This document shows, piece after piece, positions 1-35,981 of a stretch of 35,981 nt of DNA; positions within the stretch are counted from its first letter, which is position 1; each line of letters begins with the position of its first letter. Made by a program: the position numbers and the translations under genes. The notes beneath the pieces are model-generated. The model was not told the DNA's origin, did not search any database, and saw only the letters and a list, made by a program, of their open reading frames with translations. Location of the stretch: positions 1-35,981 of the forward strand of contig JAGGYF010000038.1 in the NCBI GenBank assembly GCA_021162685.1. The letters run 5' to 3'. The DNA is from Candidatus Iainarchaeum sp. GTDB taxonomy: Archaea; B1Sed10-29; WALL01.

Positions 1-2
1 CT

Positions 3-1256
3 ATTAAGGAAGCATTACGTGATTCAAACCCCTGGTGGAAGGAGGAATTCAGCATAGAGTTCAAAGAAAGAGAGGTATACAGAAAAATCCAAAAATTTTT
101 GCCTTTACCCCAGATAATAGCATTAACAGGCCTGAGGAGAGTGGGGAAAACAACATTAATGCTCAAAATTGTGGTAGATAATATAGACAAGGGCTTTAAT
201 CCCAAAAATATAATCTATTTCTCATTTGACAATTTTAGAAATATAGAAATACGAAAATTAATACAGGAATATGAGGAGATTATGGAAAAGGATTTTAGGA
301 GCGAGCCACATCTGCTCTTATTGGATGAAGTACAAAAACTAAACAATTGGGAGGAGCAAATAAAGAGAGTTTATGATTCCTTCAAGAATGTTAAGATAAT
401 AATCTCTGGCTCAGAGTCACTGTTCATAAAGAAGAAATCAAAAGAAACATTAGCAGGAAGAATTTTTGAATTTAAGGTTGAACCACTTTCATTCAAAGAA
501 TTCCTTGGCTTTAGAGGCGTTAAGTTTGAACCCATTGGGCTTTATGAAACAGAACTGATCAAATTATTTAACGAGTTTACCTTAACCCAAGGGTTTCCTG
601 AACTGGTTGGTATCAAGGACAAAGAGATTATACGAAAGTATATCCAAGAAAGCATAATAGAGAAGATTATTTACAAGGACATCCCAAGGCTTTTCAAGGT
701 TAGAGATGCAAGTACGATAGAATCCTTGCTCAATATGTTGATGGAGGAACCGGGCCAACTTATAGAGCTTTCAGATTTATCCAAAGAACTAAACATTTCA
801 AGACAAACACTCTCAAATTATTTGAGGTATCTTGAGGAATCGTTCTTGCTCAAAAAGTTATATAATTTCTCCAGAAGTAGGAGGAAAGTAGAAAGAAAAT
901 TAAAAAAGTATTACCCAACAATAATTTCTACCAATCTTCTGTTTAAGGAAGATAGAGTATATAGATCAAAGGTGTTTGAATGTTTATTAGTTAATCAGTT
1001 AAAGGCTGAATTTTTCTGGAGAGACCCATACAAGAATGAGGTAGATGTTGTTATGATAAATAAAGAGGCATTACCAGTTGAGATAAAGTATGGAAAGATA
1101 GATACAAAGGGAATACTGACATTTATGAAAAAGTTTGGAGTTGATGTGGGATACATAATTTCTTATAAAACAGAGGAAAAGAAGAGGATAGGCAACAAGA
1201 TCATTTCAATAATTCCTGCTTTCAAGTTCTTACTTGCACTGCCCATTGATATCTAA
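3..1256 (+). CDS. Archaeal AAA-type ATPase with DUF4143-like C-terminus (5' partial)
   Basis: The reading frame is open from the first bases of the window with no stop, so the gene begins outside it; the TTG at 99 is inside the gene. The visible protein has a Walker A motif (GLRRVGKTT) and a Walker B motif (LLLLDEVQKL) near residues 80-90 after the TTG. A winged-helix-like segment follows (LSDLSKELNISRQTLSNYL). The C-terminal part (EVDVVMINKEALPVEIKYG) resembles the PD-(D/E)XK nuclease-like fold found in DUF4143 proteins. This family is common in archaea and often associated with mobile or toxin-like loci; its role is largely undefined. The 3' end overlaps the ftsZ stop codon by 4 bases in tail-to-tail orientation. 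Family call is firm; cellular function is unknown. Confidence 0.85.
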   Translation: MKEALRDSNPWWKEEFSIEFKEREVYRKIQKFLPLPQIIALTGLRRVGKTTLMLKIVVDNIDKGFNPKNIIYFSFDNFRNIEIRKLIQEYEEIMEKDFRSEPHLLLLDEVQKLNNWEEQIKRVYDSFKNVKIIISGSESLFIKKKSKETLAGRIFEFKVEPLSFKEFLGFRGVKFEPIGLYETELIKLFNEFTLTQGFPELVGIKDKEIIRKYIQESIIEKIIYKDIPRLFKVRDASTIESLLNMLMEEPGQLIELSDLSKELNISRQTLSNYLRYLEESFLLKKLYNFSRSRRKVERKLKKYYPTIISTNLLFKEDRVYRSKVFECLLVNQLKAEFFWRDPYKNEVDVVMINKEALPVEIKYGKIDTKGILTFMKKFGVDVGYIISYKTEEKKRIGNKIISIIPAFKFLLALPIDI

Positions 1257-2314
1257 ATTAGTGAGTATATCCCTATCTCCTGCTCCTGTGAGCTACCTGC
1301 TACATTTGCGACATCTCCTCTGACATACTCGCTTTCAACACCTGTGAAGATAGCAATTACTTCAACCCTTCCCTCGTATTCTGGGAGTACCCTTGCACCC
1401 CATATTACTGTTGCATCTGGTGCTACTTCCTGCGTTAGTCCATTTCCAATCTCAGTTACCTCACCTAGTGTTAGGTCTGGACCACCAGTTACGTGTATAA
1501 GGACACCTTTTGCTCCTGTATAGTCAATGTCAAGTAGTGAATTTTTCAATGTGTTCTTTATTGCATCTCTAACCTTGTTGTTTCCTACGCTTTCGCCAAC
1601 ACTAATTACACTTATGCCTCCTCCAGTCATGATTGCTCTTACATCTGCGTAGTCCAAGTTAACCAATGAAGGTATGGTAATTGTTTCTGTTATGCCTCGT
1701 ACTGTCCTTGCTATGACTTCATCAGCAACAAGGAATGCCTGCTCTATTGGGAGGTTTGGAACCAATTCAACCAATCTATTGTTATCAATAACTATCACTG
1801 TATCTGCAATCTGTTTGAGTTTTTCTATGCCAGCATCTGCCTTCTGCATGCGTGCTCTTTCCATCCTGAACGGATATGTAACTATCGCAATGACAATTGC
1901 ACCCTGCCTTTTTGCAATATCTGCAACAACAGGAGCAGAACCAGTTCCTGTTCCTCCGCCCATACCTGCTGTTATGAATACCATATCCGCGCCCTGCAAT
2001 GCTTCCTCTATTTCGTGCCTGCTTGCTTCAGCAGCCTTTTCTCCGACTTCTGGGTATCCTCCTGCTCCTAGGCCTCTTGTAACGGATTTTCCAATGAGCA
2101 ATTTTTTGATCGTGTCATGAATGAGGTTTAAATGTAGTCTATCCGTATTTAACGCGATCAATTCAGCACCACTTGCTCCTAATCGTGCAACGCGGTTTAC
2201 AGAGTTACATCCTCCCCCACCACATCCAACAACCATTATTCTGGGAGCATTTTCAATAATCTTTTTTGGTTTGGGTGTTTGATTATTAATAACGTCATTT
2301 ACCAGGCCTTCCAT
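1253..2314 (-). CDS. ftsZ: Cell division protein FtsZ
   Basis: Tubulin-like GTPase that polymerises at midcell to form the division ring. The N-terminal nucleotide-binding segment ([14 protein letters not shown]) and the tubulin signature ([13 protein letters not shown]) are intact, and the T7-loop region ([11 protein letters not shown]) is present. The length of about 353 residues is normal for an archaeal FtsZ. Two start codons are possible: an ATG at 2320 touches the GGAGGT ribosome site (2321-2326), while the ATG at 2314 lies 6 bases from it. I prefer 2314 for its spacing. The C-terminus is short, ending after a Ser/Glu-rich linker. The 3' end overlaps the convergent ATPase gene by 4 bases. 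Confidence 0.97.
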
Positions 2315-2487
2315 CACCATACCTCCAAGAGCAACTTTTAATCCTTAATTAATGAACTATAGTATATATATGTGTGCAATCAAAGGCATAGTTAAGATTT
2401 TAAACCAGTTCTGTAACGCATAGTAAGATTTCTTAATTTTTCACACTAGTGCAGAGCAAGATAACCCAAGAAAAATAGGAAATCAAA

Positions 2488-3111
2488 CTAAATTTTTGAG
2501 TACACAATACTCATAGCTTCTCTGAGGATATCCTCTGATTTATTTTCCCATTCTTCTATTTTAGATAATGCACTGTTGTTAAATTCCTCATCTTTTATCC
2601 CAGAGAGATTTATTTTGACATTAAGTATTGCTCCCCTCAATCCAGTGTGAGCGCACAGTGCTGCAACGCCAACATCTGTTATTGAATTTGGGTTTCCTAC
2701 CTCTGCAATCCTCTTTGTAAGTTTCAGCACATTATAGCAGGTATCTGCAGTTTTTAGAGGCACGCTGGCAGCCCCTTTGTATGCTTGTTGTATAGCTGCT
2801 CTCCTCTCCTGCTTCTGTTCTTCTGTTTCTTTTGGCATCTTAAATGCCTCCATGACCCCATTGAATGCTTTGGTGTCCTCATCAATTAGTTTCAATAATG
2901 CTGTTTTCAATGCTTCAGCATCCTTCCTTATTGCTACCATCTCCTCTTCCACTGCTGCATATTTTTCCTTTCCTATAGTCAGGTTACAGACCATGCATTC
3001 AAGAGAAGCAGCCAATGCACCACATAACGCAGATACGCTTCCTCCTCCTGGCGCTGGAGAGTTGGATGAAAGTTCATCCATAAATTCTGTTATCTTTTTC
3101 TCAACAAGCAT
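2488..3111 (-). CDS. Formimidoyltetrahydrofolate cyclodeaminase family protein
   Basis: Cyclodeaminases of this family (FTCD C-terminal domain, FchA) convert 5-formimino-tetrahydrofolate to 5,10-methenyl-tetrahydrofolate with release of ammonia. The 207-residue protein opens with the family signature SNSPAPGGGSVSALCGALAAS at about residues 16-36 and continues as the expected helical bundle (KEKYAAVEEEM, DEDTKAFNGVMEAF, ADTCYNVLKL). The ATG follows the stop codon of the upstream formimidoyltransferase gene directly, with no base between, so the two are one transcription unit and very probably consecutive enzymes. They are fused in animals and separate here. A bound folate could be tetrahydrofolate or an archaeal pterin; the sequence does not decide. 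Confidence 0.9.
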   Translation of the reverse strand: MLVEKKITEFMDELSSNSPAPGGGSVSALCGALAASLECMVCNLTIGKEKYAAVEEEMVAIRKDAEALKTALLKLIDEDTKAFNGVMEAFKMPKETEEQKQERRAAIQQAYKGAASVPLKTADTCYNVLKLTKRIAEVGNPNSITDVGVAALCAHTGLRGAILNVKINLSGIKDEEFNNSALSKIEEWENKSEDILREAMSIVYSKI

Positions 3112-4008
3112 CTAGTCACCCCATATTCTATTCTCAAGCACCTGTTTTTTATCAAAATTTTCAAGCTTCAGATAGTAATCAGCGCAATCAATTAATGCAT
3201 CCATTGGGACCAAACCTATAATCTCACTTCCTATTACTTTAACGCCGTACCTGTTTGCCTCTCTTTCTATCATATCAAATACTCTATATATCGGACTTTT
3301 CTTATAATTCACAAGATTCATAGAGACCTGGGTAATCCCTCTATCCTTTAGCTCAAATCCCAATGCCTTGACATATCTCAATCCACCGGAGATATGCCTG
3401 ACCGCTTTTGCTATCTTCTTTGCAATCTCAACATTGGGTGTATCTAGATTAACATTAAATGCTATTAAAAATTCTCTTGCACCAACTGCTGTTGCACCTG
3501 CTTTACCCATCTTACTAGGACCAAAGTCGGGCTTTCTGTCCGGATTTGTTTCTATCTCCTTCTTCAATCCTTCATATTCTCCTTTTCTAACATCAGCCAA
3601 GTTTTTTCTATCTGGCCGCGTTGCAGCATATTCATAAAGATAAACAGGTATGCCCAACTCTTCGCCAATCCTTTTTCCCAGGCTTCTTGCAAGCTCAACA
3701 CATTCATCCATAGTCATATTCTTTATCGGTACAAATGGGATAACGTCTGTTGCACCCATTCGCTTATGCTCTCCTTTATGTTTATCCATATCTATAAGCT
3801 CTGCTGCCTTCCTACATGCTCTAAATGCCGCTTCTTTGGCAGGTTCTGGCTCTCCTATGAATGTAACAACTGCTCTGTTATGGTCTGGGTCCATACTATA
3901 ATCCAATAATTTCACTCCCTCAACACTTCTGATCTCATCAACAATTGCTTCAACAACTTCTTTCCTCCTTCCCTCACTGAAGTTAGGTACACATTCAACA
4001 AGTTTCAT
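3112..4008 (-). CDS. ftcD: Glutamate formimidoyltransferase
   Basis: Transfers the formimino group from N-formimino-L-glutamate to a folate carrier. The N-terminus (KLVECVPNFSEGRR) and the region KGEHKRMGATDVIPFVPI match the formiminotransferase N-terminal subdomain. The His in GEHKRMGA corresponds to the catalytic His of the animal enzyme (usually HPRMGA; the Pro is Lys here). The second subdomain contains FLIAFNVNLDTPN, typical of the family. I chose the ATG at 4008, preceded by GAGGTG with 5 bases of spacing; an open frame extends 12 codons further upstream but has no such site. At about 298 residues it is full length for the stand-alone transferase. It directly precedes the cyclodeaminase gene. 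No histidine-degradation gene (hutH, hutU, hutI) is in the window. Confidence 0.93.
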   Translation of the reverse strand: MKLVECVPNFSEGRRKEVVEAIVDEIRSVEGVKLLDYSMDPDHNRAVVTFIGEPEPAKEAAFRACRKAAELIDMDKHKGEHKRMGATDVIPFVPIKNMTMDECVELARSLGKRIGEELGIPVYLYEYAATRPDRKNLADVRKGEYEGLKKEIETNPDRKPDFGPSKMGKAGATAVGAREFLIAFNVNLDTPNVEIAKKIAKAVRHISGGLRYVKALGFELKDRGITQVSMNLVNYKKSPIYRVFDMIEREANRYGVKVIGSEIIGLVPMDALIDCADYYLKLENFDKKQVLENRIWGD

Positions 4009-4085
4009 GAGAACACCTCGCAGTGAAAAATAAACATTCAACATTTTTAATTTTTCCTGTAAAATTGCTCAAAAAACAGAAAAGC

Positions 4086-4092
4086 TTATAAA
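4086..4092 (+). promoter_or_regulatory. TATA-like box upstream of the basic-protein genes
   Basis: TTATAAA lies about 45 bases before the TTG start of the first basic-protein gene. Transcription would start near 4114 and leave a leader of about 20 bases holding the GGGGGTG ribosome site. Inferred by sequence only. Confidence 0.5.
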
Positions 4093-4135
4093 TGAAAACA
4101 CTTTAATTGCAATTGTAACAATGGGGGTGTTCATT

Positions 4136-4270
4136 TTGGCAACAAGGAGAAGAACAACAAAAAAGAAAACAACAAGGAAGAAAAAAACAACGAAGAGGAA
4201 GACAACAAGAAAGAAGAAAACAACTAAGAAGAGGACAACAACAAGGAAGCGTAGAACACGAAGAAGATGA
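4136..4270 (+). CDS. Very small Lys/Arg/Thr-rich basic protein
   Basis: A 44-residue protein made almost only of Lys, Arg and Thr, in an irregular TT-K/R-K-K rhythm (for example RRRTTKKKTTRKKKTTKRK) and ending in TRRR. I place the start at a TTG 6 bases after GGGGGTG, because the next gene has the same arrangement (GGAGGTG, 5 bases, TTG-GCA). An in-frame ATG at 4121 lies upstream of the ribosome site. Such composition is typical of tails that neutralise DNA or RNA, as in histone H1 tails or chlamydial Hc proteins, but no folded domain is present and no homologue is recognised. A nucleoid or ribosome-associated role is inference from charge only. The + strand frame is favoured because the opposite frame gives an implausible Val/Phe/Leu repeat. 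Confidence 0.65.
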   Translation: MATRRRTTKKKTTRKKKTTKRKTTRKKKTTKKRTTTRKRRTRRR

Positions 4271-4303
4271 ATATTAAATAAAAAAACATATGGAGGTGTG
4301 TGT

Positions 4304-4522
4304 TTGGCATCTAAGGTTACACTGTCTTTGACAACAAAGGAGGCTACAACGCTCAAGCGCATCATAAAGAAGATTAAGACAAAGAAGAAGGCAAGGAAGA
4401 GAGCAACAAAGAAGAGAAAGGCAAAGAAGAAGGCAAAGAGAAAGGTTAAGAGGAAAGCGAGGAGAAAGAAAACAAAGAAGAAAAAGGCAAAGAAGAAGAA
4501 AAGAAGAACAAGGAGAAGATAA
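4304..4522 (+). CDS. Small Lys/Arg-rich basic protein, tandem partner of the preceding gene
   Basis: A 72-residue protein with a short less-charged N-terminus (ASKVTLSLTTKEATTLKRI) that could form a helix, followed by about 50 residues of nearly pure Lys, Arg and Ala. The Ala-Lys pattern (KAKKKAKRKVKRKARRK) recalls the C-terminal tails of linker histone H1 and bacterial H1-like proteins. The start is a TTG placed 5 bases after a perfect GGAGGTG (4292-4298); a GTG at 4298 is in frame but overlaps that site. It lies 33 bases after the first basic gene, so the two are probably co-transcribed. A chromatin or RNA-compaction role is suggested by composition, not shown. Confidence 0.7.
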   Translation: MASKVTLSLTTKEATTLKRIIKKIKTKKKARKRATKKRKAKKKAKRKVKRKARRKKTKKKKAKKKKRRTRRR

Positions 4523-4566
4523 GCCTCCCTCCTTCTTATTTTATTTTCGTTCCCCGCTCAGTAATG

Positions 4567-4574
4567 TTTATATA
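4567..4574 (+). promoter_or_regulatory. TATA-like box of the surface-protein gene
   Basis: TTTATATA is centred about 35 bases before the ATG at 4606, giving a predicted start of transcription just upstream of a GGTGGT ribosome site. It overlaps the in-frame ATG at 4564, which argues against that ATG being used. Confidence 0.5.
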
Positions 4575-4605
4575 TCCTATTCTCCTTTTTACCAACGGTG
4601 GTCCC

Positions 4606-6891
4606 ATGAAACGAATTATCGCATTAATCTTGCTATTATCTCTCTCATTAGCAGTTGCCCCAACCGTTCAAAACATTACGCTCTCAGATGATCCAGATAC
4701 ATTAAATGATGAAATCTTCGCAACATACTACTTCAACGATACAGACAACAACAAAGAAAACGGAACAACGTTCCAATGGTACAAAAACGGAGCAGCAATC
4801 TCAGGAGCAAGTGGCCATGTGTTCTGGGGAGATAATTTTGATAATGACACCACAGGAAATGCGCCTGCGAACTGGAGCACATATCAGGCACAAACTGGAA
4901 ATATAAAGGTTAATGATACTATATATTATGGTTCAACTGGGAAAAGCACGAGGGTTTCTGCTCATGAAGATGGGCTGCAACAAAAAAATGATGTCGCGAT
5001 ATATAAATCATTACCAACAATAGCAGCTGGTTATCTTGAAGTGTATATACGTATGCCTGACACAACAACAAACAAATATTTCATGATAGAGGAAGGAGGA
5101 CTTGCCACAGCGCAGAATATCGTTATACATTTCTCAGATTCGGGGTATATTCTCTATTATGATGATTCCGGAAACCCTCAGGTTATTACATCATATCAGG
5201 CGAACCAATGGTACCACATAAAGATAAAATGGGATAACTCAACAAACTTGGAGAGCATCTGGATAGATAATCAGCTCTTGGCAGAAAACGTGACCCAATG
5301 TGCTGCATTCACAAATGGCCCTGATACAATCAGTTTTTGGGCAATGCGGGACCCCAGCGACGCCGAATTTTTTATTGACAATGTCAGGGTTTACAATGGT
5401 TCGTTATCATTACAAAAACCAGCATTTGTGAAAAATGACCAAATAGTACTTGAAGTAACACCAAAGGATGATGCAGGCGAAACAGGAACAGCCACAAACT
5501 CATCAGCGTTCACGGCTCTGAACAGCCCACCACAGATAACTACAGCACAGAATTTCACAGCCAATCAAACAACACTAACATGGGACCATTCAGAGAGAGA
5601 TTTAGATAGCGACAGCATATCAAATGTAACTGTGACATTTTTAACATCAACAAAGCAGCAGGTTACACTCCTGGACGATCATGCAAACAGCGACTATTTT
5701 ACTCCTAATGATTATGCCTCCTACAATTATTATTCGTACTCATGTTATCCAAGGACGTGTTATGCCTATGTGATTTACACTCATAACAACCTCTACATAT
5801 CAGGAAGCCCATGTGATTCCGCAACTTCTTGGGCACAGTCTTTTGATTTTGGCCTTCAGACAAGAGCATGTATTGCCATAGGACCTGATTACACACAGCG
5901 CTGGGACCTTACAGACATACGGAAGAGTACATCTAACATCAAATACTACCGCAAATTTTCCTCATCTTCAACATCCTCTACATCTTACAGTGGCGTCCCC
6001 AACACAATTGACATCTCCTCCCTCACAGCAGGGGCAAATTTCATGAATATAACAGTATCAGACGGCATCAACTCAAAAATGTACCCATACATCTTCTTCA
6101 AACCACTATATGCAGACTACACAGGTCTAAATACATCCCTTTCAACAAATGTAACATCTTACACAGCAGACTATCAGCTTGAAAACATCAACTTAGTCTT
6201 AGATGACGGTGTAGAAGGAAACATCTCATGGAGTTCAGTAAACCTTACCAATTATTCATCTGTGCCATTTGGTTCTGCAGTAACCATCCAAAACAGAAGC
6301 ATCTCTGTTGACACCTCTACAATTCCTGAGCTGAACACATCAGCAACAATAACATTCAAAGACACAGCGCTAACAAACCTAAGCAAAGTTGTGATATGGA
6401 AACGCTCTGGAACAACAAACACAACATGTTATTACAACGGAGCAATAGTTTCAGGCAACCCATGTGGCATAGGAACTCCAACGTTCTCAGACGGAGTAGA
6501 TGACATCCAATTCACAGTACCTGGATTCTCATCCTGGAACGTTGGCCCTGACAGCGACTCAGATGGCTATTCAGATGATGCAGAGAACTCATGGGGAACA
6601 GACCCAAATGATCCAAATGACCCTGGACCATACTCTTCAGATGCTGATAATGACCTCCTAACAAACGAACAGGAAGCAAACATCGGTACAAATCCAAATG
6701 ACGCAGACACAGATGATGATGGATTTGTAGATGGAGAAGAAGTAAATATATACAACACAGACCCTACAGATTCATCTGACTATCCTGCGATCCAATCCAG
6801 CCCAATACAAGTAGCACCGGCATTTGATATACTGGGAGTAGCAGTATTAGTTTTAGGAGGCATAGCAATCTTCTTTATGGTGCAGAGATAG
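4606..6891 (+). CDS. Secreted, membrane-anchored surface protein with LamG-like domain and acidic calcium-type repeats
   Basis: A 761-residue exported protein. The N-terminus is a signal peptide (MKRIIALILLLSLSLAVAP). Residues of roughly 65-230 look like a concanavalin A/LamG-type jelly roll (WGDNFDNDTTG, WYHIKIKWDNS, EFFIDNVRVYNGS). The middle holds beta-sandwich-like stretches with many Asn-X-Ser/Thr glycosylation sites and a Tyr/Cys-rich patch near 5715-5800. The C-terminal 100 residues carry acidic repeats of the thrombospondin type-3 or dockerin kind (DSDSDGYSD, DADNDLLTNEQE, DTDDDGFVDGEE), which usually bind calcium. A final hydrophobic helix (ILGVAVLVLGGIAIFF) ends in QR. I chose the ATG at 4606 because an ATG at 4564 falls inside the TATA-like stretch TTTATATA. 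Probable cell-surface or adhesion role. Confidence 0.85.
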   Translation: MKRIIALILLLSLSLAVAPTVQNITLSDDPDTLNDEIFATYYFNDTDNNKENGTTFQWYKNGAAISGASGHVFWGDNFDNDTTGNAPANWSTYQAQTGNIKVNDTIYYGSTGKSTRVSAHEDGLQQKNDVAIYKSLPTIAAGYLEVYIRMPDTTTNKYFMIEEGGLATAQNIVIHFSDSGYILYYDDSGNPQVITSYQANQWYHIKIKWDNSTNLESIWIDNQLLAENVTQCAAFTNGPDTISFWAMRDPSDAEFFIDNVRVYNGSLSLQKPAFVKNDQIVLEVTPKDDAGETGTATNSSAFTALNSPPQITTAQNFTANQTTLTWDHSERDLDSDSISNVTVTFLTSTKQQVTLLDDHANSDYFTPNDYASYNYYSYSCYPRTCYAYVIYTHNNLYISGSPCDSATSWAQSFDFGLQTRACIAIGPDYTQRWDLTDIRKSTSNIKYYRKFSSSSTSSTSYSGVPNTIDISSLTAGANFMNITVSDGINSKMYPYIFFKPLYADYTGLNTSLSTNVTSYTADYQLENINLVLDDGVEGNISWSSVNLTNYSSVPFGSAVTIQNRSISVDTSTIPELNTSATITFKDTALTNLSKVVIWKRSGTTNTTCYYNGAIVSGNPCGIGTPTFSDGVDDIQFTVPGFSSWNVGPDSDSDGYSDDAENSWGTDPNDPNDPGPYSSDADNDLLTNEQEANIGTNPNDADTDDDGFVDGEEVNIYNTDPTDSSDYPAIQSSPIQVAPAFDILGVAVLVLGGIAIFFMVQR

Positions 6892-6893
6892 AG

Positions 6894-7937
6894 TTACTTC
6901 AACTTTATCTCTTCCACCCCATATGTTATGAGTTTTATTCCGTTCCTAACGTCTTTCATATTAGCAATACTTATTGTTGAGTGTATGTTTCTCACAGGGA
7001 ACGAGATTGCTGTTGCAGGAATCCCGCCCTTACTTATTGCCATTGCGAGCGCATCTGTTGACCCCAATTCTGTAACCTCAAGCTGATACGGAATCTTATG
7101 TCTTTTAGCAACACGCACAAATTGCTCAACAAGTTCTTTGTTTGCAATAAGTTCAGAATCCTTTACTGTTATACAGGGCCCTCTACCAATGCCTTTCTTA
7201 TCAGAATTGAAGTCCTCCGAGTTTGTTGCATCTACTGCTATGCCCCAGTCAGGTGTTATCTCATACATGGCTGCTTTTGCTCCGTACAGTCCTACCTCTT
7301 CCTGTACTGTGAAGACAAAGTAGATATCCTTTTTAGATTTTTTCAATCTTTTTGCCAGCTCTATAAGCATTGCACAACCAACCCTATCATCCAATGCCTT
7401 CCCAGATATTATATCCTTGTTTATTAGTGTTGCGAATGCCCTTCTTGGTATAATATAATTACCTACACATATACCAGCATCTTCAACTTCTTTTCTTGAT
7501 TTTGCACCAACATCCACATACATTTCTTTTATTTCTGGGAATTCTTCTGTTTCTGCATCTGTGTGCAACAACTCATAGGAGATGACGCCATGTACAATAC
7601 CCTTGTTCCCTTTTATATGCACTTGTTGCGAAAGCAGTGTTTCACCACTGATTCCTCCCACAGTTGAAAATTTTATGTATCCGTCTTCTGTGATTTCCTC
7701 AACCATCAATCCGATTTCATCCATATGGGCTGCTAACATGACCTTTTGTCCCTTTCCCTTATGGTGTGCAACAAGGTTTCCAGAATGGTCTACATGCACT
7801 TCATCAACATGTGGCTTTATCTTTTCTGAGATATACTCCCTAACTACTTTTTCATCACCACTCGCGCCATACATACCTGCAAGTTCCTTTATGAGCATGA
7901 CATCTTCTGGTAATTTTGGGTACAATTTTCTCTCCAT
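6894..7937 (-). CDS. M42 family zinc aminopeptidase
   Basis: Predicted cytoplasmic aminopeptidase of the TET/glutamyl aminopeptidase family (M42), which assembles into large shells and trims peptides in archaea. The expected metal and catalytic residues are visible in order: His-Asp in AAHMDEIGLM, Asp in DDRVGCAM, Glu-Glu in VQEEVGLYGA, Asp in AVDATNSED and His in RNIHSTIS. Length (347 residues) is typical. The ATG is preceded by GGTGAG with 4 bases of spacing. The 3' end faces the surface-protein gene with only 2 bases between stop codons. The gene is divergent from the PIN-domain gene. Substrate preference within the family cannot be read from the sequence. Confidence 0.92.
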   Translation of the reverse strand: MERKLYPKLPEDVMLIKELAGMYGASGDEKVVREYISEKIKPHVDEVHVDHSGNLVAHHKGKGQKVMLAAHMDEIGLMVEEITEDGYIKFSTVGGISGETLLSQQVHIKGNKGIVHGVISYELLHTDAETEEFPEIKEMYVDVGAKSRKEVEDAGICVGNYIIPRRAFATLINKDIISGKALDDRVGCAMLIELAKRLKKSKKDIYFVFTVQEEVGLYGAKAAMYEITPDWGIAVDATNSEDFNSDKKGIGRGPCITVKDSELIANKELVEQFVRVAKRHKIPYQLEVTELGSTDALAMAISKGGIPATAISFPVRNIHSTISIANMKDVRNGIKLITYGVEEIKLK

Positions 7938-7993
7938 GTTCTCACCGATAATATATCAGAACACCATTATTTAATGGTTTTCAATAGCAATAA

Positions 7994-8002
7994 CTTTTTA
8001 AA
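7994..8002 (+). promoter_or_regulatory. TATA-like box of the PIN-domain gene
   Basis: CTTTTTAAA is centred 27 bases before the ATG at 8025, the distance expected for a leaderless archaeal transcript. This favours 8025 over an upstream in-frame start at 7974. Confidence 0.55.
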
Positions 8003-8024
8003 CTATCCCAAAGCAATTAAACCC

Positions 8025-8498
8025 ATGTTTTTTGTGGATACCTGCGTGGTGATACAAGGTACTAAATATGGACACGGTTCCTGCTCTACTATTGTCAAAC
8101 ATATGTTTGGTAATAATACGAATCCAGTTATTGCACTTACAGATTTCACGCTTGCTGAAATAGGTTTAAGGGCAGAACATAAAACAAAAAGGGCTGTAGA
8201 GGGAGCAGTCCACTCAGGCAGCATACCTTTGTATGTTACTGGAATAAAGCCAGGCGAGTGGAGTGATGAGAAACAATACGAGCATTTTATTGATAGCCGC
8301 CTTTCCTGCTTAGTACCTGACCCTAGTGACGCTGTTTTAGTTGCTGCTGCTGAGCGTTTCAATGCTGAGGGCATTATCACGCGAGACAGACACGATATCT
8401 ACACAACAAGACTATTCAATTACCTTGAACAAAAAGGCATACTCCTTTTTAAGCCAGGAGAGTTTGAGGAGAGGTATCTACATCATACTCATTTATAA
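8025..8498 (+). CDS. PIN-domain protein, probable ribonuclease
   Basis: A 157-residue protein with the layout of a PIN nuclease: an Asp in the first strand (FFVDTCVV), a conserved Glu (TDFTLAEIGL), and two acidic positions in the second half (VPDPSDAVLVAAA and GIITRDRHD). These acidic residues coordinate metal in active PIN enzymes. PIN proteins act as toxins, in rRNA maturation or in other RNA cleavage; no antitoxin-like gene is adjacent, so a VapBC pair is not supported. The start at 8025 fits the upstream TATA box and removes an unlikely 17-residue extension. The stop codon overlaps the TATA-like box of the following ribK-type gene. Confidence 0.75.
   Translation: MFFVDTCVVIQGTKYGHGSCSTIVKHMFGNNTNPVIALTDFTLAEIGLRAEHKTKRAVEGAVHSGSIPLYVTGIKPGEWSDEKQYEHFIDSRLSCLVPDPSDAVLVAAAERFNAEGIITRDRHDIYTTRLFNYLEQKGILLFKPGEFEERYLHHTHL
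8491..8498 (+). promoter_or_regulatory. TATA-like box of the ribK-type gene
   Basis: ATTTATAA is centred 27 bases before the ATG at 8522 and coincides with the end of the PIN gene, suggesting a separate leaderless transcript for the kinase/regulator. Confidence 0.45.
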
Positions 8499-8521
8499 GT
8501 AACCTAAACCAAAAATAAGAC

Positions 8522-9166
8522 ATGCGTTCTTCTGAGCTGGATCTCTTGATATACCTAGCAGAGAAAGGAGCGTTGAAGCGATGTCATAAGATAACTACTA
8601 TAGCGCTTGCAAAGGAATTAAAGACATCGCAACAGACAGCATCGCGCTGGATTATAGAGCTACAGAGACAAGGATACATAGAGAGGAGCAACAGCGGTAT
8701 TAAACTCACAAAGAAGTCAAGGGACCTCCTAAAATCAATATATACATCACTACACAAAACGTTCTCAAAGCGATGCAGGCCAATAGATATAGAGGGAGAG
8801 CTTTTTGATGGATTTAGAGAGGCAAGGTTCTATATCTCATTGCCAGAATACACAGAGCAGTTTGAGAATAAACTCGGCTTTAAACCATATCCAGGAACAT
8901 TGAATTTAAAACTGAAGACGGTTGAGGACATGAGTAACAAGGATTTGCTTAAACATGGTATAATCATAAAAGGGTTTGAGAGGGACGGTAGGACATATGG
9001 TAAGGTAGAGTGCTTTCCGTGCATAATAAACGACAAAGTGAAGGGAGCGGTGATATTCCCAGAGCGAAACCATTATGGGCCAAATGTTATACAAATTATT
9101 GCACCGGTGAATCTCAGGAAGAAGCTTAAGATCAAGCCAGGTGATACAGTTACTATTTCTGTATAA
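8522..9166 (+). CDS. ribK: CTP-dependent riboflavin kinase fused to a winged-helix domain (RbkR type)
   Basis: Phosphorylates riboflavin to FMN using CTP, the archaeal route. The C-terminal 130 residues match this kinase (GFREARFYISLPEY, KPYPGTLNLKLK, GKVECFPCIIND, PERNHYG, KPGDTVTIS). The first 85 residues form a winged helix (LAKELKTSQQTASRWIIELQRQGYIERS). Archaeal fusions of this form, called RbkR, both make FMN and repress or activate riboflavin genes in response to FMN. The gene stands just upstream of ribC, ribH and ribB, which fits self-contained control of the pathway. The length of 214 residues equals the fused form rather than the shorter kinase-only form. Kinase call is firm; regulator role is by family and context. 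Confidence 0.93.
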   Translation: MRSSELDLLIYLAEKGALKRCHKITTIALAKELKTSQQTASRWIIELQRQGYIERSNSGIKLTKKSRDLLKSIYTSLHKTFSKRCRPIDIEGELFDGFREARFYISLPEYTEQFENKLGFKPYPGTLNLKLKTVEDMSNKDLLKHGIIIKGFERDGRTYGKVECFPCIINDKVKGAVIFPERNHYGPNVIQIIAPVNLRKKLKIKPGDTVTISV

Positions 9167-9175
9167 CTCATTTTT

Positions 9176-9204
9176 AAGTAAATACCTATTTTAGAGTATT
9201 GCTT
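9176..9204 (+). promoter_or_regulatory. Imperfect inverted repeat, candidate operator for the riboflavin operon
   Basis: AAGTAAATAC and GTATTGCTT form an imperfect inverted repeat, with perfect inner arms AATAC (9181-9185) and GTATT (9196-9200) separated by 10 bases. It sits directly upstream of, and touches, the TATA-like box TTTTATATAT (9203-9212) of ribC. Position fits a repressor or activator site, most simply for the adjacent winged-helix riboflavin kinase. I do not recall a consensus to compare with, so this is inference. Confidence 0.35.
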
Positions 9205-9212
9205 TTATATAT
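9203..9212 (+). promoter_or_regulatory. TATA-like box of ribC
   Basis: TTTTATATAT is centred about 28 bases before the ATG at 9236 and would give a leaderless or nearly leaderless transcript for ribC and the genes behind it. Confidence 0.55.
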
Positions 9213-9226
9213 GCCACCAGATATAA

Positions 9227-9694
<468 letters not shown>

Positions 9695-9698
9695 TAAT

Positions 9699-10097
9699 AT
9701 GAATTTAGGGATTATTGTCTCAGAATTCAATTATGACATAACGTCTAAAATGTTGGAAAGAGCAAAGGCACATGCGAACTTTTTAGGGGTCAATGTGTCA
9801 GAGGTTGTATGGGTTCCAGGAGCATTTGATATGCCTCTTGCAATGAAAAAACTTGCAGAGAAAAGCGATGTTGATGCCATTGCTCTATTGGGTGCAGTAA
9901 TCAAAGGAGACACAGACCACGATCAGATAGTAGCACAGCATGCAGCAAGAAAAGCAGCAGACCTGTCCATAGAGTTCAACAAACCCATTGCTTTGGGCAT
10001 AATTGGACCAAACGTAACAAGAGCAGCTGCAATGGAGCGCATTGACGAGTATGCAAAAAGAGCAGTAGAAGCAGCAGTGAAAATGGCAAAGGTTTAG
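9699..10097 (+). CDS. ribH: 6,7-dimethyl-8-ribityllumazine synthase
   Basis: Condenses 5-amino-6-ribitylaminouracil with 3,4-dihydroxy-2-butanone 4-phosphate. Visible signatures are [11 protein letters not shown] (substrate-binding N-terminus), [30 protein letters not shown] with the catalytic His region, and [19 protein letters not shown]. The length of 132 residues fits archaeal proteins that form icosahedral or pentameric shells. It lies between ribC and ribB with short spacers, so the operon supplies both the butanone (ribB) and its user. Upstream enzymes (GTP cyclohydrolase III, RibD-like steps) are not in the window. Confidence 0.95.
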
Positions 10098-10099
10098 AT

Positions 10100-10657
10100 A
10101 TGTTAGAGGAAGCAATCTCAGCTATACGTTCAGGTAGGCCAGTGATTATCATAGATAACGAGGACAGGGAGAACGAATGTGATGTAGTATTTGCTGCTGA
10201 GAGGGTAACACCAGAAGCAGTAATATTCATGTTGAACCATGCAAAAGGACTCATATGCGTCTCAATGGATAGTAACGTTGCCGAGCGTCTTGAGATAAAG
10301 CCAATGGTCGAGAACAATGAAGACCCTCTACAAACGAATTTTGGCGTTTCTTTAGACCACATACAAACATCAACAGGCATCTCTGCATTTGATAGGGCAT
10401 TAACGATAAGAGCAATTGCAGACCCTGTGTCAAGACCAGAGGATTTCAGAAGACCTGGGCACATCTTCCCTTTGATCGCAAGGGATATCAAAGAGAGACA
10501 AGGGCATACAGAAGCATCTGTTGAGCTAATGAAAAGAGCAGAGATGCAGCCCGTTGCCGCAATTTGTGAGATACTCAACAAGGATGGGACAATGGCAAGA
10601 GAGAGGGATGTAAAGAAGTTTGGCATCCCTATTCTTCACATCAATGTTTTTATATGA
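10100..10657 (+). CDS. ribB: 3,4-dihydroxy-2-butanone 4-phosphate synthase
   Basis: Makes the four-carbon unit of riboflavin from ribulose 5-phosphate. The acidic metal-binding loop is present (DNEDRENECDVVFAAE), as are TGISAFDRALTI, RRPGHIFPL, RQGHTEASVEL with the second metal ligand His, and the closing ICEILNKDGTMAR. At 185 residues it is somewhat shorter than the usual 200-230; the C-terminus stops soon after the last strand (IPILHINVFI). It begins 2 bases after ribH and overlaps the following gene by 4 bases (ATGA), a sign of translational coupling. No GTP cyclohydrolase II domain is fused. Confidence 0.94.
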   Translation: MLEEAISAIRSGRPVIIIDNEDRENECDVVFAAERVTPEAVIFMLNHAKGLICVSMDSNVAERLEIKPMVENNEDPLQTNFGVSLDHIQTSTGISAFDRALTIRAIADPVSRPEDFRRPGHIFPLIARDIKERQGHTEASVELMKRAEMQPVAAICEILNKDGTMARERDVKKFGIPILHINVFI

Positions 10658-11421
10658 ACAAAATAGCAATATTACCCATGAACGTGCCTAAATCACATCC
10701 TCGCTATGCTTCACTTATGCAGAGGGAGAAACTGATTGAAGGGGTGAAGAAAAACATAACCGCTATAGCAGGACTTATAGCGCATGGAAGGGGAGAGGCA
10801 TTTGATTATCTTATTGGAGAGAGAACCACAGAAAATGCAAAGAAAGCAATAAGAGCAGCAGTTGCGCGCATGCAGTCATCAAAAACAGTACTCTCTGTGA
10901 ATGGAAACGTTGCTGTTCTCTGTCCAGAGGAATACGTGAAACTAGCACATCTACTTCGTGCCCCTCTTGAGATAAATCTTTTCTATTATCGGCCAGAGCG
11001 AATAAATGCAATAAGAAATGCACTTTTGGAAGCTGGTGCAGAAGAGGATGAGATCTTAGTTAGCAATAAAGAATACCTGGATATAGAGAGCAATAGGAAA
11101 CAAGCGAATCCTGAGGGCATAGCAAAAGCAGAGACAGTATTGGTTCCACTGGAGGATGGCGATAGAACAGAGGCATTAAAAAGAGCAGGAAAGTTTGTTA
11201 TCACTATAGACCTAAATCCAATGTCAAGGACTGCAAGGTTTGCAGACATTACAATTGTGGATAACGTAATCAGGGCAGTGCCTCTCATGGTGGAATACGC
11301 AAAGGAAAGGCAAGAAGAGGCACCTTTTGATAATAAAGAAAATTTGAGAGAAGCAATGCAGATTATGAAGCAAAATCTGGAGCGTGAGCCTGATGTTACT
11401 TCTCATCCAGCACCTTCATGA
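10654..11421 (+). CDS. 4-phosphopantoate--beta-alanine ligase (archaeal phosphopantothenate synthetase, COG1701/DUF137)
   Basis: Archaeal CoA pathway enzyme that joins 4-phosphopantoate to beta-alanine with ATP. The family pattern is clear: IPKSHPRYASL-like N-terminus (VPKSHPRYASLMQREKL), GLIAHGRGEAFDYLIGE, ILVSNKEYLDIESNRKQANPEGIAKA, TVLVPLEDGDRTEAL and ITIDLNPMSRTA. The start overlaps the ribB stop by 4 bases. The last seven residues (TSHPAPS) follow an 18-bp repeat that recurs 364 bases downstream. There, the same frame would read EREPDV then EY and stop. The present tail is therefore probably a replacement made by insertion of the hicB-like segment. The enzyme core is untouched. Confidence 0.93.
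   Translation: MNKIAILPMNVPKSHPRYASLMQREKLIEGVKKNITAIAGLIAHGRGEAFDYLIGERTTENAKKAIRAAVARMQSSKTVLSVNGNVAVLCPEEYVKLAHLLRAPLEINLFYYRPERINAIRNALLEAGAEEDEILVSNKEYLDIESNRKQANPEGIAKAETVLVPLEDGDRTEALKRAGKFVITIDLNPMSRTARFADITIVDNVIRAVPLMVEYAKERQEEAPFDNKENLREAMQIMKQNLEREPDVTSHPAPS
11380..11397 (+). repeat. Left copy of an 18-bp direct repeat flanking the hicB-like insertion
   Basis: The 18 bases at 11380-11397 (GAGCGTGAGCCTGATGTT) are identical to those at 11744-11761. This copy lies inside the end of the phosphopantothenate synthetase gene (codons for EREPDV). Confidence 0.9.
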
Positions 11422-11437
11422 ACTCACTCTCACTATT

Positions 11438-11674
11438 TTAGTTCCAGGTAGCTTTGGTAGTCTTGACATGATCTACAACCTCAAAGAAGGTCATGAAAGG
11501 AATATTCCTCTTTTTTTCATTAGGGAACTCTTCAAGGTATAACTCAACTGCTTCTTTTAGATTTGATATTGCTTCGTCAATTGTCTTCCCTTGACTAACT
11601 ATTCCTGTTTCTGGGTTCTCCGCGATGTACATATCTTCCTCTTGTGTTATAATTGCAGTCATTCTACGCTTCAT
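11438..11674 (-). CDS. HicB-like (UPF0150) protein without a HicA partner
   Basis: A 78-residue protein with the HicB-type partial RNase H fold: TAIITQEEDMYIAENPETGIVSQGKTIDEAISNLKEAVELYLEE. Such proteins are antitoxins of HicA or stand-alone relatives. No HicA-type gene (short, with a GSHH-like motif) fits in the 16 bases to the left or the 80 bases to the right, so it is an orphan here. The ATG has AGGTGG 4-5 bases upstream and an AT-rich stretch with TTTATAA repeats (about 11706-11724) serving as its own promoter. It is the only minus-strand gene in this part and sits inside an interval bounded by an 18-bp direct repeat, which marks it as a likely late arrival. Confidence 0.8.
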   Translation of the reverse strand: MKRRMTAIITQEEDMYIAENPETGIVSQGKTIDEAISNLKEAVELYLEEFPNEKKRNIPFMTFFEVVDHVKTTKATWN

Positions 11675-11743
11675 ATTTCCACCTAATAACTTTAGGAATC
11701 GTTATATTTATAAAAATTTATAAAACACTCGCTATCTAATATA

Positions 11744-11761
11744 GAGCGTGAGCCTGATGTT
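11744..11761 (+). repeat. Right copy of the 18-bp direct repeat
   Basis: Identical to 11380-11397. Read in the frame of the upstream ligase gene, this copy continues with GAG TAT TAA, a plausible ancestral gene end. It also contains the GTG and ATG start options of coaBC. Confidence 0.9.
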
Positions 11762-12932
11762 GAGTATTAAGGGAAACAAAAGCAATCTTCTTAAGGGTAA
11801 AAGGATTACATTGTGTGTGACAGGTTCTGTTGCATGTATTGAGGCACCAAAAATAGCAAGGGAACTCATGAGACATGGTGCAGATGTTTTTCCTGTGATG
11901 TCTGAGTCAGCAGAGCATCTGATCACAAAGGAGCTTATGGAGTGGGCATGTGAGAATCCTGTTGTAACAAAACTTTCTGGTGAAATAGAGCATGTACGCT
12001 TAGGTGCTTATTCTGATTTGGTTCTGGTCTGTCCCTCTACTGCGAACACTATATCAAAGATCGCATGTGGTATAGATGATACTCCCGTGACAAGCACGGT
12101 TTCATGTGCCATAGGGGCAAAAAAGCCCGTTATAATTGTTCCAGCAATGCACGACTCTATGTACAAACATCCTATTGTGAAAGAAAACATAAAAAAACTA
12201 AAACGCATTGGTGTCGAATTTATAGGCCCGAGGATGATTGAAGGAAAAGCGAAGATTGCACTAAACGAGGATATTGCGGATGCAGTCCTTTTGAGAGTAG
12301 GTAAAAAGGATATGAAGGGAAAGAGGATGGTGGTGACAGCAGGACCTACGTTTGAGCGTATTGATGCTGTTAGGGGAATCACAAATATGAGTTCTGGTAT
12401 GATGGGTATTGAGCTGGCGAAAAATGCAGCATACCGTGGAGCTGATGTGACACTGGTGTACGGTCCAGGAAGGGTAACACCACCCAAGTTTTTGAAAACA
12501 ATATATGTAGAATCTGCAGATGAGATGCTGAAACAAACATTACAGGCAATGAGAAAAGCAAACATCCTCATTTCATGTGCAGCAATTGCAGATTACACGC
12601 CAACAAGAAGGGTGAGGGGAAAGATAGATTCCAGCAAACCATTGACATTAAAACTGAAACAAACAAAAAAACTTGTTTCTGAGGCAAGAAAACGATTCCC
12701 AAGAAAAACAATCATCGCGTTCAAGCTGGAAACAAAAAGACATGTGGAAAAAGCGAGGGAGAAGATGAAAAGGGATAAGCTGGATATGATTATTGCTAAT
12801 GATATATCTGCAATGGGGTCTGATAGAAATAAAGTATATATTATAACAAAAGATAAGATGAAGACCATAGGGCCCGCTTCAAAGCCACAGATAGCGAGTG
12901 CAATAATTGATGAGATAGCAAAAGGTTTTTAA
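11748..12932 (+). CDS. coaBC: Bifunctional phosphopantothenoylcysteine decarboxylase / phosphopantothenate--cysteine ligase
   Basis: Converts 4'-phosphopantothenate to 4'-phosphopantetheine in two steps. The N-terminal flavin decarboxylase half shows LCVTGSVACIEAPKIARELMRHGA, LVCPSTANTISKIACGIDD and VPAMHDSMY (catalytic His region is expected near residue 70). The C-terminal ligase half has VVTAGPTFERIDAVRGITNMSSG, AAIADYTP and IIANDIS. Archaeal relatives carry a similar lead (GTKSKLLENKK-like; here GNKSNLLKGKR). An in-frame TAG at 11742 limits the start to GTG 11748, ATG 11757 or TTG 11760; all lie in the 18-bp repeat. Before the hicB insertion the gene probably overlapped the end of the ligase gene. 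With the upstream ligase this covers two consecutive CoA steps. Confidence 0.94.
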   Translation: MSLMLSIKGNKSNLLKGKRITLCVTGSVACIEAPKIARELMRHGADVFPVMSESAEHLITKELMEWACENPVVTKLSGEIEHVRLGAYSDLVLVCPSTANTISKIACGIDDTPVTSTVSCAIGAKKPVIIVPAMHDSMYKHPIVKENIKKLKRIGVEFIGPRMIEGKAKIALNEDIADAVLLRVGKKDMKGKRMVVTAGPTFERIDAVRGITNMSSGMMGIELAKNAAYRGADVTLVYGPGRVTPPKFLKTIYVESADEMLKQTLQAMRKANILISCAAIADYTPTRRVRGKIDSSKPLTLKLKQTKKLVSEARKRFPRKTIIAFKLETKRHVEKAREKMKRDKLDMIIANDISAMGSDRNKVYIITKDKMKTIGPASKPQIASAIIDEIAKGF

Positions 12933-12964
12933 AGCAGCTGTGAGTTAAGGTGTTTGGTGAGCCT

Positions 12965-13219
12965 ATGACCATGGAGGATGAAGTGAAAACCACATACAAG
13001 ATGCTCAAAGAGAACAACTTTAAAGTGGCAGAGATCATTTTTGAAGGGGGCATCTCTGTAAAGGATACTCAGATTTTAGCAACACTACAGAAGCTTGTTG
13101 ATGAGGGCAAAGCATTTGGTATTGTTCATGTTATCTATCTCACACAGGATGGACAACAGAGGGTTATTGATATCACAGCTGGAAAGGTTCCAGAGCAGCA
13201 AAAGGAAGAATTGAAGTAG
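12965..13219 (+). CDS. Small conserved-looking protein of unknown function
   Basis: An 84-residue soluble protein with no recognised family. It is rich in charged residues and reads as two helices, a beta-hairpin (FGIVHVIYLTQDGQQRVIDITAG) and a charged tail. I start it at ATG 12965, which has GGTGA 4 bases upstream and follows a TTTTTAAAG box at about 12924-12932; an in-frame GTG at 12950 would lie before the predicted transcript start. It sits between coaBC and FEN-1 on the same strand, without overlap to either. The hairpin with TLQKLVDEGKAF before it resembles a small winged-helix or wing, but that is only a shape impression. Confidence 0.65.
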   Translation: MTMEDEVKTTYKMLKENNFKVAEIIFEGGISVKDTQILATLQKLVDEGKAFGIVHVIYLTQDGQQRVIDITAGKVPEQQKEELK

Positions 13220-13245
13220 ATTATTCTATTTATGGATAGACAAAT

Positions 13246-13255
13246 CTTTATAAAT
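13246..13255 (+). promoter_or_regulatory. TATA-like box of the FEN-1 gene
   Basis: CTTTATAAAT is centred 26 bases before the ATG at 13277, consistent with a leaderless transcript. Confidence 0.55.
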
Positions 13256-13276
13256 CTACGAGGGATAGATTAGAAC

Positions 13277-14305
13277 ATGGGAGTAGATATCTCTGATATA
13301 GTCCCAAAGACAGTTGTTGAGCTGGAACACCTCACAGGAAGAACAATTGCTATTGATGCGTACAACACGTTATATCAATTTCTTTCTGTCATAAGGCAAC
13401 CAGACGGTACACCTCTGCAGAATTCAAAGGGTGAGATTACCTCTCATCTCACAGGGCTATTATACAGGACTACTAACCTGGTGGAGCAAGGTATCAAACC
13501 GTGTTTTGTTTTTGATGGTGTTCCCCCAGAGAAAAAACACGAGACAATTATGAAGCGAATAGCAATAAGGATGGAAGCCAAGGAAAAATGGGATGAAGCG
13601 CTGGAGAAAGGAGATATAGAAGAAGCGCGGAGATATGCACAACAATCTGTAAAGCTCACAAAAGAAATGGTTGAGCAGTCAAAAGAATTGTTGAGTGCAA
13701 TGGGCATACCATATGTTCAGGCACCAAGCGAGGGAGAGGCACAAGCAAGCTATATGTGCTCAAACGGCAAGGTGTGGGGTGTGGGAAGCCAGGATTTTGA
13801 TTCACTTCTATTCGGTGCACCAAGATTGGTTAGAAACCTAACTATTACTGGGAGGAGGAAACTCCCGAGGAAGAACGTTTATGTTATGATCAAACCTGAG
13901 ATCATCCAGTTGGATAGTGTTCTGAGCGAGTTGGGTATTACACGAGAGCAACTCATTGAGATAGGATTGATTGTTGGCACAGATTATAATGAGGGAGTGA
14001 AAGGTATAGGACCAAAAAAGGCCCTTGCACTTGTGAAGAAGGGAAAAAGTGCAGAGGAGGTATTTAATGAGCACAATATGGATACAAAAGACCTGAAAAA
14101 GATAAGGATGTTATTCCTAAAACCAGACGTTACAGATGAGTATACTCTAACATGGGGGACACCAGATACCAAGAAACTCATTGAACTATTAGTTGAAAAA
14201 TATGAGTTTTCTGAAGATAGGGTAAAACGGACAGCAGAACGACTATCAAAGGCCTTAGAGGTAAAGGGCACACAATCCCGTTTAGACCAATGGTTTGGTG
14301 GTTAA
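13277..14305 (+). CDS. fen: Flap endonuclease FEN-1
   Basis: Structure-specific 5' nuclease that removes flaps during Okazaki fragment maturation and repair. The 342-residue protein has the N-nuclease block (GVDISDIVPK, IAIDAYNTLYQFL, CFVFDGVPPEKKHE) and the I-nuclease block (APSEGEAQASYM, GSQDFDSLLFGAPRLVRN, GTDYNEGVKGIGPKKAL), containing the acidic metal ligands and the helix-hairpin-helix. The C-terminus QSRLDQWF is a PCNA-interacting peptide. Length and motif order are fully standard. The following gene starts immediately after its stop, so an operon is likely. Confidence 0.98.
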   Translation: MGVDISDIVPKTVVELEHLTGRTIAIDAYNTLYQFLSVIRQPDGTPLQNSKGEITSHLTGLLYRTTNLVEQGIKPCFVFDGVPPEKKHETIMKRIAIRMEAKEKWDEALEKGDIEEARRYAQQSVKLTKEMVEQSKELLSAMGIPYVQAPSEGEAQASYMCSNGKVWGVGSQDFDSLLFGAPRLVRNLTITGRRKLPRKNVYVMIKPEIIQLDSVLSELGITREQLIEIGLIVGTDYNEGVKGIGPKKALALVKKGKSAEEVFNEHNMDTKDLKKIRMLFLKPDVTDEYTLTWGTPDTKKLIELLVEKYEFSEDRVKRTAERLSKALEVKGTQSRLDQWFGG

Positions 14306-14845
14306 ATGCTTATAGAGAAGTTAAGGGATGCATTCAAAAGGAGAGATATAACACGCTTGAAGGAGATAAGTAACATAGCAATAGAGCAAGCCGCAATGAA
14401 CGAAGACAAAGAACTTGTTGATTTATCCCTCATTGCATATGCATTATACAAACTTCTCTCCAAGCAGCATTTTAAGAAGAAGAAGGAGTGGAAACATTTC
14501 CTTGCTGATGTTGAGACAGACCTTGATGAAGCAGTAAAGATGTCGCGTGAGGGAATGTCTTTGCATGGTATACTTGAGGAGGATATAATACGTGATATCT
14601 CTGAGATAGATGAGAGCTATGGTAATTATGTGAAGGACATATTACATAAAGCAAGAATAAAACAAGCATCTCGTGTTTATGCATTGGGCATGTCCTTACA
14701 AAAGGCGATAGAGCTTACTGGAGCAGATAGATTAGAGGTCTATAACTATATAGGGACGACAAGAATTCATGATAGGCCGTTCACATCAACAAAGGACGTA
14801 ATCAAGCGATTTAGGTATCTCAAAAAAATCTTTGAAGGACAATAA
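14306..14845 (+). CDS. Uncharacterised helical protein downstream of FEN-1
   Basis: A 179-residue, largely helical and strongly charged protein that I do not recognise. The N-terminus (IEKLRDAFKRRDITRLKEISNIAIEQAA) and middle (LVDLSLIAYALYKLLSKQHF) look like packed helices. The C-terminal 50 residues (ASRVYALGMSLQKAIELTGADRLEVYNYIGTTRIHD) have the character of a helix-turn-helix or DNA-contacting unit. The ATG adjoins the FEN-1 stop codon with no gap, so co-expression with FEN-1 is likely, which may point to DNA repair or replication. No transmembrane segment is seen. Function is open. Confidence 0.7.
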   Translation: MLIEKLRDAFKRRDITRLKEISNIAIEQAAMNEDKELVDLSLIAYALYKLLSKQHFKKKKEWKHFLADVETDLDEAVKMSREGMSLHGILEEDIIRDISEIDESYGNYVKDILHKARIKQASRVYALGMSLQKAIELTGADRLEVYNYIGTTRIHDRPFTSTKDVIKRFRYLKKIFEGQ

Positions 14846-14881
14846 ATACGTTTAAATATATGATTTCGTTTAACCATATGT

Positions 14882-16060
14882 ATGGACATTTTGCTCGAAC
14901 TCATCATTTTGCTCCTCCTTGCTAAGGGATTTGGAGAGATATGTGAGAAGATAGGAATACCAAGCGTTTTAGGATATATTATTACTGGGATTGTGGCAGG
15001 GCCCATGGTTTTAAAGGTGGCTCAGCCACAAGATGTACAAATCTTTGCGCAATTGGGTATCCTTTTCCTTCTGTTTATTACTGGGTTTGAGCAAGGGAAC
15101 ATAAGGGAATTGATGAAGGACATAAAAGCAATTGCTTCTGTTTCTATGTTGGGTTATTTCATACCATATGCCGCTGCAATGGCTATCGGTTGGTTTTTTG
15201 GCCTGACACTTAACCAACTTATCCTCTTGGGGCTTCTTGTGGCAGCAACAGATTCAGGCATAACGATAAAATCAATAGCAAGTGTGGGAAAGCTGGGAAC
15301 GCGTGCAGGAAAGATTATGGTTGGAGTTACAGTTATGGACGGACTGACAGGCTTGATAATCTTTACCCTAATCATGACATATGCAACGCTTGGCACAATT
15401 GATATTGCTGGGATCATGCATGTCCTCGCCTCAATTGTCGCCTTTCTCGCCATTTTTATTGTTATGCATAAGCTCGTTCCATTTGTCGTGAAATATGTTG
15501 AGTATATGAATGTAGAGCAGGCAGAGTTTTCATTCGCGTTTGCGTTTGTTATCCTTTTAGCAATAACAGCAGAACATTTTGGGTTGCATGGCATAATCGG
15601 AGCATTCCTTGCAGGCGTTATACTTTCCGATTCTCCAATGGGCACAACAACATTTCTAAGAAGGATATCTTCTATCTCATTAGCGATTTTTATCCCACTC
15701 TTCTTTATCTGGGGAGGATTGCTCCTAAATTTTGAATATATAAATCCTTTCTCCTTTGCTATTGTCGGGGGGGTTCTCATAGCAAATGCGGTTGCAGCAT
15801 ACCTTGCTGGTATGCTCAATAACGTTGGGAAAGAGGGGTCTCTCCTGATGTCCATAAGTATGCTTCCAAGAGGAGACATAAATCTTGTGTTAGCATCTAT
15901 TGCAGTAACTGCAGTTGGAAGGACAGGAGAGCCTATACTCACAAAAGAGGTAGGGGAACTATTCTTCTCAACAACCATGCTTCTTGTCCTGCTTGGTGCA
16001 ATCATAACTGCCGTCTTGTTAAAAATATTTATCCGTAAAAGGGAAGAGAAAGGTGGATGA
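14882..16060 (+). CDS. CPA2-type cation/proton antiporter (KefB/Na+-H+ exchanger family)
   Basis: Integral membrane exchanger of 392 residues with about 11-12 hydrophobic helices. The N-terminus KIGIPSVLGYIITGIVAGP is the family signature. FITGFEQGNIREL, LLVAATDSGITIKSI, FGLHGIIGAFLAGVILSD and MLPRGDINLVLASIA correspond to conserved helices 3-5 and 9-10. No cytosolic regulatory (RCK/TrkA-N) domain is attached. A TTTAAATATA box lies at about 14851-14860, close to the gene, so this begins a new operon that continues with the phosphoglucose isomerase gene. Whether Na+ or K+ is moved cannot be told. Confidence 0.88.
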   Translation: MDILLELIILLLLAKGFGEICEKIGIPSVLGYIITGIVAGPMVLKVAQPQDVQIFAQLGILFLLFITGFEQGNIRELMKDIKAIASVSMLGYFIPYAAAMAIGWFFGLTLNQLILLGLLVAATDSGITIKSIASVGKLGTRAGKIMVGVTVMDGLTGLIIFTLIMTYATLGTIDIAGIMHVLASIVAFLAIFIVMHKLVPFVVKYVEYMNVEQAEFSFAFAFVILLAITAEHFGLHGIIGAFLAGVILSDSPMGTTTFLRRISSISLAIFIPLFFIWGGLLLNFEYINPFSFAIVGGVLIANAVAAYLAGMLNNVGKEGSLLMSISMLPRGDINLVLASIAVTAVGRTGEPILTKEVGELFFSTTMLLVLLGAIITAVLLKIFIRKREEKGG

Positions 16061-16777
16061 ATGGTAACATTTAATTTTCTACCAATAGAATATGATAGTG
16101 ATGCAAATCTCCTCTATTTTGATGGCGAGCAATTACATCCAGATGTTAGAACATTAGAGCAAGCAAAACCCGTTCTGTATAATTCAGATGTGGATGCACC
16201 GCGTGAACTGTATTATATGTATCGTAATGTATTTCTTGATAGCCACAAGGAACTTTTTGAGAGGTTTGGTATAAGATACGATATCACTGTTCTACCGCCT
16301 TTGTTCATTGGCAGCGAATACAATAAAACAGTTGGTCATTTCCACCCAGTAGTGCCTGGAACAGATATGACCTATACAGAAATTTACGAGGTGCTCTATG
16401 GAAATGCATATTATATGTTGTTTAACAAGGATGAAGTGAGGGTAGTTGAAGCAAAGGCTGGAGACCAGGTTATAGTCCCACCAAATTTTGGTCATATTAC
16501 CATAAATCCATCTGAAAAAAAGCCACTTATCATGGCAAACCTTGTTTCTAGTAATTTCGCATCTGAATACAAAGAAGTGAGGGAGAGGAAGGGAGGCCCA
16601 TACTACTACATAAAAGAAAAAAGCTGGATAAAAAACCCATATTATAAAAAGGATATGCAATTGAATATTGTGCGCCCAAATCAATTATTTAATGAGAATA
16701 TATACTCTATGTTTGTTCGCTCTCCCACCTCTTTCAATTTTTTAAGGGACCCATCTCACCTCTTTATGGAGGATTAG
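16061..16777 (+). CDS. pgiA: Cupin-type glucose-6-phosphate isomerase
   Basis: Metal-dependent phosphoglucose isomerase of the archaeal cupin family, which interconverts glucose 6-phosphate and fructose 6-phosphate. The cupin motifs are clear: the first with its His-X-His (TVGHFHPVVPG), the distant Glu (EIYEVLYGNAYYMLF) and the second with its His (GDQVIVPPNFGHITINPS). The 238-residue length exceeds the usual 190 or so because of a C-terminal extension (from about residue 190, NPYYKKDMQL to LFMED) that is not part of the cupin core. The ATG follows the antiporter stop directly and has AGGTGG upstream. Sugar metabolism by glycolysis or gluconeogenesis is implied. Confidence 0.9.
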   Translation: MVTFNFLPIEYDSDANLLYFDGEQLHPDVRTLEQAKPVLYNSDVDAPRELYYMYRNVFLDSHKELFERFGIRYDITVLPPLFIGSEYNKTVGHFHPVVPGTDMTYTEIYEVLYGNAYYMLFNKDEVRVVEAKAGDQVIVPPNFGHITINPSEKKPLIMANLVSSNFASEYKEVRERKGGPYYYIKEKSWIKNPYYKKDMQLNIVRPNQLFNENIYSMFVRSPTSFNFLRDPSHLFMED

Positions 16778-16778
16778 C

Positions 16779-17870
16779 ATGGATGATGCAAAGAAGATGC
16801 TTTTAATACAATTATTTCTCTCGTCCGCAGTAGCGTTGGGATGGACGTTTTTCATACCTTATACTCTGTCAGTTGGTTTCAGTGTTCTAGACATACTACT
16901 ATATGCACTTGTTATCTGGGTCTCACCTTTTATTGTGTTATCAATAAAGAAAACGATTGATGCTAGGAAAGCTATGTCAATTGGATTATTTGCCCGTATG
17001 CTTGCTTTTGTTTTGGCCATCTCCTTTCTCTTCAAGGAGCAAATCTTTCTCATATCCCTTATGTTTGGTGTGATGATCATCTATTTTTGGCTGAGTATTA
17101 ACACGCTATACGAAAAGATAACAACAAAGTCAAATAGGGCATTTAGGAACAGCCTATTCCTTTTTGTTTGGCCATTCACCAGAACAATCCTACCAGCAGT
17201 TGGAGGAATACTTGCCTCGCTCTATGGATATCCCTCCCTTTTTGTTATTGGTACATTACTAGTACTCCCTACAGTGTTTATTGCCCAAACTGTCAAGAAG
17301 ACCTGCAATATGCATATATCCCTCCCAAAACATTTGAACAAGCACATAGTCCCTCTCACGTTTATTGAAGGGGTATGGAATGGAACTATATGGATAACTA
17401 TCGGGATAATAACATTGACATTTATAACAGAACCAAAACATTTTGGAACATTTTTTTCATATTTGGGTCTAATGGGCGCTGCTTCTTCCATTTTGCTTGG
17501 TGTGTTCTCGGATAAAATAAAACGGAGATTAAGATTTGCATTTACAATTGTTGCGTTCTCATCACTCTTCACAATCCTCTCATCATTAAGCCACACATTC
17601 TATCTTTGGACTGTTGCAACAGGGTTTCTCTTCTTTTTTTCAAACATGACCACGCCGTTCCTATGGACTGTTATAACAGAGACAACATCAAAAACATTTA
17701 ATGCAATGCTAAACAGAGAGATTGGTTTAGCACTTGGTAGGATGTTCGGAACATTGATAGCAATAATCTCCTACCTCCTTGGTGATTTACACTTATCGCT
17801 GATGATCGCAGGATTTATCTTCATCACTTATCCACTTGCTTTTGTTCTTCTGCGCATACACCTAATTTAA
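16779..17870 (+). CDS. Major facilitator superfamily-like transporter
   Basis: A 363-residue membrane protein with 10-12 hydrophobic segments split into two halves by a cationic loop (KKTCNMHISLPKHLNKH), as in MFS carriers. The loop between helices 8 and 9 (GVFSDKIKRRLRFAF) resembles the MFS motif A variant GxxxDxxxRR. It starts one base after the isomerase stop codon, so it is co-expressed with sugar-phosphate metabolism; transport of a sugar or a metabolite is a guess. The 3' end overlaps the convergent Lrp-type gene by 9 bases. Substrate unknown. Confidence 0.75.
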   Translation: MDDAKKMLLIQLFLSSAVALGWTFFIPYTLSVGFSVLDILLYALVIWVSPFIVLSIKKTIDARKAMSIGLFARMLAFVLAISFLFKEQIFLISLMFGVMIIYFWLSINTLYEKITTKSNRAFRNSLFLFVWPFTRTILPAVGGILASLYGYPSLFVIGTLLVLPTVFIAQTVKKTCNMHISLPKHLNKHIVPLTFIEGVWNGTIWITIGIITLTFITEPKHFGTFFSYLGLMGAASSILLGVFSDKIKRRLRFAFTIVAFSSLFTILSSLSHTFYLWTVATGFLFFFSNMTTPFLWTVITETTSKTFNAMLNREIGLALGRMFGTLIAIISYLLGDLHLSLMIAGFIFITYPLAFVLLRIHLI

Positions 17871-18335
17871 GCTTGATTCAAGTATTCTTCTTATCGGATC
17901 TTCGGGTGCATATTTCAGTGTCTCAAATACCACAAACGTTTCTGTCCTGGCTATATCAGAAAGCCCCTGTATCTTTTTTATAAGTGCAGTTAGTTGTCTT
18001 CTATCCTTTACACTGGCTTCTATAAGCGTGTCATACCTCCCCAATAGATGATGAACTTGAGATACTTCTCTGAGATACATGAGGGAACGTTCTGTTTTTG
18101 TATAATCTGTCTGACGTTTGAAGGAGGCCATTGTGTACACCATTATATCCAGCCCAATTTTTTCTGGGTCTACATCTACTGTAAATCTTCTGATTACTCC
18201 CTTCTTTTTCAAGGATTTTATACATCTCTGTACTGTCTGCCTGCTCAACCATGTCTCCTTTGCTATTTCTGAATAACTCATTCTGGAGTTATCCAAAAGG
18301 CACAAAAGCACCTTTTTTTCGGCCTTTCCTAACAT
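17862..18335 (-). CDS. Lrp/AsnC family transcription regulator
   Basis: A 157-residue regulator with an N-terminal helix-turn-helix (SYSEIAKETWLSRQTVQRCIKSLKKKGVIRRF) and a C-terminal RAM-like ligand or oligomer domain (DIMVYTMASF, GRYDTLIEASVKDRRQLTALIKKIQ). Three starts are open: TTG 18359, ATG 18350 and ATG 18335. I favour 18335, because the upstream codons overlap a TATA-like stretch and a promoter box shared with the second Lrp-type gene (18350-18365), and because a GGTGGTG site lies 6 bases before it. It diverges from a small membrane-protein gene and converges with the MFS gene. Effector unknown. Confidence 0.88.
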   Translation of the reverse strand: MLGKAEKKVLLCLLDNSRMSYSEIAKETWLSRQTVQRCIKSLKKKGVIRRFTVDVDPEKIGLDIMVYTMASFKRQTDYTKTERSLMYLREVSQVHHLLGRYDTLIEASVKDRRQLTALIKKIQGLSDIARTETFVVFETLKYAPEDPIRRILESSLN

Positions 18336-18349
18336 TTTATACACCACCA

Positions 18350-18365
18350 TTTTGTCCAAATATAT
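18350..18365 (-). promoter_or_regulatory. Promoter box shared with the second Lrp-type gene
   Basis: TTTTGTCCAAATATAT (read on the + strand) matches TTTTGTCCGAACATAT at 29524-29539 in 14 of 16 positions. In both cases it lies just upstream of an Lrp-family gene in the same orientation and overlaps the TATA-like region. Probable autoregulatory or common Lrp-type site. Confidence 0.45.
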
Positions 18366-18414
18366 GTCTATTTCCCTATTTAAATGTTACTATCTGTCAA
18401 TTTATTTATAAATA

Positions 18415-18434
18415 ATTTAACCAAATTGTTAAAT
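18415..18434. promoter_or_regulatory. Inverted repeat between divergent Lrp and membrane-protein genes
   Basis: ATTTAAC and GTTAAAT form perfect 7-base arms around 6 bases. AT-rich dyads of this size are typical of Lrp/AsnC operators, and it lies in the 160-base divergent promoter region. Confidence 0.4.
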
Positions 18435-18499
18435 AAAAAAGGCAAAGATATATCTTTATGTTATATACATAAATATAATTGCGAGGCTGACTTGAGCAG

Positions 18500-18790
18500 G
18501 TGTTGTTTGATACAATATCTGCGAGGATAGATCGGTCAAAGCATTCCATTACAAATAGGGGGTGGTGGAATGCAGATAGGGACGCTTTTCCGGTGTTAAT
18601 TATATGGAGTCACGAAGGGAAGTATTGGCTCTTCGTGCTAGGATTCATAGTTGGTGCCTATTTCGGTGCTATACCAAAGTACGCTGCTGCCGTGTCCTTC
18701 GTAATTGGCCTCTTTGAACAGGCTCTCCAGTCATACTTCATATTCCTGCAAGTCGGCATCATTGCAGGGATAATAGCAAGGGGTACGTAA
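18500..18790 (+). CDS. Small membrane protein divergent from an Lrp-type regulator
   Basis: A 96-residue protein whose last 60 residues form two hydrophobic helices (GKYWLFVLGFIVGAYFGAIP and the segment ending LQVGIIAGIIARG) separated by KYAAAVSFVIGLFEQALQSY. The N-terminal part is polar and Trp-rich (NRGWWNADRDAFPVLIIW). The start is GTG 18500, or TTG 18503; no clear ribosome site decides. TATA-like sequence (TTATATACATAAATATAA) lies 20-40 bases upstream. No family is recognised. Its placement opposite an Lrp-type regulator, with a dyad between, suggests it is the regulator's target. Confidence 0.65.
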   Translation: MLFDTISARIDRSKHSITNRGWWNADRDAFPVLIIWSHEGKYWLFVLGFIVGAYFGAIPKYAAAVSFVIGLFEQALQSYFIFLQVGIIAGIIARGT

Positions 18791-18855
18791 TGTGCCCCTC
18801 TTACTTCTTTTTTTCCACATGTTATTAAAAGGTTAGACAACACAATCTTTCTCTT

Positions 18856-19503
18856 ATGAATAAAATCAAATTGATATGCAAGAGGCTTGAGAGAGCATAT
18901 GGTAAACCAGCTATAGAGTGCAACAAACCCCTTGACACATTAATACAAACAATACTCTCGCAGAACACATCTGATACAAATTCATATAGGGCCTTCTCCT
19001 CCCTTAAAAAGAGGTTTAAGACATGGGATGCTGTGATGAAAGCAAAAACAAAAACCATTGAAGACACGATAAGAATAGGAGGGCTTCCTCACATAAAAGC
19101 AGAGCGAATAAAACACGTCCTAAAAGAAATAAAACATAGGAGAGGCAGTTTTGACCTCTCTTTTTTGAGGACAATGAGCCATAAAGATGCAATGAAATGG
19201 TTGGTTTCACTAAAAGGTGTTGGACCAAAAACAGCAGCAGTTGTTCTCATGTTTTGCTTCAATAAACCAATAATGCCTGTGGATACACATGTGTATAGGA
19301 TAAGCAAACGACTTGGCATTGTTCCCAAGTATACTACAAGAGAAAAAACCCAGGAGATACTCAATGGCATTATCCCTGATAGTTGTAAATATATACTTCA
19401 TATCAATATGATAGAGCATGGGAGAAGGATATGCAGGGCAAAAAAGCCTCTCTGTGACAAATGCATACTAAATAGCGTATGTGACAGTGCATTTACTTTT
19501 TAA
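18856..19503 (+). CDS. nth: Endonuclease III (DNA glycosylase/AP lyase)
   Basis: Base-excision enzyme that removes oxidised pyrimidines and nicks the abasic site. The helix-hairpin-helix carries the catalytic Lys (LVSLKGVGPKTAAVVL), followed by the catalytic Asp (MPVDTHVYRISKRLG). The C-terminus has four Cys in C-X6-C-X2-C-X5-C order (CRAKKPLCDKCILNSVC) for a [4Fe-4S] cluster. The N-terminal half (LDTLIQTILSQNTSDTNSYRAF) fits the family. Length is 215 residues, as usual. The 3' end overlaps the ThiI-like gene by 11 bases tail to tail. Confidence 0.97.
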   Translation: MNKIKLICKRLERAYGKPAIECNKPLDTLIQTILSQNTSDTNSYRAFSSLKKRFKTWDAVMKAKTKTIEDTIRIGGLPHIKAERIKHVLKEIKHRRGSFDLSFLRTMSHKDAMKWLVSLKGVGPKTAAVVLMFCFNKPIMPVDTHVYRISKRLGIVPKYTTREKTQEILNGIIPDSCKYILHINMIEHGRRICRAKKPLCDKCILNSVCDSAFTF

Positions 19504-20113
19504 TGTGTTTTAGGCTGTATCCCACAAGCCTTTCCACATCCACTTCCTTTTCTTCCTCTTCTATCTCGTCAAGATTCGCAGATGTGGCTGGTTTATCTGG
19601 GACCGCTGTGCAACATATCGTAGGACGTGTTGATAGTTCAAACGTCCCTATCCTCTTTGCCATCTCCTCAATTTCAATCTTGTCCAACCCAATCAGTGGC
19701 CTTACAATAGGTAGTAGGGATGCACGCTCTGTTACGTATATGTTCTGTAATGTTTGGCTCGCAACCTGTGCAAGTGAATCTCCTGTGACCAAAAAATCAG
19801 CACCAATCTTTTTCCCATAAGTGCTTGCGATTCTGAACATCATTCTTTTACACAAAACGCATGCGAATCTTCTTTTACATGATGAAACAAATGCATTTAG
19901 GTTCTCTCCATGGGGGAAAACAATCAAATCCTTGATATTGCTGTCTTTCTCTTTTAGTACTTCAACTATCTCATAGACCAGGTCCTTTTTTTCTCTGCCA
20001 GAGAACGGATAATTATCAAAAAATACAGGAACAGTTTCAACATTCTTCTTCGCTATTAAGTATGTTGCAACAGGGGAATCTATACCACCTGAAATCAAAG
20101 ATATGCATTTCAT
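19493..20113 (-). CDS. ThiI-like PP-loop sulfurtransferase domain, without THUMP
   Basis: ATP-PPi-type domain related to the C-terminal half of ThiI, which adenylates tRNA U8 for 4-thiouridine formation or takes part in thiamine sulfur transfer. The PP-loop is SGGIDSPVAT. RRFACVLCKRMMFRIA and VTGDSLAQVASQTLQN match ThiI, and Cys pairs occur at CVLC and TICCTAVP. At 206 residues it lacks the ferredoxin-like and THUMP domains that full ThiI carries, so either a separate protein binds the RNA or the substrate is not tRNA. It follows the E1-like gene, possibly with a 4-base ATGA overlap if a frameshift in that gene is corrected. The acidic tail (DEIEEEEKEVDVERL) is unusual. Confidence 0.82.
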   Translation of the reverse strand: MKCISLISGGIDSPVATYLIAKKNVETVPVFFDNYPFSGREKKDLVYEIVEVLKEKDSNIKDLIVFPHGENLNAFVSSCKRRFACVLCKRMMFRIASTYGKKIGADFLVTGDSLAQVASQTLQNIYVTERASLLPIVRPLIGLDKIEIEEMAKRIGTFELSTRPTICCTAVPDKPATSANLDEIEEEEKEVDVERLVGYSLKHIKK

Positions 20114-20152
20114 AGGATCTCCTCGTATACTCTCCTTGCTATACTTTCAGCT

Positions 20153-20959
20153 TCATCCTTGTTCGCATTTATCAACATCTTCCCATTTTTGTATAACGTG
20201 CATCTTTTTTGGTATTATGCTAAACGCTGCTTTTGCTTTGCATGGCTGTATTGTAAGGAAGTCCATAGCATTTTCTTTTGTTCCACAATCCTTACAATCC
20301 TCTCTTTTCTTAACCTCAACAGTATAAAATGCATTCCTCTTTGCATTATAAATGAATACCTCGTCTTTTAGTACTTTTCCTCCTATAAAAAAATTTATTA
20401 CTTGCATAACTTGTACACTTGAAATCATAGAAACCACAGCAGGTATTGCACCAACTACCCCACACGGGTTATCCGAACCATTTGGAATGAAACATCTTAA
20501 ACATGCACTTTTATGTATGAACATGACTTGCCCATCATAGCCAGAAACAGATGCATAAACAAGAGGGATTTCCATTTTGATACACATACTATTCAACAGG
20601 TATTTTGTTGCAAATGTGTCAGTACAATCTAGCACAATATCTACATCTCTTATATGCTCCTCCCTGGCCTTTTTGGTTATGTAAGTTACATCTATGCCTG
20701 GATTGTGTTCCCTCAAACGTTTTGCTAGTACCTCTGCTTTGTTTTTTCCTATATCCCTCTCAGAAAATAAAGGACACCTATGGAGATTGCTTGCCCCAAC
20801 ATTATCATGGTCAATCAACACCAGGTTTATCCCAGATAAACAAAGGAGCAATGATGAGAAGTTTCCAAGACCACCACATCCAACAATAGCTGCTCTTTTC
20901 TCTCTCAATTGCTCATGATTTTTCTTCCCAATAGCCACTATCTGCCTTGAATAGTCCAT
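20153..20959 (-). CDS. E1-like ThiF/MoeB/UbaA-family adenylyltransferase, probable C-terminal frameshift
   Basis: Activates the C-terminus of a ubiquitin-like sulfur carrier by adenylation. The Rossmann loop is IVGCGGLGN; LIDHDNVGASNLHR, GKNKAEVLAKRL, IVLDCTDTFATKYLLN and two CxxC pairs (CLRCF, CKDCG) for zinc are present. I place the start at ATG 20959, one base after the stop of the CBS gene and behind AGGT. As written, the protein ends with CKAKAAFSIIPKKMHVIQKWEDVDKCEQG-like codons. In another frame, after a run of six A, the DNA reads a sensible ending that finishes in an ATGA overlap with the ThiI-like gene (stop at 20110). A one-base insertion, real or from sequencing, is likely. Confidence 0.85.
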   Translation of the reverse strand: MDYSRQIVAIGKKNHEQLREKRAAIVGCGGLGNFSSLLLCLSGINLVLIDHDNVGASNLHRCPLFSERDIGKNKAEVLAKRLREHNPGIDVTYITKKAREEHIRDVDIVLDCTDTFATKYLLNSMCIKMEIPLVYASVSGYDGQVMFIHKSACLRCFIPNGSDNPCGVVGAIPAVVSMISSVQVMQVINFFIGGKVLKDEVFIYNAKRNAFYTVEVKKREDCKDCGTKENAMDFLTIQPCKAKAAFSIIPKKMHVIQKWEDVDKCEQG

Positions 20960-20960
20960 T

Positions 20961-21413
20961 CTAATACCTGAAGCTTTCCAATGCCTCAAATATATCATCT
21001 TGCGACAATATCCCAACAAGCTTTCCGTTATCTATAACTGGTAACACTTGCTGTTTATTTCTATACATTTTAAGTGCAGCTGCCCTTATAGTGTCCTTTG
21101 GAGAAACAGATGCATGACACTTTTTCATGATGTCCTTTATAGTTTTTGGAAAGAAGCTCATTCCAAGTAATGGTTCGGTGAGTATTTCCTGTTCTGAGAT
21201 GTCTCTTGGGTCAATCACTAATTTCAATAGGTCTTGCTCATTAACAATGCCCACAAAGTTATTGTTTTCATCAAATACGGGCAGTATAACAACGCCATGC
21301 CCTTTAAGTTTGCTCATGGCATCCCTTATATCATCTGTAACCTTGACATATGGATAGTTCTTTTCCATAAGCTCCTCAACAGTTGTTTTCCTCAATCTTT
21401 CTAATGGGTCCAT
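20961..21413 (-). CDS. Protein with two CBS domains
   Basis: A 150-residue stand-alone pair of CBS domains, a fold that binds adenosyl ligands and senses energy state. The two halves show VKVTDDIRDAMSKLKGHGVVILPVFDENNNFVGIVNEQDLL and VSPKDTIRAAALKMYRNKQQVLPVIDNGKLVGILSQDD-type patterns, each ending in the usual G-I-V/L-x-x-x-D-L/I. The ATG has GGAGTGA 5 bases upstream. It is the first gene of an operon with the E1-like and ThiI-like genes and diverges from corA. A sensor role for the pathway downstream is inferred from position. Confidence 0.9.
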   Translation of the reverse strand: MDPLERLRKTTVEELMEKNYPYVKVTDDIRDAMSKLKGHGVVILPVFDENNNFVGIVNEQDLLKLVIDPRDISEQEILTEPLLGMSFFPKTIKDIMKKCHASVSPKDTIRAAALKMYRNKQQVLPVIDNGKLVGILSQDDIFEALESFRY

Positions 21414-21472
21414 GCAATCACTCCAAAGATATATATATCAACATATATTTAAATATCCTACTGAGTGGTACA

Positions 21473-22286
21473 ATGGTGAGAACACTCATATTCAAGCCAG
21501 ATAAAGAAGTGACATCCTTAGTGGATGATTTCTCAAAAGAAGGGAAAAAAGACGTAGTGTGGATGCACCTATACCCTGATGAGGACAAGGTTATTGATAC
21601 AATCATAGAAGAGATGGGGCAGGACGAGGAATTCCAGGAGGATCTCCTTGAGGAGCAGAGACCAAGATTAACAAACTTCAAAAACTTTTCAGTTGTTGTT
21701 TTTGCTGCTCCATTACTTGAAGGTTTGTTGCAGCTATCATTCATAATATCAAAACGGAAGATTATATCTGTATCTAATATCAGAAGTGAGACCATAGATA
21801 AGCTGATGACAGAATACGAGCATTCAGAGGCATATGTTACTCCATCAAAGATACTTTCAGATGTTTTAGGGGAGCTTGTTGAAGAGATAATAAAAACAAT
21901 TTTCGTTCCAGAATTCAAAGATGTTGAAAGCAGACCTTGAAGTTGTTAGGGAAATAATATCCGGAAAAGCAAAGTTTGTAAAACAGTCTGATTTTGATGC
22001 ATATATTGAAGATAGATTACTTTTCGCTATTGATTCCATTGATACAATACGGGAATCACTAAACAACATATCCAATCTTCACCTAACAAATCTCTCCCAT
22101 AGAATGAACGAGAGCATGCATAAGTTAACAGTCATTGGTTCTCTGCTACTCATCCCAACAGTTATCGCAAGCCTATTTGGTATGAATGTTGCATTACCTC
22201 CTCTTGACTTCTGGACAATCATTGTCATTTCTGTTATACTATCCATGATAATGGCTGCAATCCTCAAAAAGATTGGCTGGATTTAG
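21473..22286 (+). pseudogene. corA: CorA-like magnesium transporter, frame disrupted
   Basis: The first frame (ATG 21473, TATA box about 21444-21453, leaderless spacing) encodes a CorA N-terminal domain (FLLEEQRPRLTNFKNFSVVVFA-like) and stops at 21940 after PEFKDVESRP. A second frame, open from about 21894 and read from ATG 21921, encodes the C-terminal helices and the signature LFGMN, ending near 22286. Both halves together reach about 270 residues; CorA proteins are usually over 300, so the region between may also have lost some codons of the long helix. I interpret it as a frameshifted gene or a sequencing error. A programmed shift has no support here. The 3' end overlaps the SPOUT gene by 23 bases. 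Confidence 0.75.
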
Positions 22287-23127
22287 AGAGCAGTCCAAGA
22301 ACAAACGCAGCAGCCTGGCTTGCTGTCATTGATTTATCAGATTTTGGGCCCAAATGCACAACTTTATCACACCTTCTCAGTGTATCTAATGAGAGGCCTC
22401 TTTCATGGTTTCCGAATACAAGAGCAGTTGGGCTGTTTATCTCTGGCAACTCCTCATCGCCCCACAAAGAAAACCCGATACATGCCATGCCCTCAATTGC
22501 CTTCTCCGTAGTAGGATATACTCTCATATCTATTGGAAATTCCTCAAGCGCAAATTTCGCTCTTGAGAGCGCATCCAGTGTTCTATAATCATTGTTTGTT
22601 GAAACTCGCAGTTCAACACCAAACACATGGCATAATCGTATAAAACCTACTATCTCCTCCACGGTTTTTGGCGATTCAAGCACAATAATTATGTTACCTA
22701 TCTCAGCAGGTTTTTCACTTATTATCCCTAGACGCACATGGATTTTTTCATCTTGAAGCAGTCCTACATATACCTTGTTCTTTGCCCCCTCCTTTTCGCT
22801 CGTGTCCAACAAGCTCTGGATTCCTGAAAGAGATTGAGAAAATAACTCCAATGATATATTGTGGATGTTATGCTTCTCACAGAATCTGTTTATCATGTTT
22901 ACGGCATCTTCAATATTATCACAATGTTCTTCAACTAATATAGGTATAGTATACGCTATTCCCACTATCTGCTCTTTTATATTTCCTTCCACCAACAACC
23001 TGTTTTTTGGTGACCAACTATCCACCTCTACGCTATACCCTCTTTTCACCAATTCATCAATAACACTCCTCTTCTCCTCCGGAGATAAATATCTTACAAG
23101 CGAAACAAGGGTTTTCATTATTGCCAT
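22264..23127 (-). CDS. SpoU-like (SPOUT) RNA methyltransferase with novel N-terminal domain
   Basis: A 287-residue protein whose C-terminal third matches SpoU 2'-O-ribose methyltransferases: motif 2 (PTALVFGNHERGLS) and a motif 3-like segment (VHLGPKSDKSMTASQAAAFVLGLL), in which the usual SLNVS has become SMTAS. The N-terminal 190 residues (YLSPEEKRSVIDELVKRGYSVEVD, IILVLESPKTVEEI-like) are not a known substrate domain to me, although VLESPKTVEEIVGFIRLCHVFGVELR resembles SPOUT motif 1 with early family features. Targets would be tRNA or rRNA. The start is ATG 23127, or ATG 23118. Convergent with corA and divergent from the DUF1858 gene. Confidence 0.7.
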   Translation of the reverse strand: MAIMKTLVSLVRYLSPEEKRSVIDELVKRGYSVEVDSWSPKNRLLVEGNIKEQIVGIAYTIPILVEEHCDNIEDAVNMINRFCEKHNIHNISLELFSQSLSGIQSLLDTSEKEGAKNKVYVGLLQDEKIHVRLGIISEKPAEIGNIIIVLESPKTVEEIVGFIRLCHVFGVELRVSTNNDYRTLDALSRAKFALEEFPIDMRVYPTTEKAIEGMACIGFSLWGDEELPEINSPTALVFGNHERGLSLDTLRRCDKVVHLGPKSDKSMTASQAAAFVLGLLSKSSQSF

Positions 23128-23200
23128 TTATGTATTCCATCATTTAAATTATTGGTACTATGGCATACCTTTTTATTTGTTAAAATCAAAAAGACCACCC

Positions 23201-23404
23201 ATGAATGTCACGAAAGACTCCAATTTAGCAGAGGTTGTGCAAAGGCATCCAGAGACAATCCCCGTATTTATGAAATACGGCCTTCACTGTATAGGGTGTG
23301 CCATAGCAAGCTTTGAGACAGTAGAACAAGGAGCGATAGCACACGGCATTGATGCAGATAAGCTTATAAAGGAGTTAAATGAAGTAATAGAAGAGGAGGG
23401 ATAA
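23201..23404 (+). CDS. DUF1858-type protein with CxxC motif
   Basis: A 67-residue protein with the DUF1858/ScdA N-terminal pattern: TKDSNLAEVVQRHPETIPVFMKYGLHCIGC followed by ASFETVEQGAIAHGIDADKLIKELNE. In this family the Cys pair (CIGC) is linked to iron-sulfur or disulfide chemistry and the domain often stands beside hybrid-cluster or iron-repair proteins. I chose ATG 23201, with no strong ribosome site and a TTTTTATTTG box about 30 bases upstream; an open frame extends far to the left but belongs to the opposite gene. The ferredoxin gene begins one base after its stop, so the two form an operon. Confidence 0.85.
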   Translation: MNVTKDSNLAEVVQRHPETIPVFMKYGLHCIGCAIASFETVEQGAIAHGIDADKLIKELNEVIEEEG

Positions 23405-23405
23405 T

Positions 23406-23579
23406 ATGGTAGAAGTTGATCAAAACCTATGTATTGGTTGTGGAGCGTGTGTAGCGATATGCCCACAAGTTTTTGAAATGAGGAATGGAAAGTCACATGT
23501 AAAAGACCCAAATGGCTGCGACAAGTGTGACTGCAAAGCAGCAGCAAGCTCTTGTCCCGTCCAAGCAATCAAACTTTAA
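23406..23579 (+). CDS. Small [4Fe-4S] ferredoxin
   Basis: A 57-residue ferredoxin that begins MVEVDQNLCIGCGACVAICP. The first Cys set (C9, C12, C15) plus a late Cys-Pro (SSCPVQAIKL, C50) is the usual ligand pattern of a single [4Fe-4S] cluster. C19 and C43 could form the disulfide known from single-cluster thermophile ferredoxins. The stretch CDKCDC (38-43) adds Cys that such proteins normally lack, so a second, incomplete site is possible. GGAGGGAT precedes the ATG, and the gene starts one base after the DUF1858 gene. Its end overlaps the radical SAM gene by 11 bases. Confidence 0.92.
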   Translation: MVEVDQNLCIGCGACVAICPQVFEMRNGKSHVKDPNGCDKCDCKAAASSCPVQAIKL

Positions 23580-25107
23580 TTGCCTTTTCTTTTGGGATAA
23601 GTGACTTATACTCAGGATGAACAAACCCTTCAAACCTTTCGTCTTCTTTTATTTCTCTTGAAAACTTCTTCTCAAACTTGCTTCTATGTAAAGAATTGTA
23701 TGAACAGAATGGAATAATTTTATGGTCTGGTGTTACGTAGTGTATCACGCATCTCTCAACCCTTTCAACATCAAAATTATATGGATCCATGAAGTGCATT
23801 GTCCCAATAAATAGAATATTCTGCTTGTGGAATCTTGCAGCTGATGCAAAGTCCCCACCTACAATTATGTCCTTAAGTAATGAAAGCAGCGATTTACTCT
23901 CTTTTATTTTATCTAAATAAATTATAGAAGGAGCATTTATGAACAATCTCGCTAATGCATCCATCTTACCTTTTGAATGCTCAGAAACTTCAAGCAAACG
24001 CTTGACATTAATCAATCTTGTTATCGGAATAACTTGGTCCCCGTTCACATACACATATGTGCCTGCACCACACGCTGGATGTGTGCTTAGTTCTGGATAT
24101 ACTCCTTTTTGCGTTCTTTTCAAGAAATCAATCAGAGGAGTGATCGCTGGAATAGTGACAAAATCACTTGCTTTTATCTGTCCATATGTCTGTTCTTCAA
24201 TATCATGTAAAAGGTCCGGAATTGTAATCCTTTTCTTCTTCAATTCGCTTTTGTTGATTCTACCTGCAAATGATACTGGTTGGAAATTGACACCAGCTAC
24301 TACATCATTGTTCTTCATCGCAAATCGGATTATATCTCCAACTTGTTGGTCATTCACGCCCCTAACAACTGTTGGCACAAGTACAACATTTGGTCTGCCA
24401 CACTCTTTGTTGACTTTCCTAACATTTTTTATCACTTTTTCTTTTATAGGAAGCGCATTAAATCCTCTCGCAACAATATATGGTTCTTTTGTAACTCCGT
24501 CAAATTGCAGGTATAGGGTATTGGTTCCAGCCTTTGCCAACTTTCTAAGATAGTCAATGTCCTTTGCCAGTCTCAAACCATTTGTTGCAATCAAAATCTC
24601 TTTAAACCCTCTGTTTCTAGCTATTTTTACGATTTTTGGTAGGTCATCTCTTACAGTAGGTTCACCACCTGCAAACATAACAGCATAACATCGTGGTTTC
24701 TCTTTTGCAACAACATCCAACATCTTTTTTATCTGTTTAACAGTTGGCTCATATACATACCCAGCAGCATTCGCATTTGCAAAGCAGATAGGACACCTCA
24801 TATTACATCTATTTGTTACATCAATAAGGGCAAGAATTGTTGAACTTTTATGGTTTGGACAAAGCCCACAATCAAAGGGACAACCATTCCTCCTCCTTGT
24901 GTTTGGGTTTTTAACTCCTTCTTTTGTCTGGAAACTTCTCATATATTCGTAGTAAAGCGAAGCATCTCCAAAATACGCATCCTCAAATACTCCATGTTTT
25001 TGGCAACGTTTTTGTATGATTATCTTTCCCCTCTTCTCAATAATCTTTGCTGGTACAGTTTGCAGACATTCTGGGCATAGTGAAAATGTCTCTTTAATTA
25101 GTTTCAT
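23569..25107 (-). CDS. Radical SAM protein of the COG1964 / tetraether synthase (MJ0619, Tes) type
   Basis: The radical SAM cluster motif is C-X3-C-X2-C in VTNRCNMRCPICFANANA, preceded by a second Cys block (NGCPFDCGLCPNHK) and an N-terminal zinc-like pair (CPECL and QKRCQKHG). AVMFAGGEPTVRDD is the SAM-binding GGE region. This arrangement is that of archaeal COG1964 proteins, one of which (MJ0619) is tetraether synthase, joining two archaeol lipid chains into membrane-spanning GDGT; other members may act on other substrates. I start at ATG 25107, preceded by AGAGGCG; a 14-residue longer frame exists. It overlaps the small upstream gene by 14 bases. Lipid role is by family and not certain. 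Confidence 0.82.
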   Translation of the reverse strand: MKLIKETFSLCPECLQTVPAKIIEKRGKIIIQKRCQKHGVFEDAYFGDASLYYEYMRSFQTKEGVKNPNTRRRNGCPFDCGLCPNHKSSTILALIDVTNRCNMRCPICFANANAAGYVYEPTVKQIKKMLDVVAKEKPRCYAVMFAGGEPTVRDDLPKIVKIARNRGFKEILIATNGLRLAKDIDYLRKLAKAGTNTLYLQFDGVTKEPYIVARGFNALPIKEKVIKNVRKVNKECGRPNVVLVPTVVRGVNDQQVGDIIRFAMKNNDVVAGVNFQPVSFAGRINKSELKKKRITIPDLLHDIEEQTYGQIKASDFVTIPAITPLIDFLKRTQKGVYPELSTHPACGAGTYVYVNGDQVIPITRLINVKRLLEVSEHSKGKMDALARLFINAPSIIYLDKIKESKSLLSLLKDIIVGGDFASAARFHKQNILFIGTMHFMDPYNFDVERVERCVIHYVTPDHKIIPFCSYNSLHRSKFEKKFSREIKEDERFEGFVHPEYKSLIPKEKAIKV

Positions 25108-25303
25108 GTTTTCGCCTCTTCGTGAGTTCTTTGTATTCCTTTTCTTCATCTTCCCAATCGTTTTTTGTTGTATCCTCTTCTAATGACCTTATCCTATCCT
25201 CAATCTGATCCTCTGGTGCGTTTGTCATGGTTTCTTCTAATGCAAGTGCATCCTCTAAAACATTTTCATATATTCTCGGTGTTGGACTCTTCTTTTTTGC
25301 CAT
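25094..25303 (-). CDS. Small charged protein upstream of the radical SAM gene
   Basis: A 69-residue, very hydrophilic protein (KKKSPTPRIYENVLEDALALEE, then an acidic stretch EDRIRSLEEDTTKNDWEDEE and a basic end KRRKHETN). It probably is helical or unstructured; no family recognised. It overlaps the 5' end of the radical SAM gene by 14 bases, so translation is likely coupled, which suggests it is a partner or is only co-expressed. A chance open frame cannot be excluded, though Lys/Glu codon use looks like a gene. Confidence 0.6.
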   Translation of the reverse strand: MAKKKSPTPRIYENVLEDALALEETMTNAPEDQIEDRIRSLEEDTTKNDWEDEEKEYKELTKRRKHETN

Positions 25304-25346
25304 GCCATATTATATGCTAAACCTATTTATGTAGTTTACCACAAAA

Positions 25347-25355
25347 TTTTTAAAC
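25347..25355 (+). promoter_or_regulatory. TATA-like box of the lipoprotein gene
   Basis: TTTTTAAAC is centred 26 bases before the ATG at 25377, matching leaderless transcription. Confidence 0.55.
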
Positions 25356-25376
25356 TTCTGCCCCCTATTTCCCACT

Positions 25377-26294
25377 ATGAGGGCAATAGCACTAGTATTT
25401 GTGCTAATACTAACACTTGGGTGCATTTCTTCTCCACCTACAGGAAAAGAGGGCATAAGGAAGGCAGTAAATGAGGCACCCTACTCCTCAAGTGTTGTGA
25501 TATACGCGAACATTGATAAATTATTATCAGATGACAATATACAAGCAAAATCAAACATACCCCCAGAGGCCATGCAACTTACTTCACTGGTAAAATACGC
25601 ATACGTTATAATAATTGATAACGAGCCTGTTGTGGTCGTTGATGCATTTGGATTGGACATCCTCATAGGCCTTCTCTCATTCACAAAAAACATACAAAAG
25701 GTCACATATGAAGGCCACACATTATATGTTATGGATGATGGAAACGCCTTTTATCACATAGGAGATAAAGTATACTTCTCAAAAATAGATACATTAAGGC
25801 ACTATATAAATCGCATGAAAGAAGAAAGCAAAGCAACACCAAAATTTGAATCAGTAATCACAAATATGAGAGATGGAGACCTTATGGTTTTGTTTTCTGG
25901 TCAAGAACCGTTCAAACGTGGGGGCATCGCAGTGCAATTCAAGAAGGGTCCTGACCACATCTTCATTGTTGCGGAGATGGAAAGTCCAGAAACAGCACAG
26001 ATGATGGCGTCAGTGATACCATCACTTGTTTCTTCTGATATTGAACTAGTTAGCGTGGATACAAAAGGCAATAGATTGTTTGTTGAGATGTACGGAACAT
26101 TGGATTCATTACAGAAGGCTTTTGAGAAGAAGCCACAATTAGCACCAGACCAGCTAATTGAGACAATTGAGAATACGCCTGGAAACTGCACAACACCCGA
26201 GGAATGTAGTGCGTATTGTGAAGAACATCCAGAAGAGTGTGAGGAATGGCTCTCAGAGCATCCCGAGATTTTAGAGGTTCAAGGCAGTTTATAA
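25377..26294 (+). CDS. Lipoprotein-like exported protein with Cys/Glu-rich tail
   Basis: A 305-residue protein with a lipobox-like signal (ALVFVLILTLGCISS, Cys16), so it is probably anchored on the outer face of the membrane by a lipid. The body (residues 30-245) reads as alternating strands and helices (VVIYANIDKLL, MVLFSGQEPF, FIVAEMESPETAQMM) with no family I recognise. The C-terminus is a compact motif with four Cys amid Glu (CTTPEECSAYCEEHPEECEEW), a pattern seen near the ends of exported proteins in uncultured lineages. Its 3' end overlaps gatB by 16 bases. Function unknown. Confidence 0.78.
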   Translation: MRAIALVFVLILTLGCISSPPTGKEGIRKAVNEAPYSSSVVIYANIDKLLSDDNIQAKSNIPPEAMQLTSLVKYAYVIIIDNEPVVVVDAFGLDILIGLLSFTKNIQKVTYEGHTLYVMDDGNAFYHIGDKVYFSKIDTLRHYINRMKEESKATPKFESVITNMRDGDLMVLFSGQEPFKRGGIAVQFKKGPDHIFIVAEMESPETAQMMASVIPSLVSSDIELVSVDTKGNRLFVEMYGTLDSLQKAFEKKPQLAPDQLIETIENTPGNCTTPEECSAYCEEHPEECEEWLSEHPEILEVQGSL

Positions 26295-27586
26295 CTCTCT
26301 AGTTCATTTTTTAAAAGTACAATTACTTCTTTAGGTTCAACGCAGTAATCCAATCTTTTTAATGTCTCCCCAACTAAGAAATTTAACAGTTGTGTTTTCC
26401 CTTTTAGATACTTTTTCACCTCTTTTGGATGGCTTTCTATAACCTCTCTTATGACTCTTGTTACTTCTTTTTTTGAGATACTTCTCATCTCTATTTCTTG
26501 CTTATTATCTAGCATCGCTCTTAATTTTCTTTTAGCTATCGCCCTCGTAATTTTTCCATGATACATATCAGCTAACAACTGAGCAATCCCATTTGCACTA
26601 ATTTCCACATCTGAAAAGGATATCGACCTATAATGCAACTCACCCATCAATTCGGTTTTAATCCAATTAGCAACGAATTGAGGAGGCAGTTTTTTTGAAA
26701 GGGAAAAGAACAATTCAGTTAGTTTCCAATCAGTTGTTAGAACATTTGTTTCTTCTTTTTTCAGCCCCAAGCCTTCCAAGTTTTTCTTAACTTCTTCCAA
26801 TGGTTTTGGCAAATAAACTCTAATTTCTTTGATGTCTACTGGAGGGAGATCAGGATCAGCAATAAATCTGTAATCCTCAACAGTCTCCTTTTCTCTAAGT
26901 GATACTGTTTTTCCTGTTGTTTCATCAAAATGCCTTGTCTCTCTTTTAACCTTCTTGGATTGATTTAACAATTTTGTCTGCCTTTTTATTTCATAAGCTA
27001 ATGCGGTTTCAACCCCTTTTATAGAATTTATGTTTTTGATTTCTACCCTTTCTGAACCAAGGGATATGTTTGTGTCTACCTTGAATATACCTCTGCCTAC
27101 TCTCAAATACGACAGTAAGTGTCTCAATTCCAACAAAAACTCTTTTGCTTGTTTTGGGGATTTCATATCTGGTTCTGTAACAATTTCTACAAGAGGGACA
27201 CCACTCCTATTCAGATCAATAGTTTTTTTCTTTGGGTCATATCTTCCAGCGTCCTCCTCCCAGTGTACCTCCCTTATCCTAATACCCATAAACTCTCCAC
27301 CCACAGCAAAAGGAGAGGATGTTCTTTGGTAATTATTTGGCAAATCTGGATAGAAGTAATGTTTGCGCATGGTTGTTACTCTATCCAACATTTTGCAATT
27401 GAGGGCTTTGCCAATTATAAGTGCTTCTTCAACAGCCTTCATATTTGTGGCCATGGGTTTTGCGCCTGGCTGTCCTGTACAAACTGGGCAGATATTTGTG
27501 TTAGGGAGCGCTTCGGTAACTGGACAAGAGCAGTACATCTTAGACTTTGTATTCAAATATACATGTACCTCTAGTCCAATCTTCAT
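26279..27586 (-). CDS. gatB: Asp-tRNA(Asn)/Glu-tRNA(Gln) amidotransferase subunit B
   Basis: Catalytic kinase-like subunit that activates tRNA-bound Asp or Glu for amidation. The N-terminus MKIGLEVHVYLNTKSKMYCSCP and the block CPVCTGQPGAKP carry the zinc Cys set. RKHYFYPDLPNNYQ, DAGRYDP and NRSGVPLVEIVTEPD are family signatures; the C-terminal YqeY-like tail helps hold the tRNA. Length is 435 residues, somewhat short but complete. The ATG overlaps gatA by 4 bases (ATGA). In archaea GatCAB usually makes Asn-tRNA from Asp-tRNA; Gln-tRNA is made by GatDE. The neighbouring tRNA-Asn fits the former. Confidence 0.97.
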   Translation of the reverse strand: MKIGLEVHVYLNTKSKMYCSCPVTEALPNTNICPVCTGQPGAKPMATNMKAVEEALIIGKALNCKMLDRVTTMRKHYFYPDLPNNYQRTSSPFAVGGEFMGIRIREVHWEEDAGRYDPKKKTIDLNRSGVPLVEIVTEPDMKSPKQAKEFLLELRHLLSYLRVGRGIFKVDTNISLGSERVEIKNINSIKGVETALAYEIKRQTKLLNQSKKVKRETRHFDETTGKTVSLREKETVEDYRFIADPDLPPVDIKEIRVYLPKPLEEVKKNLEGLGLKKEETNVLTTDWKLTELFFSLSKKLPPQFVANWIKTELMGELHYRSISFSDVEISANGIAQLLADMYHGKITRAIAKRKLRAMLDNKQEIEMRSISKKEVTRVIREVIESHPKEVKKYLKGKTQLLNFLVGETLKRLDYCVEPKEVIVLLKNELESYKLP

Positions 27587-28875
27587 TTTTCCATCTCCTT
27601 AGCTGCCCTTAGTAGACTATGCTCCTGAAACTTCTTTCCTACAAGTTGCATCCCAATCATTTTCCTTACAGGTATGGAGATTGCAGGCAGTCCAGCCAAT
27701 GCAGGAAAACCTGTGCATATGTCACTCATATACTCTTCTACGGGGCTAAGTTCATCTTCTAATTTCCAAGGTAGAACAGGCATTGTAGGGGTTAATATAA
27801 AATCCGTTTTGTTCATAATCTTTGAAAGTTCCTTCTCAACAACTCTTTTTCCATTTAGTGCTAAGGAATACCACTTATCTTTATGTTCCTTTAGAGTGAT
27901 ATATGTGCCAAGCAAAATTCTTCTCTTTACCTCCTCAGAGAGCACAGCTCTTTTTTCGCCAAAGAGTACGCCATCAAATTTCTGCATTGCTGAAGAAAAT
28001 TCTGAGAACATTAATAGATAGTATGTGGGAACTGCATATTTTATTTTACCAAAGTTTACCTCTCTTATATCTGCACCCAAGTTTGAGATCCTTTCCACTT
28101 CCTTTTCAAAAGCATCTTCAACTTCTGCTTGTAGTTCTAATCCTCTAAAGATTGTGATAGTGCTTTTGCTTAGAATAGGCTCATCCAATCCTTTGGTATA
28201 ATCACACTTTGTTGTCTTTACAGTAGTACAATCTCTTGGATCCAACCCAGTTATAAATGATAAAATATATGCAACACCATAGACATCTCTTGCCATAGGC
28301 CCAATTGTATCAAGACTCATACATAGGTCCATTAATCCGTATCTTGAAACAAGACCATATGTAGGTCTCAAACCAACGACACCACAAAACGCGGCTGGCG
28401 CCCGCACAGAACCAAATGTATCTGTTCCTAAAGCAAAGTCACACATACCAGTAGCTAGTGCAACAGCGTTTCCAGAAGAAGATCCACCCGGTACTCTGGA
28501 TTCATCTATTGGGTTCCTTGTTACACCAAAGTCAGAAGTACTGCCTGAAGATCCTGCTCCAAAGGGATCATGCGCAGTTTTTCCAATGATATAAAATAAA
28601 TCCCTACATTTTCTGACCACAGTTGCATCATATGGGGCGACATAATCCTTTAATATCTTTGAAGAACTTGTTGCTCTCATACCCTTTACACAAATGTTAT
28701 CTTTAACTGCTAATGAAAGTCCCTCTCCTTTTTCTTCATTAATAGATATGAAAGCATGTAATCTTCTATTTAATTTATTTATGATTCTCTTCTGCTTTTC
28801 TATCCTCTTTTCTAAGTTTACTCCTCCTTGGACCAAATCCTTACTGGATATCAAAATATTTTCTTGCTTTGACAT
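27583..28875 (-). CDS. gatA: Asp-tRNA(Asn)/Glu-tRNA(Gln) amidotransferase subunit A
   Basis: Amidase subunit that releases ammonia from glutamine or asparagine for GatB. The Ser-cis-Ser-Lys triad can be seen: Lys in SLAVKDNICVKG (about residue 58), the cis-Ser in VPGGSSSGNAVALATG, and the nucleophile Ser in GTDTFGSVRAPAAFCG. The last motif normally reads GTDTGGS, so the Phe replacing Gly is unusual. The start is placed at ATG 28875; an upstream frame reaches 28923 but overlaps GatC heavily. The chosen start overlaps gatC by 35 bases. About 430 residues, slightly short for the family. Confidence 0.95.
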   Translation of the reverse strand: MSKQENILISSKDLVQGGVNLEKRIEKQKRIINKLNRRLHAFISINEEKGEGLSLAVKDNICVKGMRATSSSKILKDYVAPYDATVVRKCRDLFYIIGKTAHDPFGAGSSGSTSDFGVTRNPIDESRVPGGSSSGNAVALATGMCDFALGTDTFGSVRAPAAFCGVVGLRPTYGLVSRYGLMDLCMSLDTIGPMARDVYGVAYILSFITGLDPRDCTTVKTTKCDYTKGLDEPILSKSTITIFRGLELQAEVEDAFEKEVERISNLGADIREVNFGKIKYAVPTYYLLMFSEFSSAMQKFDGVLFGEKRAVLSEEVKRRILLGTYITLKEHKDKWYSLALNGKRVVEKELSKIMNKTDFILTPTMPVLPWKLEDELSPVEEYMSDICTGFPALAGLPAISIPVRKMIGMQLVGKKFQEHSLLRAAKEMEK

Positions 28876-29074
28876 ACCTACCACTGAACGTAAAAACATC
28901 TTCGCATTTTTCAACACGGTCATCTCTGAGATAACCTTCTTTTCTCAAATCACTTCTTATTTGTTTTAGATTGTGTAGTTGACTCGCCCATTTTAGAATC
29001 TCTTTCATATCCTCCTCAAATTTTACTTTCTCCTCGTCTGTTAATTCGATTCTGGCGATTCTAGCAACTTTCAA
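28841..29074 (-). CDS. gatC: Asp-tRNA(Asn)/Glu-tRNA(Gln) amidotransferase subunit C
   Basis: A 77-residue small subunit that wraps around the GatA-GatB interface. The N-terminal helix pair (VARIARIELTDEEKVKFEEDMKEILKWASQL) is the GatC pattern. The start is TTG 29074: it is preceded by a very strong AAGGAGG site 7 bases upstream and overlaps the stop of the Lrp-type gene (TTGA overlap). The C-terminal half (LRKEGYLRDDRVEKCEDVF) corresponds to the extended arm. It is the first gat gene of the operon lrp-gatC-gatA-gatB, so a regulator and the enzyme complex are made from one transcript. Confidence 0.92.
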   Translation of the reverse strand: MKVARIARIELTDEEKVKFEEDMKEILKWASQLHNLKQIRSDLRKEGYLRDDRVEKCEDVFTFSGRYVKARKYFDIQ

Positions 29075-29514
29075 TCATATTCCTCCTTAACTGTTGAGAA
29101 AGAAGTTATTGTTAAAGTTTTCTTTACTCCCTTCATTGCACGTATCCTATCCAATATTAAATTACCAAGTTGCTCTATACTCCTCCCTCTTACTTTCAAG
29201 AGAATATCCCACTCTCCTCCTACTATATGTACCTCTGTGACTCCTTCTATATTAGCTAGTTTCCTGGCTAGCTCTCTTTGTGACACCTCTTTGTTTGGTT
29301 CGTATGCAACAAGTAAGAATATTGTTATTGGGTTACCTATCAGTTTGTTATCTACAACTACAGTATATCCTTTTATTATCCCTGCTTCACGCATCCTTTT
29401 TATTCTATCGTATACTGTACTCCTTGGAAGACCAAGTTCTTTGGAGAGCCTTTTAATACTCTTACTAGCATCCTTTTGCAGTTTTCTTAGTATCTGCAGG
29501 TCTTTTTTGTCCAT
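29071..29514 (-). CDS. Lrp/AsnC family regulator heading the gatCAB operon
   Basis: A 147-residue archaeal Lrp-type regulator: helix-turn-helix KSIKRLSKELGLPRSTVYDRIKRMREAGIIKGY, then the RAM domain (EVHIVGGEWDILLKVRG, TITSFSTVKEEYD). The ATG at 29514 lies 27 bases from the centre of a TATA-like stretch (about 29538-29546), so the transcript is probably leaderless. Two dyad-like sites flank that TATA box. The gene overlaps gatC by 4 bases. Such proteins sense amino acids; control of tRNA amidation by Asn, Asp, Gln or Glu is a plausible idea from context only. Confidence 0.93.
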   Translation of the reverse strand: MDKKDLQILRKLQKDASKSIKRLSKELGLPRSTVYDRIKRMREAGIIKGYTVVVDNKLIGNPITIFLLVAYEPNKEVSQRELARKLANIEGVTEVHIVGGEWDILLKVRGRSIEQLGNLILDRIRAMKGVKKTLTITSFSTVKEEYD

Positions 29515-29523
29515 GAACTACTA

Positions 29524-29539
29524 TTTTGTCCGAACATAT
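29524..29539 (-). promoter_or_regulatory. Lrp-type site overlapping the TATA region of the lrp-gatCAB operon
   Basis: TTTTGTCCGAACATAT overlaps the downstream part of the TATA-like box and is a degenerate form of the palindrome at 29554-29569. It matches the box at 18350-18365 before the other Lrp-type gene in 14 of 16 positions. Confidence 0.5.
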
Positions 29540-29553
29540 ATAAATATTTTGTG

Positions 29554-29569
29554 GTTTATCCGGATAAAC
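29554..29569. promoter_or_regulatory. Perfect 16-bp palindrome upstream of the lrp-gatCAB promoter
   Basis: GTTTATCCGGATAAAC reads the same on both strands. It is located directly upstream of the TATA/BRE region of the Lrp-type gene. Likely the main operator for that regulator, with a weaker copy at 29524-29539. Confidence 0.6.
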
Positions 29570-29626
29570 TCCAATTTTTATGACAAAAATTTTAAAAATA
29601 TGTACATATATAATAAATAAGTCAAT

Positions 29627-29698
29627 GGCCCGGTGGTTTAATTGGCATAATGCCGGACTGTTAATCCGGTGATGGTGGTTCGAATCCACCCCGGGCCG
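29627..29698 (+). tRNA. tRNA-Asn (anticodon GTT)
   Basis: Acceptor arms GGCCCGG (29627-29633) and CCGGGCC (29691-29697) pair fully. The anticodon arm is CCGGA - CTGTTAA - TCCGG with anticodon GTT, and the T arm is GGTGG - TTCGAAT - CCACC. The D arm is weak, mostly A-U and G-U pairs. The variable loop has 4 bases (TGAT), the discriminator is G, and the acceptor begins with G1-C72. No CCA is encoded and there is no intron. TATA-like sequence lies about 30 bases upstream. It stands beside gatCAB, which can convert Asp on this tRNA to Asn. Confidence 0.96.
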
Positions 29699-29710
29699 TT
29701 GGAGGGAGTG

Positions 29711-29744
29711 GCACCCAGGGTGGGAGCTACTTGGGTGCTCCCAC
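29711..29744. other. GC-rich element with two mutually exclusive hairpins
   Basis: GTGGGAGC (29720-29727) and GCTCCCAC (29737-29744) are exact complements around 9 bases. GCACCCA (29711-29717) and TGGGTGC (29732-29738) are also exact complements, and the two stems share bases, so only one can form at a time. It is located between tRNA-Asn and the stop codon of the minus-strand phosphoesterase, in a GC-rich patch unlike the neighbourhood. It may terminate the minus-strand operon or belong to the tRNA transcript; there is no T run. Confidence 0.5.
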
Positions 29745-29745
29745 A

Positions 29746-30459
29746 TCATCTTACAAGTTCATAAACCTCTGGTAACTCAATACATCCCTCTTCATCTATA
29801 GCTAAGACATTTAAGTGGCCAATTCCTATGCGCTTCAAAACAGGACTCAATAAATCTTCTTTTCTGCATCTTGTTACATCAGTACCTGCTGCTAATGGGG
29901 AAAAAGCAGGCATCACAATTAGTTCATCATTGTAAAGGAAGCATGGCAATTTCAATGAAACACCAACATCATCCCTTAGTGTGACAGAGGGATGTTCATG
30001 CCCTATAATCTTTAACTTTTTTGTATGCAATGGCAGGAAATCCTTATGGCCGTGTGCTATTATCTTATCATCAATCTCTAAATAATCAACAAATTCAACT
30101 TTCTTATATTTTGACGTAACTGTCCTTAAGTAATTATCATGGTTTCCCCTTACCACAATGATCTTATCAAATCTTTCACTCAAATAATCAAAAAGCTTTC
30201 TTGTTTCTGTCCATTCCTGCGGATTGTTTTCACTAAACTCATGTTTTATATCGCCGTTTAGTATCATCATCTCTCTTTCTGGCAGCATTTCTAATTTCTC
30301 CATAATGATTTTGAACTGGTATTGAGGGACAAACAGACCAGAACCAACCATTGCCCTTTCATATCCTAGGTGTAAATCAGCAATTACTACAAATTCCTTA
30401 GATATCAACGCACCTGTGTTTGTTGCCAGTAACCCATTAATTTTTACGCTTTTTTTCAT
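29746..30459 (-). CDS. ICC-like metallophosphoesterase associated with Lhr (COG1407)
   Basis: A 237-residue calcineurin-fold enzyme with all metal motifs: ADLHLGYE, LNGDIKHEF, VVRGNHDN, AHGHKDF and GHEHPSV. Archaeal COG1407 proteins regularly neighbour the Lhr helicase, and bacterial Lhr-Core genes also cluster with phosphoesterases, suggesting joint action on nucleic acid ends. Here the ATG overlaps the lhr stop by 4 bases, which supports tight coupling. The substrate is not known; a DNA repair role is inference. The gene ends just before the hairpin element next to tRNA-Asn. Confidence 0.9.
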   Translation of the reverse strand: MKKSVKINGLLATNTGALISKEFVVIADLHLGYERAMVGSGLFVPQYQFKIIMEKLEMLPEREMMILNGDIKHEFSENNPQEWTETRKLFDYLSERFDKIIVVRGNHDNYLRTVTSKYKKVEFVDYLEIDDKIIAHGHKDFLPLHTKKLKIIGHEHPSVTLRDDVGVSLKLPCFLYNDELIVMPAFSPLAAGTDVTRCRKEDLLSPVLKRIGIGHLNVLAIDEEGCIELPEVYELVR

Positions 30460-33032
30460 GTCTTTTCACCAATCTTTCTTAACACATACTCATGTAGATA
30501 CTGCAATAACTTCTTTTTATCTTGTATCCTCATAGTGTCTGATGCACCAGCGATAAGATTATGTGCAAATGGTGATGGCAATTCTCTGTCATTCCTCAGC
30601 ACAATAAATGTCTTCCTGTTCTTTATCCACTTCACAACCTTTATTGTATTTTCTAGGTCCATTGCATCCTCCAGAATCTCCCTATATGTCTCCTTTATTA
30701 TGGGGAAATTTGGATCTATCTTCTTTATTATATTGTATAAGAAATATGCACTCATCTGTTGTTTTCCCACGCTTCTTCTACCATCTATATATCTTCTCAA
30801 AATCAGAAACGAACGAGCAGCAACATGCCTAAACCTTCTCCTTAGTATCTCTGTCCCCTCAAGCGAATCCTTCAGTATAGAGATTATATCTGCTTCACAT
30901 AACCTCCGATATAATGTGCTGTAATCTACTTTTTTTCTTCTTGGCAGTGTAAGGACAAAGCCATTATCCGAGATAGTTATACCTATGTTTATGTTCTCCT
31001 CTTCTGATATAAGATATGCGAATATACGCGATAGTGCATCATTTACCTTTCTTCCAAATAATGTATGAAAGATTAGATTTTTTCTTCCATCAACATCTAT
31101 AAACTCTTCAATAATTATGTGCGTATGTGTAGGTATTCTCAAATACTTCTTCTGTTGCATAAAATAGGAGAATATCGCATTTGCTGTTGTCTTGTTTATC
31201 ATAAACTCCTTCTGTAGCGCTTCAATAATTTTATTTTTACTTTCTTTTGATAAAACTTCATCCATCCGTTTTCTGAATTTGTTTATCTCCATTGCGAGGT
31301 CAAACGACAAGGGCAAACTTTCTGAATACCATGATGGAACAGTAGGTCGCTTTCCAATTGCGCTTTCCACTGTAAGTTTCATCCCTCTCACATATAGATA
31401 TCTATATGGCGTACCCCCCAATACAAATATATCCCCGCGTTTCATTCTTTGCATAAATGTCTCATCAAGTGTTCCAACAAATTGCCCTTTTTTTGTGAAT
31501 ACTTTTATTGCTGTTTCATCTGGAATTGTCCCAATGTTCATATAATATATCGGCCTGATCATCCTTCCTCTCTTGGATATCCTCAACCCATCAAAGTATA
31601 TCTTTCCATACACTTTTCTATTCTGCAATTCCCCATATTCTCCATTTAGATATTTTAGCAGGTTTAGATAATCATCATAGTTCAAGTCTTTGTAGGGATA
31701 CGCCTTGGTAATTACTCCAAACATCTCCCCTACATCCCAATCCTTTTCCAGGCTCATCCCAACTATGTGCTGGGCTAAAACATCCAAACAGTTTTTAGGT
31801 ATGTGAACCCTGTCCAATTTTCCATCTCTTGCGGCTTTTGCCAATACAACACATTCTATAAGGTCATCTCTATCTGTGACTACAAATACCCCCTTAGAGG
31901 TTTCATGTAGCCTGTGCCCACTCCTTCCAACCCTCTGCAATGCCCTGGTTATACTTTTTGGAGACCCCAGCAAGATAACAAGGTCAATGTTTCCTATATC
32001 TATGCCAAGTTCAAGAGAGGTACTTGAAACAACAACCTTTAACTCACCCTTTTTCAACTGTTCTTCGACATTTAATCTGATATCCTTGCCCAATGAAGAA
32101 TGATGTGTCCCTATGACTCCAACATATTTGTTTCCAAACATCTTCTTCAAATGATGCACAACCCTTTCCGTTCCGCTCCTCGTATTTGTGAAGATGAGTG
32201 TTGTCTTATGTTTTGATATAAGGTCATCAAGTAATTTGTAAAGGTTTATTTGTGTTTCTTCAACACTGCTATAAATAAAGTCATCAACCGGACTTACAAC
32301 ACTTAGTTCAATCTTTTTCAGGAAATTTACGTCAACAATTGCGCAGTCCCTGTGTGTACCAACCAAAAATTGTGCCACTTCCTCCAATGGGTGAATTGTC
32401 GCGCTTAGTCCGATACGTATGAACTCTTTCTTCACCCTATTTTGTAACCTTTCCAGCGATAGCATGAGGTGTGTTCCCCTCTTATTTTCACAAAGAGAGT
32501 GAATCTCATCAACAATAACATACTTGATATTCTCTAACATCTTTACTGCCCTTGGGGAGTTAAGGAGTATTGCCAGACTTTCAGGTGTTGTGATCAGGAT
32601 ATGTGGCGGTTTTCTCAACATACTGGAACGTTGCGACTGGGTTGTATCTCCTGTTCTCACTGCAACCCTTATCTTCTGCTTAAGGTTTGCAATTTTTTCT
32701 ATTCCCCTTAGTGGCGCGTCTAAATTTCTTTTTATGTCATTATTCAATGCCTTTAACGGAGAAACATACAACACATATGTTCTGTCCTCAAGTGCATTTT
32801 TTTGTGCAAGCAAAACCAGTTCATTTATTGATGCTAAAAAAGCGCTCAATGTTTTACCTGAGCCAGTTGGGCTTGATATTAATATATTCTTTCCTTTATG
32901 TATCTCCATAACTGCATATTTCTGTGGAGGTGTAAAACCGCCAAACGTTTCCTTAAACCACTTTCTAACAGGCTTTGCCAATATTGAATAGACTTCTTCA
33001 TCAGGATACTCATGAGTAAGCTTAGTAATCAT
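30456..33032 (-). CDS. lhr: Lhr-type ATP-dependent helicase (Lhr-Core)
   Basis: Superfamily 2 helicase that translocates 3' to 5' on single-stranded DNA and unwinds RNA-DNA hybrids. The Walker A is SSPTGSGKTLSAFLAS, followed by PESLAILLNSP, the DEIH box (IVDEIHSLCENKRGTH), SATIHPLEEVAQFLVG, STSLELGIDIGNIDLV and QRVGRSGHR. The C-terminal half contains the winged-helix and Lhr-specific beta-barrel regions (MNIGTIPDE, GTLDETFMQRMKRGDIFVLGG). The 858-residue length is that of the short Lhr-Core form. A CTTTAAATC box at 33056-33064 sits 27 bases before the ATG. It heads an operon with the phosphoesterase. Confidence 0.96.
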   Translation of the reverse strand: MITKLTHEYPDEEVYSILAKPVRKWFKETFGGFTPPQKYAVMEIHKGKNILISSPTGSGKTLSAFLASINELVLLAQKNALEDRTYVLYVSPLKALNNDIKRNLDAPLRGIEKIANLKQKIRVAVRTGDTTQSQRSSMLRKPPHILITTPESLAILLNSPRAVKMLENIKYVIVDEIHSLCENKRGTHLMLSLERLQNRVKKEFIRIGLSATIHPLEEVAQFLVGTHRDCAIVDVNFLKKIELSVVSPVDDFIYSSVEETQINLYKLLDDLISKHKTTLIFTNTRSGTERVVHHLKKMFGNKYVGVIGTHHSSLGKDIRLNVEEQLKKGELKVVVSSTSLELGIDIGNIDLVILLGSPKSITRALQRVGRSGHRLHETSKGVFVVTDRDDLIECVVLAKAARDGKLDRVHIPKNCLDVLAQHIVGMSLEKDWDVGEMFGVITKAYPYKDLNYDDYLNLLKYLNGEYGELQNRKVYGKIYFDGLRISKRGRMIRPIYYMNIGTIPDETAIKVFTKKGQFVGTLDETFMQRMKRGDIFVLGGTPYRYLYVRGMKLTVESAIGKRPTVPSWYSESLPLSFDLAMEINKFRKRMDEVLSKESKNKIIEALQKEFMINKTTANAIFSYFMQQKKYLRIPTHTHIIIEEFIDVDGRKNLIFHTLFGRKVNDALSRIFAYLISEEENINIGITISDNGFVLTLPRRKKVDYSTLYRRLCEADIISILKDSLEGTEILRRRFRHVAARSFLILRRYIDGRRSVGKQQMSAYFLYNIIKKIDPNFPIIKETYREILEDAMDLENTIKVVKWIKNRKTFIVLRNDRELPSPFAHNLIAGASDTMRIQDKKKLLQYLHEYVLRKIGEKT

Positions 33033-33107
33033 ATAATGAGATTATGCGTTTCTATCTTTAAATCAGTTACATACATATTTTTATACCTCAACTGATTATT
33101 TTTTTCC

Positions 33108-33578
33108 ATGCGTAGAAGAAGAGGAACAGACAAGATGACACTTGTGTTTATAATCTTAATCATCCTAATCATTGCTTTCATTGGCATACTGGTTTTGGCT
33201 TTGGGCTATATCGGCTATACCTCTCTCGTAAAGGAGAGACCCAAACCCCCAGATACTAGCATTATCTACAGAAACGAGTCAATATCGCCTATCATTATCC
33301 AACATACCTCTTCTGACCAATCAAGCCAGGAGCAACAGGAGCAGGACAACCAGCAAAACGAAACGAATGCATCTCAGGAAGAGCAAGAGGTTACCTACAA
33401 TGATTGTTCTTTCCCAGACAAGCCTCATGGCTCTAAAATTTGTGCTAGTTTAGATGCCACACACACGGAGGAGAAGTACATATGGGAATGCCAGAACGGT
33501 ACCTGGGTCCATGTGGAAACATGCTCATCAGCAGCAAATTGCATAGAATCAGGGGATACAGCAGAATGCCTAACTTGA
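33108..33578 (+). CDS. Single-pass membrane protein with Cys-rich exterior domain
   Basis: A 156-residue protein with a basic start (MRRRRGTDKM), one hydrophobic helix (LVFIILIILIIAFIGILVLAL) and an outside part. That part has a Gln/Glu/Asn/Ser-rich linker (SSDQSSQEQQEQDNQQNE) and a C-terminal module with six Cys (NDCSFPDKPHGSKIC, WECQNGTWVHVETC, NCIESGDTAEC). The C-x-N-G-x-W pattern recalls small disulfide-bonded modules of exported archaeal proteins, but I cannot name it. The gene has a TATA-like ATTTTTATA about 26 bases upstream, so leaderless expression is likely, and overlaps the thiL 3' end by 9 bases. Function unknown. Confidence 0.72.
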   Translation: MRRRRGTDKMTLVFIILIILIIAFIGILVLALGYIGYTSLVKERPKPPDTSIIYRNESISPIIIQHTSSDQSSQEQQEQDNQQNETNASQEEQEVTYNDCSFPDKPHGSKICASLDATHTEEKYIWECQNGTWVHVETCSSAANCIESGDTAECLT

Positions 33579-34466
33579 AAAGTTCTCCCAACCTTTTGCA
33601 CTCACTTTCTTTCCTTTGTAATATACGCCCCTGCCTTTACTAACCTCTCCAATCTTGTACTTTCCATTGTATCCAGGTATTGTATAAACGATCTGGTAAT
33701 CCTCTCCAGAGTGCCATATGATATCATCAGCATTTAATCCATATCTTCTGCAATACCTGTACAACTTTGGGTCTACTGGAACCCTATCTATATCAATTCT
33801 TACTTTAGATTGCTTAGCCAACACATTCAACTCAAATCCTAAGCCATCTGAAATATCAATACCGGCATTTGCTTTTTCCATTAGTTTCTTACATAGTTTA
33901 ACATTCAGCTCGGGTTTGAGTTGGGGTTCTATAAACTCCTTTTTTCTTGGCAAACCCATAGTAAGTATTCTGTAACCTAATGCAGCGCTTCCTATATTTC
34001 CGGTCAGAACCACAGAGTCCCCAGGTTTTGCGTTGCTCCTCAGAAGCGGCTTATTCTTTATTTTTCCAATTGCAGTGCTTGCTACCACCAACTGTTTACT
34101 CTCTATGGTATCTCCACCCAAAAGATAGGCATTAAACTGTTTCAATTTCTTATCCATTGATTTGTATAATGAAATAACAAATGACTCATCGTAGTTTGAT
34201 GGTATCCCCACGCAAGTAAACATATATTGGGGCAATGCACCTTTTGCTAGCAAGTCTGACATGGTACTAACAACAACCTTGTGACCAATCGCATTCGGAT
34301 CAGTTGTTTGGAAATGATTTCCAACAACACTCATATCCACGGTTACTGCCATATTGCCAATAATTTCAGCATCTTCTTCATATTTTGTTAAAACATGCCG
34401 GTCTCTCCTCAGCATTTTCCTAAGTTTTGCAACTATTGCCCTTTCCCCAATGCCAGATAGACGCAT
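33570..34466 (-). CDS. thiL: Thiamine-monophosphate kinase
   Basis: Phosphorylates thiamine monophosphate to the active pyrophosphate cofactor. The protein (298 residues) follows the PurM/AIRS fold: N-terminus RLSGIGERAIVAKLRKML, STMSDLLAKGALPQYMF, LLGGDTIESKQLVV, AKPGDSVVLTGNIGSAALGY, AGIDISDGLGFELN and SGEDYQIVYTIPG. The first metal-binding segment (EEDAEIIGNMAVTVDMSVVGNHF) lacks one Asp of the usual DDAA pair, so some change in metal binding is possible. The ATG is divergent from the SdpI-like gene with interleaved TATA boxes, and thiN is two genes away. Confidence 0.9.
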   Translation of the reverse strand: MRLSGIGERAIVAKLRKMLRRDRHVLTKYEEDAEIIGNMAVTVDMSVVGNHFQTTDPNAIGHKVVVSTMSDLLAKGALPQYMFTCVGIPSNYDESFVISLYKSMDKKLKQFNAYLLGGDTIESKQLVVASTAIGKIKNKPLLRSNAKPGDSVVLTGNIGSAALGYRILTMGLPRKKEFIEPQLKPELNVKLCKKLMEKANAGIDISDGLGFELNVLAKQSKVRIDIDRVPVDPKLYRYCRRYGLNADDIIWHSGEDYQIVYTIPGYNGKYKIGEVSKGRGVYYKGKKVSAKGWENFSS

Positions 34467-34499
34467 GTGTTTTTTAACACATTTTTCATATATATAACT

Positions 34500-35132
34500 A
34501 TGGAAAAAAAGGAATGGCTCATAATCGTACTGCTCCTATCAAACTTTCTTATCCCTATAGCTCTTTATCAAGTTCTTCCAGAGAAAATACCTCTTCATTG
34601 GAATGCACAAAATTATGTTGATTCCATGGGACCCAAATACATGATCTTCCTTATTCCTCTCCTAACTGTACTGATATACTGCTTCTTATTCTATCTGCCA
34701 CATATATCAGTATACAAAAGAAACATCATGAGATTTTATGAAAACTTTGGTTTCACCATACGTTTTGCCTTTGTTCTCCTTATGACCTCTATCTTTTATG
34801 TAGTATTATTAGCTTCACTGGGATTTATCTTTGCAGTATCTCAAGCCGTCCTGTTGGTCTTAATCCCCTTCTTGTTCTATATCTCATATACTATCAGGTT
34901 TACAAAAAGAAATTTTTTCATAGGTATTAGGACACCGTGGACATTAGCTAGTGAAAAGGTATGGAAAAAAACACATCTACTCGGAAGCAAACTACTAATG
35001 CTCTCCTCATTGTTTCTGTTTATTGGTGTGTATGACTCTAATCTCATACTTGTCTCTCTTCTTCCATTAATCTTATCAATATTGTTCCTTGTTATCTATT
35101 CATTTGTATTATACAAAAGGGTGAGAAAATGA
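34500..35132 (+). CDS. SdpI/YhfL-like membrane protein (DUF1648)
   Basis: A 210-residue protein with about six transmembrane helices. The loop after the first helix (PEKIPLHWNAQNYVDSMGPK) is the DUF1648 signature, and the later segment RNFFIGIRTPWTLASEKVWKKTHLLGSKL is the SdpI C-terminal signature. In Bacillus SdpI gives immunity to a killing factor; in most organisms the role is unknown. I place the start at ATG 34500, 26 bases after a TTTTTTAAC box; an open frame extends 11 codons upstream. Its stop overlaps the thiN start by 4 bases, an unexpected coupling of a membrane protein with thiamine synthesis. Confidence 0.88.
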   Translation: MEKKEWLIIVLLLSNFLIPIALYQVLPEKIPLHWNAQNYVDSMGPKYMIFLIPLLTVLIYCFLFYLPHISVYKRNIMRFYENFGFTIRFAFVLLMTSIFYVVLLASLGFIFAVSQAVLLVLIPFLFYISYTIRFTKRNFFIGIRTPWTLASEKVWKKTHLLGSKLLMLSSLFLFIGVYDSNLILVSLLPLILSILFLVIYSFVLYKRVRK

Positions 35133-35662
35133 ATATACTTGATGAACTCAATCAAGCAGTTGAGATTATAAAGAAGACACCAGCATTTTGTAAACTAATT
35201 CCAGAGGTCGGAACAAACATAGCATACGCTAAACCAGACGCAAAAACAATAGATGATGTTGCAGCAATTCCTGGTAGAATAAGGGAAGCATTAGGCAAAC
35301 CCTCTACTGTTGAAAGCGCGCATTTTGGTGTTTCCTCCCATATGGCAAGAACCTGCTTAAAAGCCATCCAATTCGACCCAAATAAACGATGTTGTATGAA
35401 CATCAGATACTCTGAGGAAAACATAGAGCAATTGAGGGAACATGGATACTCTATCTTTTTCTTTGATCGCATGAATGAACCCGAAAACATAAAACAAAAG
35501 GAAGGAGCAAGCATTCCTTGGATTGTTGAACAAGCATATAAAGGGTTAGGATATATCCCGGATATCATCTATGATAAAGGGGCAGTGGGGAAAGAGCCAA
35601 TGATTAGGATATTTGCTGAGAATCCAAGAAAAGCGGTTGAGATTGCATTGAGTATTTTGTAA
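35129..35662 (+). CDS. thiN: Stand-alone ThiN-type thiamine-phosphate synthase
   Basis: Joins the pyrimidine and thiazole halves of thiamine in archaea, replacing ThiE. The 177 residues match the ThiN domain often fused to ThiD: LIPEVGTNIAYAKPDAKTIDDVAAIPGRI, FGVSSHMARTCL with the conserved His region, CCMNIRYSEENI, SIPWIVEQA and PDIIYDKGAVGKEPMIRIF. No ThiD kinase is attached, so the protein is the single-domain form. Some single-domain ThiN proteins are fused to DNA-binding parts and act as regulators (ThiR); none is seen here. Coupled to the SdpI-like gene by a 4-base overlap and near thiL. Confidence 0.9.
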   Translation: MNILDELNQAVEIIKKTPAFCKLIPEVGTNIAYAKPDAKTIDDVAAIPGRIREALGKPSTVESAHFGVSSHMARTCLKAIQFDPNKRCCMNIRYSEENIEQLREHGYSIFFFDRMNEPENIKQKEGASIPWIVEQAYKGLGYIPDIIYDKGAVGKEPMIRIFAENPRKAVEIALSIL

Positions 35663-35864
35663 GCTTTTTCGGGAAGGCTATTTAAATCTTTGTGGAGTTG
35701 CCAGCTCAGAGGTAAAAACGAAGGGTTAAAAACTAGTTTTCTTAGTTCTTGAGATATTCTTACTAGTTTATTTTTATTTTTTGTATACTCCTTTCTCTCA
35801 CCACGACTCGTTTAAATCGCACCAAGTAGTATGGAAATGGGCATATCTGGCTTTTTAAGGCATT
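35663..35864. other. Non-coding stretch after thiN
   Basis: No open frame with coding character is seen on either strand. The first 20 bases contain a short T-rich element (AAGCTTTTTCGGG) and there are TATA-like strings (ATTTAAATC near 35680, TTTAAATCGC near 35810), but no clear gene follows within the window. A T-rich run (TTTATTTTTATTTTTTG) at about 35767-35783 could act as a terminator. Confidence 0.4.
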
Positions 35865-35939
35865 GCTTTTCCGACCAATTTTGCCAAATTTTAGTCGCTT
35901 TTCCGACCAATTTTGCCAAATTTTAGTCGCTTTTCCGAC
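35865..35939 (+). repeat. 32-bp tandem repeat, two full units and a partial third
   Basis: The unit starts GCTTTTCCGACCAATTTTG and has a period of exactly 32 bases (35865, 35897, 35929). The third unit breaks off after 11 bases. The junctions contain a small hairpin, GTCG - CTTTTC - CGAC, which is extended to a 6-bp stem in the last copy (TAGTCG/CGACTA). There are no unique spacers, so this is no CRISPR array. It sits at the window end and may continue in other forms beyond it. Confidence 0.85.
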
Positions 35940-35981
35940 TAGAAGTTGTGGAACTGGAATCTACCTAGGCTGCTCATGTAC

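Follow-up and report, generated by a model that had tools for sequence, protein, structure and literature searches.

Two adjacent genes, ORF1 and ORF2, in a 35,981-nucleotide stretch of DNA (the window, contig 33 of a DPANN archaeon genome of 1.11 Mb that is 98% complete) appear to be genuine and to encode small polycations, probably disordered, of a kind met repeatedly in their class. It is reasonably probable that these proteins bind and condense nucleic acid, supplementing the histones of the cell. This reading draws on the two ORFs and their ribosome sites, on the recurrence of such genes among the genomes of the class, on the way in which the repeats of the relatives are maintained and on the fusion of the same module to DNA-binding proteins.

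Sequence Features of the Two Genes

Both ORFs are located on the plus strand, flanked on one side by a formiminotransferase gene that runs divergently on the minus strand (3112-4044; FTCD_N E 9e-78) and on the other by the gene of a TSP3-repeat surface protein (4606-6891). ORF1 (4136-4270) encodes a 44 aa Thr/Lys/Arg protein (MATRRRTTKKKTTRKKK...) and is preceded by a Shine-Dalgarno-like GGGGGTG (4123-4129), which ends 6 nt before the TTG start. ORF2 (4304-4522) follows a Shine-Dalgarno GGAGGTG (4292-4298), with GGAGG ending 7 nt before the TTG, and its 72 aa product comprises a less charged head of 25 residues (MASKVTLSLTTKEATTLKRIIKKIK) followed by a Lys/Arg/Ala tail. The start context TTGGCA is common to both. 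The compositions are K14 R13 T15 for ORF1 (net charge +27; K+R 61%) and K30 R13 T9 A8 for ORF2 (net charge +42; K+R 60%). By comparison, in 150 order-1 Markov windows that preserve the dinucleotide transition frequencies, K+R peaked at 31% among ORFs of 40 aa or more. The preliminary description of tandem genes for tiny basic proteins, each with a ribosome site and a TTG start, is thus borne out.

A TATA-like box (TTATAAAT, 4086-4093, plus strand), identified by its match to the consensus, lies about 45 nt upstream of the ORF1 TTG and would place the transcription start near an in-frame ATG at 4121, an alternative start that would give a 49 aa product. The TTG is preferred, if not with certainty, because it has the ribosome site and because the resulting MATRRRTTKKK matches relatives that begin with MATKK, MAVKK and MPAKK. 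On the 3' side of ORF2, a pyrimidine-rich tract (4523-4550, plus strand) may serve as an archaeal terminator.

No Pfam match was found in either ORF, and there was no PDB match. A fold is unlikely for ORF1, since it is about 60% Lys+Arg and has no hydrophobic core. Single-sequence AlphaFold2 modeling of ORF2 yields one helix (residues 11-71, pTM 0.54), a result not to be trusted for such a composition; a ribbon-helix-helix fold was considered for the ORF2 head and set aside, having no Pfam support. The head has no relative among the genomes compared, which include no other genome of the genus. As a conjecture, its 25 residues, some of them hydrophobic, may mediate self-association in the manner of the Hc1 N-terminus (PMC2848022).

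With regard to the flanking genes, formiminotransferase and cyclodeaminase are encoded by two separate adjoining genes (2488-4044) in this DPANN genome, and their relatives are scattered across bacteria and archaea, a distribution which suggests gene transfer. The top named match of the formiminotransferase is Candidatus Diapherotrites archaeon AUK230 (71%), followed by Candidatus Fermentimicrarchaeum (69%).

Related Genes in the Class

Of 19 genomes sampled from the class, 10 contain short genes of the (TTKKK)n type, most of which have a ribosome site and start with ATG: the window's own genome (G000) and G002, G004, G006, G008, G009, G010, G012, G013, and G014. The nine absences are soft, as the genomes are drafts. 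The search used DNA patterns of Lys/Arg/Thr codon runs, which favor AAR/AGR/ACR codons and may miss others, and many acidic (Glu-rich) false matches were excluded by reading the ORFs. Protein-level homology searches hardly detect sequences of this type, because composition correction removes them.

The window's own genome holds a third gene (L207, 9106-9222) with a GTG start and the ribosome site GGGAGGTGA, which begins about 100 nt downstream of tRNA-Phe and encodes a 38 aa protein (MPARKKKKTTKKKKATKKK...). The relatives range from 38 to 103 aa, apart from the 162 aa protein of G002, whose repeat leads into a weak helix-hairpin-helix match (E 8e-4, below the cut-off). Agreement is seen at several N-termini, which read MPARKKKKTT in G000, MPAKKKKTT in G004, MATKKTT in G009 and MAVKKTT in G012 and G013. 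Clear ribosome sites of the GGAGG/GAGGTG type precede the gene in six of the nine relatives; the sites are weak in G012 and G014, and none is present in G002, whose gene is possibly leaderless. An ORF of like kind with 50 codons, containing Pro, Ala and Thr, occurs in G011 and was left out of the count, and outside the class one similar ORF of 30 codons was found, in G194. When the group of TTKKK mini-proteins is taken as short ORFs with very high K+R, a ribosome site and no other domain, the window genes belong to it: ORF1 and the third gene are good examples, while ORF2 fits by charge, yet is Ala-rich with a distinct head. Such compositions converge easily, which limits the value of composition alone as a sign that the genes of the ten genomes share an ancestor.

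The preliminary interpretation is supported in part: basic genes recur in the class, but neither the exact locus nor the TTG start is conserved. TTG starts are peculiar to the window genome, and since most relatives begin with ATG, gene callers would not necessarily miss such genes, contrary to what had been supposed. In G004, G005, and G008, the formiminotransferase gene is present without ORF1 and ORF2 beside it. The placement before a surface protein, to which the preliminary description had drawn attention, therefore looks incidental, and a link to that protein was rejected given that the neighborhood is not conserved and that ORF1 has a TATA-like element of its own. The stand-alone gene adjoins pmbA in G012, G013, and G014, which belong to three families. 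A tldD-pmbA link was rejected as a rule: it holds in these three genomes, but the G000 pair is located on another contig without such a gene alongside. In G006 and G010 the neighbor is a gene which, by its look, we take to encode a PHP-domain nuclease, Pfam having named none at the threshold used.

Each gene was also compared with itself shifted by 15 nt and the identity scored by codon position. In the relatives, the values were 0.68-0.96 at position 1, 0.56-0.82 at position 2 and 0.40-0.49 at position 3; the units agree at the first two positions but not at the third, so that the protein appears to be what is kept, a pattern expected of an old, selected amino-acid repeat and not of a young DNA repeat. 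The corresponding values for ORF1 (0.87, 0.51, and 0.59) do not separate protein from DNA constraint, and it is the relatives that carry the argument for the window genes.

The Same Module as a Tail on Other Proteins

Lys/Thr/Ala stretches of the same kind occur as tails on larger proteins of the class. In the window's genome, the transcription factor TFE (L207:6264-6872; TFIIE_alpha E 2e-18) carries one at the C-terminus. N-terminal tails are present on TBP in G002 and G004 (E 6e-22 and 3e-26; L303:1125-1592 and L305:1176-1847) and on TFB in G006 and G009 (L274:1447-2937 and L275:1315-2862), and a C-terminal one on MC1 in G012 and G013. All five MC1 proteins found in the class (L311-L315) have basic C-terminal tails of about 25-50 residues, those of the three outside G012 and G013 being basic as well and Arg/Ala-rich in two. 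In G015 the module is further borne by a Toprim protein of DnaG look, which, like the proteins named so far, belongs to those that handle DNA. It is also present on an eL33-like protein (G000, L301) and on an eS19-like protein (G015), and in G001 and G003 a short Lys/Thr-rich cytosolic N-terminus is found on membrane-anchored proteins that resemble DsbA (L308:475-1473 and L309:1348-2334); the eL33-like, eS19-like and DsbA-like names are our own, assigned from sequence appearance and not from Pfam. A coiled-coil protein of the window genome (476 aa, L302:558-1988) ends in the Lys-rich tail KKKTTKKGKKSTKKKGRKRR. As the modules are also found on ribosomal-type and membrane proteins, they are not DNA-specific. 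Taken by these fusions, the Lys/Thr/Ala stretch would be a general polycation module, for which DNA is the best-supported main partner.

Proposed Function

Once expressed, the ORF1 and ORF2 proteins would bind DNA, and probably RNA as well, irrespective of sequence; by neutralizing phosphate charge, they would condense or bridge the nucleoid alongside the two archaeal histones of the genome, with a functional likeness to the histone H1 tail or to bacterial Hc2/BpH1. Both histones are canonical and encoded outside the window, and MC1 was not found in this genome. Such peptides are expected to neutralize and bridge nucleic acid. This behavior has been reported for Hc1/Hc2 (PMC2848022), and KPAA peptides have been found to bind DNA (PMC9239181). 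Replacement of histones was rejected as a rule, as G000 and G012 have strong histones, with none in G013 and a weak match only in G014. The weak histone-fold matches seen in several genomes of the class correspond to a distinct protein of 120-150 aa (...KEVKIAMNRFLGDIVREVSEKMNEYPYAMIDYRMFEEAIRPYK...; L172:1369-1812 and L173:1402-1809), perhaps a histone variant extended by one more helix at the C-terminus.

The suggestion of nucleic-acid binding like that of an H1 tail gains from the stand-alone genes and from the modules fused to TFE, TBP, TFB, and MC1; the binding may serve to compact DNA or may be to RNA. The proteins might instead be RNA- or ribosome-associated polycations, resembling eL41 or ribosomal tails, that stabilize rRNA or act in translation and not in chromatin. 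The Lys/Thr tails on the eL33-like and eS19-like proteins are consistent with such a role, as is the finding that RNA is also a ligand of chlamydial Hc2, which represses translation (PMC2848022); yet the Pfam-confirmed fusions are mostly to DNA-binding transcription or chromatin proteins and none of the stand-alone genes examined adjoins recognizable ribosomal genes, and we regard this role as unlikely, if worth keeping in view. Less probable still is a generic charge ballast, in which the polycations would serve any polyanion (polyphosphate, membranes, RNA or DNA) with no dedicated chromatin role. The module does occur on widely differing proteins, membrane proteins included, and the H1-like AlgP organizes polyphosphate granules (PMC9239181), but recurrence on TBP, TFB, TFE, and MC1 seems to exceed what a random draw would give.

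That the ORFs are untranslated purine-rich repeat DNA is very improbable. Tandem Repeats Finder does report imperfect arrays over both, with periods of 15, 18, and 33 over ORF1 and of 12, 24, and 30 over ORF2; against this stand the ribosome sites, the placement of starts and stops, the lack of chance matches in randomized windows, the third-position divergence in the relatives and the occurrence of the same module inside TFE of the window genome. Beyond the preferred reading of nucleic-acid-condensing polycations, it may be speculated, with some doubt, that the class has evolved an H1-like chromatin layer of its own, consisting of the stand-alone polycations and the same modules on TBP, TFB, TFE, and MC1, in which the shared tail chemistry would tether the basal transcription machinery to condensed DNA or exclude it from it.

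Henneman 2018 (PMC6136690) reports that archaea have yielded no linker histone of the H1 type, which fits the earlier view that such proteins had not been described for this lineage, and neither "linker histone" nor "H1-like" occurs as a term in a 2024 review of archaeal chromatin (PMC11894787). If the reading is true, a recurrent H1-tail-like set, whose module is also carried by MC1 and general transcription factors, would constitute a component of DPANN chromatin that is invisible to domain-based surveys, as no profile detects such proteins.

Comparison with Known Systems

Histone H1 has a long Lys/Ala-rich stretch that is likely disordered, as in the ORF1/ORF2 type. The archaeal mini-proteins differ from it in having no globular winged-helix domain next to the basic tail (no Pfam match in ORF1 or ORF2) and, in most, Thr in place of Pro/Ala. 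The ribosomal protein eL41 is likewise tiny and K/R-rich, but shorter and not a Thr/Lys repeat. Neither a histone fold nor an MC1 domain was matched by Pfam in ORF1 or ORF2. The characterized archaeal nucleoid-associated proteins (NAPs: histone, Alba, MC1, Cren7, Sul7) and the candidate NAPs of Hocher 2022 (PMC7613761), among them a 74 aa lysine-rich protein from Methanomassiliicoccus, are also small and basic; the characterized ones, however, have folded domains and a pI of about 8-10.7 (PMC7613761), whereas ORF1 and ORF2 have K+R of about 60% and no known fold. The KPAA tails of AlgP/PhaF in Pseudomonas are another DNA-binding, Lys-rich repeat module carried by larger proteins (PMC9239181), with a KPAA unit in contrast to TTKKK, and the archaeal module is also found as a stand-alone protein.

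The closest likeness in type is to Hc2 (HctB), Bordetella BpH1 and the Burkholderia H1-like proteins, which are stand-alone, low-complexity and Lys-rich, with pentamer-like units of variable number. Units of this kind are seen as TTKKK in ORF1 and its relatives and are irregular in ORF2. The archaeal unit has three charged residues in five as opposed to two in five in Hc2, and the archaeal proteins measure 38-103 aa, compared with 165-237 aa for Hc2 in C. trachomatis (PMC2848022). The host here is an archaeon and profile matches are not significant (E values about 0.5-7 overall). Against the Hc2 profile (Pfam PF07382, cut-off 40 bits), ORF1 and ORF2 gave no match and the G012 and G013 relatives 10.1 and 10.7 bits (E 0.84 and 0.55); against the Burkholderia H1-like profile (NF038053, NCBIfam cut-off 80 bits), the relatives scored 6.8-10 bits and ORF1 and ORF2 gave none. 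Since the repeats are simple, the likeness to Hc2/BpH1 and to H1 tails is most likely convergent, and what is new is a known kind of protein, Hc2/BpH1- and H1-tail-like, in another domain of life.
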